Positions 1 through 64,000 of a stretch of 64,000 nt of DNA are shown piece after piece. The first letter of the stretch is position 1. Every line of letters begins with the position of its first letter. The notes beneath the pieces are model-generated. The model was not told the origin of the DNA, did no database searches, and saw nothing but the letters and a program-made list of their open reading frames with translations. The translations under genes were made by a program, and so were the position numbers. Source of the stretch: Ruania alkalisoli (GTDB lineage: Bacteria; Actinomycetota; Actinomycetes; Actinomycetales; Beutenbergiaceae); the NCBI RefSeq assembly GCF_014960965.1, contig NZ_CP063169.1, positions 3,443,581 to 3,507,580 of the forward strand, written 5' to 3'.

Positions 1-1002
1 CCGGCCACCGTCCAGCTGAACCATCGGGCGCAGGTCGGGCGGGATCACCGGGATGCAGTCGAGCACCATGCCCTGCGGGGAGTTCTTCGTGGTGAGGAAG
101 GCGTTGACGACCTTCAACCGCTTGAGGGCACGAGTCTTGCGCTGGCCCTTCCCGGAACGGATGGTCTCACGCAGCGAATCGGCCTCAGCCTGAAGATCGA
201 AAGACTCGAGGCGCTTCTGAATCGCGCCGGCACCCATCGAACCCTCGAAGTAGTTGCCATAGCGGTCCTGGAGCTGGCGGTAGAGCATCTCGTCACCCTC
301 GAGGTCGGAGACCTTGAGGTTCTTGAAGCGATCCCACACCTGCTCGAGACGGTCCAGCTCAGCGTCAGCACGCTTGCGCAGCTGCGCCATCTCCCGCTCG
401 GCGGAGTCCTTCACCTTGCGACGGGCATCCGCCTTGGCCCCTTCGGCCTCGAGCTCGGCCAGATCGGCCTCGAGGCGCTCGGCCCGCTGCGCGATGTCCA
501 GATCGCGCTTCTTGGTGATCTCATCCTTCTCGAGATCGATCTCGTTCTGCAGACTCGGAAGGTCCTCGTGCCGACCCTCCTGGTCCACCCACGTGATCAT
601 GTGTGCGGCGAAGTAGATCACCTTCTCGAGGTCCTTCGGCGCCAGGTCGAGCAGGTAACCGAGCCGGGACGGCACACCCTTGAAGTACCAGATGTGTGTG
701 ACCGGAGCGGCCAGCTCGATGTGCCCCATCCGCTCACGACGGACCTTGGAACGGGTCACCTCCACGCCGCAGCGCTCGCAGATGATGCCCTTGAAGCGGA
801 CACGCTTGTACTTCCCGCAGTAGCACTCCCAGTCCCGGGTGGGGCCGAAGATCTTCTCGCAGAAGAGGCCGTCCTTCTCGGGCTTGAGGGTGCGGTAGTT
901 GATGGTCTCTGGCTTCTTCACCTCGCCGTGCGACCATGCGCGGACCTCGTCCGCGGTCGCGAGACCGATTCGCAGCTCGTCGAAGACGTTGACGTCGAGC
1001 AA
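1..1002 (-). CDS. rpoC: RNA polymerase beta' subunit, N-terminal part (runs off the left edge)
   Basis: This is the first 334 codons of the DNA-directed RNA polymerase beta' subunit; the rest lies beyond the left edge. The translation contains the N-terminal zinc-ribbon cysteines ([20 protein letters not shown]), the following [18 protein letters not shown] segment and, at the edge, the [10 protein letters not shown] stretch of the double-psi barrel. The start is TTG at 1000-1002 (protein begins [15 protein letters not shown]), preceded by the GAAGGAAG ribosome binding site; there is no ATG in the right place. It lies 97 bp downstream of rpoB in the usual rpoBC arrangement. A charged coiled-coil-like insertion follows the zinc ribbon, as in other actinobacteria. 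Confidence 0.97.
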
Positions 1003-1099
1003 TTTTCCTACTTCCTTCGGTGGATCACCGTGTGGAACCAATCAAGTCGAGGTCGCGTCCGGTGCGCTGGGCATGGCCCTCACACACCGGACGCGGCGC

Positions 1100-4000
1100 T
1101 CAGATCTCTTCGACGCTGCTCGCGTCGGGGCGACGGGAGAGGTCGATGCCGAGTTCTTCAGCAGCCCGGTAGACCTCCTCGTCGGTGTCGCGCATCTCGA
1201 TGGACGTACCGTCGGAGTTGAGCACCTCCACGTTCAGGCACAAGGACTGCATCTCCTTGATGAGCACCTTGAACGACTCGGGGATGCCCGGCTCGGGGAT
1301 GTTCTCGCCCTTGACGATCGCCTCGTACACCTTGACGCGGCCGGGGACGTCGTCTGACTTGATGGTGAGCAGCTCCTGGAGGGCGTACGCCGCTCCGTAG
1401 GCTTCGAGCGCCCACACCTCCATCTCGCCGAAACGCTGACCACCGAACTGTGCCTTACCACCGAGCGGCTGCTGGGTGATCATCGAGTACGGTCCGGTCG
1501 AGCGAGCGTGGATCTTGTCGTCGACGAGGTGGTGCAGCTTCAGGATGTACATGTAGCCGACGGCGATCGCCGACGGGAACGGCTCGCCGGAGCGGCCATC
1601 GAACAGGCGCGCCTTCCCGGTCGAATCGATCAGGCGGTCACCGTCACGAGTCTCACGGGTGCTCTCGAGCAGCCCCTGGAGCTCCTCTTCGTGCAGACCA
1701 TCGAAGACCGGGGACGCGACCGGCGTGCCGGGCTCGCCCACCAGCGCCTCCGGGCGAAGGTGGCTCGCCCAGTCGGGCAGCTGCCCGTTCTTCGCCTGCT
1801 CGATGCCGACGTCCCAGCCCTGCTTGGCCACCCATCCGAGGTGCGTCTCGAGCACCTGGCCGACGTTCATGCGGCCCGGTACGCCGAGCGGGTTCAGAAT
1901 GATGTCGACCGGGGTTCCGTCCTCGAGGAACGGCATGTCCTCGACGGGCAGGATCTTCGAGATGACACCCTTGTTGCCGTGACGTCCGGCGAGCTTGTCA
2001 CCGTCGGTGATCTTGCGACGCTGGGCGATGTAGACACGGACCAGCTGGTTCACGCCAGGGGGCAGCTCGTCGCCGTCCTCACGGTTGAACTCGCGCACGG
2101 CGATCACCGTCCCGGACTCACCGTGGGGCACCTTCAGCGAGGTGTCGCGGACCTCACGCGCCTTCTCACCGAAGATCGCACGCAGGAGACGCTCCTCCGG
2201 GGTCAGCTCGGTCTCACCCTTCGGAGTGACCTTGCCGACCAGCACGTCGCCGGCGCCAACCTCAGCACCGATCCGGATGATGCCGCGCTCGTCCAGGTCG
2301 GCGAGCACGTCGTCGGAGACGTTCGGGATGTCCCGCGTGATCTCCTCCGGGCCCAGCTTGGTGTCACGGGCGTCGACCTCGTGCTCCTCGATGTGGATCG
2401 AGGAGAGGACGTCGTCCTGCACCAGACGCTGGGAGAGGATGATCGCGTCCTCGAAGTTGTGCCCTTCCCAGGACATGAACGCGACCAGCAGGTTGCGGCC
2501 GAGCGCGAGCTCGCCTTCATCGGTGGCCGGGCCGTCCGCGAGCACAGAACCCGCAGAGATCTTCGCGCCTTCTTCCACGAGAACCCGCTGGTTGTAGCAG
2601 GTGCCCTGGTTGGAGCGGCGGAACTTCGCGACGCGATAGGTCATCGTCGTGCCGTCGTCGTTGGCCACGACCACCGCGTCGGCGGAGACCTCGGTCACGA
2701 CACCGGGCTTGGACGCCACGATCACGTCACCGGCGTCCACTGCGGCACGGCGCTCCATACCGGTTCCGACCAGCGGTGCCTCGGAGCGCACCAGCGGCAC
2801 GGCCTGGCGCTGCATGTTCGCTCCCATGAGGGCACGGTTGGCGTCGTCGTGCTCGAGGAACGGGATCATGGCGGTCGCCACCGACACCATCTGGCGCGCC
2901 GAGACGTCCATGTAGTCGATGTCATCGACCGGCATGTCGATCGCCTCGCCACCACGAAGCCGCACCAGGGCGGTCTCCTCAGCGAAGCGCCCGCTCTCGG
3001 CGATCGGCGCGTTGGCCTGTGCGATGACGTAGCGGTCCTCGTCGTCAGCGGTGAGGTAGTCGACCTGATCGGTCACTGTGCCCTTGACAACCTTGCGGTA
3101 CGGCGTCTCGACGAAACCGAACGGGTTGATGCGCGCGTACGTGGCGAGCGATCCGATGAGGCCAATGTTCGGCCCTTCCGGCGTCTCGATCGGGCACATC
3201 CGACCGTAGTGGGACGGGTGAACGTCCCGGACCTCCATGCCGGCGCGGTCACGGGAGAGACCACCCGGACCGAGCGCGGACAGACGGCGCTTGTGCGTCA
3301 GTCCCGCCAGCGGGTTGTTCTGATCCATGAACTGCGAGAGCTGGCTGGTGCCGAAGAACTCCTTGATGGAGGCCACGACGGGGCGGATGTTGATCAGGGT
3401 CTGCGGCGTGATGGCCTCGACGTCCTGAGTGGTCATCCGCTCGCGCACCACGCGCTCCATCCGGGAGAGCCCGGTGCGCACCTGGTTCTGGATCAGTTCA
3501 CCCACCGCACGGATGCGCCGATTGCCGAAGTGGTCGATGTCGTCGGTCTCGACCCGGAGCTCGATCGGCTCGCCGTGGCGCACGCCTGGAAGCTCAGTCT
3601 CGCCCTTGTGCAGCGCCGCCAGGTACTTGATCGTGGCGGTCACGTCGGTAAGCGAGAGCACCGAGTTCTCCAGCGGGGCGTCCACGCCGAGCTTCTTGTC
3701 GAGCTTGTAGCGCCCCACCTTGGCGAGGTCGTACCGCTTGGAGTTGAAGTAGAAGTTGTCGAGCAGCGCGGTCCCGGCCTCGACGGTCGGCGGCTCACCC
3801 GGACGGATCTTGCGGTAGATGTCCAGCAGCGCCTCGTCCTGGGTGTGCACCGAGTCCTTCTCGAGCGTCTCCAGCACGGTCGGGTAGTCGGCGAACTCCT
3901 CGCGGATCTCGGACTCGGTCATCCCCAGAGCCTTGAGGAAGACTGTCACCGACTGCTTGCGCTTGCGATCCACGCGCACGCCGACGGCGTCACGCTTGTC

Positions 4001-4618
4001 GATCTCGAACTCGAGCCATGCACCACGGGACGGGATCACCTTCGCGGTGAAGATGTCCTTGTCGGAGGTCTTGTCCGGGGTCTGCTCGAAGTAGACACCT
4101 GGGGAACGCACGAGCTGGGACACGACAACGCGCTCGGTGCCGTTGATGATGAAGGTTCCGCGATCGGTCATGAGCGGGAACTCGCCCATGAATACCGTCT
4201 GCGACTTGATCTCACCCGTGGTGTAGTTCACGAACTCGGCCGTGACGAACAGCGGTGCGGAGTAGGTGAAGTCCTTCTCCTTGCACTCCTCGGCCGTGTA
4301 CTTCGGCGGCTCGAAACGGTGGTCGCGGAACGAGAGCGACATCGTGGATCCGAAGTCCTCGATCGGGGAGATCTCGGTGAAGATCTCCTCAAGACCTGAC
4401 GTCGTGGTGACGTCGTTGTTCCCGGAGGTGACCGCAGCCTCGACCCGTGCCTGCCACTTCTCGTTCCCTAGCAGCCAATCGAAGCTGTCGGTCTGCAGAC
4501 CGAGCAGATCGGGTGCTTGGAGCGGCTCGTGAATCCTGGCGAAGGAGACACGGCGAGAGGCAGTACGTTGGGCGATGGCGTCAGCGGTCGGAGCAGAAGG
4601 GGTGCGCGAGGCAGCCAA
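1100..4618 (-). CDS. rpoB: RNA polymerase beta subunit
   Basis: This encodes the beta subunit of RNA polymerase, 1172 residues, the usual actinobacterial length. Visible landmarks are the [19 protein letters not shown]-terminus, the rifampicin-pocket region ([20 protein letters not shown], with normal D, H and R residues, so no obvious resistance change), [17 protein letters not shown] and the C-terminal [20 protein letters not shown] motif. The frame is open upstream to a GTG at 4648, but the likely start is TTG at 4616-4618 ([10 protein letters not shown]-like), because AGGGAAGGA sits 6 bases before it and actinobacterial RpoB proteins begin at this point. It is transcribed from its own promoter upstream and leads into rpoC. 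Confidence 0.97.
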
Positions 4619-4774
4619 GAGGGGTCCTTCCCTACGAATTGTGTGCACACACGCTCACGCCCGCCCGCGCACACCGCTTTCAAACCCCTCGTTCGTTGCC
4701 TCACCGGTAGTCCGGCACGGCAAAGCAGAGGTGCTGCAAGAGGTAGGCTGGGGCAGACGACAGCGCAAAGCGAC

Positions 4775-4803
4775 AGCATACCCGCAGAACGGGTCGCTGT
4801 CCA
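4775..4803 (-). promoter_or_regulatory. Probable housekeeping promoter for rpoBC
   Basis: On the minus strand TGGACA (4798-4803) and TATGCT (4775-4780) are separated by exactly 17 bases, a good match to the sigma-70-type consensus. It would give a roughly 150-nt untranslated leader before the rpoB TTG. The 389-bp gap between rplL and rpoB (4619-5007) holds this promoter and the rplL terminator; I see no gene in it. Confidence 0.6.
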
Positions 4804-4913
4804 GTATCGAGCGATGGGGCGGAGCCCCGAGCCGGATCGCGCGTGATCGCGCGATCCGTGGGCGAACTGCGACCGACGCACCTGGACCTGTTCGAGCCCA
4901 GACGACGAAGAGA

Positions 4914-4936
4914 CCCGCACCGACGAGCGGTGCGGG
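4914..4936 (-). terminator. Stem-loop terminator after rplL
   Basis: CCCGCACC and GGTGCGGG form a perfect 8-bp stem around a 7-base loop, about 70 bp after the rplL stop. In the minus direction it is followed by TCTCTTCGTC, a weak pyrimidine tract typical of high-GC terminators. It separates rplJL from rpoBC. Confidence 0.6.
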
Positions 4937-5007
4937 CCTCCTCGCCTGTGGCTAGTCAGCCGCGTTCTCCGGCGAGCGCTCCGGCCAGAGCCGGCCGCCC
5001 GCGCGGA

Positions 5008-5400
5008 TCACTTGAGGGTGACGGTGGCGCCGGCGCCCTCGAGGGCCTCCTTGGCCTTGTCAGCGGCCTCCTTGTCGACACCCTCGAGCACGGGCTTCGG
5101 GGCGCCGTCGACGAGGTCCTTGGCCTCCTTCAGCCCAAGGCTGGTGAGACCGCGCACCTCCTTGATGACCTGGATCTTCTTGTCGCCGACGCTCTCGAGG
5201 ATGACGTCGAACTCGGTCTTCTCCTCCTCGGCGGCGGCCTCGCCACCACCGGCGGGGGCGCCACCGGCAACGGCGACGGCGGCCGGGGCCGCAGCGGTGA
5301 CCTCGAAGGTCTCCTCGAACTGCTTCACGAACTCGGAGAGCTCGATGAGGGTCAGTTCCTTGAAAGCGTCAATGAGCTCGTCGGTGCTGAGCTTCGCCAT
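5008..5400 (-). CDS. rplL: 50S ribosomal protein L7/L12
   Basis: This is the ribosomal stalk protein L7/L12 (130 aa), present in several copies per ribosome, where it recruits translation factors. The N-terminal dimerisation domain ([20 protein letters not shown]) is followed by an Ala/Gly-rich hinge at about residues 38-60. The C-terminal factor-binding domain carries [20 protein letters not shown] and [19 protein letters not shown]. It lies 83 bp after rplJ, on which the L12 dimers assemble, and precedes a terminator. Confidence 0.98.
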
Positions 5401-5483
5401 GATCGGCGTTCCTTCCTGTTGTGCCTGCTTGCGCGAGACGCGAGAAGCAGCTGGGGGTGGGTGGTGAGACGAGGTGCAACCGG

Positions 5484-6011
5484 TCAGGCAGCGGCCTCGT
5501 TCGCCTGCTTCTCACGCAGGGCTTCGATGGTGCGAACCGCCTTGGAGGCAGGAGCGTTGAAGACGTAGGCCGCCTGGTGCAGCTTGGCCTTCATCGCACC
5601 CGCGGCCTTGGCCAGGAGCACCTCGCGGGACTCGAGGTCCGCGAGCTTGGTGACGTCCTCGGCGCTGAGTGCGCGCCCGTCGAGCACACCACCCTTGACG
5701 ACGAGGTTCGGATTCGCCTTGGCGAAGTCACGCAGCCCCTTCGCCGCCTCGACCGGATCGCCCTCGACGAAGGCGATGGCCGTGGGTCCGGAGAACTGGC
5801 CGTCGAACGCGTCGACGCCGGCCTCCTTGGCAGCGATGTTGGTGAGCGTGTTCTTCACCACGGCATAGCTGGTGGTCGTGCCGAGCGTCGTGCGCAGCTC
5901 CTGGAGCTGGGCAACGGTGAGCCCGCGGTACTCGGTGAGCACTGCCGCCGAGGACTGGCGGAACTTCTCCGTCAGCTCAGCGACCGCTGCCGCCTTGTCA
6001 GGCCGTGCCAT
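5484..6011 (-). CDS. rplJ: 50S ribosomal protein L10
   Basis: L10 (175 aa) is the base of the ribosomal stalk and binds 23S rRNA and L7/L12. The protein starts [17 protein letters not shown] and contains the family segments [32 protein letters not shown] and [15 protein letters not shown]. The C-terminal helix that holds L12 is at the end. It is the first gene of a short rplJ-rplL unit with its own promoter and a structured leader. In other bacteria such a leader is the target of autogenous control by L10(L12)4; here that is inferred from position and structure. Confidence 0.98.
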
Positions 6012-6206
6012 GAGCCCTCCCTTCCGTGATGGTCCGCTGTCGTCCGCCGCACATGACGAAGGCCCCGCGCAGGAGCACGGGGCCTGAGCTCACACCACGC
6101 ACGAGGACGCGGATCGATCTGCAGAACACGTTCACCTGCGCTGGCTCCGCTACTGCGGAATTATCCCCGTCTGGTGACGGGCGACCGGCGGTCTGAGGCA
6201 GAGTCC
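6012..6206 (-). promoter_or_regulatory. Untranslated leader of rplJL with an L10-leader-like hairpin
   Basis: About 190 nt lie between the predicted promoter and the rplJ start. The strongest structure is AGGCCCCG/CGGGGCCT (arms at 6060-6067 and 6078-6085, 10-base loop), close to the start codon. Ribosomal protein L10 leaders in many bacteria bind L10 in this position. The match here is by location and one strong stem only; a covariance-model search (L10_leader) would test it. Confidence 0.5.
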
Positions 6207-6236
6207 AGGATAGCCCGTTCTCTGGCCAGTATCCAA
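6207..6236 (-). promoter_or_regulatory. Probable promoter for rplJL
   Basis: On the minus strand TTGGAT (6231-6236) and TATCCT (6207-6212) are 18 bases apart, forming a good -35/-10 pair that points at rplJ. Together with the terminator after rplA this makes rplKA and rplJL separate transcription units. The 367-bp gap 6012-6378 holds only the leader, this promoter and that terminator. Confidence 0.6.
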
Positions 6237-6307
6237 ATCTCCTAGGACGTGACGTCCACCACGCTCCGGCGCGGAGCACGCCTGCGTGCCGGAGCGCCGG
6301 ACGTACG

Positions 6308-6339
6308 ACGGCCCGGTCTGCCATGGCAGACCGGGCCGT
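6308..6339 (-). terminator. Long perfect hairpin after rplA
   Basis: ACGGCCCGGTCTGCC and its exact reverse complement (arms 6308-6322 and 6325-6339) form a stem of up to 15 bp, only 40 bp after the rplA stop codon. It is a probable terminator for secE-nusG-rplKA or rplKA. There is no T-run, as is usual in this GC range. Confidence 0.65.
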
Positions 6340-6378
6340 TCGTGACGAGGCTGACGATGCCTCACGAGAGTCGAAGAC

Positions 6379-7092
6379 TCAGACCGAGGCCTCGGTGAGG
6401 TTACGGGTCTTGGTGGCGTCGAGCGGGATGCCCGGGCCCATCGTGGTGCTCAGCACTGCCTTGGAGATGTAGCGCCCCTTCGAGGAGGACGGCTTGAGTC
6501 GCAGCACCTCGTCCAGCACCGCCGCATAGTTCTCGACGAGCTGGGTCTCGCTGAAGGAAGCCTTACCCACGATGAACTGCAGGTTGGCGTGCTTGTCGAC
6601 CCGGAAGTCCACCTTGCCGCCCTTGATGTCGGTGACGGCCTTGGTCACATCCATCGTCACAGTGCCGGTCTTCGGGTTCGGCATCAGTCCCCGCGGACCG
6701 AGCACGCGGCCGAGGCGGCCGACCTTACCCATGAGGTCCGGGGTCGCGACCGCTGCGTCGAAGTCGGTGTACCCACCGGCCACCTTCTCGATCAGCTCGT
6801 CGCCGCCGACCTCGTCGGCGCCGGCAGCGATCGCCTGCTCGGCACGCTCACCGGTGGCGAAGACGATCACCCGGGCGGTCTTACCGGTTCCGTGCGGCAG
6901 GTTGACCGTGCCGCGGACCATCTGGTCCGCCTTGCGGGGGTCGACACCGAGGCGGAAGACCACCTCAACCGTCTCGTCGAACTTCGAACTCGCGGTCTTC
7001 TTGGCGAGCTGCACCGCCTCCAGGGGCGGGTACACCTCGGCGCGGTCGATCAGCTCGGCCGCCTTACGGTAGTTCTTGCTGCGCGTGGTCAT
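6379..7092 (-). CDS. rplA: 50S ribosomal protein L1
   Basis: L1 (237 aa) binds 23S rRNA at the L1 stalk and in many bacteria also represses its own operon. Family segments visible are [27 protein letters not shown], the [16 protein letters not shown] signature and the C-terminal SSKGRYI and TMGPGIPLD. It follows rplK by about 100 bp in the usual rplKA order. Its length is normal. Confidence 0.98.
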
Positions 7093-7195
7093 CTGCTTCT
7101 CCTAGTTTTCGAGCAGTCGTGGTGCGGGCCCGCGCGGACCCTTCCACTGCGTTCCGAGGACGATCGTCCCCGGTGGTTGAGGCGATGGGCGAGGG

Positions 7196-7627
7196 TCAGT
7201 CCGAGACCGTGATGCCCATCGAACGAGCGGTACCGGCGATGATCTTCGACGCGGCGTCGATGTCGCGGGCGTTGAGGTCGGCCATCTTCGTCTCGGCGAT
7301 CTCGCGGACCTGAGCCGGCGTCAGCGCACCCACCTTGGCGGTGTGCGGAGTCGAGGAACCCTTGGCGACCCCGGCAGCCTTCTTGATCAGCTCGGCGGCC
7401 GGCGGCGTCTTGGTGATAAACGTGAAGGAACGGTCCTCATAGACCGTGATCTCCACCGGGATCACGTTCCCGCGCTGGGATTCGGTGGCCGCGTTGTAGG
7501 CCTTGCAGAACTCCATGATGTTCACGCCGTGCTGACCGAGCGCGGGGCCGATCGGCGGAGCGGGGTTGGCCGCACCGGCCTGGATCTGGAGCTTGATGAG
7601 GCCGGCGACCTTCTTCTTGGGGGGCAT
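7196..7627 (-). CDS. rplK: 50S ribosomal protein L11
   Basis: L11 (143 aa) sits at the GTPase-associated centre of the 50S subunit. The protein starts [18 protein letters not shown] and contains [19 protein letters not shown] and the C-terminal rRNA-binding part ending in the TARSMGITV signature. The frame stays open upstream to 7789, but that stretch is low-complexity hairpin sequence, and ATG at 7625-7627 matches the family start. L11 leads into rplA. Confidence 0.97.
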
Positions 7628-7682
7628 GCGATTTCTCTTTCCGGTGATGGGCCGACGCCGCGGGCGATGACCCGGTTGCAAA

Positions 7683-7853
7683 CCCGAAACTTGCTTCGGG
7701 TTCCGAGGGCGAAGCCCTCGGAAGTCTGTGAGCCTTGCTTCTTTCTGGGGGGGAACACGGGGGGCGAAGCCCCCTGTGCGTGGGGGCACACGGGGGGCGA
7801 AGCCCGAGTGCGCGTGTGTTCTCTTGGGGGTACACGGGGGCGAAGCCCCCGTG
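7683..7853. repeat. Cluster of GAA-loop hairpins between nusG and rplK
   Basis: The 230-bp gap between nusG and rplK (7628-7857) holds a tight array of inverted repeats. Hairpins lie at 7683-7700 (CCCGAA/TTCGGG), 7701-7723 (10-bp stem, GAA loop), 7756-7778 (10-bp stem with one wobble, GAA loop), 7795-7805 (4-bp core, GAA loop) and 7833-7853 (9-bp stem, GAA loop). The last three share the core ACACGGGGGGCGAAGCCC and are spaced about 38 bp apart. On both strands they contain the GCGAAGC core, known to fold as a very stable mini-hairpin. They could attenuate transcription or pause RNA polymerase between nusG and rplK. Confidence 0.8.
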
Positions 7854-7857
7854 CGTT

Positions 7858-8637
7858 TCAGATCTTGGCGACCTGGTTGAACGACAGCTCGACCGGAGTC
7901 TCGCGGCCGAAGATCGAGACGAGCACCTTAAGCTTCTGGCTCTCGGCGTTGATCTCGGAGATCGTGGCGGGCAGCGTGTCGAACGGTCCGTCGGTGACCG
8001 TGACGGACTCGCCGACCGTGAAGTCCACCTGCACAGCCGGTGAGGCGGACTTCCCACCAGCCGGCTGGGCCGCTGGGGTCTTCGCCTCGATGGTGCTCGC
8101 GAGCATGGACATGACCTCGTCCAAGGTCAGCGGAACCGGGGAGTGGGTGTGACCGACGAATCCGGTGACACCGGGGGTGTGGCGGACGGCGCCCCAGGAC
8201 TCGTCCGTGAGATCCATGCGGACGAGGACGTAGCTGGGGACCCGGACGCGGCGCACAACCTTGCGCACCGAGTTCTTGATCTCAACGACCTCTTCCATCG
8301 GTACCTCGACCTGGAAGATGTAGTCCTCCATGTTGAGGGACTGGATCCGGGACTCCAGGTTCGCCTTCACACGGTTCTCATAGCCGGCGTAGGAGTGGAT
8401 GACATACCAGTCGCCCGGCAGCGAGCGCAGCTCGGAGCGGAACGCGGCAACCGGGTCTTCGACCGCCTCGGCGGTCTCCCCCGCGGTGTCGGTGGTCGCA
8501 TCCTCGGCTCCCCCGTCACCGGTCGCGGCGTCGTCGCCGTCGGTGAGATCGACCGAGGTCTCCTCGGTCACGTCACCGGTGGGTTGAGTCTCTTCAGACA
8601 CGTCCTGACCTGCTTCCATGGTTCGTTGATCGTTCAC
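7858..8637 (-). CDS. nusG: Transcription termination/antitermination factor NusG
   Basis: NusG (259 aa) binds RNA polymerase and links it to Rho or to the ribosome. After an acidic, low-complexity N-terminal extension of about 85 residues comes the NGN domain ([21 protein letters not shown], then PMEEVVEIK and [11 protein letters not shown], with [12 protein letters not shown]). The KOW domain follows ([20 protein letters not shown], ending in [10 protein letters not shown]). The likely start is GTG at 8635-8637; an in-frame ATG lies 6 codons later. It follows secE by 34 bp and is followed by the hairpin cluster. Confidence 0.96.
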
Positions 8638-8671
8638 CGCTGTCTCGGGCCCGCGCCGGGCCTGGCGACCC

Positions 8672-9169
8672 TCAGCCGCCGAATGCCCAGAGAACCAGCC
8701 GGCCGAAGCCGAAGTCCAGCACCCCCACGTAGATCATCATCACCACGAGGAAGACGATGACGACACCGATGTAGGTGAACAACTCGTTCCGGGTCGGGGT
8801 GACGACCTTGCGCAGCTCCTGGACGACCTGGCGGACGAATCGAGCAATCCTGGCAAAGATGTTGGGCTCGACCTGCCGAGCAGCCTCGGCCTCCTTGCGG
8901 GACGCTGTCGGACGTCCCTTGGCCTGCCCCTGCGCTCGCACGGAGCGAGCGGCTGCGGCCGGTCGCGCGACGGCACTCGCGGCCTTGGACTCGCTCGTCG
9001 TGTCGGTCTCACCGTCGCCGGATTCATCGCCGGCTTCCGCGTCAGCGGCGCCCTCAGAGTCGTCGACGGCGCCTGGCTCAGTCTCGGGCGCGTCGAACTC
9101 GTCCCGAGGGTCGTCGCCACGACCGACGTCGTCGGGCTCGCCCGAATCGGCGTTGGGAGGAGTGCTCAC
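8672..9169 (-). CDS. secE: Preprotein translocase subunit SecE
   Basis: SecE (165 aa) is the clamp subunit of the SecYEG export channel. The functional part is the last 65 residues: an amphipathic segment ([20 protein letters not shown]), PTRNELFTY and one membrane span ([20 protein letters not shown]). The first 98 or so residues are an Asp/Glu- and then Ala-rich extension with no recognisable domain, longer than in most bacteria. The start is GTG at 9167-9169 with AAGGA ahead of it. It is cotranscribed with nusG, as is common. Confidence 0.95.
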
Positions 9170-9222
9170 GAGGATGTCCTTGGATCGACCGGTCGTTCAG
9201 GTGCCCGGGACGGGCGAGGAAG

Positions 9223-9295
9223 CAGGGCAGGAGGGACTCGAACCCACAACCGCCGGTTTTGGAGACCGGTGCGCTACCAATTGCGCCACTGCCCT
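9223..9295 (-). tRNA. tRNA-Trp (anticodon CCA)
   Basis: The minus strand folds into a full cloverleaf. The acceptor stem AGGGCAG/CTGCCCT pairs perfectly, the anticodon loop reads CTCCAAA with CCA in place, and the T-arm has GTTCGAGTC. The discriminator base is G and the 3' CCA is not encoded. It lies 53 bp before secE, the usual actinobacterial trpT-secE-nusG order. Confidence 0.97.
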
Positions 9296-9519
9296 TCGCA
9301 GATCGGCCCACCCTACTAGTACCCGCCGAGGCGCGAACCAGCGTGGCGGACGTCAACCACCGAAGCGAGTGTACCCGGCCGAGGGCACCGGGTCGAACCG
9401 CCCTCACCATGATCCCCGACACTCGCTGGCGCGCAGAACGCGTGACTTCCTGCCAGGTACGACCTCGCTGGATTCGGGGTGCACGGCGATGACGCAGCTA
9501 TGAGCGGCAGACGGCGAGC

Positions 9520-10974
9520 ATGGATACTAGCCGCGTGCCCCGTCGACGCCCCCGCTTCCGGATGAGTGTGCGCACACGAGTGCTCGCGGCACTCACGCTC
9601 CTCTCGGCGATGGCGTTGGCTGCGGCCGGGATCAGTGCCTACTCACTGGAGCGCGACCGAAGCGTGCTCCGCCTGGACGACTCCCTCGCCCGATCGGGCG
9701 CTGAGATCGAGACACTGGCCGAGATCGGAGTCGACCCCCAGACCGGGGAGCCGTTCGCCTCGGTCTCCTCGGTACTGCGCACCGTGCTCAGCCGGGTGGC
9801 ACCCGCGACGCACGAAGCGCTCGCAGGCTTCGTCGACGGTGAGATCACGCATGTGCCGGAGGTCGCCACGTCATTCCGGATCGAGGCGGACCCGGAACTG
9901 GTGGCTGCCCTGGCACCCGCAAGCGGATGGGAAGAGCCCGACCTCCTCACGATCGAGACCTCGCAGCGCACGTACCGGGTGCTCGCCCTCCCGATCCGCA
10001 CCGACCCGCCCAGCGAACAAGGCGCCATGGTTCTCGCCTTCGACCTCGACGCCGAGTACGAGAATCTCAACGAAACGTTCCGGACCTACGCGCTGGTGGC
10101 CGTCGCCTCGCTCGCCTGGATCACGCTCATCGCCTGGTTCGTCGTCGGTCAGCTCCTCGCACCGATCAAGGTGCTGCGCGCCACAGCGGACGAAGTGAGT
10201 TCCTCGGACGACCTCAGCCGCCGCATACCCGTGGCCGGCAATGATGACCTCGCACTGCTGACAGAGACGTTCAACCGGATGTTCGCCCGGCTCGAGCAGG
10301 CCTTCGCCTCCCAGCGGCAACTGCTCGACGACGCCGGGCACGAGCTCCGGACGCCGCTGACGATCGTGCGCGGCCACCTGGAGCTGATGGACCCCGCAGA
10401 CACCACCGAGGTCGCGAGCACGCGGACACTGGCCCTCGATGAGCTCGACCGGATGAACATGCTGGTGGACGACCTCATGACGCTCGCCCGGTCTCGTCGT
10501 CCCGACTTCGTGACCCGCACTGACGTCGACCTCGCGCTGCTCACCGACGACGTGCTCGTGAAGGCCACGTCGCTGGGCGACCGGCGCTGGATACTGGACG
10601 AGCTCGCTGACGTGCAGATCCACGCAGATCCCCGGCGACTGACGCAGGCGCTGCTCCAGCTGGCCTCAAATGCGGTGAAGTTCTCCGGCGAGGGTTCGAC
10701 CGTCGCGATCGGATCGGCTGCCGATGCCGGCGAGATCCGCCTCTGGGTCCGAGACGTTGGCGCCGGGATCGGCGAGGCAGATCAGCAGCGCATCTTCGAC
10801 AGATTCGAGCGACTTGACCCGACGGTGGACGGCAGCGGGCTCGGCCTGCCCATCGTCGCCTCGATCGCCCAGGCCCACGGCGGCCGGGTGAGCGTCACCT
10901 CGACGCCGGGTCACGGTTCCACGTTCACCATCCACATCCCACACCAGGCCGCCGAGGTCGAGGAAGGCAGGTAG
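9520..10974 (+). CDS. Two-component sensor histidine kinase
   Basis: This 484-aa membrane kinase has a first membrane span at about residues 21-43, an extracytoplasmic sensor region of about 145 residues, a second span at about 188-212 and a HAMP linker. The dimerisation domain follows, with the phosphorylated histidine at His274 (DDAGHELRTPLT). The ATPase has the N box (LLQLASNAVKFS) and the G boxes (VRDVGAGIGE, GSGLGLPIV). It probably senses an envelope signal and phosphorylates the regulator encoded 7 bp downstream. The ligand cannot be read from sequence. The gene opens a patch of accessory genes beside tRNA-Trp. Confidence 0.93.
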   Translation: MDTSRVPRRRPRFRMSVRTRVLAALTLLSAMALAAAGISAYSLERDRSVLRLDDSLARSGAEIETLAEIGVDPQTGEPFASVSSVLRTVLSRVAPATHEALAGFVDGEITHVPEVATSFRIEADPELVAALAPASGWEEPDLLTIETSQRTYRVLALPIRTDPPSEQGAMVLAFDLDAEYENLNETFRTYALVAVASLAWITLIAWFVVGQLLAPIKVLRATADEVSSSDDLSRRIPVAGNDDLALLTETFNRMFARLEQAFASQRQLLDDAGHELRTPLTIVRGHLELMDPADTTEVASTRTLALDELDRMNMLVDDLMTLARSRRPDFVTRTDVDLALLTDDVLVKATSLGDRRWILDELADVQIHADPRRLTQALLQLASNAVKFSGEGSTVAIGSAADAGEIRLWVRDVGAGIGEADQQRIFDRFERLDPTVDGSGLGLPIVASIAQAHGGRVSVTSTPGHGSTFTIHIPHQAAEVEEGR

Positions 10975-10981
10975 AGCACAC

Positions 10982-11641
10982 GTGAGCCAGATCCTGATCG
11001 CCGAGGACGAGGAACGGATCGCCTCGTTCGTCGCCAAAGGCCTGCGCTCGGCCGGCTATGTCCCGACGACGGTCGCCACCGGTGAGCAGGCGATCGACCT
11101 GGCGAGCACGGGCGAGTTCGACCTGCTGGTGCTCGACCTCGGCCTTCCCGATCGCGACGGCTTCGATGTCCTGAGCACGGTGCGCTCCCTGGGCGTGGCT
11201 ATCCCCGTCATCATCCTCACCGCCCGGTCCTCGGTCACCGACACGGTCGCCGGTCTTGAAGGAGGTGCCGATGACTACATGGCCAAGCCGTTCCGTTTCG
11301 AAGAACTGCTGGCTCGGGTCCGGCTGCGGCTACGGTCCGAGAACGGCGGCTCCGAATCGACCGTTCTCAACCACGCTGGTCTCTCGTTGGACCTACGCAC
11401 CCGAAAGGCTCATACCGACGGCCGGGACGTGGAACTCTCCGCGCGGGAGTTCACCCTGGCCGAGACCTTCCTGCGCAGCCCGGGACAGGTCCTGAGCCGG
11501 GAGCAACTGCTCTCGCGGGTCTGGGGCTATGACTTCGATCCAGGGTCGAATGTCGTCGACGTCTACGTGCGATACCTGCGTAAGAAGCTCGGGGCTGAAC
11601 GGTTCGAGACGGTGCGTGGGATGGGGTACCGCCTGGTCTGA
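10982..11641 (+). CDS. Two-component response regulator, OmpR/PhoB family
   Basis: This 219-aa protein has a receiver domain with the acidic pair at residues 8-10 (AEDEE), the phosphoacceptor Asp52 (LLVLDLGLPDRDG) and the conserved Thr and Lys (ILTARS, YMAKPF). A winged-helix DNA-binding domain follows, ending VYVRYLRKKLG and RGMGYRLV. The start is GTG at 10982. It is cotranscribed with the kinase 7 bp upstream. Its targets are unknown; the oppositely oriented Ser/Pro-rich proteins that converge on it are plausible ones. Confidence 0.94.
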   Translation: MSQILIAEDEERIASFVAKGLRSAGYVPTTVATGEQAIDLASTGEFDLLVLDLGLPDRDGFDVLSTVRSLGVAIPVIILTARSSVTDTVAGLEGGADDYMAKPFRFEELLARVRLRLRSENGGSESTVLNHAGLSLDLRTRKAHTDGRDVELSAREFTLAETFLRSPGQVLSREQLLSRVWGYDFDPGSNVVDVYVRYLRKKLGAERFETVRGMGYRLV

Positions 11642-11673
11642 GACGGCACCAGCCATCTCGGACGGCGTAGCCG

Positions 11674-11725
11674 ACAGCGATGTGCCGAGTCCCGCCAGAT
11701 CGTGCGGAACTCGGCACATCGCTGT
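11674..11725. terminator. Bidirectional terminator with a 17-bp stem
   Basis: ACAGCGATGTGCCGAGT (11674-11690) and its exact reverse complement (11709-11725) surround an 18-base loop in the gap between two convergent genes. It can serve the two-component operon on the plus strand and the Ser/Pro-rich gene on the minus strand. Confidence 0.7.
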
Positions 11726-11748
11726 GGTCCGGTCAGACTTCCCGGCGG

Positions 11749-12273
11749 TCAGTCACCGGAGTCGGCGGAGGGTGCGCTCTGAGCCGACTCTGCCGACTCA
11801 GCGCTCGCGGGCGAGGCCGGGCTCGCGGGCGAGGGCGGGGACACCGGGCTGGCCGGCGACGGAGCCGACGCCGGGCTCGGTGCAGAGGCCGGGCTCGGTG
11901 CAGAGGCCGGGCTGGCCGGGGACTGCGCACTCACCGGACTCGGTGCGGAGACCGGACTTGCGGGCGATGGCGCACTCGCAGGGCTGGCCGGGGACTGCGC
12001 ACTCACCGGGCTCGCGGGCGTCTGAGCGCTCGCGGCAGTTGGTGCCGATGCCGCCGTCACGGACGTGATGGCGCTCGAGGATGTCACCACCGCCGGATCC
12101 ACGGTCACGTCCTGACCCACCACGCGGGGCAGCGAGGCAGCCTGGACACCGTCGACCTCGATGGCCGAGCCCTCGTAGTCATCTCCGGGATCGGCCATCG
12201 CACTCACGGCGCCGCCGGCGACCGCCACCACACCAAGCGCTCCCGTCACGATCCAAGCATTGCGCGTCTTCAT
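11749..12273 (-). CDS. Ser/Pro/Ala-rich repetitive secreted or membrane-anchored protein, paralog 1
   Basis: The 174-aa product starts MKTRNAWIVTGALG with a short hydrophobic segment (residues about 6-25) that could be a signal peptide or an anchor. A small ordered-looking part follows (EGSAIEVDGVQAASLP, then VVGQDVTVDPAVV). The last 100 residues or so are a low-complexity run of SPASP, SAPSPASP and SAQ units ending SADSGD. The start at ATG 12271-12273 has GAAGGAGA before it; the frame stays open further upstream without a ribosome site. I do not recognise a family. The next gene upstream encodes a paralog sharing both ends, so the pair arose by duplication. A cell-wall-spanning or surface role is only a guess. 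Confidence 0.7.
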   Translation of the reverse strand: MKTRNAWIVTGALGVVAVAGGAVSAMADPGDDYEGSAIEVDGVQAASLPRVVGQDVTVDPAVVTSSSAITSVTAASAPTAASAQTPASPVSAQSPASPASAPSPASPVSAPSPVSAQSPASPASAPSPASAPSPASAPSPASPVSPPSPASPASPASAESAESAQSAPSADSGD

Positions 12274-12366
12274 CGATGTCTCCTTCTGGTCAGGTCCCCG
12301 TCGCGGGGACTCTCGTCCTGATATGCCTGAGACTTCCGTATCCCCATGAGAGGCGTGGGAGGGGGC

Positions 12367-12384
12367 GATGAGAGCCTTCTCATC
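12367..12384. promoter_or_regulatory. GATGAGA-N4-TCTCATC dyad upstream of paralog 1
   Basis: GATGAGA (12367-12373) and TCTCATC (12378-12384) form a perfect 7-bp dyad with a 4-base centre, about 95 bp upstream of the paralog 1 start and touching the stop codon of paralog 2. The same arrangement occurs in front of the adenosine deaminase gene at 14086-14102, and a further half-site ATGAGAG lies at 12346-12352. It looks like an operator for a shared regulator, though a small terminator hairpin is also possible. Confidence 0.45.
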
Positions 12385-12814
12385 AGTCGTCACCGCTGTC
12401 AGCCGAGGGCGGACTGTCCGGAGAGTCAGGGCTCACAGGTGATGCGAGCGGGACGCGCTCGGGGGAGGATGAGCCCGAGGAGCCTGCGCTGACCGAGCTG
12501 GACCCGCTCGAGTTTGACGTTGCGGCCGAACTCGACGAGCCCGAACTCGACGAGCCCGAGCCCGACGCCTCAGGCGCCTGCACCGGCTCCTCGGGCGTGA
12601 CCGCTGTCACCGCGGTCACCGGCGTTGTCGGCTCAGCGGTCGCCGGGTCCGGGAGCTTCTCCGGCGGAGTCGCCGAGCCCTCGCTCGGGACCGCGATGAT
12701 GACCGCGCCACTCGGATGCTCGACCGGCGGGGCCGGGCTCGCTGCCGAGACCGCGGCGACCACGCCGAGGGCTCCGAGTGCTCCTGTCACCATCCAGGGA
12801 CCGCTACGGCTCAT
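12383..12814 (-). CDS. Ser-rich repetitive secreted or membrane-anchored protein, paralog 2
   Basis: This 143-aa protein is a diverged paralog of the downstream one. Its N-terminus MSRSGPWMVTGALGALGVV matches the W-x-VTGALG segment of paralog 1, and its C-terminus PPSADSGDD matches SAPSADSGD. The middle differs: an extended part (SGAVIIAVPSEGSATPPEKL), a Thr/Val/Pro stretch and a Ser/Gly tract (SGSGSSSSGSSSS). The ATG at 12812-12814 overlaps the stop of the kinase gene upstream by 4 bases (ATGA), so the two are translationally coupled. The product has no recognisable catalytic domain. Export is inferred from the hydrophobic N-terminus. Confidence 0.7.
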   Translation of the reverse strand: MSRSGPWMVTGALGALGVVAAVSAASPAPPVEHPSGAVIIAVPSEGSATPPEKLPDPATAEPTTPVTAVTAVTPEEPVQAPEASGSGSSSSGSSSSAATSNSSGSSSVSAGSSGSSSPERVPLASPVSPDSPDSPPSADSGDD

Positions 12815-14040
12815 CGTGTTCTCCCCATCTCCTCGTGTACGCCCATCTCCAGGTGTGCGCGCCGCAGCCACCAGCACGCCTGGACCAGACGCGCCTCCCG
12901 CTGGCCCGGCGATGCCCCGGCGATCAGAGAGACCACCACCGCGGCGGCACGAGCCGCGAGCCCTGCGGGATCAACGCGCCCGGCGAAGGAGTGGAACCAC
13001 TCCTCGGTCAGCTCCGGGACGTGCCCGTACAGTGCTGGCGCGAGGGAAGGGAGCACGCTGAGATGGCCGAGCATCGTGGCCAGGTCGTCCTCCCGGGCGC
13101 CCGGGCCGAGGGAGTCGAGGTCGATGGCACCGCGCACGCGGCCGTCGGCGACGAACACATTCGCCTCGTAGAAGTCCCCGTGTGTGGGAACGACCGGCCC
13201 TGAGGGGCTCGCAGCGAGCACGTCGCCGATACCGTCCTCGAGCGTCGAGATCGCCTCCGCACTGCTCGGTAGGGCCGCGCGCGCGGCCGTGGCGTGGAAG
13301 TCGATGCGGTCGACCCACGAGGGGCGCCTCGGCAGATCGACTACCTCCGGGGGCAACGTCTCCAGCCACGCGATCACCTGCTCCGGTGCAGGCACGGCCT
13401 CTGGCCGGCGCGGGGCGTCGGCAATCACCGTTGCCAAGGGAACCCCGGACATCGCCGAGAGGGCGACGATCCCGGACTTCGTGGTGCCCAGCACACGCGG
13501 TGCCTCCACGGCAGCGCGGGTGAGCATCTCGTGCCTGGCCACGAGCCGATGAGCCCGGTGGGCGGGGAGCACCTTGAGGTAGGCGACGTCGTCACCGCAT
13601 CGCACGCGCAGCACTGCTCGCCTGGTCGGCCGGTAGCCGAGCACGTTCACGTGCGCCCGCCCGCCGTCGCCGAGGTCGGCCAGGTCATGCAGCCACGCCC
13701 CCATCGCGACGGCGTCAGTCGCCGTCCGTAGGCCCGGCAAAGCCGGATCGTCGTTGCGCCGCCAGACGCGCACGTGGCGCTCGCCGTCCTGCAACGTCGC
13801 GACGCCCTCGGCATGAGGAACCTCGGCGGTGCTCGCCACCATGTGTTCGCAGACCGTGGCACCCGCGTGCCGATATCCCACGCGGTAGACCGCACTCACC
13901 CCGAAACCAGGGCGATGGTGCACCGCCTCCACCTCGACCGCCAGTTCCTCGACCCCGGCGGGCCCCAGCGCTGCGCGCACGAGGTCGTGGGAGTCCGGCC
14001 CTGACAGCAGGGCCAGGTCCTCGGGCACACAGATGGTCAT
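12811..14040 (-). CDS. Phosphotransferase of the APH (aminoglycoside/choline kinase) fold
   Basis: The C-terminal half of this 409-aa protein carries the kinase catalytic motifs of the APH superfamily: PTHGDFYEANVFV (HGD with the following Asn) and GAIDLDSLGPG (metal-binding Asp). The N-terminal lobe includes AVLRVRCGDDVAYLKVLP with the probable ATP-binding Lys. The family phosphorylates aminoglycosides, sugars, choline, homoserine and, rarely, proteins; the substrate here cannot be predicted. The chosen start (ATG 14038-14040) leaves the divergent add promoter free, although the frame is open further upstream. It is coupled by an ATGA overlap to the Ser-rich protein gene downstream, which makes a functional link likely. 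It does not look like a standard resistance gene. Confidence 0.75.
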   Translation of the reverse strand: MTICVPEDLALLSGPDSHDLVRAALGPAGVEELAVEVEAVHHRPGFGVSAVYRVGYRHAGATVCEHMVASTAEVPHAEGVATLQDGERHVRVWRRNDDPALPGLRTATDAVAMGAWLHDLADLGDGGRAHVNVLGYRPTRRAVLRVRCGDDVAYLKVLPAHRAHRLVARHEMLTRAAVEAPRVLGTTKSGIVALSAMSGVPLATVIADAPRRPEAVPAPEQVIAWLETLPPEVVDLPRRPSWVDRIDFHATAARAALPSSAEAISTLEDGIGDVLAASPSGPVVPTHGDFYEANVFVADGRVRGAIDLDSLGPGAREDDLATMLGHLSVLPSLAPALYGHVPELTEEWFHSFAGRVDPAGLAARAAAVVVSLIAGASPGQREARLVQACWWLRRAHLEMGVHEEMGRTR

Positions 14041-14085
14041 GATCGACGATCCCACCGCGCCCGGATAAGGCGAACGTGAGATCAC

Positions 14086-14107
14086 GATGAGAAAGTTCTC
14101 ATAGAGT
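14086..14107 (+). promoter_or_regulatory. Leaderless promoter -10 and overlapping GATGAGA dyad of add
   Basis: TAGAGT at 14102-14107 ends exactly 6 bases before the GTG start of add, so transcription probably begins at the start codon. Immediately upstream is the perfect dyad ATGAGAA-AG-TTCTCAT (14087-14102), whose last base is the first base of the -10 box. A repressor bound there would block RNA polymerase. The 73-bp gap also has to hold the divergent promoter of the kinase gene. Confidence 0.55.
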
Positions 14108-14113
14108 GACGGC

Positions 14114-15166
14114 GTGGCTCGTGATCTGCGCAGGTTGCCGAAGACGCACCTGCACCTGCACTTCACCGGGTCGATGCGCCCGGGAACGCTGGTCGAGCTG
14201 GCCGACGAGGCCGGAATGCGGATCCCGGAGACGCTTCGGGAGACTGTCGCAGCCCCCGATGCGCTGCGTCTGCCCGCCAATGAGCGCGGCTGGTTCCGCT
14301 TCCAGCGCATGTATGACGCTGCGCGCGCGGTCGTTCGGTCGGAGGCGGCGATGCGCCGGCTCATCCACGAGGCGGTCGAGGACGATGCAGCGGAAGGCTC
14401 CCGTCGCCTGGAGATCCAGGTCGACCCGACCTCCTACGCACCGCACGTGGGAGGCATCACGCCGGCGCTGGAGATCGTCATGGACGCCGCACGTGAGGCG
14501 AGCGCGGCAGCCGGGGTGGAGGTCGCCGTCATCGTGGCCGCCTCCCGGACCCGGCACCCGCTGGACGCTCGCACGCTGGCGCGCCTCGCCGTGCGCCATG
14601 CCGGGGACGGACCGGGTGAGGTGATCGGGTTCGGCCTGAGCAACGACGAGCGCCGAGGCGCCACCACCGACTTCGGTGCGGCGTTCCAGATTGCCTCCCG
14701 TGCGGGGCTGCTGCTGGCGCCGCACGGCGGCGAGCTGCTCGGACCGGACCACATCTCAGAAGTGGTCGCGCACCTGCGCCCCGACCGGCTGGGGCACGGG
14801 ATCCGGGCGGCAGAGGATCCAGCGCTGCTGGAGCGGATCGTGGCCGACGGGATCGCGCTCGAGATCTGCCCCGCCTCGAACGTCTCCCTCGGCGTCTTCG
14901 CTCATGCGGGGCAGGTGCCGCTGCGCACACTGCTGGCCGCAGGAGCCGATATCGCCCTCGGCGCGGACGACCCGCTCCTCTTCGGCTCCCGGTTGCTGGA
15001 CCAGTACGAGACCGCCCGGCAGGTACACGGACTCAGCGATGCCGAGATCGCCGAGCTCGCACGCGGCTCGATCCGCGCCAGCCGAGCTTCGGCGAGATCG
15101 CGTGCCACGATGCTCGCCGAGGTCGACACCTGGCTGAGGACCCCGGACCCCGAGACGCACCCGTGA
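14114..15166 (+). CDS. add: Adenosine deaminase family protein
   Basis: This 350-aa protein is a metal-dependent amidohydrolase of the adenosine deaminase family, which deaminates adenosine to inosine for purine salvage. The zinc ligands appear in THLHLHFTGS, the catalytic Glu in APHGGE, the next zinc His in RLGHGI and the final Asp pair in LGADDPLLFGS. EICPASNVSLG is also typical. The start is GTG at 14114, predicted leaderless. Its stop overlaps the start of the hydrolase gene by 4 bases. Some family members act on adenine or on modified nucleosides, so the exact substrate is not certain. Confidence 0.85.
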   Translation: MARDLRRLPKTHLHLHFTGSMRPGTLVELADEAGMRIPETLRETVAAPDALRLPANERGWFRFQRMYDAARAVVRSEAAMRRLIHEAVEDDAAEGSRRLEIQVDPTSYAPHVGGITPALEIVMDAAREASAAAGVEVAVIVAASRTRHPLDARTLARLAVRHAGDGPGEVIGFGLSNDERRGATTDFGAAFQIASRAGLLLAPHGGELLGPDHISEVVAHLRPDRLGHGIRAAEDPALLERIVADGIALEICPASNVSLGVFAHAGQVPLRTLLAAGADIALGADDPLLFGSRLLDQYETARQVHGLSDAEIAELARGSIRASRASARSRATMLAEVDTWLRTPDPETHP

Positions 15167-15927
15167 CCCGGGCGCGCGGTACCCGACGGCGGATGTCACG
15201 GCGGGTGATGCGCTACCAGGACGCGCGCATCCGGGTCCGCGAACTCACCGGCACCGGCGGGCCGACGTTCGTGCTCGTGCACGGTATCGGGGTCTCCTCA
15301 CGCTACTTCGAGCCGCTGGCATTCGCGTTGCACCATGCGGGGGACGTCCTGCTGGTCGACCTGCCCGGCTTCGGGGGTCTGCCACATCCCCGCAGGCCGC
15401 TGAGCATCGCTGGCTTCGCCGAGACAGTGCGGGCAGCACTGGCCGCCGAGGAGATCACAGACGCTGTTCTCATCGGTCACTCGATGGGGGCGCAGGTTGT
15501 GGTCGAGATGCTCAGCCGCGAGGCCAGTTACCGGTCGGCCGTGCTCATCGGCCCACCCGTGAACCCAGCGGAACCGGCACTGTGGCAGCAGGCCGGACGG
15601 CTGCTTCAGTCGGCCTCGCACGAGTCTCGCCGGATGCGGATGGTGGCGTCCAGCTCCTACCTGCGCTGCGGTCCCGCCTGGTTCACCCAGGTGCTTCCGT
15701 CCATGATGCGCTACCCGATCGCCACGCGGCTGCCGCTCATCCGCACCAGGACGTTGCTGCTGCACGGAGAGCACGACACGGTCGTCCCACCCACGTGGGT
15801 CGAGACGATGGCCACCCTCCTCCCCCATGCCTGCCACGTCCAACTGTCCGGTGCTGCACACGGGGTCGTCTACGAGCACTCGGATCAGGTCGCGAAGCTG
15901 ACCCTGCAGCACCTCGCTCGCACCTGA
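15163..15927 (+). CDS. Alpha/beta hydrolase
   Basis: This 254-aa alpha/beta-hydrolase shows the oxyanion HG (FVLVHGIGVSSRYFEPLA), LLVDLPGFGG, the nucleophile elbow GHSMG, an acidic residue in LLLHGEHDTVVPP and the catalytic His in SGAAHGVVYEH. GTG at 15163 overlaps the add stop (GTGA), so the two are translationally coupled. The substrate is unknown. The fold would suit a MenH-type enzyme, which is otherwise missing from this window, but nothing in the sequence singles that out. It converges on murB with only 17 bp between them and no hairpin. Confidence 0.8.
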   Translation: MTRARGTRRRMSRRVMRYQDARIRVRELTGTGGPTFVLVHGIGVSSRYFEPLAFALHHAGDVLLVDLPGFGGLPHPRRPLSIAGFAETVRAALAAEEITDAVLIGHSMGAQVVVEMLSREASYRSAVLIGPPVNPAEPALWQQAGRLLQSASHESRRMRMVASSSYLRCGPAWFTQVLPSMMRYPIATRLPLIRTRTLLLHGEHDTVVPPTWVETMATLLPHACHVQLSGAAHGVVYEHSDQVAKLTLQHLART

Positions 15928-15944
15928 GTTCCTGGCGGATCCGC

Positions 15945-17081
15945 TTAGAGGTGGTCCCCGAACAGCACCGGCTCGGGCACCAGGTCGATGCCGAAGTCGG
16001 CTCGGACACCGTCTCGCACCTCGCGAGCGAGCGCCAGCAGGTCCGCAGCACGCGCCCCACCCCGGTTGGTCAGGGCGAGCACGTGCTTGGTGGACAGGGC
16101 CGCCGGGCCGGGCAGACCGTGGCCCTTGGCGAAGCCCGAGCGAGCGATCAACCAAGCGGCACTGGTCTTCACTCGGTCACCCTCCGGGAACCGGGGCGCA
16201 CCGGCAGGAAGCCGGTCCGCCTGCTCAGCCGACAGGATCGGGTTGGTGAAGAACGATCCGGCGCTCCACGTATCGTGATCAGCCGGGTCGAGCACCATGC
16301 CCTTGCTGCGGCGCAGCTCCAGGACGGCGTCACGCACCTCGGCCGATGCCGCCCGCTCCCCCAGTGCCACACCAAGCGTCGCGGCGAGCTCCGGGTAGGC
16401 GATCGGAGCGCTGGTGTCAGCCAGCACGAACTGGAAATGCACCTCGAGCACCACGTACCGGGGGCTCGGGAGCCAAGCGCGTCCGGCACCGTCGTCGGTG
16501 AAGGTGTCCTTGAGCAGCGAGGAGCGGTACCCGAAACCGAGCTCCGAGCGCGCCAGTGTGCGGATCCGGCCGGTCGCCCGGTCCCAGGTACGCACCGAGG
16601 CGACCACCTCTGACACCTCCTGACCGTAGGCACCGACGTTCTGCACCGGTGTGGCACCCGTGGAGCCGGGGATGCCGGCGAGCGCCTCGATCCCACGCCA
16701 CCCCTCGGTCACCGCCCTCAGCACGACGTCCTCCCACGGCTGCCCGGCCGGCACACGGATGGCGGCACCACCGCACGCGTCCTGGCTCTCGACCGCGATC
16801 CCCCGGCGCCCGTCACGGACGACCACACCGGGGAAACCGTCGTCGGCGGCGAGCACGTTCGAACCCCCACCGAGTACCAGGACCGGTTCGCCGGCGGCGT
16901 CGGCATCAGCGACCGTCGCCACGATCTCGTCCTCGGTGCTCGCCTCCACGAACCGGTGCACCGGCCCACCCACGCGGAACGTGGTCAGGTCCGCGAGCCG
17001 AACGGTGCTCGGAGCGGACAGGTCGGTCATGGGCGACCACTCTACGGCGCTGCCCGCTCCCAGGTCAGATGAACGGCTCAT
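15945..17081 (-). CDS. murB: UDP-N-acetylenolpyruvoylglucosamine reductase (MurB)
   Basis: MurB (378 aa) is the FAD enzyme that makes UDP-N-acetylmuramate for peptidoglycan. Motifs seen are TTFRVGGPV, LVLGGGSNVLAADDGFPG, EALAGIPGSTGATPVQNVGA, GFGYRSSLLK and, near the C-terminus, the GSFFTNPI and KTSAAWLIARSGFAKG segments. The ATG at 17079-17081 overlaps the stop of the MFS gene (ATGA); an alternative ATG lies 17 codons inside. In many actinobacteria murB lies close to hadAB and secE, and that neighbourhood is partly kept here. Confidence 0.96.
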   Translation of the reverse strand: MSRSSDLGAGSAVEWSPMTDLSAPSTVRLADLTTFRVGGPVHRFVEASTEDEIVATVADADAAGEPVLVLGGGSNVLAADDGFPGVVVRDGRRGIAVESQDACGGAAIRVPAGQPWEDVVLRAVTEGWRGIEALAGIPGSTGATPVQNVGAYGQEVSEVVASVRTWDRATGRIRTLARSELGFGYRSSLLKDTFTDDGAGRAWLPSPRYVVLEVHFQFVLADTSAPIAYPELAATLGVALGERAASAEVRDAVLELRRSKGMVLDPADHDTWSAGSFFTNPILSAEQADRLPAGAPRFPEGDRVKTSAAWLIARSGFAKGHGLPGPAALSTKHVLALTNRGGARAADLLALAREVRDGVRADFGIDLVPEPVLFGDHL

Positions 17082-18331
17082 GACTGTGCCTCCTGACCGG
17101 CTCCGGAGCCCCCGACCGGCGACCCTACCTGCTCTCCGGAAGCCCTGAGCTCGCGCGCCGCGGGAATCGCGAACAGCCCCGCGACGAGCGGGACCATGAT
17201 CACCAGCAACGCGTGCCGGGTGCCGACCGCCTCACCGAGCAGACCGAGAACGCCCGGACCGACCAGGAACGCCGAGTACCCGATGGTGGAGACCACCGCC
17301 AGCCGGGCGGCCGCCTTCGCTGGTTCGTCGGAGGCGGCACTCATCCCTACCGGGAAGCCCAGCGCCGCGCCCATCCCCCACAGCGCTCCCCCGGCCATCG
17401 CCACCGGCAGCACCGGCACCAACGCGAAGATCGCCAACCCGGCGATCGCCATCGCGGTGCACAGCCGGAGCACGGGCACTCGGCCGAACCGGTTCAGCAG
17501 GAAGGTGCCCAGGAACCGCATCACGGTCATGCCCACGAGGAAGATCGTCAGACCGATCGCTCCCACCTCGTTCGGGGCACCGAACCCGTCCACGACGGCG
17601 AGCGCGAGCCAGTCGTTGGCGGCCCCTTCGGTGAGGGCAGCCGCGAGCACGACGAGGCCCACGAGCAGGGTGCGGCGCTCGAACCACACGCGCAGGAAGG
17701 AGGTGCCAGGACCACGGTGAGGGACGCCGTCGTGGGACTGGGGCTCTGGTTCGGCAGGGAGGAACCCGCGCGTGCACAGCACCACCAGGGCGAAGACCAC
17801 GGCGACCACCGTGAGCACGTGCAACGGAACACCGATGCCGGCGCGGATGACGAGCGCCCCAGCGCCGGCCCCCAGCACAGTCCCGATCGAGAAGCCGCCG
17901 TGGAACCACGGCATGATCGCCCGGTCCAGTGCCTGTTCGGCGACCGTCCCGGCATAGTTCATCGCGACGTCCCAGCCACCGACGCCGATCATCGCCAGGA
18001 ACAATCCGGCGATCAGCAGCCACACGGCCCCGGTACCCACCCCGGCGGCGACGACGCCCAACCCCGCCGAGGCGAATGTCGCCGCGAGAACGACGGTGGT
18101 GCGGGCACCGAATCGGTGGATCATCCGCCCCGTGACGGGCATCGAGAACAGCGACCCGAGTGAGCCGATGAGGATGATCATCCCGAGCTGCCCCTCGCTC
18201 AACCGCAGCTCGTCGCGGACCGTAGGGATCCTGGAGAGCCAGTTCGCCAGCGTGAAGCCGTTGAGCGTGAAAGTCGCCATGACCAGGGCTGCGCCTCGGC
18301 GTGCACGCTCGGGAGAGACAGTAGGTGACAT
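17078..18331 (-). CDS. Major facilitator superfamily transporter
   Basis: The product (417 aa) has about 12 hydrophobic spans and the MFS loop motif after the second span (GRMIHRFGARTTVVLAA). GGWDVAMNYAGTVAEQ resembles the YbjJ/FsrA-like group of MFS proteins of unknown substrate. The chosen start (ATG 18329-18331, MSPTVSPERARRG) is the last before the first span; the upstream extension of the frame is not protein-like. It is divergent from the LacI-type regulator and overlaps murB by 4 bases, so murB may be partly read from this promoter. Confidence 0.85.
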   Translation of the reverse strand: MSPTVSPERARRGAALVMATFTLNGFTLANWLSRIPTVRDELRLSEGQLGMIILIGSLGSLFSMPVTGRMIHRFGARTTVVLAATFASAGLGVVAAGVGTGAVWLLIAGLFLAMIGVGGWDVAMNYAGTVAEQALDRAIMPWFHGGFSIGTVLGAGAGALVIRAGIGVPLHVLTVVAVVFALVVLCTRGFLPAEPEPQSHDGVPHRGPGTSFLRVWFERRTLLVGLVVLAAALTEGAANDWLALAVVDGFGAPNEVGAIGLTIFLVGMTVMRFLGTFLLNRFGRVPVLRLCTAMAIAGLAIFALVPVLPVAMAGGALWGMGAALGFPVGMSAASDEPAKAAARLAVVSTIGYSAFLVGPGVLGLLGEAVGTRHALLVIMVPLVAGLFAIPAARELRASGEQVGSPVGGSGAGQEAQS

Positions 18332-18426
18332 CGAGATCTTTCGGCAGTGGACTCCGCGGAACGGTGAGCTGGGCAGTGTCCACCGGGAGGTCGGCGGGTG
18401 CGGCGCGCCTAGGCTATGGTGCGGCC

Positions 18427-18443
18427 GACCGTGAGCGTCGGTC
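18427..18443. promoter_or_regulatory. Possible LacI-type operator between the MFS and lacI genes
   Basis: GACCG (18427-18431) and CGGTC (18439-18443) form a short imperfect palindrome, 28 bp before the regulator start in the 139-bp divergent gap. The position suits an operator shared by the two genes, but the match is weak and unsupported by any second copy. Confidence 0.2.
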
Positions 18444-18470
18444 AAACCTCGAGGAGCACAGAACCAGCAG

Positions 18471-19511
18471 ATGAGCAGACGCGCCACCCTCACCGATGTC
18501 GCCCGCACGGCGGGCGTCTCCCTCTCGACGGCGTCCCTCGCCTTCTCCGGTGCCGGCCCGATCGCGGAGGCCACCAAGCAGCGGGTGCTGCGGGCCGCCT
18601 CCGAGCTCGGCTACGCCGGGCCCAATCCGGTGGCCGCATCGCTGCGCCGCGGACGCAGCAGGGTGGTGGGGGTGCTCGTGGGACGTGACGTGCGGACCAA
18701 CTTCCGCGATCCCGTCGCCGTGCAGACTCTCGGTGGCGTGGCCAGCGCTCTCGGCGATGCCGCCCGCGGCATGCTGCTGATCCCCGCCGGGGAAGACGAT
18801 CCCGCCGGCCAGCACCTGATCCGGCACGGGTCGATGGACTCCGTCGTCGTCCTGCACGCCCTCGGGCGCGACGCCGGCCGGGTGCTGCGCGAGCGAGAGG
18901 TGCCGATGGTGTGGGTGGACCGTACGGGCCCCGGCGCGGTCTCGGTCCGGGTGCAGGACCGGGCCGGGATGGCAGCCCTGGGTGAGCACCTCGTCGGACT
19001 CGGCCACCGCCGGGTGGCGTTGGCGACGATGCCGTGGACGAGCGAGCGGGTGGCGGGACCTGTCGACGTCATCGGGACGCGACCGCAGGGGCGCTATATC
19101 GCGGATCGGGTAGCGGGACTGCTCGACGCCGGTATCGAGCCGGTCGCCGCGGAATCGACCCGGAGGTCGCTGGTGGAGGAGGGCATCCGTGCGGGGCACG
19201 CGCTGCTGGACCTCTCGCCCCGACCCACGGCGCTGGTGGGTTTCAGCGATCTCATCGCCGCAGGACTGCTGCTGGCTGCGACCGAGCGGGGGCTGCGAGT
19301 CCCCGAGGACGTCTCCGTGGCTGGTTTCGACGGGGTCGACCTGCCCTGGTTGGGTGAGCACCAGCTCACCTCGGTGGTCCAACCTGCGCAGGAGAAGGGT
19401 GAGAGCGCCGCACGCGCCGCCATCATGCTTGCCGACGGGCAACGTCCCGAGCCGGTGTCGCTGGCATGCCAGCTCCGGGTGGGCACGACCACCGGGCCGG
19501 TCCCTGACTGA
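18471..19511 (+). CDS. LacI-family transcriptional regulator
   Basis: This 346-aa protein has an N-terminal LacI helix-turn-helix (TLTDVARTAGVSLSTASLAF) and hinge (NPVAASLRRGRSRVVGVLV). The sugar-binding periplasmic-protein-like core includes GMAALGEHLVGLGHRRVAL, TALVGFSDLIAAGLL and VSVAGFDGVDLPWL. It probably responds to a small sugar-like or nucleoside-like ligand. The divergent MFS gene is the most likely target. Confidence 0.9.
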   Translation: MSRRATLTDVARTAGVSLSTASLAFSGAGPIAEATKQRVLRAASELGYAGPNPVAASLRRGRSRVVGVLVGRDVRTNFRDPVAVQTLGGVASALGDAARGMLLIPAGEDDPAGQHLIRHGSMDSVVVLHALGRDAGRVLREREVPMVWVDRTGPGAVSVRVQDRAGMAALGEHLVGLGHRRVALATMPWTSERVAGPVDVIGTRPQGRYIADRVAGLLDAGIEPVAAESTRRSLVEEGIRAGHALLDLSPRPTALVGFSDLIAAGLLLAATERGLRVPEDVSVAGFDGVDLPWLGEHQLTSVVQPAQEKGESAARAAIMLADGQRPEPVSLACQLRVGTTTGPVPD

Positions 19512-19525
19512 TCCGGCGCACCCGT

Positions 19526-19580
19526 CGAACGCTGAGGTGTTGGGCGAATCTGCCCGAAGCGCCGAACAAGTCAGCGTTCG
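19526..19580. terminator. Bidirectional terminator between lacI and hadB
   Basis: Two 21-base arms (19526-19546 and 19560-19580) pair with three mismatches, including a perfect outer CGAACGCTGA/TCAGCGTTCG stem, around a 13-base loop. It lies between two convergent genes. Confidence 0.65.
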
Positions 19581-19599
19581 GCAAAGGCTGGGGGCCCGG

Positions 19600-20022
19600 T
19601 CAGTGCAGGCGCACCTGGGCCTGGCTCTTACCCAGCACGCTCGTACCCTCGAGCGTGACTGCCAGGTCGATCCTCGCCGTACCCGCCTCCGGGTCCACAG
19701 CCCCGACGACGGCACGCACCTCGAGCGCCACCTCGCCCGGATCCGGTACCGGGACGGGCCGGGTGAAGCGGACCCCGTAGGAGAGCAGATCGGCTGGATC
19801 GTCCAGCCAGTCGGTGAGCGTGGCGCAGGCCAGGCCCATGGTGAGCATCCCGTGGGCGATCACACCCGGCAGACCGACCTCGGTGGCGAAGCGGTCGTTG
19901 TAGTGGATCGGGTTGAAATCCCCGCTGGCGCCGGCGTAGCGGACCAGCCGATCACGGGTCACGGTCCTGCTCACGCGGTAGAGCTCGGTGCCCTTCTCGA
20001 CTGCGGTGCTGAGCGTCGTCAT
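19600..20022 (-). CDS. hadB: MaoC-like (R)-3-hydroxyacyl dehydratase subunit HadB-like
   Basis: This 140-aa hot-dog protein contains the hydratase 2 motif with its catalytic Asp and His (GASGDFNPIHYNDRFA) and GVIAHGMLTMGLACA. In mycobacteria HadB is the catalytic subunit of the HadAB dehydratase of the type II fatty acid synthase. In non-mycolate actinobacteria its acyl substrate is less clear. Its start overlaps the hadA stop (ATGA), so the two subunits are made together. Confidence 0.85.
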   Translation of the reverse strand: MTTLSTAVEKGTELYRVSRTVTRDRLVRYAGASGDFNPIHYNDRFATEVGLPGVIAHGMLTMGLACATLTDWLDDPADLLSYGVRFTRPVPVPDPGEVALEVRAVVGAVDPEAGTARIDLAVTLEGTSVLGKSQAQVRLH

Positions 20023-20471
20023 GAGTCCTCCCCACGCACGGCCAGCGTCGAGGTGACTTCGCAGACCGGCTCGCCTGCGGCGTCGGAGATCACGCTGCGT
20101 GTGGTGACCATGGCGATCCCGGCGCGCACGGTGATCGAGTCCACGTGCACGGCTGTGTGCAACTCGTCCCCCGCCACGATCGGACGGTGGTGGGTGAACA
20201 CCTCGTTCGCGTGCACCACGCGGGAGAAGTCGATGGAGGCGGCCGGGTCCTGCACGTACTCAGCCTCAGCGCGCTGGGCGATCACGACGGCGAAGGTCCC
20301 GGGAGCGATCACATCGGCATATCCGAGCGCCTGTGCTGCAGCCGGATCCACGTGCACGGCCGCCTCGGCACCGACCGCTGTCGCGAACTCGGCGATCTTG
20401 GCCCGGGACGCGACGTAGGGCGGGGTTCCGGTGAACACCCGCCCTACGAAGTCAGCGTTGACTGCACTCAT
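20019..20471 (-). CDS. hadA: MaoC-like dehydratase partner subunit HadA-like
   Basis: The 150-aa protein is a hot-dog-fold partner of HadB. It starts MSAVNADFVGRVF and shows YADVIAPGTFAVVIAQ and the family segment FSRVVHANEVFTHHRPIVAG. It lacks the catalytic hydratase motif seen in the neighbour, as expected for the substrate-binding subunit. It lies 11 bp downstream of rpmG, in the order rpmG-hadA-hadB known from mycobacteria; a hadC gene is absent. Confidence 0.85.
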   Translation of the reverse strand: MSAVNADFVGRVFTGTPPYVASRAKIAEFATAVGAEAAVHVDPAAAQALGYADVIAPGTFAVVIAQRAEAEYVQDPAASIDFSRVVHANEVFTHHRPIVAGDELHTAVHVDSITVRAGIAMVTTRSVISDAAGEPVCEVTSTLAVRGEDS

Positions 20472-20482
20472 CGATCGTTGCG

Positions 20483-20653
20483 TCAGCGCGTCTCGCGGTG
20501 GTTGGTCTTGGCGTTGCAGCGCGGGCAGTACTTCGCCAGCTCGAGCCGGTCGGGGTTGTTCCGCCGGTTCTTCTTGGTGATGTAGTTGCGCTCCTTGCAC
20601 GACTCGCAGGCAAGGGTGATCTTCGGGCGGACATCCGCGGACTTGGTAGCCAT
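20483..20653 (-). CDS. rpmG: 50S ribosomal protein L33
   Basis: This 56-aa protein was read directly from the sequence. It starts [19 protein letters not shown] and includes [20 protein letters not shown], then YCPRC and the end TNHRETR. Both CxxC pairs are present, so this is the zinc-binding (C+) form of L33. It leads the hadAB operon and follows the tRNA pair, as in mycobacteria. Confidence 0.97.
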
Positions 20654-20710
20654 TGCTCTTCCTCACGATACTGCTAGCCCGGGCCCGGGCAGCTTGCGGC
20701 GCTTACTGTG

Positions 20711-20784
20711 TAGCGGGAGCGGGGATCGAACCCGCGACCTCACGATTATGAGTCGTGCGCTCTGACCGTCTGAGCTACCCCGCC
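20711..20784 (-). tRNA. tRNA-Met (anticodon CAT), elongator type
   Basis: The acceptor stem GGCGGGG pairs with TCCCGCT (two G-T pairs). The D-arm, the anticodon loop CTCATAA and the T-arm GCGGG-TTCGATC-CCCGC are all in place, and CCA is not encoded. G1-T72 pairing and overall resemblance fit the actinobacterial elongator tRNA-Met rather than the initiator. A CAT anticodon could also belong to a lysidine-modified tRNA-Ile, so the amino acid should be checked. Confidence 0.88.
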
Positions 20785-20797
20785 GCGTCCTGCCGGC

Positions 20798-20820
20798 TCC
20801 CGCGACATAGGGTCGCGGGA
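20798..20820. terminator. Hairpin between tRNA-Thr and tRNA-Met
   Basis: TCCCGCGAC (20798-20806) and GTCGCGGGA (20812-20820) form a 9-bp stem with a 5-base loop in the 50-bp tRNA spacer. It may terminate tRNA-Thr or mark a processing site in a joint precursor. Confidence 0.4.
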
Positions 20821-20834
20821 CCGGACACGACCAG

Positions 20835-20907
20835 AGCCCCGAAAGGGAATCGAACCCTTGACCTTCTCCTTACCATGGAGATGCTCTGCCGACTGAGCTA
20901 TCGGGGC
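20835..20907 (-). tRNA. tRNA-Thr (anticodon GGT)
   Basis: A full cloverleaf is visible. The acceptor GCCCCGA/TCGGGGC is perfect, the anticodon stem TCTCC/GGAGA holds the loop ATGGTAA, and the T-arm is AAGGG-TTCGATT-CCCTT. CCA is not encoded. The order Thr-Met-rpmG-hadA matches the mycobacterial arrangement. Confidence 0.95.
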
Positions 20908-21066
20908 AGCGGGAACGAGAGTACATGCTCTGGAGCCTCCGGGGGAAATCCGGGGCCGAGATGTGGCGGGCACCACGTCAGGCACCCCCTGCCCGTCGCT
21001 CGAACCGGCCGGCTGGCCCGGGTGATCCCTGGCATCTGCTGGGCGCGCGGCGCACGCGTGATCAGC

Positions 21067-21237
21067 TCAGAAACCTCCCGTTCCACCCATGGTGCGGCCC
21101 CGCTGAGTCTGGGCAGGGTGCATGCGCTCGTGGTTGCGGTCCACCTGGTCGCTCACGGAGGAGTCGGACAGCCAGGCGGCGGCGTGACGTATCGCCGCCC
21201 AGACTCGGGCCAGGACTCCTCGTCGGCGGTCAGCCAT
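21067..21237 (-). CDS. Possible small basic protein, unrecognised
   Basis: An open frame of 56 codons starts at ATG 21235-21237 with GAGGGG 9 bases before it. It reads MADRRRGVLARVWAAIRHAA at the N-terminus and ends RTMGGTGGF; about three quarters of its codons end in G or C. It has an amphipathic, Trp- and Arg-rich N-terminal half. No family is recognised and it may be chance. It is the only candidate gene in the 500-bp gap between tRNA-Thr and tRNA-Tyr (20908-21406), which otherwise holds a GCAGG repeat and a terminator. Confidence 0.35.
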   Translation of the reverse strand: MADRRRGVLARVWAAIRHAAAWLSDSSVSDQVDRNHERMHPAQTQRGRTMGGTGGF

Positions 21238-21316
21238 GTGCGATCACCCCTCGTCTCGCCTGCCGCACCCGCGCGGTGTGGCGTCCCGCACAGTATGACA
21301 AAGGCCTCGGCTCGGC

Positions 21317-21341
21317 GCAGGGCAGGGCAGGGCAGGGCAGG
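21317..21341. repeat. Five tandem GCAGG pentamers
   Basis: GCAGG is repeated five times without change in the non-coding stretch downstream of tRNA-Tyr. This is a simple-sequence tract likely to vary in copy number. Confidence 0.9.
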
Positions 21342-21375
21342 ATCGAAGCACACCAGCGGGCCTACCGACGACGAA

Positions 21376-21400
21376 GGGCGTCTCCGTGTTGGAGACGCCC
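21376..21400 (-). terminator. Terminator of tRNA-Tyr
   Basis: GGGCGTCTCC and GGAGACGCCC form a perfect 10-bp stem with a 5-base loop, 6 bp after the tRNA-Tyr 3' end. In the minus direction it is followed by TTCGTCGTCG. Confidence 0.75.
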
Positions 21401-21406
21401 TGTCGA

Positions 21407-21491
21407 TGGTGGCGGGTGCAGGATTCGAACCTGCGAAGCATTCCGCGGCTGATTTACAGTCAGCTCCCTTTGGCCGCTCGGGCAACCCGCC
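21407..21491 (-). tRNA. tRNA-Tyr (anticodon GTA)
   Basis: The minus strand shows the acceptor GGCGGGT/ACCCGCC, the anticodon stem CTGAC/TCAG region with GTA in the loop, a long class II variable arm and the T-arm GCAGG-TTCGAAT-CCTGC. Unlike the other tRNAs in this window its 3' CCA is encoded (21407-21409). Confidence 0.95.
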
Positions 21492-21588
21492 GTATGGTCG
21501 GTGGACCGGGTGAAACAATACCAACTCCGGCAGCATCTCGTGACCATCGGCCACCCAGGGTGGCAAGTCCCACACGTAAGGAGCAACA

Positions 21589-22086
21589 GTGGCGAGCGAC
21601 TCCTCGTTCGACGTCGTGAGCAAGGTCGACCGGCAGGAGGTGGACAACGCCCTCAATCAGGCCGCGAAGGAGATCTCTCAGCGGTACGACTTCAAGAACG
21701 TCGGTGCGTCGATCGCCTGGAGCGGTGAGGCGATCGTGATGACCGCCAACACCTCTGAGCGGGTGCTGGCGATCCTTGACGTCTTCCAGTCCAAGCTCAT
21801 CCGCCGGGGCGTCTCCCTCAAGGCCATCGACACCGGTGAGGATGAGCCGCAGCCTTCGGGCAAGGAGTACCGGCTCGCGGGCACCCTCAAGGAGGGGCTG
21901 TCCAGCGAGAACGCGAAGAAGATCACCAAGTTGATCCGCGACGAGGGCCCCAAGGGTGTGAAGACGCAGATCAGCGGTGACGAGGTGCGCGTGAGTTCGA
22001 AGAAGCGGGACGACCTGCAGCAGGTCATCGCGATGCTCAAGGACGCCGACATCGACGCCGCGCTGCAGTTCGTGAACTACCGCTGA
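21589..22086 (+). CDS. yajQ: YajQ family nucleotide-binding protein
   Basis: This 165-aa protein matches the YajQ (DUF520) family along its length: [20 protein letters not shown], the [10 protein letters not shown] signature and [13 protein letters not shown]. The C-terminus carries [14 protein letters not shown] and ends LQFVNYR. Members bind nucleic acid or nucleotides, and some bind cyclic di-GMP; the role in this organism is not known. The start is GTG at 21589 with AAGGAG ahead. It converges on htpX with a 7-bp gap. Confidence 0.95.
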
Positions 22087-22093
22087 GCCTGTC

Positions 22094-22981
22094 TCAGCGC
22101 TCCCAGCCGCCGCGAGCCATCTCCTCCAACCGGGAGATGCGCTCCGCCATCGGCGGGTGAGTGGCGAAGAGCTTCGAGACAGCCCCGGCCTTGAACGGGT
22201 TGGCGATCATCAGGTGCGAGACGTCGGCCAGGTCACCGTCGGGGCGCAGCGGTCGCGCCGCCGTCCCCGTCTCCAGCTTCCGCAGCGCGGAGGCCAGGGC
22301 GAGCGGATCACCGGAGAGGTTCGCACCCTCGGCGTCCGCATCGAACTCCCGGGTGCGGGAGATGGCCAGCTGGATCAGCATCGCGGCGAACGGCGCCAGC
22401 AGCGCCATCGCGAGCATGCCGATCATCCCCAACGGCCCCGAGTCCCGCTCGCGGCCTCCCCCACCGAAGAACAGCAGGAACTGGGCAACCGAGGTGATCA
22501 CACCGGCCATCGCCGCAGCCACGGAGGATGTGAGGATGTCCCGGTTGTAGACGTGGGAGAGCTCGTGGGCGAGGACTCCACGTAGCTCCCGCTCGTCCAG
22601 CAGCCGCAGGATGCCGATGGTGCAGCACACGGCGGCGTTTCGCGGATTACGGCCGGTCGCGAAGGCGTTCGGCGCCTCGGTCGGGGAGATGTACAGCCGC
22701 GGCATCGGCTGGCGTGCCTGCGTGGCCAGCTCGCGCACGATGGCATACATCGCCGGTGCCTCCGCCTCGCTCACCGGGCGTGCGCGCATCGCACGGATGG
22801 CGATGGTGTCCGATCGCCAGTAGGAGACGAAGGTGGACACCACGCCCACACCGGCGAATACCCAGATCCAGATCGAGTTGCCGGTCCCGTTCGTGACGAG
22901 CGCCCCGAGGCCAAGAACCACGGCCCAGAGGACACCGAACAGTGCCGCCGTCTTCAGGCCGTTCGCCCAGCTGCGCGTCAC
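22094..22981 (-). CDS. htpX: Membrane zinc protease HtpX homolog
   Basis: The product (295 aa) is an M48 integral-membrane metalloprotease that degrades misfolded membrane proteins. It has two N-terminal spans, the zinc motif HELSHVYNRDI, two further hydrophobic segments (about residues 155-200) and the third zinc ligand Glu in SRTREFDADAEG. The start is GTG at 22979-22981 with AAGGGATC ahead. It lies 47 bp after the ferredoxin reductase gene on the same strand. Confidence 0.94.
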   Translation of the reverse strand: MTRSWANGLKTAALFGVLWAVVLGLGALVTNGTGNSIWIWVFAGVGVVSTFVSYWRSDTIAIRAMRARPVSEAEAPAMYAIVRELATQARQPMPRLYISPTEAPNAFATGRNPRNAAVCCTIGILRLLDERELRGVLAHELSHVYNRDILTSSVAAAMAGVITSVAQFLLFFGGGGRERDSGPLGMIGMLAMALLAPFAAMLIQLAISRTREFDADAEGANLSGDPLALASALRKLETGTAARPLRPDGDLADVSHLMIANPFKAGAVSKLFATHPPMAERISRLEEMARGGWER

Positions 22982-23028
22982 TGTCGATCCCTTCTGCTCG
23001 GATGCAGAGCAGGAGGGCGATCACGCGA

Positions 23029-24417
23029 TCACGCGCGAGCGGTGACTCCGCGTGAGATCTCGGTCATCTCTTCGCGCGGGACCACCTTGACGCGTTCCCG
23101 TCCTTGCTCTTCACCGAGGGAACGCTCGTAGGCGTCCAGGAGTTCCCAACCCTGCCACGTGGTGTACGGCACACCTTGGTTCTCGAGACGTTCGATGATC
23201 GCGTTCGGGTCGCGTTCGGGCGCCGGGGTGAGCGTGCCGTCCTCGAACCCGCTGGTGACGTCCTCGACGAGATGACGGATCGTCTCAGCTGCGTCGGACT
23301 TCGTATGGCCGATCAGACCGACCGGCCCGCGCTTGATCCACCCGGTGGTGTACAGGCCCGGGATGTGCTCCCCATCAGCACCGAGCACGCGGCCGCCGTC
23401 GTTCGGGATGACTCCGGCTCCGTCGTCGAAGGGGACGTCCGGAAGCGGGGAGCCGAAGTAACCCACGGCCCGGTAGACGGCCTGGATCTCGAAGTCCTCG
23501 AACTGATCGGTGCCGCGGACGTTCCCGTCACCGGTGAGCTCTGTCCGTTCGGTGCGCAGCCCGACGACTTTGCCGTCGGCACCCAGCACCTCGTGCGGCT
23601 TGTGCAGGAAGTGCAAGTGGATCCGGCGCGATGCGGTGAGTTCGCTCGGGTCCCGTAGCGTCCAGTCGGTGAGCGTCTTGACGACCTGCTTGGTCTGGTT
23701 GGAGGACCGGATCGCCTCCTCCGATCCCTCGTCGAAGTCGAAGTCCTCCGGATAGACGACGATGTCGACGTCGGGGACGTGCCCGAGCTCACGCAGCTCC
23801 AGCGGAGTGAACTTCACCTGCGCCGGCCCGCGCCGACCGAACACGTGCACGTCGGTGACCGGGCTCTTCGCCAGCCCCTCGGCGACATTCGCCGGAATCT
23901 CGGTGGGCATCAGATCCTCGACATGCTTGGCCAGGATGCGGGCGACATCCAGGGCCACGTTCCCCACCCCCAGGACGGCGACGTGCTGGGCTTCCAGCGG
24001 CCAGGTGCGCGGGACGTCAGGGTGACCGTCGAACCAGGAGACGAAATCGGCCGCCCCATAGCTGCCGTCCAGGTCGATCCCGGGGATGTTCAGGTCCGCA
24101 TCGCGGATAGCACCGGTGGAGAAGATGACGGCGTCGTAGTACTGACGCATGTCCTCCAACGTGAGGTCGGTGCCGAAGTCGACGTTGCCGATGAGCCGGA
24201 TGTCGCCCCGCTGCAGCACCTTGTACAGGGCGGTGATGATCCCCTTGATCCGCGGATGGTCCGGGGCGACGCCGTACCGCACCAGCCCATAAGGCGCCGG
24301 CAGCCGCTCGAACAGGTCGACCTCGACTTCGAGATCGGACTTCGACAGGATGTCGGCAGCGTAGATGCCGGCGGGGCCGGCCCCAACGATGGCAACGCGG
24401 ATCTGGGTGGTAGGCAC
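23029..24417 (-). CDS. fprA: Ferredoxin/adrenodoxin-type NADP reductase (FprA-like)
   Basis: This 462-aa flavoprotein belongs to the adrenodoxin reductase-like family and moves electrons between NADPH and ferredoxins. The FAD dinucleotide motif is VAIVGAGPAGIYAADIL, followed by RLPAPYGLVRYGVAPDH. The NADP-binding part shows VAVLGVGNVALDVARIL and FGRRGPAQVKFTPLELREL, and TTGWIKRGPVGLIGHTKSDA is near the end. The likely start is GTG at 24415-24417, giving the usual length; the frame stays open far upstream but overlaps the divergent rarD region. GTG is preceded by AAAGAGG. Confidence 0.93.
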   Translation of the reverse strand: MPTTQIRVAIVGAGPAGIYAADILSKSDLEVEVDLFERLPAPYGLVRYGVAPDHPRIKGIITALYKVLQRGDIRLIGNVDFGTDLTLEDMRQYYDAVIFSTGAIRDADLNIPGIDLDGSYGAADFVSWFDGHPDVPRTWPLEAQHVAVLGVGNVALDVARILAKHVEDLMPTEIPANVAEGLAKSPVTDVHVFGRRGPAQVKFTPLELRELGHVPDVDIVVYPEDFDFDEGSEEAIRSSNQTKQVVKTLTDWTLRDPSELTASRRIHLHFLHKPHEVLGADGKVVGLRTERTELTGDGNVRGTDQFEDFEIQAVYRAVGYFGSPLPDVPFDDGAGVIPNDGGRVLGADGEHIPGLYTTGWIKRGPVGLIGHTKSDAAETIRHLVEDVTSGFEDGTLTPAPERDPNAIIERLENQGVPYTTWQGWELLDAYERSLGEEQGRERVKVVPREEMTEISRGVTARA

Positions 24418-24634
24418 GGGGTCGGATGCCTCTTTCGAATCGGTCGGAGGGCACCGGAGTGCCGCGGTCAGAAGGCGATCTGGCCCCCAGTCTAAGGGTT
24501 GCCTCACCGATACGACCTGGACGGCCATTCGTCTCACTCTGCGATCAGAGTTGTCCCGACTGGAGAACCAGCGGACCGATGGCGAGTACGACGTCGCTGG
24601 ATCCGTAGGCCGCGCGGGCGGGTACGTTGAGCCA

Positions 24635-25570
24635 GTGCCGATACCAGAGCGACCCCTGCAGCCCCGGCTCGATCCGCGCGGGCTGGCTGCCGGGATCGGC
24701 GGGTACGCGTGGTGGGGTCTGCTCCCGCTGTACTTTCCGCTCCTGGCGCCCGCCGGCCCACTGGAGATCACCGCTCACCGCATCGTCTGGTCACTGCTGG
24801 CGTGCGTCGGCCTGCTGGCCGTCCTGGGCCGCCTGCGCCAGCTGACAGGTCTGCTGCGGGACCGGCAGGTGACGGCACGACTGGCCCTGGCAGCAACCCT
24901 GCTGTGTGCCAACTGGGTCGTGTTCGTGCTGGCCGTCGTCTCCGGCCATGTGGTCGACGGCGCCCTGGGGTACTACATCAACCCGCTGATCACGGTGGTC
25001 CTGGCTGTTGTCGTGCTGGGTGAGAGGTTGCGACGAGCGCAGTGGATCGCTGTCGCCTTCGGAGCTGCTGGTGTACTCGTGATCGCCATCGGATATGGCG
25101 CGTTCCCGTGGATCTCGTTGGTGCTCGCCCTGAGTTTCGGTGGCTACGGCCTGGTGAAGAAGCAGGTGGGCGCCCGGGTGCCGGCGCTGCCAGGACTCGC
25201 GGTGGAGACCATGGTGCTCGCACCCGCTGCCGTGATCTTCCTGGTGGTGCTCGCCGTCACCGGCCAAGGATCGTTCGGCCAGCCGGGTACTGCCGGCATG
25301 CCCGCCACCGGACTGGCACTCCTGCTGATGGCTGCTGGCGTCGTCACCTCAGTCCCGCTGGTGCTGTTTGCCTCGGCAGCCCGGCGCCTGCCGTTGGCGA
25401 TGGTGGGACTGCTGCAATACCTCACCCCGACGATGCAGTTCCTCACGGGCGTGCTGATCCGCGAGCAGATGGACGCCGGCCGCTGGGCTGGCTTCGCGCT
25501 GGTCTGGATGGCCCTGGTAGCGCTGACCTGGGACGGGCTGCGCATGGGTCATCGGCGGCGCCGCGGGTGA
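24635..25570 (+). CDS. rarD: RarD-type EamA family transporter
   Basis: The 311-aa product has ten predicted membrane spans in two EamA halves and begins with the RarD signature [20 protein letters not shown], with [11 protein letters not shown] and [21 protein letters not shown] following. RarD proteins are drug/metabolite-superfamily permeases of unknown substrate. The start GTG at 24635 gives the family N-terminus; no good ribosome site precedes it. It is divergent from fprA. Confidence 0.88.
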
Positions 25571-25644
25571 CCCTTCATCGTCGCCTGCTCCCTCCCTCGG
25601 ACCCTAGACTCAACCACTGGACCTTCACCCGAGCAGGAGATGCC

Positions 25645-26046
25645 ATGCCCAGTGTGTTGTTCGTCTGTGTGAAGAACGGCGGCAAGTCACAGATGGCTGC
25701 AGCCCTGATGCGGGCCCGCGCCGGTGAGCGCATCACCGTGCACTCCGCTGGCACGAGACCCGGGACGAGCCTCAACGGCGAGTCCGTCGCCTCACTCACC
25801 GAGGTGGGCGCCTCGGTCGAGGGTGAGCACCCCAAGCCCGTCGATCCACGGCTGCTGGACGAGGTGGACCGAGTGGTACTCCTCGGCTCGGAGGTCGAGC
25901 TGGAGCCGGGGTCTGCCCCGGTGGAGAGGTGGGAGACCGACGAACCCTCCGAACGTGGCATCACCGGGATGGAGCGGATGCGACTCGTCCGGGACGACAT
26001 CGCAGCCCGGGTGGACCGCCTCGTCTCGGAGCTCGGCGCCGGCTGA
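25645..26046 (+). CDS. Low-molecular-weight phosphatase / arsenate reductase-like protein
   Basis: This 133-aa protein has the LMW-PTPase fold. The N-terminal loop is [16 protein letters not shown], with the nucleophile at Cys8. The arginine of the canonical CX5RS loop is Lys14 here, a form I recall in some actinobacterial arsenate reductases. [12 protein letters not shown] and a late acidic helix follow. It may reduce arsenate with mycothiol or dephosphorylate proteins; the sequence does not decide. ATG at 25645 has AGGAG 5 bases ahead. Confidence 0.8.
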
Positions 26047-26069
26047 GCATGGGCTGCGCGACGGCGGCC

Positions 26070-26103
26070 TGAGTGTCGATTCTTCGCGCAGGAACGACAC
26101 TCA
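26070..26103. terminator. Bidirectional terminator between the LMW phosphatase and polyprenyl synthase genes
   Basis: TGAGTGTCG (26070-26078) and CGACACTCA (26095-26103) form a 9-bp stem in the 98-bp gap between convergent genes. Confidence 0.55.
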
Positions 26104-26144
26104 CGCCACCCTCGTGGGGCCGACCCAACGAGACTGAGTCCTCC

Positions 26145-27149
26145 TCAGGCCATCCGGTCCACGAGCAGCCCGGCGAACACCTCGAGCGCTTCCCGCTCCG
26201 CCGACTCCGGCAGTGCCGCCAGCTCGGCTGTTGCCTCCCCGGACCACTGACGCGCCATCTGCCGCGCCTCCTCGAGCACGTCGTGCTCTCGCAGCCGTTG
26301 CAGCACATCGGCGAGGGTGTCATCAGCGCCCAGGTCGGAGTCCAGGTCGGCCAGGAGCTGCTGCCCCGCGGCGTCCAGCGTCCCGGCGCCGGCCCTGGCA
26401 CGCAGGAGGAGCACAGGCATCGTGGCCACTCCTTCCCGTAGATCCGTCCCTGGTGTCTTACCGGTCGTGTCGGAGTCCGAGGTCAGGTCGATCACATCGT
26501 CGGCCAGCTGGAACGCCACACCGACCTTCTCCCCATAGCGGACCAGCGCGTCCTGGATCGAGGGGTCGGCACCCGAGAGCATCGTCCCGTAACAGGCCGC
26601 GGCCGCGATGAGCGAACCGGTCTTGTCCGCCAGTACCTGCAGGTAGTGCTCGATCGGATCCTCATCCTCGGATGGGCCGAGCGTTTCGTGCAGCTGCCCC
26701 ATCACGAGCCGTTCGAAGGCGTCGGCCTGCACCCGCACCGCCCGCGGTCCCAGTTCCGAGACCAATTGCGAGGCACGCGCGAACAGCAGGTCTCCGGTGA
26801 GGATCGCCACCGAATTGCCCCACACCTCGTGCGCACTGGGTGCGCCACGCCGCAGCGGGGCCGAATCCATGACGTCGTCGTGATAGAGAGTCGCCAGATG
26901 AGTCAGTTCGGTAGCGACCGCGGCCTGACGGACCTGCTCGTTCACGCCGTCCCCGAACTGGCTCGTGAGCAACACCAGGACCGGCCGGATCCGCTTCCCG
27001 CCGGCAGCGAGCAGGTGCCGGGACGTTTCATCCACGATGCGCTCGGCGTGACTGGCCGCCGCGCGCAGGCGTCGCTCGATCTCGTCTAGCTCATGGCCCA
27101 TGCGCGACTCCAGCTCGGAGTCGCCCATGGCGGGTACGGATGTGGTCAC
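26145..27149 (-). CDS. Long-chain polyprenyl diphosphate synthase (menaquinone side chain)
   Basis: This 334-aa trans-prenyltransferase has GGKRIRPVLVLL, the first Asp-rich motif LYHDDVMDSAPLRRG, LTGDLLFARA, KTGSLIAAA and the second Asp-rich motif QLADDVIDLTSD. The residues before the first motif are small or aromatic, as in enzymes making long chains such as heptaprenyl or octaprenyl diphosphate. The ATG overlaps the nuoN stop (27146-27149), so its translation is coupled to complex I. The location in the menG-menJ-nuo array points to the menaquinone tail. Confidence 0.9.
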   Translation of the reverse strand: MTTSVPAMGDSELESRMGHELDEIERRLRAAASHAERIVDETSRHLLAAGGKRIRPVLVLLTSQFGDGVNEQVRQAAVATELTHLATLYHDDVMDSAPLRRGAPSAHEVWGNSVAILTGDLLFARASQLVSELGPRAVRVQADAFERLVMGQLHETLGPSEDEDPIEHYLQVLADKTGSLIAAAACYGTMLSGADPSIQDALVRYGEKVGVAFQLADDVIDLTSDSDTTGKTPGTDLREGVATMPVLLLRARAGAGTLDAAGQQLLADLDSDLGADDTLADVLQRLREHDVLEEARQMARQWSGEATAELAALPESAEREALEVFAGLLVDRMA

Positions 27150-28708
27150 AGCATGAACTTAGTCGCTTCGGAGGCGAGGGACAGAATCGGCGTCGGAACC
27201 ACGCCCAGCACGACCGTTGCGACGGCGCACACAGCGACCGCGATCGCCGTGGTGCCCTCGGTGCGCACCACGGTCGAACCAGCATCCTGGTCAGGATCGG
27301 TGAAGAACATCAGCACGATCATGCGCACGTAGAAGAATGCGGCGGCCCCACTGGCCAGCACCGCAACCACCACCAACGGCCATGCACCGCCCTCGACTGC
27401 CGCGGCGAACACCGTGAACTTGCCGACGAAGCCGGCCGTCAGGGGGATCCCGGCGAAGGAGAGCAGGAACAGTGTGAAGCACGCGGCGAGCACCGGGTGC
27501 CGCCGGCCGAGCCCGGCCCACTGCTCCACCCGGGTGGCCTCGCCGGTGACATTGCCCTCGGCGTCACGTTCACGCACGAGCGTCACCAGGCCGAACGCCC
27601 CGACCGTGGCCACCCCGTAGACGAGCAGGTAGAACATCACCGAGCTGATCCCGGAGGTGGTCAGAGCGATCACGCCGAGCAGGACGAAACCGGCGTGGGC
27701 GACCGAGGAGTAGGCGAGCATCCGCTTGATGTCGGTCTGGACGATCGCCAGCACTGTCCCGACGATCATCGTCAGGATCGCGATCGTCCACAGCAACGGG
27801 CTCAGGTCCCACGTCAGGCCAGGCACGACCGCGTAGAGGAAGCGCACCAGGGCCGCGAAGGCCGCGATCTTGGTACAGGCAGCCATGAAGCCGGTGATCG
27901 AGGTGGGCGATCCCTGATAGACGTCCGGGACCCACGAGTGGAACGGCACGGCCCCGACCTTGAACAGCAGCCCCACCAGCACCAGGACGACACCGGCGAG
28001 CAGCACGACGTCCATCCCCACCATCGCCGGGACGGCAACAGCGAGGTCGGCGAAACGCACCGAACCGGAGTAGCCGTACAGCAGTGCCAGGCCCATGAGG
28101 AAGAAGGCCGAGGAGAACGCCCCGAGCAGGAAGTACTTCAGCGAAGCCTCCTGGGAGAGGAGGCGCCGCCGTCGGGCAAGGCCCGCGAGCAGGTACAGCG
28201 GCAGCGAGAGCACCTCGAGGGCGATGAAGAGCGTCAGCAGGTCGGAGGCGGCCGGGAACACCAGCATGCCACCCACCGAGAACAGCACCAGCGGGTACAC
28301 CTCGGTCTGGACGAGCCCCAGACGCCTGGCCTGTGCCTCATAGGCGGAACCGGGAGCGCCCGCGGCTGCGGGGGTGAACCCGTCCTCACCGCCGACACGG
28401 TCGGCGATCACCAGCATGCCCAGGAACGCGCACAGCAGCACGACGCCTTGAGCCAGCAGCGCAGGCGCATCCTCGACGATCGCCCCGCCGACCAGCTCGG
28501 CCGGCCCCTGCGCCTGCACCACGGTCCAGCGCCACGCGACGGTGACGAGAGCGGCGCCGAGCGCGACCACGGCGAGGATCACCTGCACCATCCGGCGCAC
28601 GGCGTCCTTCACGAAAGCCTCGATCAGCACGCCGATCACGGCGGCGCCGAGCACGATGACGATCGGGGCCAGCGCGGCCCAGTCGATCGACGGCGGGACG
28701 AAGGTCAT
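27146..28708 (-). CDS. nuoN: NADH-quinone oxidoreductase subunit N
   Basis: NuoN (520 aa) is one of three antiporter-like membrane subunits of complex I. The proton-channel Glu is visible in LFIALEVLSLPLYLLAGL, with a buried Lys in SLKYFLLGAFSSAF and in VGAVPFHSWVPDVYQGSPT. It overlaps nuoM upstream by 4 bases and the polyprenyl synthase gene downstream by 4 bases. It is the last nuo gene of the array. Confidence 0.97.
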   Translation of the reverse strand: MTFVPPSIDWAALAPIVIVLGAAVIGVLIEAFVKDAVRRMVQVILAVVALGAALVTVAWRWTVVQAQGPAELVGGAIVEDAPALLAQGVVLLCAFLGMLVIADRVGGEDGFTPAAAGAPGSAYEAQARRLGLVQTEVYPLVLFSVGGMLVFPAASDLLTLFIALEVLSLPLYLLAGLARRRRLLSQEASLKYFLLGAFSSAFFLMGLALLYGYSGSVRFADLAVAVPAMVGMDVVLLAGVVLVLVGLLFKVGAVPFHSWVPDVYQGSPTSITGFMAACTKIAAFAALVRFLYAVVPGLTWDLSPLLWTIAILTMIVGTVLAIVQTDIKRMLAYSSVAHAGFVLLGVIALTTSGISSVMFYLLVYGVATVGAFGLVTLVRERDAEGNVTGEATRVEQWAGLGRRHPVLAACFTLFLLSFAGIPLTAGFVGKFTVFAAAVEGGAWPLVVVAVLASGAAAFFYVRMIVLMFFTDPDQDAGSTVVRTEGTTAIAVAVCAVATVVLGVVPTPILSLASEATKFML

Positions 28709-30258
28709 GAGGCGCTCCCGAGGATCGCGGCGAACTGGTCAGCGGCTGGCGTGAGCACGTCGAGCACCGGTGCGGGGAAGAACCCGAGCACCAGCATCGC
28801 GAGAACGAGCGGCACCATGGTCCACCGTTCCCGCCCTCCGAGGTCCGGGAGGTCCGACCGGTCCGGATCGACCGGACCAGTGAACACTCGCTGGTAGGCG
28901 AGGAGGATGTACAGGGCGGAGAGCACCACCCCGATGACGGCGAAGACACCCGCAGCCGGCGAGGCTTCGAAGCTCCCGAGCAGCACGAGGTACTCCGGGA
29001 CGAAGCCGCTCAGCCCAGGCAGCGCGAGTGTCGCGAGGCCGGAGATCAGGAAGACCCCCGCCAGTACCGGGACCACGCGTTGCATTCCGGAGTAGGAGGA
29101 CATCTGTGCCGAGCCGCCGCGCTGGGTGAGGAATCCGGCGACGAGGAACAGTGCTGCGGTCGAGACGCCGTGGGCGACCATGTAGATCATCGAGCCGACC
29201 ATCGCCGTCTGCGTGCCGATGAAGATGCCGAGCACGATCAGGCCGAAGTGCGAGACCGAGGTGAACGCGATCAGCCGCATCACATCCTTCTGCCCGATGG
29301 CCAGTATCCCGCCGTAGATGATGGAGATGATCGCCAGCACCACGAGGTACGGCGCGACATTCGCGACCGCCTCCGGGAACAGCGGCAGGCAGATCGCGAT
29401 CATCCCGAAGGTGCCGACCTTGTCCAGCACTCCGACGAGGAGTGCCGACGTCCCTGGCGGCGCCTCGGCGGCGGCGTCCGGGAGCCACGTGTGCACCGGG
29501 ACCATCGGGGCCTTGATGGCGAATGCGATCAGGAAGCTGAGGAAGACCCACAGCTGCGCGGTGTAGTTGCCCTCGAGCGCACCTGCCAGATTGTCGAGGA
29601 GCAGCGCCTGCTCGCCACCACCGGTCTGCACGAGGAGGTAGATCACACCCGAGAGCATGACCAGTCCCCCGGCGAGGGAGTAGAGCAGGAACTTCAGTGC
29701 CGCCGGGCGCCGGTTCGGTCCGCCGAACACTCCGATCATGAAGTAGACCGGGATGAGCATCGCCTCGAAGACCACATAGAACGAGAACAGATCGCGGACG
29801 GCGAAGATGGCGACCATCATGGCCTCCAGCGCCAGCACCAGGGCCACATAGCCCGCCCGACGGCGGTCGAGGGCCTTCGCGTCCGGCTCGCCACTGCCCG
29901 TCTCACCCGGGCGTGCCCCGTCCGGTAGGCGCACCTCATGCCAGGCGGCGGCGATCACGATCGGGACCAGCGCGACGGCCAGGAGGATCATGACCAGTCC
30001 CAGGCCGTTGATCCCCACCGCCCATGAGGCTCCGATCGCCGGGATCCAGGAGTAGGTCTCGGAGAACTGATAACCGCCGCCGGCGTCGAAGCCCGGAACC
30101 ATGGCGATGGCTCCCGCGAGAACCAGCAGGCTCACCGCCAGACCCAGCGGGCGCGCGACCTTCTGCACCCCCGGCACCAGCCAGATCACCGCGGCGGCCA
30201 CCAACGGCACCGCCACGAGCAGAGAGAGCCAGGGCAGATCAACAAGGATGGAAGTCAT
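28705..30258 (-). CDS. nuoM: NADH-quinone oxidoreductase subunit M
   Basis: NuoM (517 aa) is the middle antiporter-like subunit. The key Glu is in FYVVFEAMLIPVYFMIGVFG, a channel Lys in ALKFLLYSLAGGLVML, and PMVPVHTWLPDAAAEAPPGT is the family signature. The start ATG at 30256-30258 has GGAGGATC ahead; nuoL ends 12 bp upstream. Confidence 0.97.
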   Translation of the reverse strand: MTSILVDLPWLSLLVAVPLVAAAVIWLVPGVQKVARPLGLAVSLLVLAGAIAMVPGFDAGGGYQFSETYSWIPAIGASWAVGINGLGLVMILLAVALVPIVIAAAWHEVRLPDGARPGETGSGEPDAKALDRRRAGYVALVLALEAMMVAIFAVRDLFSFYVVFEAMLIPVYFMIGVFGGPNRRPAALKFLLYSLAGGLVMLSGVIYLLVQTGGGEQALLLDNLAGALEGNYTAQLWVFLSFLIAFAIKAPMVPVHTWLPDAAAEAPPGTSALLVGVLDKVGTFGMIAICLPLFPEAVANVAPYLVVLAIISIIYGGILAIGQKDVMRLIAFTSVSHFGLIVLGIFIGTQTAMVGSMIYMVAHGVSTAALFLVAGFLTQRGGSAQMSSYSGMQRVVPVLAGVFLISGLATLALPGLSGFVPEYLVLLGSFEASPAAGVFAVIGVVLSALYILLAYQRVFTGPVDPDRSDLPDLGGRERWTMVPLVLAMLVLGFFPAPVLDVLTPAADQFAAILGSAS

Positions 30259-30270
30259 GGATCCTCCGAC

Positions 30271-32202
30271 TCAGACTCGCGTGGCGAGGACGACGACAAC
30301 GGCCAGCACGACCCCGACCACCATGATCGAGGCGTAGCTGCGGACGAATCCCGTCTGCAACCTGCCCCACCATGTGCCCAGACCGACGGCACCGGACCCC
30401 AGACCGCGGGCTGCGCCGTCGACGACCGTGGTGTCGGCCTCGGTGAGCACCTCGGTGACCCGGGCGCCGGGCGTGGCGAACACGGCTTCGTTCACCGCGT
30501 CCTGGTACAGGTCCACGCGGGCGGCGCGGGTGAGCACGGAGCCCTCGGGCGGCGTGACCGGCACGGCACTCACCGCGTACTGGCGCCAGGCGATGAACGC
30601 TCCGGCCAGGACGATCGCGATCGTCGCAGCGATCAGGACCGGGATCGCGATCACCGGGTCGTGATGCTCCACGTGCCCGGTCACCGGCTCCAGCCAGTGG
30701 GTGAAGGTGTCCCCGATCGCAAGCAGGCCACCCAGAGCAACCGATCCAACGGCGAGGATGATCATCGGCACGGTCATCAGCGCCGGGCTCTCGTGCGGGT
30801 GCTTCACGGGAAGATCGCTGTCGTCGCCGTTCGCTGAGTCGCCATCGTTCCAGCGAGCCTTGCCGTGGAAGGTCATGAAGAACAGGCGTGACATGTAGAA
30901 AGCGGTGATGCCGGCGCCGAGCAGGGCGATCGGTCCGAAGACCCAGGGCTGCCAGCCCTCGCCGACGAACGCCGCTTCGATGATCTTGTCTTTGGACCAG
31001 AACCCGGAGAACGGCGGGATACCGAGGATGGCGAGCCATCCGGCTCCGAAGGTGATCCAGGTGATCTGCATTGAACGGCGCAGCGCGCCGAACCGGCGCA
31101 TGTTCACCTCATCGCCCATGCCATGCATCACCGATCCCGCACCGAGGAACATCCCAGCCTTGAAGAACCCGTGCGTGACCAGGTGGAAGATGGCGAAGGC
31201 GTAACCGATCGGGCCCAGACCAGCGGCGAGCACCATGTATCCGATCTGGCTCATGGTCGACGCCGCCAGGGTCTTCTTGATGTCGTCCTTCGCACACCCG
31301 ACGATCGCACCGAACAGCAGCGTGATCGCACCGATGATCGCAGCGACGAGCTGCGCCGTCGGGGCCCCCTCGAAGACCGGCGCCGAGCGGACGATCAGGT
31401 ACACACCGGCGGTGACCATGGTGGCGGCGTGGATCAGGGCCGAGACCGGGGTGGGGCCCGCCATCGCGTCCCCGAGCCAGGCCTGCAGCGGGAACTGAGC
31501 CGACTTACCGCAGGCTGCGAGCACCAGCATCAGACCGGTCGCGGTGAGGATGCCCTCGTTCGTCCCCTCCGCCGCAGCGAAGACGGTCTCGAAGTCCACC
31601 GCCCCGATGGAAGCGAACATCAGCATCATCGCGATGAGCATGCCCATATCACCCACGCGGTTCATCACGAAGGCCTTCTTCGCGGCCACGGCGTACTCGG
31701 TGCGCTGGTTCCAGAACCCGATCAGCAGGTAGGAAGCCAGGCCCACGCCTTCCCAGCCGACGAACAGCAGGGCATAGGAGTCGGCCAACACGAGCACCAG
31801 CATCGCTGCCACGAACAGGTTCAGGTAGGCGAAGAACCGGCGGCGATTCTCGTCGTGCTCCATGTACGCCACGGAGTAGACGTGGATCAGGGCACCGACG
31901 AAGGTGATGAGCAGCACGAACGTCATCGAGAGCGGATCGACCAGCAGCCCGGCGTCCACGCTCAGGTCTCCGGCAGGGATCCAGGAGAAGAGATGAATGT
32001 CGTGGATGCGCTCAGTCTCGGGAAGGCCGAGCATCTCGATGAGGATCCCGATCCCCAGCAACGCAGCGGCCGCAGCAGCCACCACGCCGAGCCAGTGCCC
32101 CCAGGCATTCGTGCGCCTGCCACCGACGAGGAGCACGGCAGCACTGGCCAGCGGGATGGCGATCAGCAGCCAGGCAAGGTTCGTCAAGGGTGTGTCCTGC
32201 AT
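30271..32202 (-). CDS. nuoL: NADH-quinone oxidoreductase subunit L
   Basis: NuoL (643 aa) is the distal antiporter-like subunit, with a long lateral helix expected at its C-terminus. Visible motifs are [41 protein letters not shown] with the channel Glu, and [20 protein letters not shown]. The C-terminal tail contains a final hydrophobic span (about 625-643). nuoK ends 6 bp upstream. Confidence 0.97.
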
Positions 32203-32208
32203 GACCCC

Positions 32209-32508
32209 TCAGTTCTTCAGCAGGTTGGCGTCATCGAGCGACGCGGACCCGCGAGTTCGGTGAATGGAGACGATGATCGCCAGGCCGATCACGACTTCCG
32301 CCGCGGCAACCACCATCACGAAGAAGGCGATCACCTGCCCGTGCAGATCACCGTGCATCCGGGCGAAGGTGACCAGCATCAGGTTCGCAGCGTTCAGCAT
32401 GAGCTCTACGCCCATGAAGGCCACCAGGGCGTTGCGCCGGACCAGCACGGTCACGGCGCCGATCGAGAACAGGATCCCGGACAGCACCAGGTAGTGCACC
32501 AGCGTCAT
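32209..32508 (-). CDS. nuoK: NADH-quinone oxidoreductase subunit K
   Basis: NuoK (99 aa) has three membrane spans with two buried Glu residues, in [12 protein letters not shown] and in [18 protein letters not shown], which form part of the E-channel next to the quinone site. The length is normal. It overlaps nuoJ by 4 bases. Confidence 0.97.
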
Positions 32509-33467
32509 CGCTCATCCCCCTCGTCGGTCTCCGGCAACAACGTGCCGGCCTCGTCCTGGTCTGCGTGGCCACGCTCGGCGGGTTCAGTCCCAGTGGCTCC
32601 CTCGGACTCAGTGGCCGTTCCATCGGTCTCGGGAGTCTCGGCCTCGAGCTGGGCCTCGTCGGTGGTGTCGAGCATCGGCAGACCTGATGCGATCATTGCC
32701 ACCCGGCCCGTCTGCGCTGCAGCCTCCTCGTCCCGCAGCACTTGCCCGCGAACCCGCAGCACCGTGGTCACGGATGCGTCGAGCGTCTCACCTGTGGCCG
32801 CCAGCGCCGGCATGTCCGCCGAGTTCGTGCGTGCGTAGACGCCGGGCCCGGGTGCCGAGACCACCGCAGTCGCCGAGCCACTCTCGGCGAAGGTGGCGAG
32901 CTTCTTCTCCACGGTCTCGCGCTGGCCACGCTTGGGGCCGAGCCGGCGGCGGTGGCTGAGCACGAGTGCGCCTAGCGCAGCCGTGATGAGTAAAGCGGCG
33001 GTGAGCTCGAACGGGAAGACATAGTCGCCGAAGATCAGCCGGGCCACACCCACCGGGTTCGTATCCGCGTTCGCGGCCTCCAGACCAACGGGGCTGCCGA
33101 ACGTCGCCCGGGTGACGATGGCGATCATCAACGCCACCAGTCCGAGGCCGCCAACGACCGCGATCCATCGCTGCCCAGCGAGTGTCTCGGTGAGGGACTC
33201 CGTGGAATCGACACCCACGAGCATGATGACGAACAGGAACAGCATCATGACCGCGCCGGTGTAGACCACGACCTGCGCCACGCCCAGGAACGGGGCCTCG
33301 AGCGCGATGTAGAGGACGGCGAGAGCGACCATGACGCCGGCGATACTGACGGCGATGTGCACGGGACGCCGCGCGAACAGCAGAGCGAGGGCACCCAGCA
33401 CCATCAGCGGAGCAAGCACCCAGAACAGGACTGCCTCACCCGTGGAGAGCACGAGCTGCTCGGTCAT
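32505..33467 (-). CDS. nuoJ: NADH-quinone oxidoreductase subunit J with long C-terminal tail
   Basis: NuoJ (320 aa) has five membrane spans in the first 170 residues, including [20 protein letters not shown], the pi-bulge helix involved in coupling. From about residue 171 onward comes a 150-residue soluble tail: a basic segment ([19 protein letters not shown]) followed by an acidic, Glu/Thr-rich low-complexity end. The tail is longer than in M. tuberculosis NuoJ (about 262 aa). It overlaps nuoI and nuoK by 4 bases each. Confidence 0.95.
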
Positions 33468-34192
33468 CGCTTTCCTCCCTGCGCCCGGCCCGGATCGGCC
33501 GCGGACTCGAGGCTCGGATCCTCCGGCCGGTGCTCGCGGACCCAGTCGACCTGCTCGGGCGTGGGGCCGGTGACCGCACCGCGGTAGTAGTCGCCGTCGG
33601 TGGTCCCCTCGACCATCGGGTGGGGAGCCGAGAGCATGCCCGACCGTAGCGGCGCGAGCAGCTGATCCTTCTCGAAGATCATCTTCTCGCGGGTGGTGTC
33701 GGCCAACTCGTAGTCGTTGGTCATCGTCAGTGCGCGGGTGGGGCAGGCCTCGATGCAGAGCCCGCAGAAGATACAGCGCAGATAGTTGATCTGGTAGACC
33801 TTGCCGTACCGCTCGCCCGGGGCGTACTGGGCTTCCGGGGTGTTATTGCCCGCCTCGACGTAGATCGCGTCTGCCGGGCATGCCCAAGCGCACAGCTCGC
33901 ACCCGATGCACTTCTCCAGTCCGTCCGGGTGACGGTTGAGCTGGTGCCGGCCGTGGTACCGCGGCGCCGTGGGCTTCTTCTCGAACGGGTACTGCTCGGT
34001 GACCACCGGCCGGAAAAGGGAGGCCATCGTGACGCCGAAACCGGCGACCGGAGCGAAGAACTCCTCGAGCGCGTTCTTGTCCTCGTCGCTGTCGACATCG
34101 AAGTTCTGGACGTCGTGGGTTGCTCCCATCGCCGTCTTCGTGGTGCGCGGCTCGGGACTACGCCCGCGCCCCTTGCCCGTGGAGTCAGCCAT
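33464..34192 (-). CDS. nuoI: NADH-quinone oxidoreductase subunit I (2x[4Fe-4S])
   Basis: NuoI (242 aa) carries clusters N6a and N6b in the arm of complex I. Both ferredoxin motifs are intact: [12 protein letters not shown] and [13 protein letters not shown] 50-residue N-terminal and a 60-residue C-terminal extension flank the core. The start ATG at 34190-34192 overlaps nuoH by 8 bases. Confidence 0.97.
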
Positions 34193-35570
34193 CGGTGTTC
34201 TCCTTGTCGGTGGCGGGTCCGGCGTCGGCCGGCGCGGTCACCTTCGCCCGGCGGGGCGAGGGAGGAAGGCTCTGGCCCGGTAGCGGCGGGACCGGGTAGC
34301 CGCCGGCGAATGCGTCGAACGCCTCCGCCTCCGCCGTCGCGGACTTCCGCGACCCCGGGGTTCCGGATCCGCCGGCCGTCGCAGCGGACGCACCGGCTGC
34401 TGGTTTCTTTTCCGGAATCAGCAGCAGGACGACCGCGAAGAGCACCAGAGCGCCGGCTAGTGCGAAGAGCAACGTCTGGAGGCTGATGTCGGTGAACTGA
34501 CGCACGCCCTGGATCACTGCGACGCCGACCACCCAGGCGAGCGCGACGGGGATCAGCACCTTCCAGCCCAGGTTCATGAACTGGTCGTAGCGGAACCGCA
34601 GCAGGGTTGCGCGCAGCCACACGAAGAAGAACATGAAGCCCCAGAGCTTGATGAGGAACCACAGCAGTGGCCACCAGCCCTCATTGAACATGCCGTCGTT
34701 GATCGCCGAGAGCGGCCACGGAGCGCGCCACCCGCCCATGAACAGCGTGGTCGCGATCGCCGAGACATTCAGCATGTTGATGTACTCGGCCAGGAAGAAC
34801 CAGGCGAACTTCATCGACGAGTACTCGGTCGTGTACCCGGCAACCAGCTCCCCCTCTGCCTCGGGCAGGTCGAACGGGAGCCGGTTCACCTCACCGGTCA
34901 TCGAGATCAGATAGATGACGAAGGCCGGCGCGAGCGCGACCGACCACCACAACTGGGTCTGCGAGTTCACGATCTCGGAGGTGGACATCGACCCGGCGAC
35001 GATCAGCACGCTGACCAGGGACAGGCTCATCGCCAGCTCGTAGGAGATGACCTGCGCCGTGGAGCGCACGGAACCGAGCAGCGGGTACGTGGAGCCCGAG
35101 GACCAGCCACCGAGCACGATGCCGTACACGCCGAGTCCGGCGATACCGAGGAAGTACAGCACGGACACCGGCAGGTCCGTCAGCTGCAGCGGGGTGATGA
35201 TGTCGGTGAACGGGATCTGCACGGCGGGGCCGAACGGGATGATCGCGAAGATCATGAACGCGCAGAACACCGAGATCATCGGGGCGATCCGGTAGATCAC
35301 CTTGTCCGCGCCCTTGACGGTGATGTCCTCCTTGAGCAGGAGCTTCAAGGCGTCCGGGATCGACTGCACGAGGCCGAACGGGCCGCGCACGTTCGGTCCG
35401 AGCCGCTGCTGGAAACGGCCGATGATACGGCGTTCGAACCACAGCGCGAACAGCACCGAGAGCAGCAGGAACACCAGGATGGCCGCGGCCTTGATGAACA
35501 CCAGGCCGATGGTGTCGGCCGAGAAGTCCGCACCCGCCGAGGCGAGGACGGGAACGGTCGGCGGGGTCAT
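34185..35570 (-). CDS. nuoH: NADH-quinone oxidoreductase subunit H
   Basis: NuoH (461 aa) links the peripheral and membrane arms and lines the quinone chamber. Landmarks are [59 protein letters not shown]-like sequence (here [18 protein letters not shown]) and the Glu-rich loop [16 protein letters not shown]. The last 80 residues are a basic, Pro/Ala-rich soluble tail not seen in shorter homologs. The true start is ATG at 35568-35570, 4 bases into the nuoG stop; the longer frame upstream is not NuoH-like. Confidence 0.96.
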
Positions 35571-38215
35571 CGCTGCACCTCCGAGGTGGGGACGGACAGG
35601 TCCACGACGCCTGGCGCACCCGTACCGAGCATGCGGTGCACCGAGGATCCTGGTGAGTGCTGCGGCAGCCAGACCACACGGTCGGGCATCGCCACGATCG
35701 AGGCCGGCAGGTCGATCGAGCCGGCTGGTCCGGCGACCCGCAGGAGCTGCCCCTCGGCCACACCGATCTCGGCGGCCGTCGCGGCGGACAGGTGCGCCAC
35801 GGGCCGGCGTTGGGTGCCGGCCAGGTGTGGTTCGCCGTCCTGACCGCGGCCGGAGTCGAGCTGCAGACGCCACGTCGCGAGTACTGCCGTCCCCGGAGCC
35901 ATGCTCCCAGGCTGATGACCCGGTCCGGGCGACACCTGGGGCGCACCGGCACGCTCACCGTCCCAGCCGCTGAACTCCGCGAGCTCGGCATAGAGGTCGT
36001 CGAGGCTCCGGGCGCCGAGATCGACGCCGGCGGCCCGGGCGACCATATCCAGCACGCGCGCATCGCTGAGGGAGTGGTCCTCGAAGACCGCGGCGAACGC
36101 CCGCGGCCGGCCCTCCCAGGTCAGGAAGGTGCCCGCCTTGTGCGTGGGTGGCGCCACCGGTAGCACCACGTCGGCATGCTCGGTGACGGCGGAGCGTCGC
36201 ACCTCGAGCTGGACCACCGTGCCGACGGCGGCCAGGGCCGCCTCCGCCAGGGCCGGGTCCGGGAGGTCCTCGACGTGGACGCCACCGACGAGCAGAGCGC
36301 CGAGGTCACCATCGCGTGCAGCCTCAAGGATCGCCGTCAGATCGCGGCCAGGGGTGCTCGGCAACGATTCGACGCCCCACGCGGCTGCGACATCCACGCG
36401 TGCCTGCGCATCGGAGACAGGGCGGGCGCCTGGAAGCAGCCCGGGCAGCAGTCCGACCTCGACCGCGCCCCGGTCACCGGCGCGCCGCGGCACCCACGCC
36501 ACCCGAGCGCCGGAGGCCTCGGCCAGTCGTTGCAGGGCGGTGAAGCCACCCGGCACGGTCGCGAGCCGCTCTCCGGCGAGGATGACTCCTCCTCGCAGGC
36601 GCTCGGCGAGGTCACCCAGCTCGACGCCGTCCGCCTCGGTGGCGCCTTCGGCCAAGCCCGTCAGCACGGCTGCTTCGGAGCCGGGAACGGTGTGGAACAC
36701 GTCCGCCCGCAGCTTCGACGCCCCGCGTGTGGTCAGCGGTGCGATGGAGCTGACGTGCACTCCCCCGGCCAGCACGCCCTTGCGCAGTCGCAGGAAGATC
36801 GTGCCCGCTTCTTCCTCCGGCTCGAGTCCGACGAGCAACACCTCGCCCGCGCGCTCCAGGTCGCCGAAGGTGACCTCCATCGTCGAACCGGCCACGCGGT
36901 GGGCGAGGAAGTCGGCCTCTTCGGCCGAGTGCGCCCGGGCACGGAAGTCGAGGTCGTTGGTGCCCAGCACCACGCGGGCGAACTTCGACCACGCGTAGGC
37001 ATCCTCGACCGTGAGCCGCCCACCAGGTAGCACGCCGACCCGCCCGTGGGCGCTCGTCAGTGCCTGTGCCGCCAGGTGCACCGCCTCGGACCAGCTCGTG
37101 GGAACCAGCTCGCCCGACTCCTCGTCCCGGACCAGTGGGCTGGTGAGACGGTCCGGCGCGCTCTGCCACGGGTGCGCGAAGCGGTCCTTGTCGGTGATCC
37201 ACTCCTCGTTCACGGCCGGGTCGTCGCCGGCCAGACGGCGCAGCACCACACCGCGCCGGTGGTCGATACGGATCGCGCTTCCGCACGCATCGTGCTCGGC
37301 GATCGAGGGTGAGGAGACCAGGTCGAACGGACGGGAACGGAACCGGTAGGCCGCCGACGTCAGTGCTCCGACCGGGCAGATCTGGATCGTGTTGCCGGAG
37401 AAGTAGGAGGCGAAGGGACGCCCGGAGGCATCCAGTGCCGCTTCCCCGAGGGTCGGGGTGCTCTCACCGGTCCCGGCTGCCAGGGAGGGCTGACCACCCG
37501 GACCCACGGTGTCGCCGTCAGGGGCCTGCTCACCGCCGGCGAAGCCGAGGATCGCTTCATCGAACCGGCCGATCTGCTGGGCCGGAAGCCCGTGCTCGTC
37601 ACTGCCTGGCGTGCCACCACCGCGACCCTGCAGATCGATGAACGGGTCCCCGGCGATCTCATCGGAGAATCGGGTGCACCGCTGGCACAGGATGCACCGG
37701 TCACGGTCGAGGAGGACCTGGGTGGAGATCTTGATCGGCTTCGGGAACGTGCGCTTGATCCCGGTGAACCGGGAGCTTCCGCTGCCGTTGGACAACGCCT
37801 GGTTCTGCAGCGGGCACTCACCGCCCTTGTCGCAGACGGGGCAGTCGAGCGGGTGGTTGATCAGGAGGAACTCGATCTGTCCACGCTGCGCCTTCTCTGC
37901 CACCTCCGAGGAGTGCTGGGTGCTCACCTGCATCCCCGGCATCACCTCCAGGGTGCAGGAGGCCTGGGGCTTGGGCATCGGGCGGACGTTGCCCTCCCGG
38001 TCCGGTGCGGCCACCTCCACCAGGCACTGCCGGCAGGCGCCGGCAGGCTTGAGCAGCGGGTGGTCGCAGAACCGCGGGATCTGGACCCCGATCTGCTCGG
38101 CCGCACGGATCACCAGCGTGCCCTTGGGCACAGACACCTCGACACCGTCGATGGTGAGGGTGACCTCCTCCGGCTTGGTGACCGCGGAGGTGGCAGTACT
38201 GGTCGTGGCGGTCAT
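35567..38215 (-). CDS. nuoG: NADH-quinone oxidoreductase subunit G
   Basis: NuoG (882 aa) carries several Fe-S clusters of the peripheral arm. The [2Fe-2S] ligands are C50, C61, C64 and C87. [14 protein letters not shown] (residues 121-134) and CILCQRC with a later Cys in QICPVGAL supply the [4Fe-4S] clusters. The C-terminal half is the molybdopterin-oxidoreductase-like domain without an active site. An extra 70-residue Gly/Pro-rich, acidic insertion lies at about 197-267, between the last ligand pair and [15 protein letters not shown]. It overlaps nuoF and nuoH by 4 bases each. Confidence 0.95.
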
Positions 38216-39516
38216 GAGGAGACTCCCGTGAACGCGGCGTTGGCTTCGTAGGGGAAGAGCTCCCAGGCCGGGGTATGCAACCCCTGCTCGAACTCGTCCC
38301 GGAAGTGCTTGATGGCACTCTTGACAGGCGTGGCCGCAGCATCGCCCAGCGCGCAGAACGAACGGCCTTCGATGTTGCCCGCGACGTCCAGCAGCAGGTC
38401 GATATCGGACTCGGTGCCCTCACCTGCTTCGAGCCGCTGCAGGATCTGCTTCAGCCAGAAGGTGCCCTCCCGGCAGGGGGTGCACTTGCCGCAGGACTCG
38501 TGCTGGTAGAAGTCGATCCACCGGCTCACGCAGCGCACCACCGAGGTGGTCTCGTCGAAGACCTGCAGTGCGCGGGTGGCGAGCATGGAACCGGCTGCTC
38601 CGACCGATTCATAGTCGAGAACGACGTCGAGGTGCTCGGCCGTGAGGATCGGCGTGGACGAGCCACCCGGCGTCCAGAACTTCAGCTCGTGTCCGTCCCG
38701 GATTCCCCCGGCCATGTCCAGCAGCTCACGGAAGGTGATCCCCAGCGGCGCCTCGTACTGGCCCGGCCGGGCCACGTGCCCGGAGAGGGAGAACAGCCCG
38801 TGCCCCTTGGACTTCTCGGTGCCCATCGAGGCGAACCAGTCGGCGCCGCGGCGCACGATCCCGGGGACCGAGGCGATGCTCTCGACGTTGTTCACCACCG
38901 TGGGGCGGGCGTAGAGCCCGGCGACCGCGGGGAACGGGGGCTTGAGGCGCGGTTGCCCGCGCCGGCCTTCGAGGGAGTCCAGCAGCGCCGTCTCCTCGCC
39001 ACAGATGTAGGCGCCGGCGCCCGCGTGCACCGTGACCTCCAGGTCGTAGCCCGTGCCGAGGACGTCGGAGCCCAGGTAGCCGGCTTCCTTCGCCTCCCGT
39101 ACGGCCGCGAGCAGGCGCCGGTAGACGTGCACGACCTCACCGCGCAGGTAGATGAAGGCGTGGTGGCACCCGATCGCCACCGAGGTGATCGCCACCCCTT
39201 CGATCAGCGCGTGCGGGTTGGCCATCATCAGCGGGATGTCCTTGCAGGTTCCCGGCTCGGACTCGTCGGCGTTGACCACCAGGTAGCGCGGTCCGCCGTC
39301 CGGCTTGGGCAGGAACGACCACTTCAGGCCGGTCGGGAAGCCGGCGCCGCCTCGTCCGCGCAGACCGGAGTCCTTGACCATCGTGATCAGCTCCGCCGGA
39401 TCGGTCTCCATGGCCTTGCGCAGACCGTCATAGCCGTTCCGGGAGACGTAGGTGTCCAGCTTCCACGACTGCGGGGCGTCCCACAGGTCGCTCAGGACGG
39501 GTGCCAGGGTGCTCAC
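38212..39516 (-). CDS. nuoF: NADH-quinone oxidoreductase subunit F (NADH, FMN, [4Fe-4S])
   Basis: NuoF (434 aa) binds NADH and FMN. The glycine-rich NADH loop is [16 protein letters not shown], the FMN region is [14 protein letters not shown] and [20 protein letters not shown], and the N3 cluster is [12 protein letters not shown] with a later Cys in RSFCALGD. It overlaps nuoE and nuoG by 4 bases. Confidence 0.98.
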
Positions 39517-40349
39517 GAGTCCGTACCCTCCTCGTCGGTGCTCTTCACCGGGTCAGCGTCGGCATCTCCAGGGGTGCGCGGCTCCCGCTCGGCACTGGAG
39601 CCCTCGTCACCGACCGGGTCCGTGCCGCTGGCAGCGGCCTGCGCTGCCACCTGCGGACCCGCGGCCTCCCCGGCCTCCTCCTCGCCGGGAACTCGCCAGC
39701 CGTTCTTGCGGGCCAGTTCGAGCCCGACGAGACTGGCGTGGCCGGCTCCCGGGCCCTCGTCGGCGTGACCGTCCTCGAACCCGGCCAGCACCCGGGAGAC
39801 CTCCTTGAAGGTCGCGACCCGGTCGGCTCCACGTGAGGGTGCCACCGGCTCACCGGCGAGGAGCTTGTCCACAGTCTCCGCTGCCGTCGTGGGCGTCTGG
39901 TTGTCGAAGAACTCCCAGTTGATCACCATCACCGGCGCGTAGTCGCACGCCGCGTTGCACTCCACCCGCTCGAGCGTGATGGTGCCATCCTCGGTGGTCT
40001 CGTCGTGCCCGATCCCCAGCTTCGCCGCGAGGTGGTCGAAGATGGCGTCACCCCCCATGACGGCACACAGCGTGTTCGTGCACACGCCCACGGTGTAGGT
40101 GCCATTGGGGTGGCGCTTGTACTGGCTGTAGAAGGTGGCCACCGCGGAGACGGAGGCCCGGGAGAGATCCAGCACGTCGGCGCAGAACCCGATCCCGGCC
40201 GGGCTGACGTAGCCGTCCTCCGACTGGACCAGATGAAGCAGCGGCAGCAGCGCCGACCGTGGCTCCGGGTAGCGCGCGAGGATCTGCTGCGCGTCCTGCG
40301 CCAGGCGCTCGGCGACGTCGTCGGGATAGCTGGTCATGGATGTGGCCAT
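39513..40349 (-). CDS. nuoE: NADH-quinone oxidoreductase subunit E with acidic C-terminal extension
   Basis: NuoE (278 aa) is the thioredoxin-like subunit holding the N1a [2Fe-2S] cluster; ligands are in VCTNTLCAVMGG and VECNAACDYAPVMVIN. The core ends near residue 180. It is followed by a linker, a short GLELARKNGWRVP segment shared with other actinobacteria and a strongly acidic 45-residue tail. The start is ATG at 40347-40349, overlapping the nuoD stop by one base (TGATG). Confidence 0.95.
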   Translation of the reverse strand: MATSMTSYPDDVAERLAQDAQQILARYPEPRSALLPLLHLVQSEDGYVSPAGIGFCADVLDLSRASVSAVATFYSQYKRHPNGTYTVGVCTNTLCAVMGGDAIFDHLAAKLGIGHDETTEDGTITLERVECNAACDYAPVMVINWEFFDNQTPTTAAETVDKLLAGEPVAPSRGADRVATFKEVSRVLAGFEDGHADEGPGAGHASLVGLELARKNGWRVPGEEEAGEAAGPQVAAQAAASGTDPVGDEGSSAEREPRTPGDADADPVKSTDEEGTDS

Positions 40350-41713
40350 CAGCGGTCCACCCCTCCCATCACCGGGTCGATCGAGGCGACGGCGACGACC
40401 ACGTCGGCGATCGTGCCGCCCTCGCACATCATCCCGAGGGTCTGCAGGTTGTTGAACGACGGGTCACGGAAATGCGCGCGGTAGGGGCGAGTTCCGCCGT
40501 CGGAGACGAGGTGTACCCCGAGCACGCCCTTGGGGTGCTCGATCTGCTGGTAGACCTGCCCGGCCGGGACGCGGAAGCCCTCGGTCACCAGCTTGAAGTG
40601 GTGGATGAGCGCCTCCATCGAGGACCCCATGATCTGCCGGATGTGGTCCAGTGAGTTGCCCTGACCGTCACTGCCCACCGAGAGCTGGGCGGGCCAGGCG
40701 ATGCGCTTGTCGGCGACCATCACCGGATGTTTGCCCTTGCGGTCCTGCGCCTCCAGCCGGCTGAGGACCTGCTGGACGATCTTCAACGACTCCCGCATCT
40801 CCTTGAAGCGGAGCACGACGCGGGCGTAGGAATCGGCGTCGGTGTGAGTGGGAACGTCGAAGTCGTAGGTCTCGTAGCCGCAGTATGGCTGCGACTTGCG
40901 CAGGTCGAAGGGCAGTCCGGCCGAGCGCAGGATCGGTCCGGCGGCGCCGAGCGCCATGGCACCGGCGAGAGGCAGGTATCCCACACCCTGAAGCCGTCCG
41001 AGGAAGATCGGGTTCTTCAGCGCGAGCTTCTCCAGCTGGCCGATTCGGTCGCGGATCTGCGGGATGTACTCGCGCACCATCTGGGTGGCACCGGGCGGCA
41101 GATCGACCGCCACGCCGCCGGGGCGGATGTAGGCGTGATTCATCCGCAGCCCGGTGATCGACTCGAAGATCTTCAGGATGTCCTCACGCGCGGTGAACGC
41201 GATCGTCATCATGGTGGTGGCGCCGAGCTCGTTCCCGCCGGTCCCGAGGGCGATCAGGTGGGAGGCCACCCGGTTGAGCTCCATCATCATCACCCGGATG
41301 AGCGTGGCTCGCTCCGGGACGTCGTCGGTGATGTCGAGCAGCTTCTCCACGGCCAGGCAGTACCCGACCTCCTGGAACAGCGGGGCCACGTAGTCCATGC
41401 GAGTGCAGTACGTCACCCCCTGGGTCCAGGTGCGGTACTCCATGTTCTTCTCGATGCCGGTGTGCAGGAAGCCGATCCCGCCGCGCGCCTCGGTGACCGT
41501 CTCGCCCTCGATCTCGAGAACGAGCCGCAGCACCCCGTGCGTGGACGGGTGCTGAGGACCCATGTTGACGACGATGCGCTCATCCGGGTTCGCCATCGCA
41601 TCGGCGCTGATCTCGTCCCAGTCGCCACCGGTCGCGGTGTACTCACGTGCGCCGCCGGTATCACCGGCAGGACCGGTGGCGGTGGGCCGGGACGTGGAGG
41701 ATGGAGTGGACAT
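40349..41713 (-). CDS. nuoD: NADH-quinone oxidoreductase subunit D
   Basis: NuoD (454 aa) is the 49-kDa-type subunit and forms the quinone site with Nuo[21 protein letters not shown] carries the quinone-site His, and [46 protein letters not shown] and the C-terminal [20 protein letters not shown] are conserved. It overlaps nuoC by one base (TGATG), implying stop-restart translation. Confidence 0.98.
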
Positions 41714-42474
41714 CAGTTGTACGACCTCCGGTTGTCCGGGGAGGGCACCGTGGCGCCCTTGTACTCGACCGGGATCCCGCCCAGCGGGTAGTCCTTACGC
41801 TGTGGGTGACCGGGCCAGTCGTCGGGCATCTGGATACGCGCCAGCGACGGGTGGCCGTCGAAAATGACGCCGAAGAAGTCCCACACCTCGCGCTCGTGCC
41901 AGTCGTTGGCTGGGTAGGTGTCGATGATCGACGGAATGTGCGGGTCCGCGTCGGGCACAGCGACCTCGAGACGGATCGCGCGGTTGTGCGTCACCGAGAA
42001 CAGCGGGTACACCGCATGCAGCTCACGCCCCTCGTCCTCCGGGTAGTGCACGCCGGAGACGCCCAGGCACAGCTCGAACCGGAGGTCCTGGTCATCGCGC
42101 AGCGATCGCGCGACCAGCGGAAGATGCTCGCGGCGCACGAACAACGTGCACTCGTCCCGGAACACCACCACCTTCTCGACGGCGTCGTCGTAGTCCACGC
42201 CGGCCTCACCGAGCACCTCGGCGAGGACGTCAACCACCTCGTCGAAGTAGCTGCCATAGGGTCGCTGACTCGGTCCGGGAAGCGCCACGACCCGGCGCAA
42301 GCCGCCGAAGCCGGACGTGTCACCACTTCCACGGACGCCGAACATGCCCTCACGGACCTCGACGACGTCCAGCGGTGCCCGACCGGTCGACTCCGACACC
42401 TGCTCCAGGTGCTGCGAGCCCGCCTCCTGCGCCTCCTGCGAAGGGCTGGTGACCTGCTTGTCCTCGTCGTTCAC
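41713..42474 (-). CDS. nuoC: NADH-quinone oxidoreductase subunit C
   Basis: NuoC (253 aa) is the 30-kDa-type subunit. The signature [22 protein letters not shown] and [19 protein letters not shown] are intact. I choose GTG at 42472-42474 because AGGAGG lies 7 bases before it; an ATG six codons earlier has no ribosome site and lies within 7 bases of a dispersed repeat. A 45-residue acidic N-terminal extension precedes the core. Confidence 0.95.
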
Positions 42475-42496
42475 GCGGCGTCCTCCTCGCATGAGA

Positions 42497-42565
42497 GCTG
42501 CGGTGCCTCGCTCCGGTGCAACCCGTTCCTCGCCGCCCCTTCGCGGGGGCTCCTCGCCCTCACGC
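42497..42565. repeat. Dispersed intergenic repeat, copy A
   Basis: A segment of about 69 bp fills most of the gap between nuoB and nuoC and is about 80% identical to the segment at 43600-43668. Both begin GCTGCGGTGCCTCGCTCCGG and contain the hairpin GCCCC-N6-GGGGC. In the minus direction the copy begins at the nuoB stop codon. Confidence 0.85.
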
Positions 42566-43117
42566 CAACAACCCCTTCATCTGGTGCGTCGGTGTCGCCT
42601 CGAGCGCCGCGGCCTCGACCTTGGCACGTACCTCAGCGCGGTTGGGGCCCAGCGGCTCCTGCTTCACCACCTGCTCGTGCAGCTCCAGGATGGCGTTGAT
42701 CAGCATCTCCGGCCGCGGCGGGCAGCCCGGCAGGTAGACGTCCACCGGGAGCACGTGGTCGACCCCCTGCACGATCGCGTAGTTGTTGAACATCCCGCCC
42801 GAGGAGGCACACACCCCCATCGAGATCACCCATTTCGGGTCCGACATCTGGTCGTAGACCGAGCGGATCACCGGTGCCATCTTGTGGCTGAGACGTCCCG
42901 AGACGATCATCAGGTCGGCCTGGCGCGGCGAGGCACGAAAGACCTCCATCCCGAACCGGGAGATGTCGAAGCGCGATGTCCCCGTCGCCATCATCTCGAT
43001 AGCGCAGCACGCCAGGCCCATCGTGACAGGCCACATGGACGATGACCGGACCCACCCGACCAGGTCCTCGACCTTGCCGAGCATGAATCCTGCCGGAAGC
43101 TTGTCTTCAAGTCCCAT
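42560..43117 (-). CDS. nuoB: NADH-quinone oxidoreductase subunit B
   Basis: NuoB (185 aa) holds the terminal cluster N2. The unusual adjacent cysteines are in [11 protein letters not shown], with further ligands in [13 protein letters not shown] and [12 protein letters not shown]. The start ATG at 43115-43117 has GAAGGAGGAG ahead, and nuoA ends 13 bp upstream. A dispersed repeat starts at its stop codon. Confidence 0.97.
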
Positions 43118-43130
43118 TGCTCCTCCTTCC

Positions 43131-43490
43131 TCAGTCCCAGTCCAGCCCGCCACGGCGCCACTCGTACACGAATGGCACCGTGATGAGGAGGAGGAACGCG
43201 ATCATCGCGATCAGCCCGAAGGTGGCCAGCTCGGTGAACGCCACCGCCCACGGGTAGAGGAACACCACCTCGATGTCGAAGATGATGAACGTCATCGCCA
43301 CGATGTAGTACTTCACCGGGAACCGGCCCGAGGCGGCATGCGGTGACGGCTGGATACCGCACTCATACGCATCCACCTTGATCTTGTTGTACCGCTTGGG
43401 GCCGATGACAGCGCTCGAGAGCAGACCGGCCAGGCCCATCACGAACGCGAGCAGGCCCATGACCAGCAGCGGAACGTACGGATTCGTCAT
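43131..43490 (-). CDS. nuoA: NADH-quinone oxidoreductase subunit A
   Basis: NuoA (119 aa) has three membrane spans and the loop with the Cys close to the quinone site ([21 protein letters not shown]), then [16 protein letters not shown]. The start is ATG at 43488-43490; the open frame upstream is not conserved sequence. It is the first nuo gene, 172 bp downstream of menJ. Confidence 0.97.
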
Positions 43491-43599
43491 GCGTCCATCC
43501 TTCTGGTGTCCGGCGTCGTTCGACGGACGTGGTCCTTCGGGCGATCTACCTGCGGCAGGATCAGACCGAGGCTCATGCTCTGCTCGTCTGTGCATGAAC

Positions 43600-43668
43600 G
43601 CTGCGGTGCCTCGCTCCGGTGCGCCTCGTTCCTCGCCGCCCCTACGCGGGGGCTCCTCACGCTCATGC
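43600..43668. repeat. Dispersed intergenic repeat, copy B
   Basis: This is the second copy of the 69-bp repeat, in the gap between menJ and nuoA. As in copy A, in the minus direction it begins at the stop codon of the upstream gene (menJ stop at 43663-43665). The hairpin loop differs by one base from copy A. Confidence 0.85.
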
Positions 43669-44997
43669 TCTCGGCACCGCCTTCGTCAGTGCCGTGATCA
43701 CACGGTCGGTCACGTCCCCACCCTTGGTGTCGTAGCAGTCCGAGAGCAACTTGAGCACGATCTTCATCAGCGTTGGCCGCGGCAGTCCGTATCGCGTGCA
43801 CACCCGCATCACCTGCGGGTTCTCGATCAACTTCACGAACGCCCGGCCCAGGGTGAAGTACCCGCCGAGATCGGCGCGCATCCGGTCAGGGTAGGTCGCC
43901 AACGTGCGCTCTCGCGCTGCGTCACTGGTCCGCGCTCGCGCCTGCGCGATCACGTCTGCCGCGATCCGCCCCGCCTGCAACCCGTAGGCGATGCCCTCAC
44001 CGTTGAAGGGCGAGACCATCCCGCCGGAGTCACCCACGAGCATCAGTCCCCGTGTGTAGAGCGGTTGCCGGTTGAACGCCATTGGCAGTGCGGCGCCCCG
44101 GACCGGTCCTTCCTGATTCTCCGCGGTGAACTCCCACTCCGGCGGCGCATTGCGCATCCAGGCGGCGAACAGGGACTTGTAGTCGAGCTGCGTCGCCTTG
44201 GCCGTCGAGCTGACCGAACCGAGTCCGACATTCGCGAGTCCGTTTCCGAGCGCGAAGATCCACCCGTACCCAGGCAGCAGCTGCGATTTCCCCGGCTCAC
44301 CGTCCCACAGCTCGAGGTGAGACTCCATCCACTCGTCGTCGTGACGGGGAGTGCGGAAGTACGTGCGCACCGCCACACCCATGGGCCGCTCGTCCTTCTT
44401 GGCCAGCCCCAGCGCTGTGGCCATGCGAGCGGACACACCGTCGGCTCCGATCACCACCGGTGCCCGGAACGTCAGCGGCTCGGCATCGACTCGACGGCCG
44501 TTCTCGTCGACCTTGCGCGCCTTCACCCCGATGACGCGACCAGTGCGATCGTCGAGGATCGGGCCGCTGACGTTCACACCCTCCATGAGCTTGGCACCGC
44601 TGCTACGGGCATGGAATGCCAGCGTGGAGTCGAGGTCAGTGCGTGCCTTGGCCAGACCGTAGCTGGGATAGCGCTCGATCTCGGGCCACGGCAGGTGGAT
44701 CGTGTGACCGCCGCCGATCACGCGCAGCCCGCGGTTGCGGATCCAGCCATCCTCGGCGCGCATGGGCACACCCATCCGGACCAGCTCGGCGACCGCGCGC
44801 GGAGTCAGACCGTCGCCACAGATCTTGTCTCGCGGGAACGTGGCCTTCTCGAGCAGGAGGACTTCGAGTCCAGCGGCCGCCAGGTAGTGCGCACTGGCGG
44901 CCCCGGCGGGTCCGGCGCCCACGACGATGACGTCGGCGTCGTCGGCTGCGCTCCTCACGGTCTCCCACCCTGTGTCGTCGTTGAATCGAAGTACCAC
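43663..44997 (-). CDS. menJ: Menaquinone reductase MenJ / geranylgeranyl reductase family protein
   Basis: The product (444 aa) is an FAD-dependent oxidoreductase of the geranylgeranyl reductase family: VIVVGAGPAGAASAHYLA, TFPRDKICGDGLTPRAV, PVVIGADGVSARMATALGL and MLVGDSGGMVSPFNGEGIAYG. Its relative MenJ in M. tuberculosis saturates one isoprene unit of the menaquinone tail. The place between menG and nuoA supports that role. The likely start is GTG at 44995-44997. Confidence 0.88.
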   Translation of the reverse strand: MVLRFNDDTGWETVRSAADDADVIVVGAGPAGAASAHYLAAAGLEVLLLEKATFPRDKICGDGLTPRAVAELVRMGVPMRAEDGWIRNRGLRVIGGGHTIHLPWPEIERYPSYGLAKARTDLDSTLAFHARSSGAKLMEGVNVSGPILDDRTGRVIGVKARKVDENGRRVDAEPLTFRAPVVIGADGVSARMATALGLAKKDERPMGVAVRTYFRTPRHDDEWMESHLELWDGEPGKSQLLPGYGWIFALGNGLANVGLGSVSSTAKATQLDYKSLFAAWMRNAPPEWEFTAENQEGPVRGAALPMAFNRQPLYTRGLMLVGDSGGMVSPFNGEGIAYGLQAGRIAADVIAQARARTSDAARERTLATYPDRMRADLGGYFTLGRAFVKLIENPQVMRVCTRYGLPRPTLMKIVLKLLSDCYDTKGGDVTDRVITALTKAVPRA

Positions 44998-45290
44998 CGA
45001 GCCTGCACGCGGCCACGGCTGAGCCCCGAACCTGCATCGGCGGGTCGGTTCTCGGTGCCTAGGCTACCCCGACCGGGACGTGTGCGAGACCACGGCAGCA
45101 CCCGGTTTGGCCCGAGTTTCCGCCGATTTTTTGTTACAACCAAGTGCCGTAATTCGGGTCCTGATGGATCCGGGCGTTCTGGGCGGGAATCCCTCACCCG
45201 ACCCCGGGCATCATCGCCGATGCGGGGCGTGCTCAGTCACCAGATCATGAGCGATGCCGGCGTCTCGTACTCGCGGGAGTCAGCGGCGGC
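44998..45290 (-). promoter_or_regulatory. Gap with AT-rich block, likely promoter region of menJ-nuo
   Basis: This 293-bp stretch between menG and menJ has no gene. It contains an AT-rich island (45126-45141, including seven T in a row on the plus strand) and an imperfect TTAC-N11-GTAA dyad beginning at 45134. A TAGCCT box lies nearer menJ (minus strand, 45060-45065). The long operon probably starts here, but I cannot fix the promoter. Confidence 0.4.
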
Positions 45291-45986
45291 TCAGACCGGA
45301 CGCGTCGCCCGGTGCAGCGCGACGATACCGCCCGTCAGGTTGCGGTAGGCGACGCGGCGCCACCCGGCCCCGTGCAGCAACGCGGCTAGCGCGCGCTGGT
45401 CCGGCCAGTCCGCGATCGACTCGGAGAGATACGAATAGGCGTCGGTGTTGGAGCTCACCATGGACGCCACCCGGGGTAACACACGATCGCGATAGAAGCC
45501 GTACATCTCGCGCCACGCGGCGTTCGGCGGGGTGGAGAACTCGCAGATCACCAGCCGGCCACCCGGTCTGGTGACCCGGAACATCTCGGTGAGGGCCGCC
45601 GTCGTGTCCACGACGTTGCGCAACCCGAAGGAAATGGTGACCGCATCGAAGACCTTATCCGCGAACGGCAGCGCCGTGGCGTCCCCGACGACGAAGTCGA
45701 GGTCCGGGCGCCGCCGCTTGCCCACTGCAACCATCCCGGCGGAGAAGTCGCAGGGCACGACGTCGACTCCGGCGTCGGCGTAGGGCTCGCTGGAGGTGCC
45801 CGTCCCCGCAGCAAGGTCGAGCACCCGCTGGCCGGGCTCGGCAGCGACAGCCTCACGGGTGCGGCGCCGCCACAGCCGGTCCAACCCCATCGACAGCACG
45901 TCGTTGGTGAGGTCGTACGCGGGGGCGACGCCGTCGAACATGCCCGCGACCTCGCGCGGATCCTTGGCCAGGCTGGCTCGTGACAT
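45291..45986 (-). CDS. menG: Demethylmenaquinone methyltransferase
   Basis: This 231-aa SAM-dependent methyltransferase (UbiE/MenG family) makes the last ring methylation of menaquinone. The family signatures [20 protein letters not shown] and [18 protein letters not shown] are present, with the SAM motif [13 protein letters not shown]. The start is ATG at 45984-45986 after GGGGG. It is divergent from menF and upstream of menJ-nuo. Confidence 0.95.
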
Positions 45987-46060
45987 ACCCCCATCATCGC
46001 GCACCCGACCGCGTGACCAGCATCACCAGCCCTGGCGACGCTCTCGCTGCCGGTGCGGAA

Positions 46061-46066
46061 TAGGCT
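46061..46066 (+). promoter_or_regulatory. TAGGCT -10 box before menF
   Basis: TAGGCT ends 8 bases before the menF ATG and no ribosome binding site intervenes, so the mRNA is probably leaderless or nearly so. Confidence 0.5.
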
Positions 46067-46074
46067 GACAAACG

Positions 46075-47373
46075 ATGACAGACGCCGCTGTGGACCCGTG
46101 GCCACCGACCCTGCTCGCGCGCACGATCTCCGTACCCGCGCAGGCGATCGGCGACCTGTTCGACCTCCTCCCCTCCGCTGGCCCCGCCGATGCTCTCGCC
46201 TGGGTGCGCAAGGGTGAAGGGGTCGTGGGATGGGGTGAGGCGCTCCGGATCGAGACCTCCGGGCCGGACCGCTTCGCCGAAGCAGACCGCCGATGGCGAG
46301 AGCTCGCCTCACACATGGTCGTTCGCGACGAGATCCGTCAGCCCGGGACCGGCCCGATCGCTTTTGGGTCTTTCGCCTTCGCCGCTGACTCCGCCGCCGG
46401 CGGCGCACTCGTGGTTCCACGGGTGGTGGCGGGGCGGCGCGGCTGCGATGCCTGGTTGACCACGATCACCTCGGCCTCGGAGCTGCAGCCGCCACCCAAT
46501 CCGACGGCGTTGCGCACCGCCCGGCAGGAGCGCCTCCCCCGGCCCGGGGTCACTTACTCCGATGGCGCACTCGGCGCCAGCCGCTGGGGCGAGGCCGTCG
46601 GGGAGGTCGTCAGCCTGATCCGCTCCGGTGATGTCTCGAAGGTCGTCATGGCGCGTGACGTGACGGCGCAGCTCGACGGACCGTTGGACGTGCGCGAGCT
46701 GCTGGCCACGCTCGCGGACGACTATCCGATGTGCTGGACGTTCGCCGTCGACTCGCTCGTGGGGGCGACCCCGGAACTGCTGGTGCGCCGTGAACGGGGA
46801 CTGCTCTCCTCGCGGGTGCTGGCCGGGACGATCCAGCGCACCGGTGACGACGAGGCGGACCTCGCGCGGGCGGCATCCCTGGCACGCTCCTCGAAGGACC
46901 TGGAAGAACACGAGTTCGCCGTCGACTCGCTGACTCGCTCGCTGGAGCCGTACGCCGCGTCGACCAACGCCCCGGATGCGCCGTTCGTCCTGCACCTGCC
47001 GAACGTCATGCACCTGGCCACCGACGTCACGGCCGTGCTGGACGACGAGCACAGCGACATGTCCTCCCTCCAGGTCGCGGCGGCACTGCATCCAACGGCA
47101 GCCGTGTGCGGTACACCCACCGACACAGCGGCCGACGTGATCGGGCGGCACGAGCGAATGGACCGGGCGCGTTACGCCGGGCCCGTGGGTTGGATCGGGG
47201 CTGACGGCGACGGCGAGTGGGGGATCGCGCTGCGCTCGGCAGAGGTTGCCCCCGACGGCCGATCGCTGCGGCTGTTCGCCGGATGCGGCATCGTGGCGGC
47301 CTCTGACCCGGAAGCGGAGATCGCCGAGTCGGAGGCCAAGCTGGAACCGATGCGGACGGCTCTCGGCGACTGA
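46075..47373 (+). CDS. menF: Isochorismate synthase
   Basis: The product (432 aa) is a chorismate-utilising enzyme that makes isochorismate, the first step of menaquinone synthesis. The catalytic region includes KVVMARDVTA, ELLVRRERGLLSSRVLAGTI, SSKDLEEHEFAVDSL and HPTAAVCGTPTDTAADVI, ending RLFAGCGIVAASDPEAEIAE. VIGRHERMDRARYAGPVGWI is typical of isochorismate rather than anthranilate synthases. DHBA or salicylate siderophore synthesis could also use it, but the men genes around argue for menF. Confidence 0.9.
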   Translation: MTDAAVDPWPPTLLARTISVPAQAIGDLFDLLPSAGPADALAWVRKGEGVVGWGEALRIETSGPDRFAEADRRWRELASHMVVRDEIRQPGTGPIAFGSFAFAADSAAGGALVVPRVVAGRRGCDAWLTTITSASELQPPPNPTALRTARQERLPRPGVTYSDGALGASRWGEAVGEVVSLIRSGDVSKVVMARDVTAQLDGPLDVRELLATLADDYPMCWTFAVDSLVGATPELLVRRERGLLSSRVLAGTIQRTGDDEADLARAASLARSSKDLEEHEFAVDSLTRSLEPYAASTNAPDAPFVLHLPNVMHLATDVTAVLDDEHSDMSSLQVAAALHPTAAVCGTPTDTAADVIGRHERMDRARYAGPVGWIGADGDGEWGIALRSAEVAPDGRSLRLFAGCGIVAASDPEAEIAESEAKLEPMRTALGD

Positions 47374-47385
47374 GAGGCGTACCGA

Positions 47386-47445
47386 ACTGACGGCCCTGGG
47401 CGATCCCGTGCCACATGCGGCACGGGATCCCCGTGAGCCGTCAGT
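47386..47445. terminator. Nested double hairpin between menF and the HtrA gene
   Basis: An outer stem ACTGACGGC/GCCGTCAGT (47386-47394, 47437-47445) encloses an inner 11-bp stem GATCCCGTGCC/GGCACGGGATC (47402-47412, 47419-47429). It lies between convergent genes and can work both ways. Confidence 0.7.
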
Positions 47446-47462
47446 CGTGCACAGGGCGCGAG

Positions 47463-48848
47463 TCAGGCTGCGGCGTCCTCACGCGCTGCCAAGGTCACGT
47501 CGACCGTCTCCGTCTGGCCGTCGCGAACCACGGTCAGCGTCACCGAGTCGCCCGAGCCGTAGGTGCGCACGTACCCGGTGAGGGAGCTGGCCCCGCCGAC
47601 GGCGTCGTCGTCGATCTGGACGATGACGTCACCTTGCTGCAGCCCGGCCTGTGCGGCCGGCGTCCCCTCGACCACCTGTTCGATCGCGGCTCCGGTGCGG
47701 GTGACTCCGCCGGAGGAGACTGTCTCGTCCGAGAGCGTCACGCCGAGGTAGGCGTGCTCGGCTGAACCGTCGGTGACCAGCTGATCGGCGATACCGGCGG
47801 CAAGATCGACCGGGATCGCGAATCCGAGGCCGATACTCCCGCTGGAGGCACCGTCGGTGGCAATCGAGGAAGTGATGCCAATGACGTGCCCAGCCGAGTC
47901 GAACAGCGGCCCCCCGGAGTTGCCGGGATTGATAGCAGCGTCGATCTGAATCGCGTTGGTGACCACCATCTGGCGAGAGCTCTGGTCGGTGGTGCTCACC
48001 GGTCGGTCGAGCGCCGAGATGATGCCGGTGGTCACGGTGGAGTCCAGGCCGAGCGGGTTGCCGACGGCCATCACATCCTGACCGACGGCCAGCTCACCGG
48101 ACGTTCCCAGCGTCGCCTCGACGAGGTCGTCCGGAGCATCCTGCAGCTGCAGCACCGCCAGATCGGTGGCAGCGTCGGTACCGACGATCTCGGCGGCGTA
48201 CATCCTGCCGTCACTGAGGGTCACGGCAAGCTGCTGAGCTCCCTCGACCACATGGTTGTTCGTCAGCACGTATCCGGAACCGGCGTCGATGATCACGCCG
48301 GAACCCGCACCTTGCCCCGCCTGCGAACGTGCCGAGATGGCGACCACGCTGGGCCGGACGGTCTCGGCGACGGCCTGCCAGTCGGCACGACCGTCCGAGG
48401 CCGGGGCAACCGTCGTTCCCGACGACGTCACCTGCGTCAGGCCCGAATCGCCCTGGGTGTTCTGCAGGACGGCTGCTGTGCCACCGCTGGCCAGCACCGC
48501 AGCGAGGGTCGCCGCGGTGCCGACCATCAACCACGGGCGCTGCCGCTTGCCTCGCGGTGCCTCATTCCGTGCAGTCTCACCAGGCGGGGTTCCTCCACCC
48601 TCACCCGCACCCAGCGGTGCCGGGCGACTGGTGTCGGCAGTGTGAGTTGGGTGCTGCCAGGTGTAGGGGTTGGGGCTGGCGAAGTGGGGTTCGTGCGAGC
48701 GCCACGGATGCTGCGCAGGCTGCCCGGGAATCTGCGGCTGCTGCTGCGGCATGGCTGGATGTTGAGCGGCCGGGATCTGGGCCGCTGGCTGCGAATAGGG
48801 GTCGGGCTGCGGGGTGTGGCCAGGCTGGTCACGGTCGTACTCGTTCAT
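47463..48848 (-). CDS. HtrA/DegP-type serine protease with PDZ domain, membrane-anchored
   Basis: This 461-aa envelope protease has a Pro/Gln-rich cytoplasmic N-terminus (about residues 10-95), one membrane span (about 105-128), a trypsin-like domain and a C-terminal PDZ domain (AYLGVTLSD, AGLQQGDVIVQIDDDAV). The catalytic triad is His199 (TNNHVVEG), Asp229 (ATDLAVLQL) and Ser311 (INPGNSGGPLF). Such proteases handle misfolded exported proteins. The start ATG at 48846-48848 has GGGAGG ahead. It resembles actinobacterial PepD/HtrA proteins. Confidence 0.94.
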   Translation of the reverse strand: MNEYDRDQPGHTPQPDPYSQPAAQIPAAQHPAMPQQQPQIPGQPAQHPWRSHEPHFASPNPYTWQHPTHTADTSRPAPLGAGEGGGTPPGETARNEAPRGKRQRPWLMVGTAATLAAVLASGGTAAVLQNTQGDSGLTQVTSSGTTVAPASDGRADWQAVAETVRPSVVAISARSQAGQGAGSGVIIDAGSGYVLTNNHVVEGAQQLAVTLSDGRMYAAEIVGTDAATDLAVLQLQDAPDDLVEATLGTSGELAVGQDVMAVGNPLGLDSTVTTGIISALDRPVSTTDQSSRQMVVTNAIQIDAAINPGNSGGPLFDSAGHVIGITSSIATDGASSGSIGLGFAIPVDLAAGIADQLVTDGSAEHAYLGVTLSDETVSSGGVTRTGAAIEQVVEGTPAAQAGLQQGDVIVQIDDDAVGGASSLTGYVRTYGSGDSVTLTVVRDGQTETVDVTLAAREDAAA

Positions 48849-48932
48849 GGTTCCTCCCTTGCGGTGATGACTCCATGACACGACGCGGACCTGTCGCCGC
48901 GCTGGGGGGAACCTGGGAACTTGCTGAGTACC

Positions 48933-48968
48933 GTGCTGGATGAGCTGCTGGATGAACTGCTGAATGAA
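48933..48968. repeat. Three imperfect 12-bp tandem repeats
   Basis: GTGCTGGATGAG, CTGCTGGATGAA and CTGCTGAATGAA follow each other directly in the gap between menD and the protease gene. One reading frame gives LDELLDELLNE, but no credible gene was found there. Confidence 0.8.
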
Positions 48969-49031
48969 AGTGACGGGAATACTGCCATGTCGTGCCGTCA
49001 GCGACCTACGTGGCAGTACTCCCGTCGCTTT
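48967..49031 (-). terminator. Terminator overlapping the end of menD
   Basis: A 21-base arm at 48967-48987 pairs with 49011-49031 with only two mismatches, around a 23-base loop. In the minus direction the first arm covers the last codons of menD and the menD stop (49006-49008) lies in the loop, so ribosomes finishing menD would cover half the stem. Confidence 0.6.
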
Positions 49032-50655
49032 CGTCCGCAGCGGCAGCCATCGCAGCTCGGATGCTGTCGCTCAACCGCTGGTTGCGCTCCCGGGCAGTGG
49101 CTCCGTCGAGACGCACCTCCACCACGCTGCGACCACTGAGCGGCGAGGCGAGAACTCCGGCGAGGCGCTCGGCGTCGACGACCTCGGTGTAGCGGGCGCC
49201 GAAACCGGTCGCCAATGACGCGAGGTCGAGTCCCTGCGGCGTCCGGAAGATGCGCTCGAAGGTCTCGGCACGTTCCCCGTGCTCCAGCGTGGCGAAGATG
49301 GACCCGCCGTCGTCGTTGAGGACGATCACCTGCAGGTCCACCTCGGTCTCGAGCGGACCTCGGGCGAGTCCTCCCAGATCGTGCTGGAAGGTCAGGTCAC
49401 CGACCAGCACTCGCACCGGCCGGCCGGTGGCCAGCGCGAGGCCGGCACCGGTGGAGAGAGTTCCGTCAATGCCCGCCAGGCCACGGTTGGCGACGATCTG
49501 GGTGCCCCGGGCCGCATCGGCGCAGACCAGATCGGCATCACGAACGGCCATCGAAGCACCGAGCAGCACCGTGCCCCCCGCGTGCAGCATCGCAGCGGCC
49601 ACAGCCGGCCCGTCCAGCTCCCGTGGCTGGTCGAGCACTCGGGCGGCGGCCGCAGATGCCCGCAGCCACCGGGTCACCCATGCCTGCTCCGCCGCACCCG
49701 CAGGCCCGGTCGGCGAGATCCCGTCGACCACCTGCTGCGCGGTCCCGGTCACATCGGCCCAGTCTGCTGATCCACTGGCCACCAGCACCTCGATATCGGT
49801 GCGCGCGAGCAGCCGGCCCACCGGGCGGCTCAGCGTCGGTTTGCCCAGCACCACCACCCGCTCGACCTGAGCCCCCAGCACCTCCACGGCGATACGGCCG
49901 GCGAGCACCGCCGTCGGGACGTGGCACAAGCCGGAGGACGGTTCGGCGATCACGGGCCACCCCCACCCGGCCACAATCCCAGGATCGGCCACCCGCGCGG
50001 CCCCGTCACCGGCGACGACCACGGTGCGCGGCCCGCGCGGCAGCTCGACCGGCGCCCCTCCCGACGAGGCGACCACCTGGAGCGGTCCGGGCACGGGACC
50101 GGGCGACCACTCGCCGTCGGGGACCAATGGATCACGGAAGGCGACGTTCAGATGCGCCGGCCCCGGAGCGCGGGTCCGGGTGCCGGTGGCGGCCAGCACC
50201 GCGCGGGTGGTGACGGCGTCGATCCCACGCCCCGGGGCATCGTCATCGGCGGGCAGCTCGGCGAAGTACCGGACGGCGCTACCGAAGAGCTTGACCTGGT
50301 CGGTGGTCTGGTTCGCACCGACCCCGCGCAGCTCGTGCGGCCGGTCGGCAGTGATCGCCAGCAGCGGCAGTCCACTGTGAGCAGCCTCGAGCACCGCCGG
50401 ATACAGGTTTGCGACCGCCGTCCCGGAGGTCGTCACCACCGCCGCAGGACGATGCCGGGCGATCCCGAGCGCCACGAAGGCGGCCGAGCGTTCGTCGATG
50501 CGCACGTGCAGCTCGAGCCAGCCGGCGCGCTCGGCGGCATGCAGGGCATAGGCCAGCGGGGCGCTGCGGGAGCCGGGCGCGAGCACGACGTCACGCACAC
50601 CACTGGCCACGAGGGCGGTCACGAGGGCTCGTGCCCGGGTGGCGGAGGGACTCAT
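49006..50655 (-). CDS. menD: SEPHCHC synthase (MenD)
   Basis: MenD (549 aa) is the thiamine diphosphate enzyme that joins isochorismate and 2-oxoglutarate. The N-terminal part shows VVLAPGSRSAPLAYAL, RIDERSAAFVALGIA and TTSGTAVANLYPAVLEA. The ThDP-binding part shows LVGDLTFQHDLGGL and IVLNDDGGSIFATLEH. The ATG at 50653-50655 overlaps the menC stop (ATGA). The longer open frame upstream lies inside menC. Confidence 0.96.
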   Translation of the reverse strand: MSPSATRARALVTALVASGVRDVVLAPGSRSAPLAYALHAAERAGWLELHVRIDERSAAFVALGIARHRPAAVVTTSGTAVANLYPAVLEAAHSGLPLLAITADRPHELRGVGANQTTDQVKLFGSAVRYFAELPADDDAPGRGIDAVTTRAVLAATGTRTRAPGPAHLNVAFRDPLVPDGEWSPGPVPGPLQVVASSGGAPVELPRGPRTVVVAGDGAARVADPGIVAGWGWPVIAEPSSGLCHVPTAVLAGRIAVEVLGAQVERVVVLGKPTLSRPVGRLLARTDIEVLVASGSADWADVTGTAQQVVDGISPTGPAGAAEQAWVTRWLRASAAAARVLDQPRELDGPAVAAAMLHAGGTVLLGASMAVRDADLVCADAARGTQIVANRGLAGIDGTLSTGAGLALATGRPVRVLVGDLTFQHDLGGLARGPLETEVDLQVIVLNDDGGSIFATLEHGERAETFERIFRTPQGLDLASLATGFGARYTEVVDAERLAGVLASPLSGRSVVEVRLDGATARERNQRLSDSIRAAMAAAADESDGSTAT

Positions 50656-51599
50656 GACGGCGATCCTGTCACGTCCGCCAACCGCCTCTCCCACCGTTGG
50701 ACCAGCTCCGCGGGAGCCGCGAGCGCGGCGAGACGATCCGGTGACGGCGCCACACGGCGCACGTCCAGCTCGCCCGCCGTGGGTAGCAGGGGGACGTCGG
50801 CGACGTCGTCATGGAACAGGTGCACTGTGGCGAGGCCGCACGCATGGGAGAGCTCGGGCAGAGCGGCGGCCAGAGCTACCCCGGCAGCGATTCCGACCGA
50901 CGTCTCCAGCGCGGACGAGACCACGACCGGCAGCCCGATCTGCTCGGCAATGCGCAGCGCGGCACGCACCCCGCCGAGCGGCTGCACCTTGAGCACTACG
51001 ACGTCGGCGGCCTCCCGGCGGGCTACCTCGTAGGGATCCTCGGCACGGCGGATCGACTCGTCGGCGGCGATCGGAACGTCCCCGCGGCGTCGCAAGGTTG
51101 CAAGATCGTCGACGGCAGCGCAGGGCTGCTCGGCGTATTCGAGGCCGTGTGCGGCCCGGTCCAGGAGCGGCAGACGGCGGATCGCCTCGTCCAGATCCCA
51201 CCCGCCGTTGGCGTCGATCCGGATCTTCCCGTGGGGGCCGAGCGCGTCGCGGACCGCTTCAAGGCGCGCCTGCTCCGCGGCGAGATCCTGACCGGGCTCA
51301 GCCACCTTGACCTTCGCGGTCCGGCATCCGCCGCTGCCGATGACGATCGCGTGGGCGCGCTCGGGGGTGGTGGCCGGGACTGTCACGTTCACCGGGATGC
51401 TGGATCGGACCGGGTCGGGAAATGGTAGGTCTGCCGCTTCGCGTGCCGCCGCCCACCAAGCGCGCGATTCGACGGCGTCGTACTCCCAGAACGGGGAGAA
51501 CTCGCCCCATCCAGCCTCACCTTCGATGAGCATCCCGTCACGCTGACACAGGCCACGGAACCGGGTCCGGAGCCCGATCGAGTACGTCGCTCGCCTCAC
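50652..51599 (-). CDS. menC: o-Succinylbenzoate synthase (MenC)
   Basis: MenC (315 aa) is the enolase-superfamily dehydratase that forms o-succinylbenzoate. The acid/base Lys pair is visible in TAKVKVAEPG and VVLKVQPLGG, and metal ligands in RIDANGGWDLDEA, LEYAEQPC and IAADESIRRAED. The start is GTG at 51597-51599. It lies 9 bp after the TetR gene on the same strand and overlaps menD. Confidence 0.92.
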   Translation of the reverse strand: MRRATYSIGLRTRFRGLCQRDGMLIEGEAGWGEFSPFWEYDAVESRAWWAAAREAADLPFPDPVRSSIPVNVTVPATTPERAHAIVIGSGGCRTAKVKVAEPGQDLAAEQARLEAVRDALGPHGKIRIDANGGWDLDEAIRRLPLLDRAAHGLEYAEQPCAAVDDLATLRRRGDVPIAADESIRRAEDPYEVARREAADVVVLKVQPLGGVRAALRIAEQIGLPVVVSSALETSVGIAAGVALAAALPELSHACGLATVHLFHDDVADVPLLPTAGELDVRRVAPSPDRLAALAAPAELVQRWERRLADVTGSPS

Positions 51600-51608
51600 C
51601 GGACCAGC

Positions 51609-52157
51609 CTATGCGGACTCCCGCGGCCGGCACACCGCCGCGAGCAGGTCACGAGCCAGCGCGGCGGGATCGCAGCCCTCACTGAGGGCGCTGACGGCCG
51701 CTCCGTCGACGATCGCCACGGCGATCGGCGGATCCAGTCCAAGCGGTTCGACGATCCGGGCGATCGCGGCGTCCACCCGGGAGCGCCCATCAGCGTAGGC
51801 AGCCGCGACCGCGGTGCTCCGGCCGGCTCCCGCGAGGTGCTCGTAGTGGCCACGGACCCGCTCGGCGGCCGGCAGCAGCGCTTCCACCGCGGCGGCGATG
51901 CGTTCCTGCCGGCCGGCGTGCTCATCCATGCTGGCTGCGACAGCCTCGGCCTGGTCCGCCCACCGGCCCACAACCTCGGTACCGGCCGCGGTTGCCAGAT
52001 CGGTCAGCGAGGCGAAGTAGTAGGTGGTGGCCGAGAGTGAGCATCCTGCCCTGGTGGCGACGGCCCGATGCGTCAGAGCACCGGGCCCCTGATCCAGCAA
52101 CAGGCCGGCGGCAGCCTGCACCAGCTGACCATGACGCTGGCGTCCCTTGGCGTGCAT
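51609..52157 (-). CDS. TetR-family transcriptional regulator
   Basis: This 182-aa regulator has the N-terminal TetR helix-turn-helix (ALTHRAVATRAGCSLSATTYYF, about residues 27-48) and an alpha-helical ligand domain. It lies 17 bp downstream of an SMR exporter gene on the same strand and is probably cotranscribed with it. The palindrome upstream of the exporter is the likely operator, making it an autoregulated exporter repressor. Confidence 0.88.
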   Translation of the reverse strand: MHAKGRQRHGQLVQAAAGLLLDQGPGALTHRAVATRAGCSLSATTYYFASLTDLATAAGTEVVGRWADQAEAVAASMDEHAGRQERIAAAVEALLPAAERVRGHYEHLAGAGRSTAVAAAYADGRSRVDAAIARIVEPLGLDPPIAVAIVDGAAVSALSEGCDPAALARDLLAAVCRPRESA

Positions 52158-52174
52158 TTCATTGCCTCTCGCTC

Positions 52175-52567
52175 TCAGTGCCGTTCGCTCTCAGCGCTCT
52201 CGACGACAGCCTGCGCGTCCGCTGGAGCGTTCTCCTGCCCGCCCGCGTGCCCACCGCCGGCCAGGTTGAGCCCGATCACGCCGGCGACGATCAGCACGAG
52301 CGAGACGATCTTGACCACGCTCACCCCCTCCGCGAGCCAGACCATCCCGATGATCGCCGTCAGGCTGGCTCCGATCCCCACCCAGACGGCGTAGGCCGTG
52401 CCGACCGGGAGGGTCCGCAGGGCGTAGGCGAGGCCTGCCATGCTCGCGGCGAGCGTGACCGCGAAGATCACCGTTGGCCATAGGCGCGTGAACCCCTCCG
52501 ACGCCTTCAGGCTCGTCGCCCACGCCGTCTCCAACATCCCCGAGACGATCAACACGACCCATGCCAT
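52175..52567 (-). CDS. SMR family exporter, Gdx/SugE type
   Basis: The product (130 aa) is a four-span small multidrug resistance protein with the membrane Glu in SGMLETAWATSLKASEGFTR and the dimer motif LPVGTAYAVWVGIGA. The WA-x-SLK arrangement around the Glu is that of Gdx/SugE proteins, which export guanidinium, rather than that of EmrE. A 25-residue hydrophilic tail follows the last span. The start ATG at 52565-52567 has GGAGG ahead. Confidence 0.85.
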   Translation of the reverse strand: MAWVVLIVSGMLETAWATSLKASEGFTRLWPTVIFAVTLAASMAGLAYALRTLPVGTAYAVWVGIGASLTAIIGMVWLAEGVSVVKIVSLVLIVAGVIGLNLAGGGHAGGQENAPADAQAVVESAESERH

Positions 52568-52581
52568 GACATCCTCCGATA

Positions 52582-52599
52582 AATAGTACGTTCGTACCA
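52582..52599. promoter_or_regulatory. Probable TetR operator over the exporter promoter
   Basis: The perfect 12-bp palindrome GTACGTTCGTAC is at 52586-52597, with partly symmetric flanks. The minus-strand TACTAT box (52583-52588) that could be the exporter -10 overlaps it. A TetR dimer bound here would block transcription of its own operon. Confidence 0.55.
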
Positions 52600-52659
52600 G
52601 TTTCTCACAGGTCGAGCGCTGAGTAGTTCGGCGCATGGGAGAGCGTGGCCGAACCTCGC

Positions 52660-52665
52660 TACAGT
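52660..52665 (+). promoter_or_regulatory. TACAGT -10 box of leaderless menB
   Basis: TACAGT is followed by exactly 6 bases and then GTG at 52672, with no ribosome site. This favours a leaderless mRNA and decides the start of menB against the earlier GTG at 52645. Confidence 0.55.
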
Positions 52666-52671
52666 CGAATC

Positions 52672-53619
52672 GTGAGCGAGAACCCCCCAGTACCCGCCCC
52701 GGTCTCGGACCTGTTCGATCCGCACCGCTGGCGCGACATCGACGGCTTCGACTTCACCGACATCACCTACCACCGCGGGGTGCGACGTTCCGAGGACGCA
52801 GCCACCGACCTTCCGGTGGTACGAATCGCCTTCGACCGGCCCGAGGTGCGCAACGCGTTCCGCCCGCACACCGTGGACGAGCTGTTCCGGGCACTCGATC
52901 ACGCCCGGATGAGCTCCGACGTGGCCGCAGTGCTGCTCACGGGCAACGGCCCGAGCCCGAAGGACGGCGGCTGGGCGTTCTGCTCCGGTGGCGACCAGCG
53001 CATCCGCGGCCGGGACGGTTACCGCTACGAGGGTGAGACGGCCGGGGAGGTGGACCCGGCGCGGGCGGGCCGCCTGCACATCCTCGAGGTGCAGCGACTG
53101 ATGCGCACCATGCCCAAGCCGGTGATCGCCGTCGTACCGGGGTGGGCCGCCGGAGGCGGGCACAGCCTGCACGTGGTGGCCGATCTCACCATCGCCTCGA
53201 CCGAGCACGCGAAGTTCATGCAGACTGATGCGAACGTGGGCTCCTTCGATGCAGGCTACGGGTCCGCGCTGCTGGCCCGGCAGGTCGGGGACAAGCGAGC
53301 GCGGGAGATCTTCTTCCTGGCCCGGGAGTACTCGGCGGAGCAGGCCGAGCGGTGGGGGGCGATCAACGAGGCAGTGCCGCACGCGCAACTGGAAGAGCGG
53401 GCGCTGGAGTACGCGCGGATCATCGCCACCAAGTCACCGCAGGCGATCCGGATGCTGAAGTTCGCGTTCAACCTCGCCGATGACGGGATGGCCGGGCAGC
53501 AGGTGTTCGCCGGGGAGGCCACCCGGATGGGCTACATGACCGACGAGGCTGTGGAGGGGCGCGATGCGTTCCTGGCCAAGCGGGACCCGGACTGGTCGGG
53601 GTTCCCGTATTACTACTGA
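52672..53619 (+). CDS. menB: 1,4-dihydroxy-2-naphthoyl-CoA synthase (MenB)
   Basis: MenB (315 aa) is a crotonase-fold enzyme that closes the second ring of the naphthoquinone. It shows FDFTDITYHRG, AFDRPEVRNAFRPHTVDEL, the oxyanion region FCSGGDQRIRG, VVPGWAAGGGHSLHVVADLT and the C-terminal FLAKRDPDWSGFPYYY. The protein starting SENPPVPAPVSDLFDPHRW matches the family; an upstream GTG would add nine residues and is less likely. Confidence 0.95.
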   Translation: MSENPPVPAPVSDLFDPHRWRDIDGFDFTDITYHRGVRRSEDAATDLPVVRIAFDRPEVRNAFRPHTVDELFRALDHARMSSDVAAVLLTGNGPSPKDGGWAFCSGGDQRIRGRDGYRYEGETAGEVDPARAGRLHILEVQRLMRTMPKPVIAVVPGWAAGGGHSLHVVADLTIASTEHAKFMQTDANVGSFDAGYGSALLARQVGDKRAREIFFLAREYSAEQAERWGAINEAVPHAQLEERALEYARIIATKSPQAIRMLKFAFNLADDGMAGQQVFAGEATRMGYMTDEAVEGRDAFLAKRDPDWSGFPYYY

Positions 53620-53668
53620 TCTGGCACGCTGCCGCACGTCAAGGAACCTTGCCTCCAGATCTGGGAGA

Positions 53669-53791
53669 GATGAGGCACAGAACTGGCGGGCTCGCATCAC
53701 TTCCCGCGCTGCCGAGGTCGACGTACTCGCCGACGTGGAAGCTGCCGTGTTTAGGGGCAACGACTTCGTCGCGCGAGTCGCGGCTTCCTGA
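53669..53791 (+). pseudogene. Possible 3' remnant of a decayed gene
   Basis: This frame reads sensibly only at its end: AAEVDVLADVEAAVFRGNDF followed by VARVAAS and a stop. Upstream the same frame runs into menB in a shadow reading. I could not assign a family. The 300-bp stretch after menB (53620-53921) has no other candidate gene, so the tail may be what is left of a deleted one, or chance. Confidence 0.25.
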
Positions 53792-53921
53792 GGGCCGGGT
53801 GACCTTGGCATCGTGACAATGAGCGAGATGGCGTTCCTTCGGCTCGCGTTCGAGTGGCCACGGCACCGGACAGGCGCCGGCCCCCTTCCCGCCGGACGTA
53901 CCTGACCGCGGCCAGACAGGA

Positions 53922-54122
53922 TCAGCCGATCACATACCCCGCCACCACCCGCACGACCATCCCCAGCCCGACGGCCGCGCCGGTGAGCAGCGCGAGAACT
54001 GCGACGAGCGAGAGTGTGGCGGGAAGCAGGGAGTCGCGGACGGGGCGTGGCTGTGGGGTATCGGTGGCGTAGGCGCCCTCAGGGCCGCTGATGGTGTCGG
54101 TGTGAACGTCGATCGTGGTCAT
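53922..54122 (-). CDS. Small single-span membrane protein
   Basis: This 66-aa frame starts MTTIDVHTDTISGPEG and ends with a clean hydrophobic stretch (about residues 33-66) that suits one or two membrane helices. The ribosome site (ATCGAGAC) is weak. No family is recognised, although short proteins with this layout are common near actinobacterial envelope genes. It could be unexpressed. Confidence 0.5.
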   Translation of the reverse strand: MTTIDVHTDTISGPEGAYATDTPQPRPVRDSLLPATLSLVAVLALLTGAAVGLGMVVRVVAGYVIG

Positions 54123-54217
54123 GTCTCGATCGTCGCTGCCACTCGGGCCTCACCACATCGGCCCCGGGGATCGTGTGCGAGTCCCCTCCTCCACCTGACG
54201 GCGCACCGGACCTCATC

Positions 54218-54235
54218 CCGGGGGTGGACCCCCGG
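54218..54235 (-). terminator. Terminator after the LLM oxidoreductase gene
   Basis: CCGGGGGT-GG-ACCCCCGG forms a 7-bp stem with a 4-base loop, 12 bp after the stop codon of the minus-strand gene. Confidence 0.55.
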
Positions 54236-54247
54236 ACGACATCCCGC

Positions 54248-55015
54248 TCAGCCTCGTGAGTCCCGCCAGGCGACGGCGGCCCGCACCTCGTCCAGGTCGT
54301 AGTCCGGTCCGGTGGTGCCGATGGTGAACAGACTCGCCCCGGCATTGACGAAGGCATCAGCCTGGTCCGCCCCGGGCCAGGCGGTCGACCGGGGGATCTG
54401 GGAGGCGTCGCGCCCCACATCGGCGCAGTGCCGCTCGAGTACACCGCTCTTGTGGGTGAACGTCTCCAGGTCGCCGAAGGCGTGCCACATATCGGCGTAC
54501 TCGGCCACCAACCGCAGCGTCTTGCGCTCTCCCCCACCGCCGATGAGCAACGGCAGCTCTCCGACGGGGGCAGGGGTCAGCCGCTGCAGGCGACCCACGA
54601 GCCGCGGCAGGTACTCCTTGAAGAGTGCGAGCCGGGTGCCCGGCGTGCCGAACTCGTAGCCGTACTCGGCGTAGTCGCGCTCGTTCCAGCCGGCGCCGAC
54701 CCCAAGGATCAGCCGGCCATCGCTGATGTGATCGACGGTCCGGGCCATGTCGGCGAGCAGGTCAGGGTTGCGGTACCCACCGCCGGTGACGAGCGCCCCG
54801 ATCTGCACCCGTTCGGTCTGCTCGGCCCAGGCACCGAGCATCGTCCAGCACTCGTAGTGGTACCCGTCCGGGTCACCCGTGAGCGGGAAGAAGTGGTCCC
54901 AGTTGAAGACGATGTCCACGCCCGCGTCCTCGGCGCGGAGCACCGCATCCCGGACGAGCCGGTACTCCCCCGCGTGCTGGGGCTGGAGCTGAACACCGAT
55001 GCGCACGTCAGTCAT
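54248..55015 (-). CDS. LLM-class F420-dependent oxidoreductase
   Basis: This 255-aa TIM-barrel protein belongs to the luciferase-like monooxygenase class that in actinobacteria usually uses F420. It shows IGVQLQPQHAGEYRLVRDAV, VFNWDHFFPL, GRLILGVGAGWNERDYAEYG and LLIGGGGERKTLRLVAEYAD. The substrate is unknown. It lies 9 bp after the DUF3048 lipoprotein gene on the same strand. Confidence 0.85.
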   Translation of the reverse strand: MTDVRIGVQLQPQHAGEYRLVRDAVLRAEDAGVDIVFNWDHFFPLTGDPDGYHYECWTMLGAWAEQTERVQIGALVTGGGYRNPDLLADMARTVDHISDGRLILGVGAGWNERDYAEYGYEFGTPGTRLALFKEYLPRLVGRLQRLTPAPVGELPLLIGGGGERKTLRLVAEYADMWHAFGDLETFTHKSGVLERHCADVGRDASQIPRSTAWPGADQADAFVNAGASLFTIGTTGPDYDLDEVRAAVAWRDSRG

Positions 55016-55024
55016 GGGTCCTCC

Positions 55025-56116
55025 TCAGGACACGTCCACGCTGGACCCGGACGTGGGCACCAGCTCGATCCAGGTATTGCCGGGCGCGAGGAGCACCTCG
55101 TCCCCGTCAGCGGTGGACAGCACGACCGGATCGGCCACGCCGTCCTTGGACCAGGTAGCCTCGATCGACTGGCCTCCGCTGGCCACGATCGCCTCACCAC
55201 CACCGGTCATGATGGTCTCCGGAACGTTCGCCCCCGACGGGTCCACGTAGGAGGTGGTGGTCACCTGCACCCGCAGCACCACCACGTTCACCGCGCTGAG
55301 GCGCCCCGTGTCCTCCGTCGTGGCCGGCGCACCGCCCTCGCTGCGCAGCCAGGCCTCACCATCCCAGGTCCACGACGGCGTCGCTCGCGGAAACGAGATC
55401 GTCACCTGCTCCGCAGGACTTCCGTCCGTGACGGCGGTCGCGCCGGTGCCCTGGCGAGCGAAAACCAGCTGCTCCGGAGGCGGATCCGAGTGGTCGCCGT
55501 CGGCCTGGTCCAGGAACAGGGACGGCGTGCCGTAGAGGTTGTGGGGTGCGGCACGGGCACTGCTGCGGGTGAAGCCGCTGTGCCCGAGATCGTGGGTGAG
55601 GATCTGCGAGCCGGCACTGCGGGCGGCGTTGATGAAGGGCACCTGACCCCCGGAGGCGATGAGCAGCCCCTGATACGGCGCGGACATCGCAGCATCCATC
55701 GGCCGCACCGAGCGCACCGGACCCACCTGGCCGGGCAGCTCGGAGTGGTATACGGCGTTGAAACGGGTGATCCCGCCCTCGACCATCTCCTCCCAGACCA
55801 CGTCTGCCGCCTGCAGCCCCGTCTGCGGTCGCGCCTGATCGGAATTCTCGATCTTGATCGACATCGCCGGATGGTCACCCGCGTCCTCCCCGAGCAGTTC
55901 CCCGGTCAGCGGCCAAGTCGCCAGCACCTCAGGCTCAGGCGGATGCTGCTTGTCCGCAATCGTGGGGGTGCGGGTGGGGTCTGCCGAGGGGGTGGGCGAG
56001 GGGGCAGGATCGCTGGGGCTCGTACAGGCTGCCACCATCAGCACCAATGCTGCCGCCGCTGCCTGCCCGATCCGTCGACGGGATGAGGGTCGGATGGTGG
56101 CGAGCGCGTGAAGCAC
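55025..56116 (-). CDS. DUF3048 (YerB-like) lipoprotein
   Basis: This 363-aa exported lipoprotein starts with a signal peptide ending in the lipobox VLMVAACTS, followed by a Ser/Pro/Thr linker. The two DUF3048 domains include MSIKIENSDQARPQTGL, ADVVWEEMVEGGITRFNAVY and SVRPMDAAMSAPY. The family is found in Gram-positive envelopes with no settled function. I choose GTG at 56114-56116 because TAGAGT lies 7 bases upstream; the open frame continues upstream without sense. Confidence 0.82.
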   Translation of the reverse strand: MLHALATIRPSSRRRIGQAAAAALVLMVAACTSPSDPAPSPTPSADPTRTPTIADKQHPPEPEVLATWPLTGELLGEDAGDHPAMSIKIENSDQARPQTGLQAADVVWEEMVEGGITRFNAVYHSELPGQVGPVRSVRPMDAAMSAPYQGLLIASGGQVPFINAARSAGSQILTHDLGHSGFTRSSARAAPHNLYGTPSLFLDQADGDHSDPPPEQLVFARQGTGATAVTDGSPAEQVTISFPRATPSWTWDGEAWLRSEGGAPATTEDTGRLSAVNVVVLRVQVTTTSYVDPSGANVPETIMTGGGEAIVASGGQSIEATWSKDGVADPVVLSTADGDEVLLAPGNTWIELVPTSGSSVDVS

Positions 56117-56123
56117 GAACCCC

Positions 56124-56129
56124 ACTCTA
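56124..56129 (-). promoter_or_regulatory. TAGAGT -10 box of the leaderless DUF3048 gene
   Basis: On the minus strand TAGAGT is followed by 7 bases and then GTG at 56116, without a ribosome site. Transcription probably starts at or next to the start codon. Confidence 0.5.
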
Positions 56130-56190
56130 GACGCTCTCCCGTGACGGGCCTCCCTGGCCAAGGAGCACCGCTCGTGATGTGCAGCGATCG

Positions 56191-56196
56191 TAGGCT
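56191..56196 (+). promoter_or_regulatory. TAGGCT -10 box of leaderless menE
   Basis: TAGGCT is followed by exactly 6 bases and then the menE GTG at 56203. No ribosome site is present, so the mRNA is probably leaderless. Confidence 0.55.
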
Positions 56197-56202
56197 GGCT
56201 TC

Positions 56203-57381
56203 GTGTCCACCCTCGCGAGCACCCTGCTACCCCGCCTTGCCGACGCTCTGGACGGCGCAGAGCCGGTACTGCTCGGACCTGCAGCGCACTCGGTGGCCGA
56301 TCAGGTGGGCACACTGCCCGGCACGGCATTGGTACTCGGCACCTCCGGGTCGACCGGGACCGCACGTGCCGTCGCCCTGAGCGCCGCCGCACTGCGCGCT
56401 AGCACTGACGCCACCCACGCCCGTCTGGCCGGGCCGGGTCAGTGGCTGCTGACCCTGCCTGCCGATCACGTGGCCGGGGTGCAGGTGCTGGTGCGCTCGA
56501 TCCTCGCCAGCACCTCACCAGTGCTGATGGAACCGGGCCCGTTCCGCCCTGCCGCCCTGGCCGCAGCCGTGGCTCGGATGCGCACCGACGTGCCGCGGTA
56601 CCTCTCCCTCGTGCCCACCCAGCTCCTGCGCATCCTGGAGGCTCCCGACGGCGCAGCGTGCGTCGCCGCGCTGCGCACCTGTGCCGCCGTGCTGGTAGGC
56701 GGAGCCGCCACCCCGCCGGCGCTGCTGGAACGCGCCCGGAAGGCCGGGATCGCCGTGGTCACCACCTACGGCATGACCGAGACCTGCGGTGGCTGCGTCT
56801 ACGACGGCGTCCCGCTGGACGGTGTGCAGGTGCGCACGGCAGGCTCGCACGGACGGATCGAGATCGCCGGTCCGGTGCTCGCGACGGCGTACCTCGACCT
56901 GGGCGAGGAGCCGGCAGCACAGAGCGCCCTGCGTTCGGAGCTCGTGGAGCGAGACGGCGCCCGCTGGCTGCGCACCACGGACTCGGGCCAGTTCGAGGCC
57001 GGCCGCCTGCAGGTGCTGGGCCGGCTCGACGATGTCATCATCACCGGCGGGGTGAACGTCCATCCGGCGCACGTGGAGCGACGACTCGCGGCCGCCGGAT
57101 TCGTGGAGTGCCTCGTCGTCGGGGTTCCGGACGAACAATGGGGGCAGCGCGTGACGGCCGTGGTCGCAGCGCCTGAAGGTGCGGCAGAAGCGGCAGGGGT
57201 GGTCACGCTCGCGCAGGTGCGTGACGCCGTCGGCGGCGGACCCCTGGCGCCCCAGGCGCTGGTGCACCTGCCGGAACTGCCGCGCCGAGGACCAGGTAAG
57301 CCGGACCGGCGGGCGGCAGCCGCTCTGGCGGCGCTCGCCGTGGCGGAGGGGCGGGCGGAGCTACACCGGCCGGGGGGCTGA
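56203..57381 (+). CDS. menE: o-Succinylbenzoate-CoA ligase (MenE)
   Basis: This 392-aa adenylate-forming enzyme activates o-succinylbenzoate with CoA. The P-loop-like motif is LVLGTSGSTGTARAV, the adenylate motif TTYGMTETCGGCVYDG, and the hinge region is VLGRLDDVIITGGVNVHPAH with the catalytic Lys in GPGKPDRR. It is shorter than general acyl-CoA ligases (over 500 aa), as MenE often is in actinobacteria. It is followed 109 bp later by menA. Confidence 0.92.
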   Translation: MSTLASTLLPRLADALDGAEPVLLGPAAHSVADQVGTLPGTALVLGTSGSTGTARAVALSAAALRASTDATHARLAGPGQWLLTLPADHVAGVQVLVRSILASTSPVLMEPGPFRPAALAAAVARMRTDVPRYLSLVPTQLLRILEAPDGAACVAALRTCAAVLVGGAATPPALLERARKAGIAVVTTYGMTETCGGCVYDGVPLDGVQVRTAGSHGRIEIAGPVLATAYLDLGEEPAAQSALRSELVERDGARWLRTTDSGQFEAGRLQVLGRLDDVIITGGVNVHPAHVERRLAAAGFVECLVVGVPDEQWGQRVTAVVAAPEGAAEAAGVVTLAQVRDAVGGGPLAPQALVHLPELPRRGPGKPDRRAAAALAALAVAEGRAELHRPGG

Positions 57382-57490
57382 CCGCCCGTCCTCCGCTCTG
57401 GACCCGGTGCGGAGTTGGACCCGAGCGGCACCGGAAAGCGAGCCCGCAGCGACTATCCTGCATCGAGCCGCCTAGCCGATCGGAGCCTGC

Positions 57491-58360
57491 ATGCCCACCC
57501 TGCGTGACTGGGTGGGCGGCGCACGTCCACGTACGCTGCCCGCCGCCCTCGCCCCCGTGCTCGCCGGCACCGGAGCCGCCGCCTACGACGACTCGGCCTC
57601 GCTGGTGCGGGCGCTGCTGGCAGCCGGGGTGGCACTGGCGCTCCAGGTCGCCGTGAACTTCGCCAACGACTATTCCGACGGCGTCCGGGGCACCGACGAT
57701 GTCCGCGTCGGCCCCGTGCGGCTCACTGCCTCCGGCACTGTCCCCGCCGCAACGGTCAAGCGAGCAGCGTATGCCGCCTTCGGGGTGGCAGGGGTGCTGG
57801 GAGTCGTGCTGTGCGCGGTGGCCGGGACCTGGTGGCTGATCGGCGTCGGGGCCCTGTGCGTGCTCGCCGGCTGGTACTACACCGGCGGCAAGAACCCCTA
57901 CGGCTACCAGGGGTTCGGCGAGGTCGCGGTGTTCGTCTTCTTCGGGCTCGTGGCCACGCTGGGAACGACCTACACACAGGCGGGCCGGATCAGCGTTCCG
58001 GCGGTCCTCGCAGCCTGCGCGATCGGCGCCCTGGCCTGCGCCCTGCTGATGGTCAACAACGTCCGCGACATCCCCACCGACACCATGGCCGGAAAACGCA
58101 CGCTCGCGGTGCGCCTGGGCGATCGCAAGGCGCGTATCGCCTACGCCGGGTTGCTCGTGGCCGGTGTGGTCTGCGCCGTAGCCATCGGTGCCTGGGCGCC
58201 GTGGGCGCTCCTGCTGACCGGGCTGGCGCTACCCGTGCTGCACCTGTCGAGCCAGGTGGTTGGCGGTGCCGCCGGGCGGGAACTGATCACGGTCCTGGGC
58301 CGTACCGGGATGCTGGAGCTAGCGCTCGGTGTCGGTCTGGCCGTGGTGCTGACGATCTGA
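57491..58360 (+). CDS. menA: 1,4-dihydroxy-2-naphthoate polyprenyltransferase (MenA)
   Basis: MenA (289 aa) attaches the polyprenyl tail to the naphthoate ring in the membrane. It starts WVGGARPRTLPAALAPVLAG and shows the first Asp-rich motif AVNFANDYSDGVRGTDD, GPVRLTASG, KNPYGYQGFGEVAVFVFFG and the second motif MVNNVRDIPTDTMAGKRT. About eight spans are predicted. Its 3' end overlaps the convergent DUF4229 gene by 42 bp. Confidence 0.96.
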   Translation: MPTLRDWVGGARPRTLPAALAPVLAGTGAAAYDDSASLVRALLAAGVALALQVAVNFANDYSDGVRGTDDVRVGPVRLTASGTVPAATVKRAAYAAFGVAGVLGVVLCAVAGTWWLIGVGALCVLAGWYYTGGKNPYGYQGFGEVAVFVFFGLVATLGTTYTQAGRISVPAVLAACAIGALACALLMVNNVRDIPTDTMAGKRTLAVRLGDRKARIAYAGLLVAGVVCAVAIGAWAPWALLLTGLALPVLHLSSQVVGGAAGRELITVLGRTGMLELALGVGLAVVLTI

Positions 58361-58696
58361 GTCCACTTGGGATGCCGGTCCAGGTTCTGGGGACTGCTCC
58401 TCCACCGCGTGATCCGCCCCTGGCGAGCCGCTCCCGTGCTGGTCCAGGACGTCGTCCTCGGCGTCGGCATCCTCGCGCAGCGATCGGGAGAATCTCCCCT
58501 CCCGCCCGGCCGACCGTTGCTGCAGCCACAGCGCCGAGGCCTGCCGGAATCGGTCCAGCAGCACGTAGGAGAGCGCGGCGCCGATCAGCACCGCCGCTGC
58601 CACGAGCAGCCCCCCTCGCATCCCGGCAAGGTACAAGCCCGCTCCGGCCAAGCCGATGAGGAGCAGGCGGAGGGCGCTGTAGACGATGACGGGCAC
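58319..58696 (-). CDS. DUF4229-type small membrane protein
   Basis: The product (125 aa) has two hydrophobic spans (about residues 1-50: VYSALRLLLIGLAGAGLYL and LVAAAVLIGAALSYVLL), then DRFRQASALWLQQRS and a long acidic, Ser/Asp/Gln-rich tail. The layout matches the DUF4229 family of actinobacteria, whose function is unknown. I choose GTG at 58694-58696, 6 bases after a TACGCT box, over the GTG two codons upstream that directly abuts that box. The end overlaps menA. Confidence 0.75.
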   Translation of the reverse strand: MPVIVYSALRLLLIGLAGAGLYLAGMRGGLLVAAAVLIGAALSYVLLDRFRQASALWLQQRSAGREGRFSRSLREDADAEDDVLDQHGSGSPGADHAVEEQSPEPGPASQVDSDRQHHGQTDTER

Positions 58697-58702
58697 AGAC
58701 AC

Positions 58703-58712
58703 AGCGTAGGCT
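58703..58712. promoter_or_regulatory. Overlapping divergent -10 boxes
   Basis: The ten bases AGCGTAGGCT read TAGGCT on the plus strand (58707-58712) and TACGCT on the minus strand (58703-58708). Each ends 6-7 bases before a start codon (ATG at 58720, GTG at 58696), so two leaderless genes appear to share one melting point and cannot be initiated at the same time. Confidence 0.55.
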
Positions 58713-58719
58713 GTCTGTG

Positions 58720-59082
58720 ATGAGGATCGTGATCGGCCTGGGCCTGCTGGCGCTCGCTGTGTACTGCGTGATCGACTGCGTCGGCGGTGAGGAACGGCGG
58801 CGCCTGGGGGTCCCGACGTGGCTGTGGGTGTTGCTGATCATCGCGCTCCCTGGGCTGGGCCCGCTGATCTGGCTCTTGATGTCGCGCACGTATGGAAACG
58901 GTGGCGCCACGACGCCGAGACGTCCCACCCGACCTGTCGCTCCAGACGACGACCCGGCGTTCCTCGCCGACCTCGACCGGCATCCCCGTACCGAGCACCA
59001 CGATGACGAGAGCACCGGCGAGGACCGCCCCGAGAACGAAGGGCATGGACCTGAGGAGCGGGGCGACGGCCGGTCCGGCTGA
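58720..59082 (+). CDS. PLDNc_N-type small membrane protein
   Basis: This 120-aa protein has two N-terminal spans (VIGLGLLALAVYCVIDCV, and PTWLWVLLIIALPGLGPLIW) separated by a charged loop. This is the layout of the phospholipase D nuclease N-terminal (PLDNc_N) domain found alone in many actinobacteria. A hydrophilic tail rich in Arg, Asp and Glu follows. The function is unknown. The ATG at 58720 is 7 bases after a TAGGCT box. Confidence 0.75.
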   Translation: MRIVIGLGLLALAVYCVIDCVGGEERRRLGVPTWLWVLLIIALPGLGPLIWLLMSRTYGNGGATTPRRPTRPVAPDDDPAFLADLDRHPRTEHHDDESTGEDRPENEGHGPEERGDGRSG

Positions 59083-59105
59083 TCAGGAACCGAACCCTCC
59101 ACGAT

Positions 59106-59152
59106 CTGCGCGGTTGCTCGCAGCAACCACACGACTACCCACAACCGCGCAG
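59106..59152. terminator. Bidirectional terminator between the PLDNc_N gene and ccsB
   Basis: CTGCGCGGTTG (59106-59116) and CAACCGCGCAG (59142-59152) form an 11-bp stem. A smaller TTGCT/AGCAA stem is nested at its foot (59114-59126). The genes on both sides converge here. Confidence 0.65.
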
Positions 59153-59187
59153 CCCGGTATCAGGCGCCCGAGGTCAGCGCCCGTGCT

Positions 59188-60156
59188 TCACAGGCCCGAG
59201 TAGGAGTGGCGGCCGTTGAAGAAGATATTGACGATGTAGAAGTTCGCCAGCAGTGCCATGAATCCGACCAGGGCGAAGTGCGCGAACTTGTTGGCGGCCC
59301 AGCCGGTGGTGACCCGGGCGTGCAGATACGCGGCGTAGATCACCCAGATCACGAACGTCCAGGTCTCCTTCGGGTCCCAGCCCCACGGCCGGCCCCACGC
59401 GTGCTCGGCCCAGATGGCCCCGGCCACGAGGGTGAAGGTCCAGGCGACGAAGCCGACGGCGTTGAGCCGGTAGGCGATCCGCTCCAGCCCATCCGAGGCC
59501 GGCAGGGCCTCCAGCACGCGGCTGAACCGCGTGACCGTGGTTGCCGTGGTTGCTGTGGCCACGCCGCCTCCCTCCCCCGGAACCGGGGACCCGCCGTCGG
59601 ACTCCTGCGCGGCAGTGGAGGTGGCGGCGCTGCCGCCATCACCACGACCCTTGACCAGCTGCAGGATCGAGACCAGCGCGCTCACCCCGAACAGTCCGGT
59701 GGCGAGTGTGGCGACGGAGACGTGGATGACCAGCCAGTAGCTGTCCAGGGCCGGCTGCACCCCGTCGGCCGCCACGAACAGCACGGCCACTGCCAGGAAG
59801 AGGGCGAGGAAGGAGAGCAGGGCGATACCCACGCCCACGTAGCGGATGTCCCGGCGTTGCTGCACCGCGAGGAAGATCGCCGTGAGGAAGAACGTGAACA
59901 TGAGGGTGAACTCGTACATGTTCGCCCACGGCACCCGGCCGGCGGCGAACGCCCGCAGCAGGATCGCCACCAGCAGCACCGCGACAGCGAGCCAGGTGGT
60001 GGCCATCCCGATCCCGGCGGCCCGGCGGCGCCGGTCCTTGCTCGCCCCGGTGCCCAGCGCCGAGACGTCCACGGCGAAGGCGACCATGGCGACGACGTAG
60101 CACGCCATCGCGCCGTAGACGAGCAGCGTGCTCACGGTGCCGAGGTCGGTGTTCAC
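59188..60156 (-). CDS. ccsB: Cytochrome c biogenesis protein CcsB (CcsA-type heme handling)
   Basis: This 322-aa membrane protein carries the heme-binding Trp-rich motif EHAWGRPWGWDPKETW and conserved flanking His residues (ISVHVSVA-like VIHVSVATLATG and AHFALVGF). About eight spans are predicted, with a long Gly/Ala/Thr-rich loop at about residues 190-225. With ResB it transports heme and attaches it to apocytochrome c outside the membrane. It overlaps resB by 4 bases. Confidence 0.93.
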   Translation of the reverse strand: MNTDLGTVSTLLVYGAMACYVVAMVAFAVDVSALGTGASKDRRRRAAGIGMATTWLAVAVLLVAILLRAFAAGRVPWANMYEFTLMFTFFLTAIFLAVQQRRDIRYVGVGIALLSFLALFLAVAVLFVAADGVQPALDSYWLVIHVSVATLATGLFGVSALVSILQLVKGRGDGGSAATSTAAQESDGGSPVPGEGGGVATATTATTVTRFSRVLEALPASDGLERIAYRLNAVGFVAWTFTLVAGAIWAEHAWGRPWGWDPKETWTFVIWVIYAAYLHARVTTGWAANKFAHFALVGFMALLANFYIVNIFFNGRHSYSGL

Positions 60157-61802
60157 GAGTTCTCCTTCGTCATCTGGCCGAGCGGACTCAGAACCCGGTC
60201 CAGCTCACGGCGCAGGCCCGGGTCGTCCCCGCGCGCCAGGGCAGCCGCCGTCACCACTGTAGTCCCGCCCGGGCCGGGGGCGATGCGCGCCCAGACGCGC
60301 CGCCGCGGCAGGAAGAGAGAGGCCATCAGGCTCACGAACGCCAACCCCGCGAACACGCCCATCCAGGGGATCGAGGGGTCGTATCGCACGTCCAGAGCCG
60401 CGAAGCGGGGCAGCCCGTCGAACGTGATCGTGCCCAGCCCGTCCGGCAGCTCGACCGTCTCCCCCGGGCGCAGCACCAGCTGCACCGGGGTCTGGCTACC
60501 GTCTGGCCCGGTCGCTGCCACGGGTTCCATATTCGTGGTGTCCAAGGTGTACAGGTTCTGCGGCAGCCCGTCGTCCAGGCCGAGATCACCGGTGTAGAGG
60601 TTGAGCACCATGACCGGGTCGAGCGCTTCCGGGTAGACCGAGCCCACCGGGTCGCCCTCCGGGGATTCGAGCACGGTCGGCAACAGCACCCCGCTGAAGC
60701 CGTACTGCAACTCACCGCCGTTCGCATCCGGGGCCATGATCACACCGTTCGAGGTATAGAACAGGTCGCCCGAGGGCAGGAACATCGTCGAACCGGCGAA
60801 CGCCACCTCTCCCTCGGCGTCGGTGATCGTCACCTCGGGGGCATACCCATTGCCGGAGAGGTACACGCGGGTCGAATCGGTCTCCAGCGGGTGGTTCAGC
60901 CGGATGTCCTGCTCACGCTCGGCGCCGTCGGGGGTCAGCAGCGTGACCGAGGCGGTGAAGTCGCGCGGCTGGGCGTCGTCGGTGAAGACCGAGGAGAAAT
61001 CATCCAGGCGAAGACGGAACGGCTCGACCGACTCCCCGGCGAACCAGGCACCGGTATCGAACGAGTCGTAGTCCAGCGGAGCATTGACGAAGGTGCGCCC
61101 CTCGACCACCACGATCTGACCGCGGTAGTGCACCAGCTGGCCCCACGCCGTCACGACCAGCAGTCCCACCAGGGCAAGGTGGAAGAGGACGTTCCCCGTC
61201 TCCCGACCCCTCCCCCGTTCGGCGGAGATGGTGCGCACCTGCACCTGGCTGCCGGACGCCGTCGTGCGATCCTCGACGCCGGTACGGCGAACGTAGCGCC
61301 GCCCGAGCGCAGCCATGAGTGTCCGCTCGGTCTCGGCAGGGCTGAGCCCGGTCCGCAGCTCGGAGCGGACGTCGAAGCGGGAGAACCGCCTCGGAACCCG
61401 CGTGGGCTCGGCGCGCAGGTTGCGGGCGTGGGCGATGGTACGCGGCACGATGCAGCCGATGAGCGAGGCGAACAGCAACAGGTAGACCGCGGAGAACCAC
61501 GGCGAGGAGTAGACGTCGAACAGGTGCAGGGCGTCGAGCACCTCCGCGGTCTCAGGGTGGTCGCGGTAGTACTGGATCACCCCGTTCGGGTCCACCGGGC
61601 GCTGCGGGAAGAACGCCCCCGGGAGCGCGACAGCGGCCAGCAGCAACAACAGCATGAGGGCCACCCGCATGCTGGTCAATTGCCGCCACATCCACCGCAG
61701 CCAGCCTCGCAGACCCAGCCGCGGGCCCACCGGAGCGTTCGACGGCGGCTGCTCGCCCTGGTCGGGAGCGGTCTTCAGACCCTCGGGGCGGTAGGCACTC
61801 AC
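60153..61802 (-). CDS. resB: Cytochrome c biogenesis protein ResB
   Basis: ResB (549 aa) is the partner of CcsB in system II cytochrome c maturation. It has spans near residues 45-65 and 100-120, a further one before a large extracytoplasmic domain (about 230-480) and one near the C-terminus (SIPWMGVFAGLAFVSLMASL). ALPGAFFPQRPVDPNGVIQY and SPWFSAVYLLLFASLIGCIVP are typical. The start is GTG at 61800-61802, overlapping the ccdA stop (GTGA). Confidence 0.92.
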   Translation of the reverse strand: MSAYRPEGLKTAPDQGEQPPSNAPVGPRLGLRGWLRWMWRQLTSMRVALMLLLLLAAVALPGAFFPQRPVDPNGVIQYYRDHPETAEVLDALHLFDVYSSPWFSAVYLLLFASLIGCIVPRTIAHARNLRAEPTRVPRRFSRFDVRSELRTGLSPAETERTLMAALGRRYVRRTGVEDRTTASGSQVQVRTISAERGRGRETGNVLFHLALVGLLVVTAWGQLVHYRGQIVVVEGRTFVNAPLDYDSFDTGAWFAGESVEPFRLRLDDFSSVFTDDAQPRDFTASVTLLTPDGAEREQDIRLNHPLETDSTRVYLSGNGYAPEVTITDAEGEVAFAGSTMFLPSGDLFYTSNGVIMAPDANGGELQYGFSGVLLPTVLESPEGDPVGSVYPEALDPVMVLNLYTGDLGLDDGLPQNLYTLDTTNMEPVAATGPDGSQTPVQLVLRPGETVELPDGLGTITFDGLPRFAALDVRYDPSIPWMGVFAGLAFVSLMASLFLPRRRVWARIAPGPGGTTVVTAAALARGDDPGLRRELDRVLSPLGQMTKENS

Positions 61803-62638
61803 ACCAATACCTCGAAGTCCGCGACATACCCCTGCAGCCACGACGCCAGCTGACTCCACAGTCCCGTCACCATCGCCAGCCCGAGCAGCACCAGGAGACC
61901 ACCGCCGATCCGCATCATCGCGAGCCGGTGCCGGCGCAGGAAGGCCATCATCCGCTCCGAGGAGCGCAGGCCGAGCGCCACGAGCACGAACGGCAACCCG
62001 AGGCCCAGGCAGTACAGCAGCACCAGCACGAGCGCGCGAGCCGGATCGGCACCACCGATCGCCAGACTCTGCACCGCGGCAAGCGTCGGACCGATACAGG
62101 GCGCCCAGCCGATGCCGAAGACCACGCCGAGCAGCGGCGCACCCCATACCCCGGCGCGTGGGGAGAAGTGCAGTCGGCGCTCCCGCTGCAAGAACGGCAG
62201 CGTGCCGAGGAAGGCCAGCCCCATGACGATCACCACCACGCCGAGGCCGCGCAACAGCTCGTCCTGCCAGCGGATCAGCGCCACGCCGATCCCGGCAAGC
62301 GCCATCGTGGTGGCGGTGAACACCGCCGTAAAACCAGCGATGAAGCCGAGCACGCCGAGGACGAGCCGCGTGCGGGCACGGCGGGTGAATGTCGCTCCGC
62401 GGCCGCGCCCTGCCCGGCCGGTACCGACGCTCACGCTAGCGCCACCTCCGGCCGCCCCACCGGCATCGGCTCCCACCATTCCCCCGACGTAACCGAGGTA
62501 CCCCGGAACCAGCGGCAGCACGCACGGCGACGCGAACGAGATGAACCCGGCCAGCAGTGCCACCGGGGCTGCCGCCAGCAGCGGCCCCGAGAAGACGGTC
62601 TCGGCGAAGGTGCGGCCGAGCTGCTCCCACCAGGTCAC
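61799..62638 (-). CDS. ccdA: Cytochrome c biogenesis thiol transporter CcdA
   Basis: CcdA (279 aa) carries reducing equivalents across the membrane to the extracytoplasmic thioredoxin. The two membrane cysteines appear in FASPCVLPLVPGYLGYVGG and FGIGWAPCIGPTLAAVQSLA. Six spans are predicted; a Gly/Arg-rich loop follows the first. The GTG at 62636-62638 overlaps the stop of the TlpA-like gene. Confidence 0.95.
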   Translation of the reverse strand: MTWWEQLGRTFAETVFSGPLLAAAPVALLAGFISFASPCVLPLVPGYLGYVGGMVGADAGGAAGGGASVSVGTGRAGRGRGATFTRRARTRLVLGVLGFIAGFTAVFTATTMALAGIGVALIRWQDELLRGLGVVVIVMGLAFLGTLPFLQRERRLHFSPRAGVWGAPLLGVVFGIGWAPCIGPTLAAVQSLAIGGADPARALVLVLLYCLGLGLPFVLVALGLRSSERMMAFLRRHRLAMMRIGGGLLVLLGLAMVTGLWSQLASWLQGYVADFEVLV

Positions 62639-63231
62639 GGCGCCTCGGCCAGTACGTCGTCGATCAGTGCGCTCAGCGTGCTCGCCTCCACCCGGCCCAC
62701 GACCCGGGCGGCCACGCGGCCGTCCTGATCGATCACCACCGTGCTAGGCATCGCCTGCAACGGCACCACCCCCTGCAACGCCGCCACCCCGGCGGCGTCG
62801 GAGTCGTACAGGCTCGGATACGGCACCTCGAAGCGCCGCTCGAACGCGAGTGCCGTCGCCGGCTCGTTGGTGTGGTTCACGCCGAGCAGATGCACGCCCT
62901 CGTCGGAGTACTCCTCGTGCACCTGGGCCAGATCGGGAGCCTCCGCCCGGCAGGGCGGGCACTCGGCGTACCAGAAGTTCAGCACGGTGATATCGCCGCG
63001 CCAGTCGGCCAGATCGACCGTCTCGTCCTCGAACGTGACCCCCGCGAGCTCGACGACGTCGCCACGCTCGCCGCGCGGCCAGGTCTGCACACTGCCATCT
63101 CCGGAGACGTAGCCGGTGTCGACGTCAGCGTCGGCGGTGGTGGTGGCGTCCGCACTGCACGCCGCCACGGTCAGCCCGGCGACTACGGCCAGCGCCCCGG
63201 TGACCACACGGCGCCGCGAGGGACCGGTCAT
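62635..63231 (-). CDS. resA: TlpA/ResA-like thioredoxin lipoprotein
   Basis: This 198-aa exported lipoprotein (lipobox VAAC at the end of the signal peptide) has a thioredoxin fold with the redox motif WYAECPPCRAEAPDL. It keeps apocytochrome c thiols reduced, receiving electrons from CcdA. LLGVNHTNEPATALAFERRF and PSTVVIDQDGRVAARVVG are typical of the family. Its ATG overlaps the stop of the phosphatase gene upstream. The gene order TlpA-ccdA-resB-ccsB is standard in actinobacteria. Confidence 0.9.
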   Translation of the reverse strand: MTGPSRRRVVTGALAVVAGLTVAACSADATTTADADVDTGYVSGDGSVQTWPRGERGDVVELAGVTFEDETVDLADWRGDITVLNFWYAECPPCRAEAPDLAQVHEEYSDEGVHLLGVNHTNEPATALAFERRFEVPYPSLYDSDAAGVAALQGVVPLQAMPSTVVIDQDGRVAARVVGRVEASTLSALIDDVLAEAP

Positions 63232-63872
63232 GGAAGGACCGCCGTCGAGGAGTCCGGCAGCAGGTCGCGGCACGGTTCGGCGTAGTCGACAGTGATGAGC
63301 GTGCCGTCATCGAAGGTGAGCGAGGTGATCGAGGCGAGCGTGGTGTTGCGCTTGCGCGGGTCGTGCACCATGCTCCGGCCCTCGAGATGGCGGCGCATGG
63401 TCCAGATGGGCAACTGATGGGAGACCAGCACGGCCTCGTGGCCGACTGCCCGGGCGCGTGCATCGCGGATCGCGGCGGTCATCCGCTCGATCACCTCGAC
63501 GTAGGGCTCCCCCCAGGAAGGCTTCCACGGGTTGATCAGCTTGACCATCCGCGCCGGTCGCAGCAGGTGGGTAGGGTCCTTCGCCACAGAAGTCCCCTCG
63601 AAGTGGTTACCGGCCTCGATCACCCGCTCATCGGTGCCGAGATCGAGCCCGAACCCCTCGGCGATCGGGGTGGCGGTCTGCTGAGCGCGCAGCAGTGGCG
63701 AGGCCGTCACGTCCACGATGTCGGCACCCTGCTCCTGCAGGGTGGAGGCCACTCGCTCGGCCATCTCGCGCCCACGGGCCGACAAGGGATACCCCTCGAG
63801 ACGGCCGTAGAGCACCCGGTCGGGGTTATAGACCTCGCCGTGCCGGATCAGATGGACCGTCGTGTAGACCAT
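63228..63872 (-). CDS. Histidine phosphatase family protein
   Basis: This 214-aa protein has the phosphoglycerate-mutase-like RHG motif (HLIRHGEVYNPDRVLYGRLE), TASPLLRAQQTATPIAE and the second catalytic His in VLVSHQLPIWTMRRHLEG. It leads the cytochrome maturation operon and overlaps the TlpA-like gene by 4 bases, an arrangement seen in other actinobacteria. The substrate is not known. Confidence 0.88.
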   Translation of the reverse strand: MVYTTVHLIRHGEVYNPDRVLYGRLEGYPLSARGREMAERVASTLQEQGADIVDVTASPLLRAQQTATPIAEGFGLDLGTDERVIEAGNHFEGTSVAKDPTHLLRPARMVKLINPWKPSWGEPYVEVIERMTAAIRDARARAVGHEAVLVSHQLPIWTMRRHLEGRSMVHDPRKRNTTLASITSLTFDDGTLITVDYAEPCRDLLPDSSTAVLP

Positions 63873-63922
63873 GGCACCAGTGTCGCAAACCCCGACGACG
63901 TCCCTCACCCTCGTGCGCGGCA

Positions 63923-63939
63923 ACCGGCGTGAAGCCGGT
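63923..63939. terminator. Short hairpin after the partial gene at the right edge
   Basis: ACCGGC-GTGAA-GCCGGT forms a 6-bp stem in the gap upstream of the phosphatase gene, 11 bp after the stop of the next minus-strand gene. It may be its terminator. Confidence 0.35.
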
Positions 63940-63950
63940 CACCTCACGTC

Positions 63951-64000
63951 TCAGCGATCGCGTCGGTCGATCTCCCGGATGATCTCGGTGAACGCCTCCC
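63951..64000 (-). CDS. C-terminal end of an unidentified protein (cut by the right edge)
   Basis: The last 50 bases are an open frame on the minus strand reading EAFTEIIREIDRRDR and then TGA at 63951-63953. The codon pattern is coding-like. Too little is visible to name the protein. It lies directly upstream of the cytochrome maturation operon. Confidence 0.5.
   Translation of the reverse strand, partial: EAFTEIIREIDRRDR

Follow-up and report, generated by a model that had tools for sequence, protein, structure and literature searches.

Background

REP elements are described as palindromes of 20-40 nt that lie mostly outside genes, often on their 3' side, sometimes in arrays and sometimes within genes, and for which RNA roles have been proposed (excerpts of PMC12306157, PMC3733652 and PMC1590033). 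In E. coli, REPs less than 16 nt from a stop codon are stated to lower translation (PMC12306157, in a passage citing its ref. 17), and many bacteria are reported to have stem-loops concentrated on the 3' side of genes, where they may affect mRNA stability (excerpt of PMC1590033).

Here we describe an array of palindromic units between nusG and rplK of Ruania alkalisoli, in a window (the whole stretch of DNA analysed) of 64,000 nt taken from a single-contig genome of 4.45 Mb (its bases 3,443,581-3,507,580), called G000 below. By analogy, the unit most resembles REP elements near stop codons: it is 32 nt long with a 10-bp stem, most of its sites in two genomes outside the genus (8 in G021, 6 in G221) lie outside genes, and in the window genome it falls within the ≤15 nt of an upstream stop that mark a post-stop REP. 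REP elements are high-copy (usually >100, according to an abstract), whereas the most that we found in one genome was 10 matches to our covariance model R1; the window genome has a single unit locus, with two R1 matches at E≤0.01, both in the nusG-rplK gap. Where REP elements carry a GTAG or CGTC tag (excerpt of PMC3733652), most units in our alignment A1 end in GTGTNCCCCC, and neither tag occurs among its 16 units. No earlier description of the unit family was found in the open PMC literature.

Clustered or I-shaped hairpin terminators resemble the array in that a stop is followed by a number of closely spaced GC-rich hairpins and no U-tract; the array differs from them in its sequence-conserved repeat unit, its place inside an apparent operon and the absence of a promoter-like site before the next gene. 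Rickettsia palindromic elements are found in frame inside proteins, as are the unit copies in PurQ and CarB described below; in contrast, nine of the 17 unit sites considered here lie directly 3' of genes.

Anatomy of the nusG-rplK gap

The genes run on the minus strand in the order secE, nusG, rplK, rplA, with 230 nt between nusG and rplK. In transcript sense the gap contains, in this order, three units, of which the second is degenerate, then a purine-rich spacer, two more hairpins and finally the conserved leader of rplK:

7858..8637, minus strand: nusG, 259 aa, the upstream gene (open reading frame and homologues); its stop codon adjoins the array
7826..7857, minus strand: unit 1, a 10-bp hairpin followed by GUGUA-CCCCC; 54.1 bits with R1, in a search of 95 sources that covered part of the loci, a score that is not independent, as unit 1 is one of the model's own training sequences
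7782..7813, minus strand: unit 2, a degenerate copy whose stem has an internal mismatch loop; not among the two R1 matches of its own genome at E≤0.01
7749..7782, minus strand: unit 3, a hairpin whose stem has one A-C mismatch, followed by GUGUU and a run of C that reaches 7747; 41.7 bits with R1
7724..7746, minus strand: purine-rich spacer, AGAAAGAAGCAAGG..
7701..7723, minus strand: hairpin B, 10 bp with a UUC loop, kept in G005 and G001
7681..7702, minus strand: hairpin C, with one compensatory change between G000 and G001
7648..7679, minus strand: rplK leader stem with an internal loop, conserved, outside the array
7196..7627, minus strand: rplK, the downstream gene (open reading frame)

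The unit (GCAC-GGGGG-CUUCG-CCCCC-GUGU-N-CCCCC in transcript sense, about 32 nt) exceeds its hairpin by an ACGCAC lead and a GUGUNCCCCC tail, and the first hairpin of the array begins 3 nt after the nusG stop. A similar purine-rich spacer occurs in G005 and, judged by eye, follows the units of G054; G001 lacks it. The initial annotation had reported five inverted repeats between the two genes, and all five are present within 7681-7853:

7681-7702: 8 bp, 6-nt loop
7701-7723: 10 bp, GAA loop
7756-7778: 9 of 10 positions paired, GAA loop
about 7789-7811: imperfect, GAA loop
7833-7853: 9 bp, GAA loop

The longer core said to be shared by three of them was also recovered, ACACGGGGGGCGAAGCCC occurring in two exact copies and a third close one. 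The four GAA loops are those of the plus strand, which is the template for these minus-strand genes; the RNA therefore has UUC loops, and it is on the template strand that the GCGAAGC DNA mini-hairpin falls. Units of other genomes with CTCCG or CAAG loops keep the stem and have no such heptamer. The emphasis originally placed on this mini-hairpin therefore finds no support.

No U-tract follows the array hairpins (the longest T-run in the gap is ≤3), no TANNNT occurs in the gap, no -10-like site lies between the array and rplK, and a scan of 5000-12000 for promoters and terminators returned no match. The hairpin-then-U-tract arrangement of a canonical intrinsic terminator is thus not seen in the array. 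With neither a TANNNT site nor a T-run above 3, RNA polymerase probably reads through, so that rplK would be transcribed across the array, and full termination here is unlikely. These signals favour protection or processing of an RNA 3' end, or effects at the stop codon, over full termination. The array may still terminate nusG transcription in part, as first suggested, although the missing U-tract and -10-like site count against it. Read-through need not apply in G021, whose nusG-rplK gap contains TATGAT, by eye a possible promoter.

Fold stability and copy number in the window genome

The fold predicted for the gap has a z of -3.4, with none of 200 dinucleotide shuffles equally stable; a second calculation gave -3.8, a value reached by 2 of 80 random 230-nt windows. 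In absolute folding energy the gap is ordinary for DNA as GC-rich as this: 307 of 555 windows are no less stable. The sequence GGGCGAAGCCC occurs four times in the 64-kb window, always inside the gap and within about 140 bp, and 13 times on both strands of the whole 4.45-Mb genome; the nine copies outside the gap all lie in long open frames and prove little by themselves, because the genome is so GC-rich. The exact 15-mer GGGGGCTTCGCCCCC is found, among 24 genomes of the family, in the nusG-rplK gap only, in three genomes. What distinguishes the gap is the repetition of one sequence and not its absolute stability.

Other identities were considered for the array. It is not an ordinary dispersed repeat of the window genome, since core copies are few and R1 matches are confined to the gap; the many identical copies by which such a repeat would be recognised did not appear in the genome search. 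On anatomy, its palindromic units and irregular 33-55-nt spacing speak against a CRISPR-like array. BLAST against phage and plasmid collections returned no match to the array and so gave no sign of such an origin, and four matches of the unit pattern on viral contigs show no array and were judged coding by eye. At gathering scores Rfam recognised only tRNAs in the window; an E-value search of 7500-7900 gave two matches, both far below the gathering score.

Presence and history in the genus

Three of the eight genomes of the genus carry the array (G000, G005 and G001), and G002, G003, G004, G006 and G007 do not; 'Candidatus Ruania gallistercoris' and G003, which belongs to this genus, have identical nusG-rplK gaps. 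A tree of NusG, RplK and RplA has the form ((G001,G004),(G006,(G000,G005))) apart from (G002,(G003,G007)); some of its forks are moderately supported (87/92 and 89/89). Unit 1 and hairpins B and C occur in both G000 and G001, and in the same order, which makes one gain and two losses the simplest history; the array was probably lost in G006 and G004, two gains being a possible alternative. Its absence from these close relatives of carriers indicates that it is dispensable.

Although G000 and G001 differ at 144 of 296 fourfold sites, about half, they agree at 87% of positions over 76 nt of the array. A double change in hairpin C, from C-G to T-A, keeps the pairing. Gene conversion between units could keep them alike without selection, an argument from which hairpins B and C are exempt. 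G005 contains a 76-nt tandem duplication and differs in unit number from both G000 and G001. In G006 (L108), at the place where its relatives carry the array, the 3' end of nusG, stop codon included, is repeated in tandem as a stretch of 22 nt. The genus supplies natural with/without pairs for effects of post-stop hairpins, namely G000 and G005 versus G006, and G001 versus G004.

The unit elsewhere in the order

A strict unit pattern was run on 396 genomes of the order, with the reversed pattern as control. It gave 11 matches in five genomes, the control none; eight lie in nusG-rplK gaps (G000, G001, G005, G021) and three directly behind the stops of a bS22-like gene (G021) and of rpsD and rpsQ (G054). 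That the unit is confined to the nusG-rplK gap and the ends of ribosomal-protein genes, as these 11 of 11 would have it, was weakened by the further sites of the covariance model. R1 was built from seven units, among them three G021 sites (nusG, bS22-like, purQ) that had come from a location-blind search with the window array; the G054 pair came from a location-blind pattern. At E≤0.01 it made 40 matches in 17 of the 396 genomes, under stricter filters by which weak matches were lost. Three genomes outside the genus have several copies, together 17 sites, with gene names read from translated ends and not from database searches:

G021, 8 sites: nusG, bS22-like gene, ABC-permease end, end of a biotin-carboxylase gene, purQ, hutH antisense, whiA-gap, 5' of gltA
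G221, 6 sites: nusG (E=0.0015), rpsN, atpA, CitE-like gene, a perfect tandem array by a meaA-like gene (five copies of 42 bp, L308:1029-1236) made of a related hairpin unit whose loop is CAAG, a weak site (E=0.004)
G054, 3 sites: rpsD, rpsQ, inside carB

Nine of the 17 are sense-oriented and ≤17 nt from a stop codon (binomial 3e-15 with an assumed chance rate of 0.8%). Six follow nusG or ribosomal-protein genes, namely nusG twice, the bS22-like gene, rpsD, rpsQ and rpsN (1.5e-7, or 7e-5 without nusG, by a binomial that assumes 65 of 4200 genes and independent sites); the other 11 are not at translation genes. A 3'-UTR role does not suit the eight sites beyond the nine, of which two are sense within or at the end of a frame (carB, the biotin-carboxylase gene) and six are opposite to the nearest called gene, among them the copies in purQ and hutH. 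The stop codon and the first G-run are 5-9 nt apart in six nusG cases (7 nt in the window genome) and 6-17 nt apart in seven other post-stop sites (7 nt, measured by eye, at the ABC-permease site). Segeticoccus rhizosphaerae (L055) has a variant unit 6 nt behind its nusG stop. Counting beyond the genus of the window, three further genera have a unit at the 3' end of nusG. For the NusG-sensitive or autoregulatory site of the initial annotation, which is conjectural, this recurrence at one gene end across genera is what is new here.

The copies in purQ (L142, with the unit on the opposite strand) and carB (L311) can be read in frame through the enzymes and are putative short inserts within these conserved proteins. 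They suggest that the unit has been mobile. The mobile repeat envisaged in the initial annotation is supported as an origin, the unit being a sparsely dispersed palindrome with copies inside genes in other genomes of the order; in the window genome copies were found nowhere outside the gap.

The surroundings of all 40 R1 matches were inspected. The 17 sites leave out the matches of the three genus carriers, a further weak match in G005 (C40:111263, E=1.8e-4) and the lone weak matches of 11 genomes. In G037, G055, G071, G097 and G098 the single match belongs to a different repeat, GGGGCTCCGCCCCCGNNCCCCCGGCC; in G034, G084, G095, G312 and G375 it looks coding by eye, and in G067 it resembles a terminator-like hairpin after a gene. 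Yet another repeat, GGGGCTCCGCCCCC-G-NN-CCCCCGGCC plus flanks (CACACCCCCGGCC in L194), was seen at L188, L189, L190, L191, L192 and L194 in genomes of three families, and looks like a plasmid or mobile-element motif.

A proposed role and its rivals

We propose tentatively, at a probability of roughly 0.45, that the array is a local run of REP-like palindromes which function as RNA in the nusG-rplK message, setting or protecting the end of nusG mRNA and uncoupling nusG from rplKA. This proposal builds on a unit that sits 3 nt behind the nusG stop, recurs in three species of the genus and has a sparse, post-stop-biased spread elsewhere; it supposes that nusG and rplK-rplA share one transcript and that the hairpins work as RNA. 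The hairpins would fold once the terminating ribosome leaves nusG and would block 3'-to-5' decay that sets in once the message has been cut by an endonuclease, or released through Rho, further downstream, for which the purine-rich spacer is a possible place; they may also slow ribosomes at the nusG stop codon. The nusG and rplKA parts of the operon would thereby gain separate lifetimes or outputs. It is probable that the unit came in as a mobile palindrome, and extra units would have come from local duplication, giving redundancy. The translation effect of REPs, the clustering of stem-loops 3' of genes and a pro-pausing NusG serve as analogies for such a mechanism. In a broader version, which we find quite doubtful, the unit is a mobile post-stop RNA element of conserved sequence in the order, repeatedly recruited to nusG and ribosomal-protein genes as a cis-regulator that holds or releases the terminating ribosome at the nusG stop or sets the 3' end, tuning the ratio of the coupling factor NusG to ribosomal proteins, with the array as its dose-adjustable form.

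It is somewhat unlikely, in our view, that the array acts instead as a partial terminator or pause cluster, whose tandem U-less ('I-shaped') hairpins, aided by NusG or Rho, would free some polymerases after nusG and lower rplK-rplA, so that NusG could tune its own operon. Hairpin clusters near stop codons are described as common termination units, mostly without a U-tract (excerpt of PMC8355165), Streptomyces is reported to have structured, U-poor 3' ends (excerpt of PMC8269248), and mycobacterial NusG is reported to be pro-pausing and to assist suboptimal terminators (PMC12288462). Bases left unpaired in the predicted fold of the gap are rich in C and poor in G (41 C vs 12 G). E. coli Rho binds C-rich RNA. 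That of M. tuberculosis is said to favour purine-rich RNA (excerpt of PMC12288462). The location of the array inside an apparent single operon speaks against termination, as do the empty scan and the lack of a U-tract and of a promoter-like site before rplK. The mycobacterial polymerase, moreover, reportedly requires a U-tract, going by the title of Czyz et al. 2014.

A mobile palindrome could also have landed behind nusG and grown by slippage like a minisatellite, as selfish or neutral DNA with no host function. The unit number that sets G005 apart from the other two carriers, its tandem duplication and the perfect 5 x 42-bp array of G221 are what such growth would leave, and the absence of the array from G006 and G004 and the unit copies inside genes agree with it. 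We nevertheless think it rather unlikely, given the hairpins kept between G000 and G001 while about half of the fourfold sites differ, the sense-oriented post-stop bias and the recurrence at the nusG end in further genera. A structure at the DNA level, a cruciform or a template-strand G-quadruplex, might instead stop polymerase or serve as a site for a nucleoid protein; the paired G-runs of the plus strand (e.g., GGGGGGGAACACGGGGGG) are in its favour. This is very improbable: the G-runs compete with strong hairpins, and an asymmetric unit that has the orientation of the upstream gene at all 13 tabulated post-stop sites (chosen as such sites) fits RNA better than a DNA structure. Read as an RNA element at the nusG 3' end, the locus offers a small, testable case of a mobile palindrome possibly co-opted for 3'-end RNA control, between the gene of a transcription factor and ribosomal-protein genes, in a phylum whose U-tract terminators are reported scarce, at least among mycobacteria (PMC12288462).

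Hairpins and leaders in related gaps

We compared 104 nusG loci (80 kept from a contig scan and 24 from a second set, with species partly overlapping). In 77 both the leader pattern and the stop of nusG could be recognised; 26 had no leader pattern and one no stop. These 77 loci comprise 71 different gaps, 63 of them with a helix of at least 4 bp by a count that has no separate control. The first helix starts a median of 5 nt behind the nusG stop, and the mean fold z is -2.2 against each gap's own shuffles. Most relatives thus have some hairpin behind nusG, of which the array is an elaborate version.

The rplK leader (window 7648-7679, minus strand) is a nearly invariant stretch of about 32 nt, GCAACCGGGUCAUCGCCC-NN-GGCGUCGGCCCA, forming a stem with an internal loop. 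Across 55 different 42-nt sequences its nine predicted pairs depart only by G-T (four rows, one pair) and one T-T, a test of pairing that is fair for the 3' half alone, since the 5' half belonged to the search pattern. Rfam has no match to it. As the L1 site of Actinobacteria is placed before rplA (excerpt of a review, PMC10931766), the rplK leader may be another regulator.

Conserved leaders were also seen, by eye, before rplN (GUUCGGCCAGGCUCGC..GAGAACCGGCACGAC; L196-L217) and rpoA (GCGUCAUAUAGCGGACGCC; L218-L239). In a comparison in which the upstream stop was recognised automatically in few rows, the gaps that separate rplN from rpsQ, and rpoA from the gene ahead of it (rpsD in G054, rpsK in most rows), appeared, again by eye, to be of similar build.
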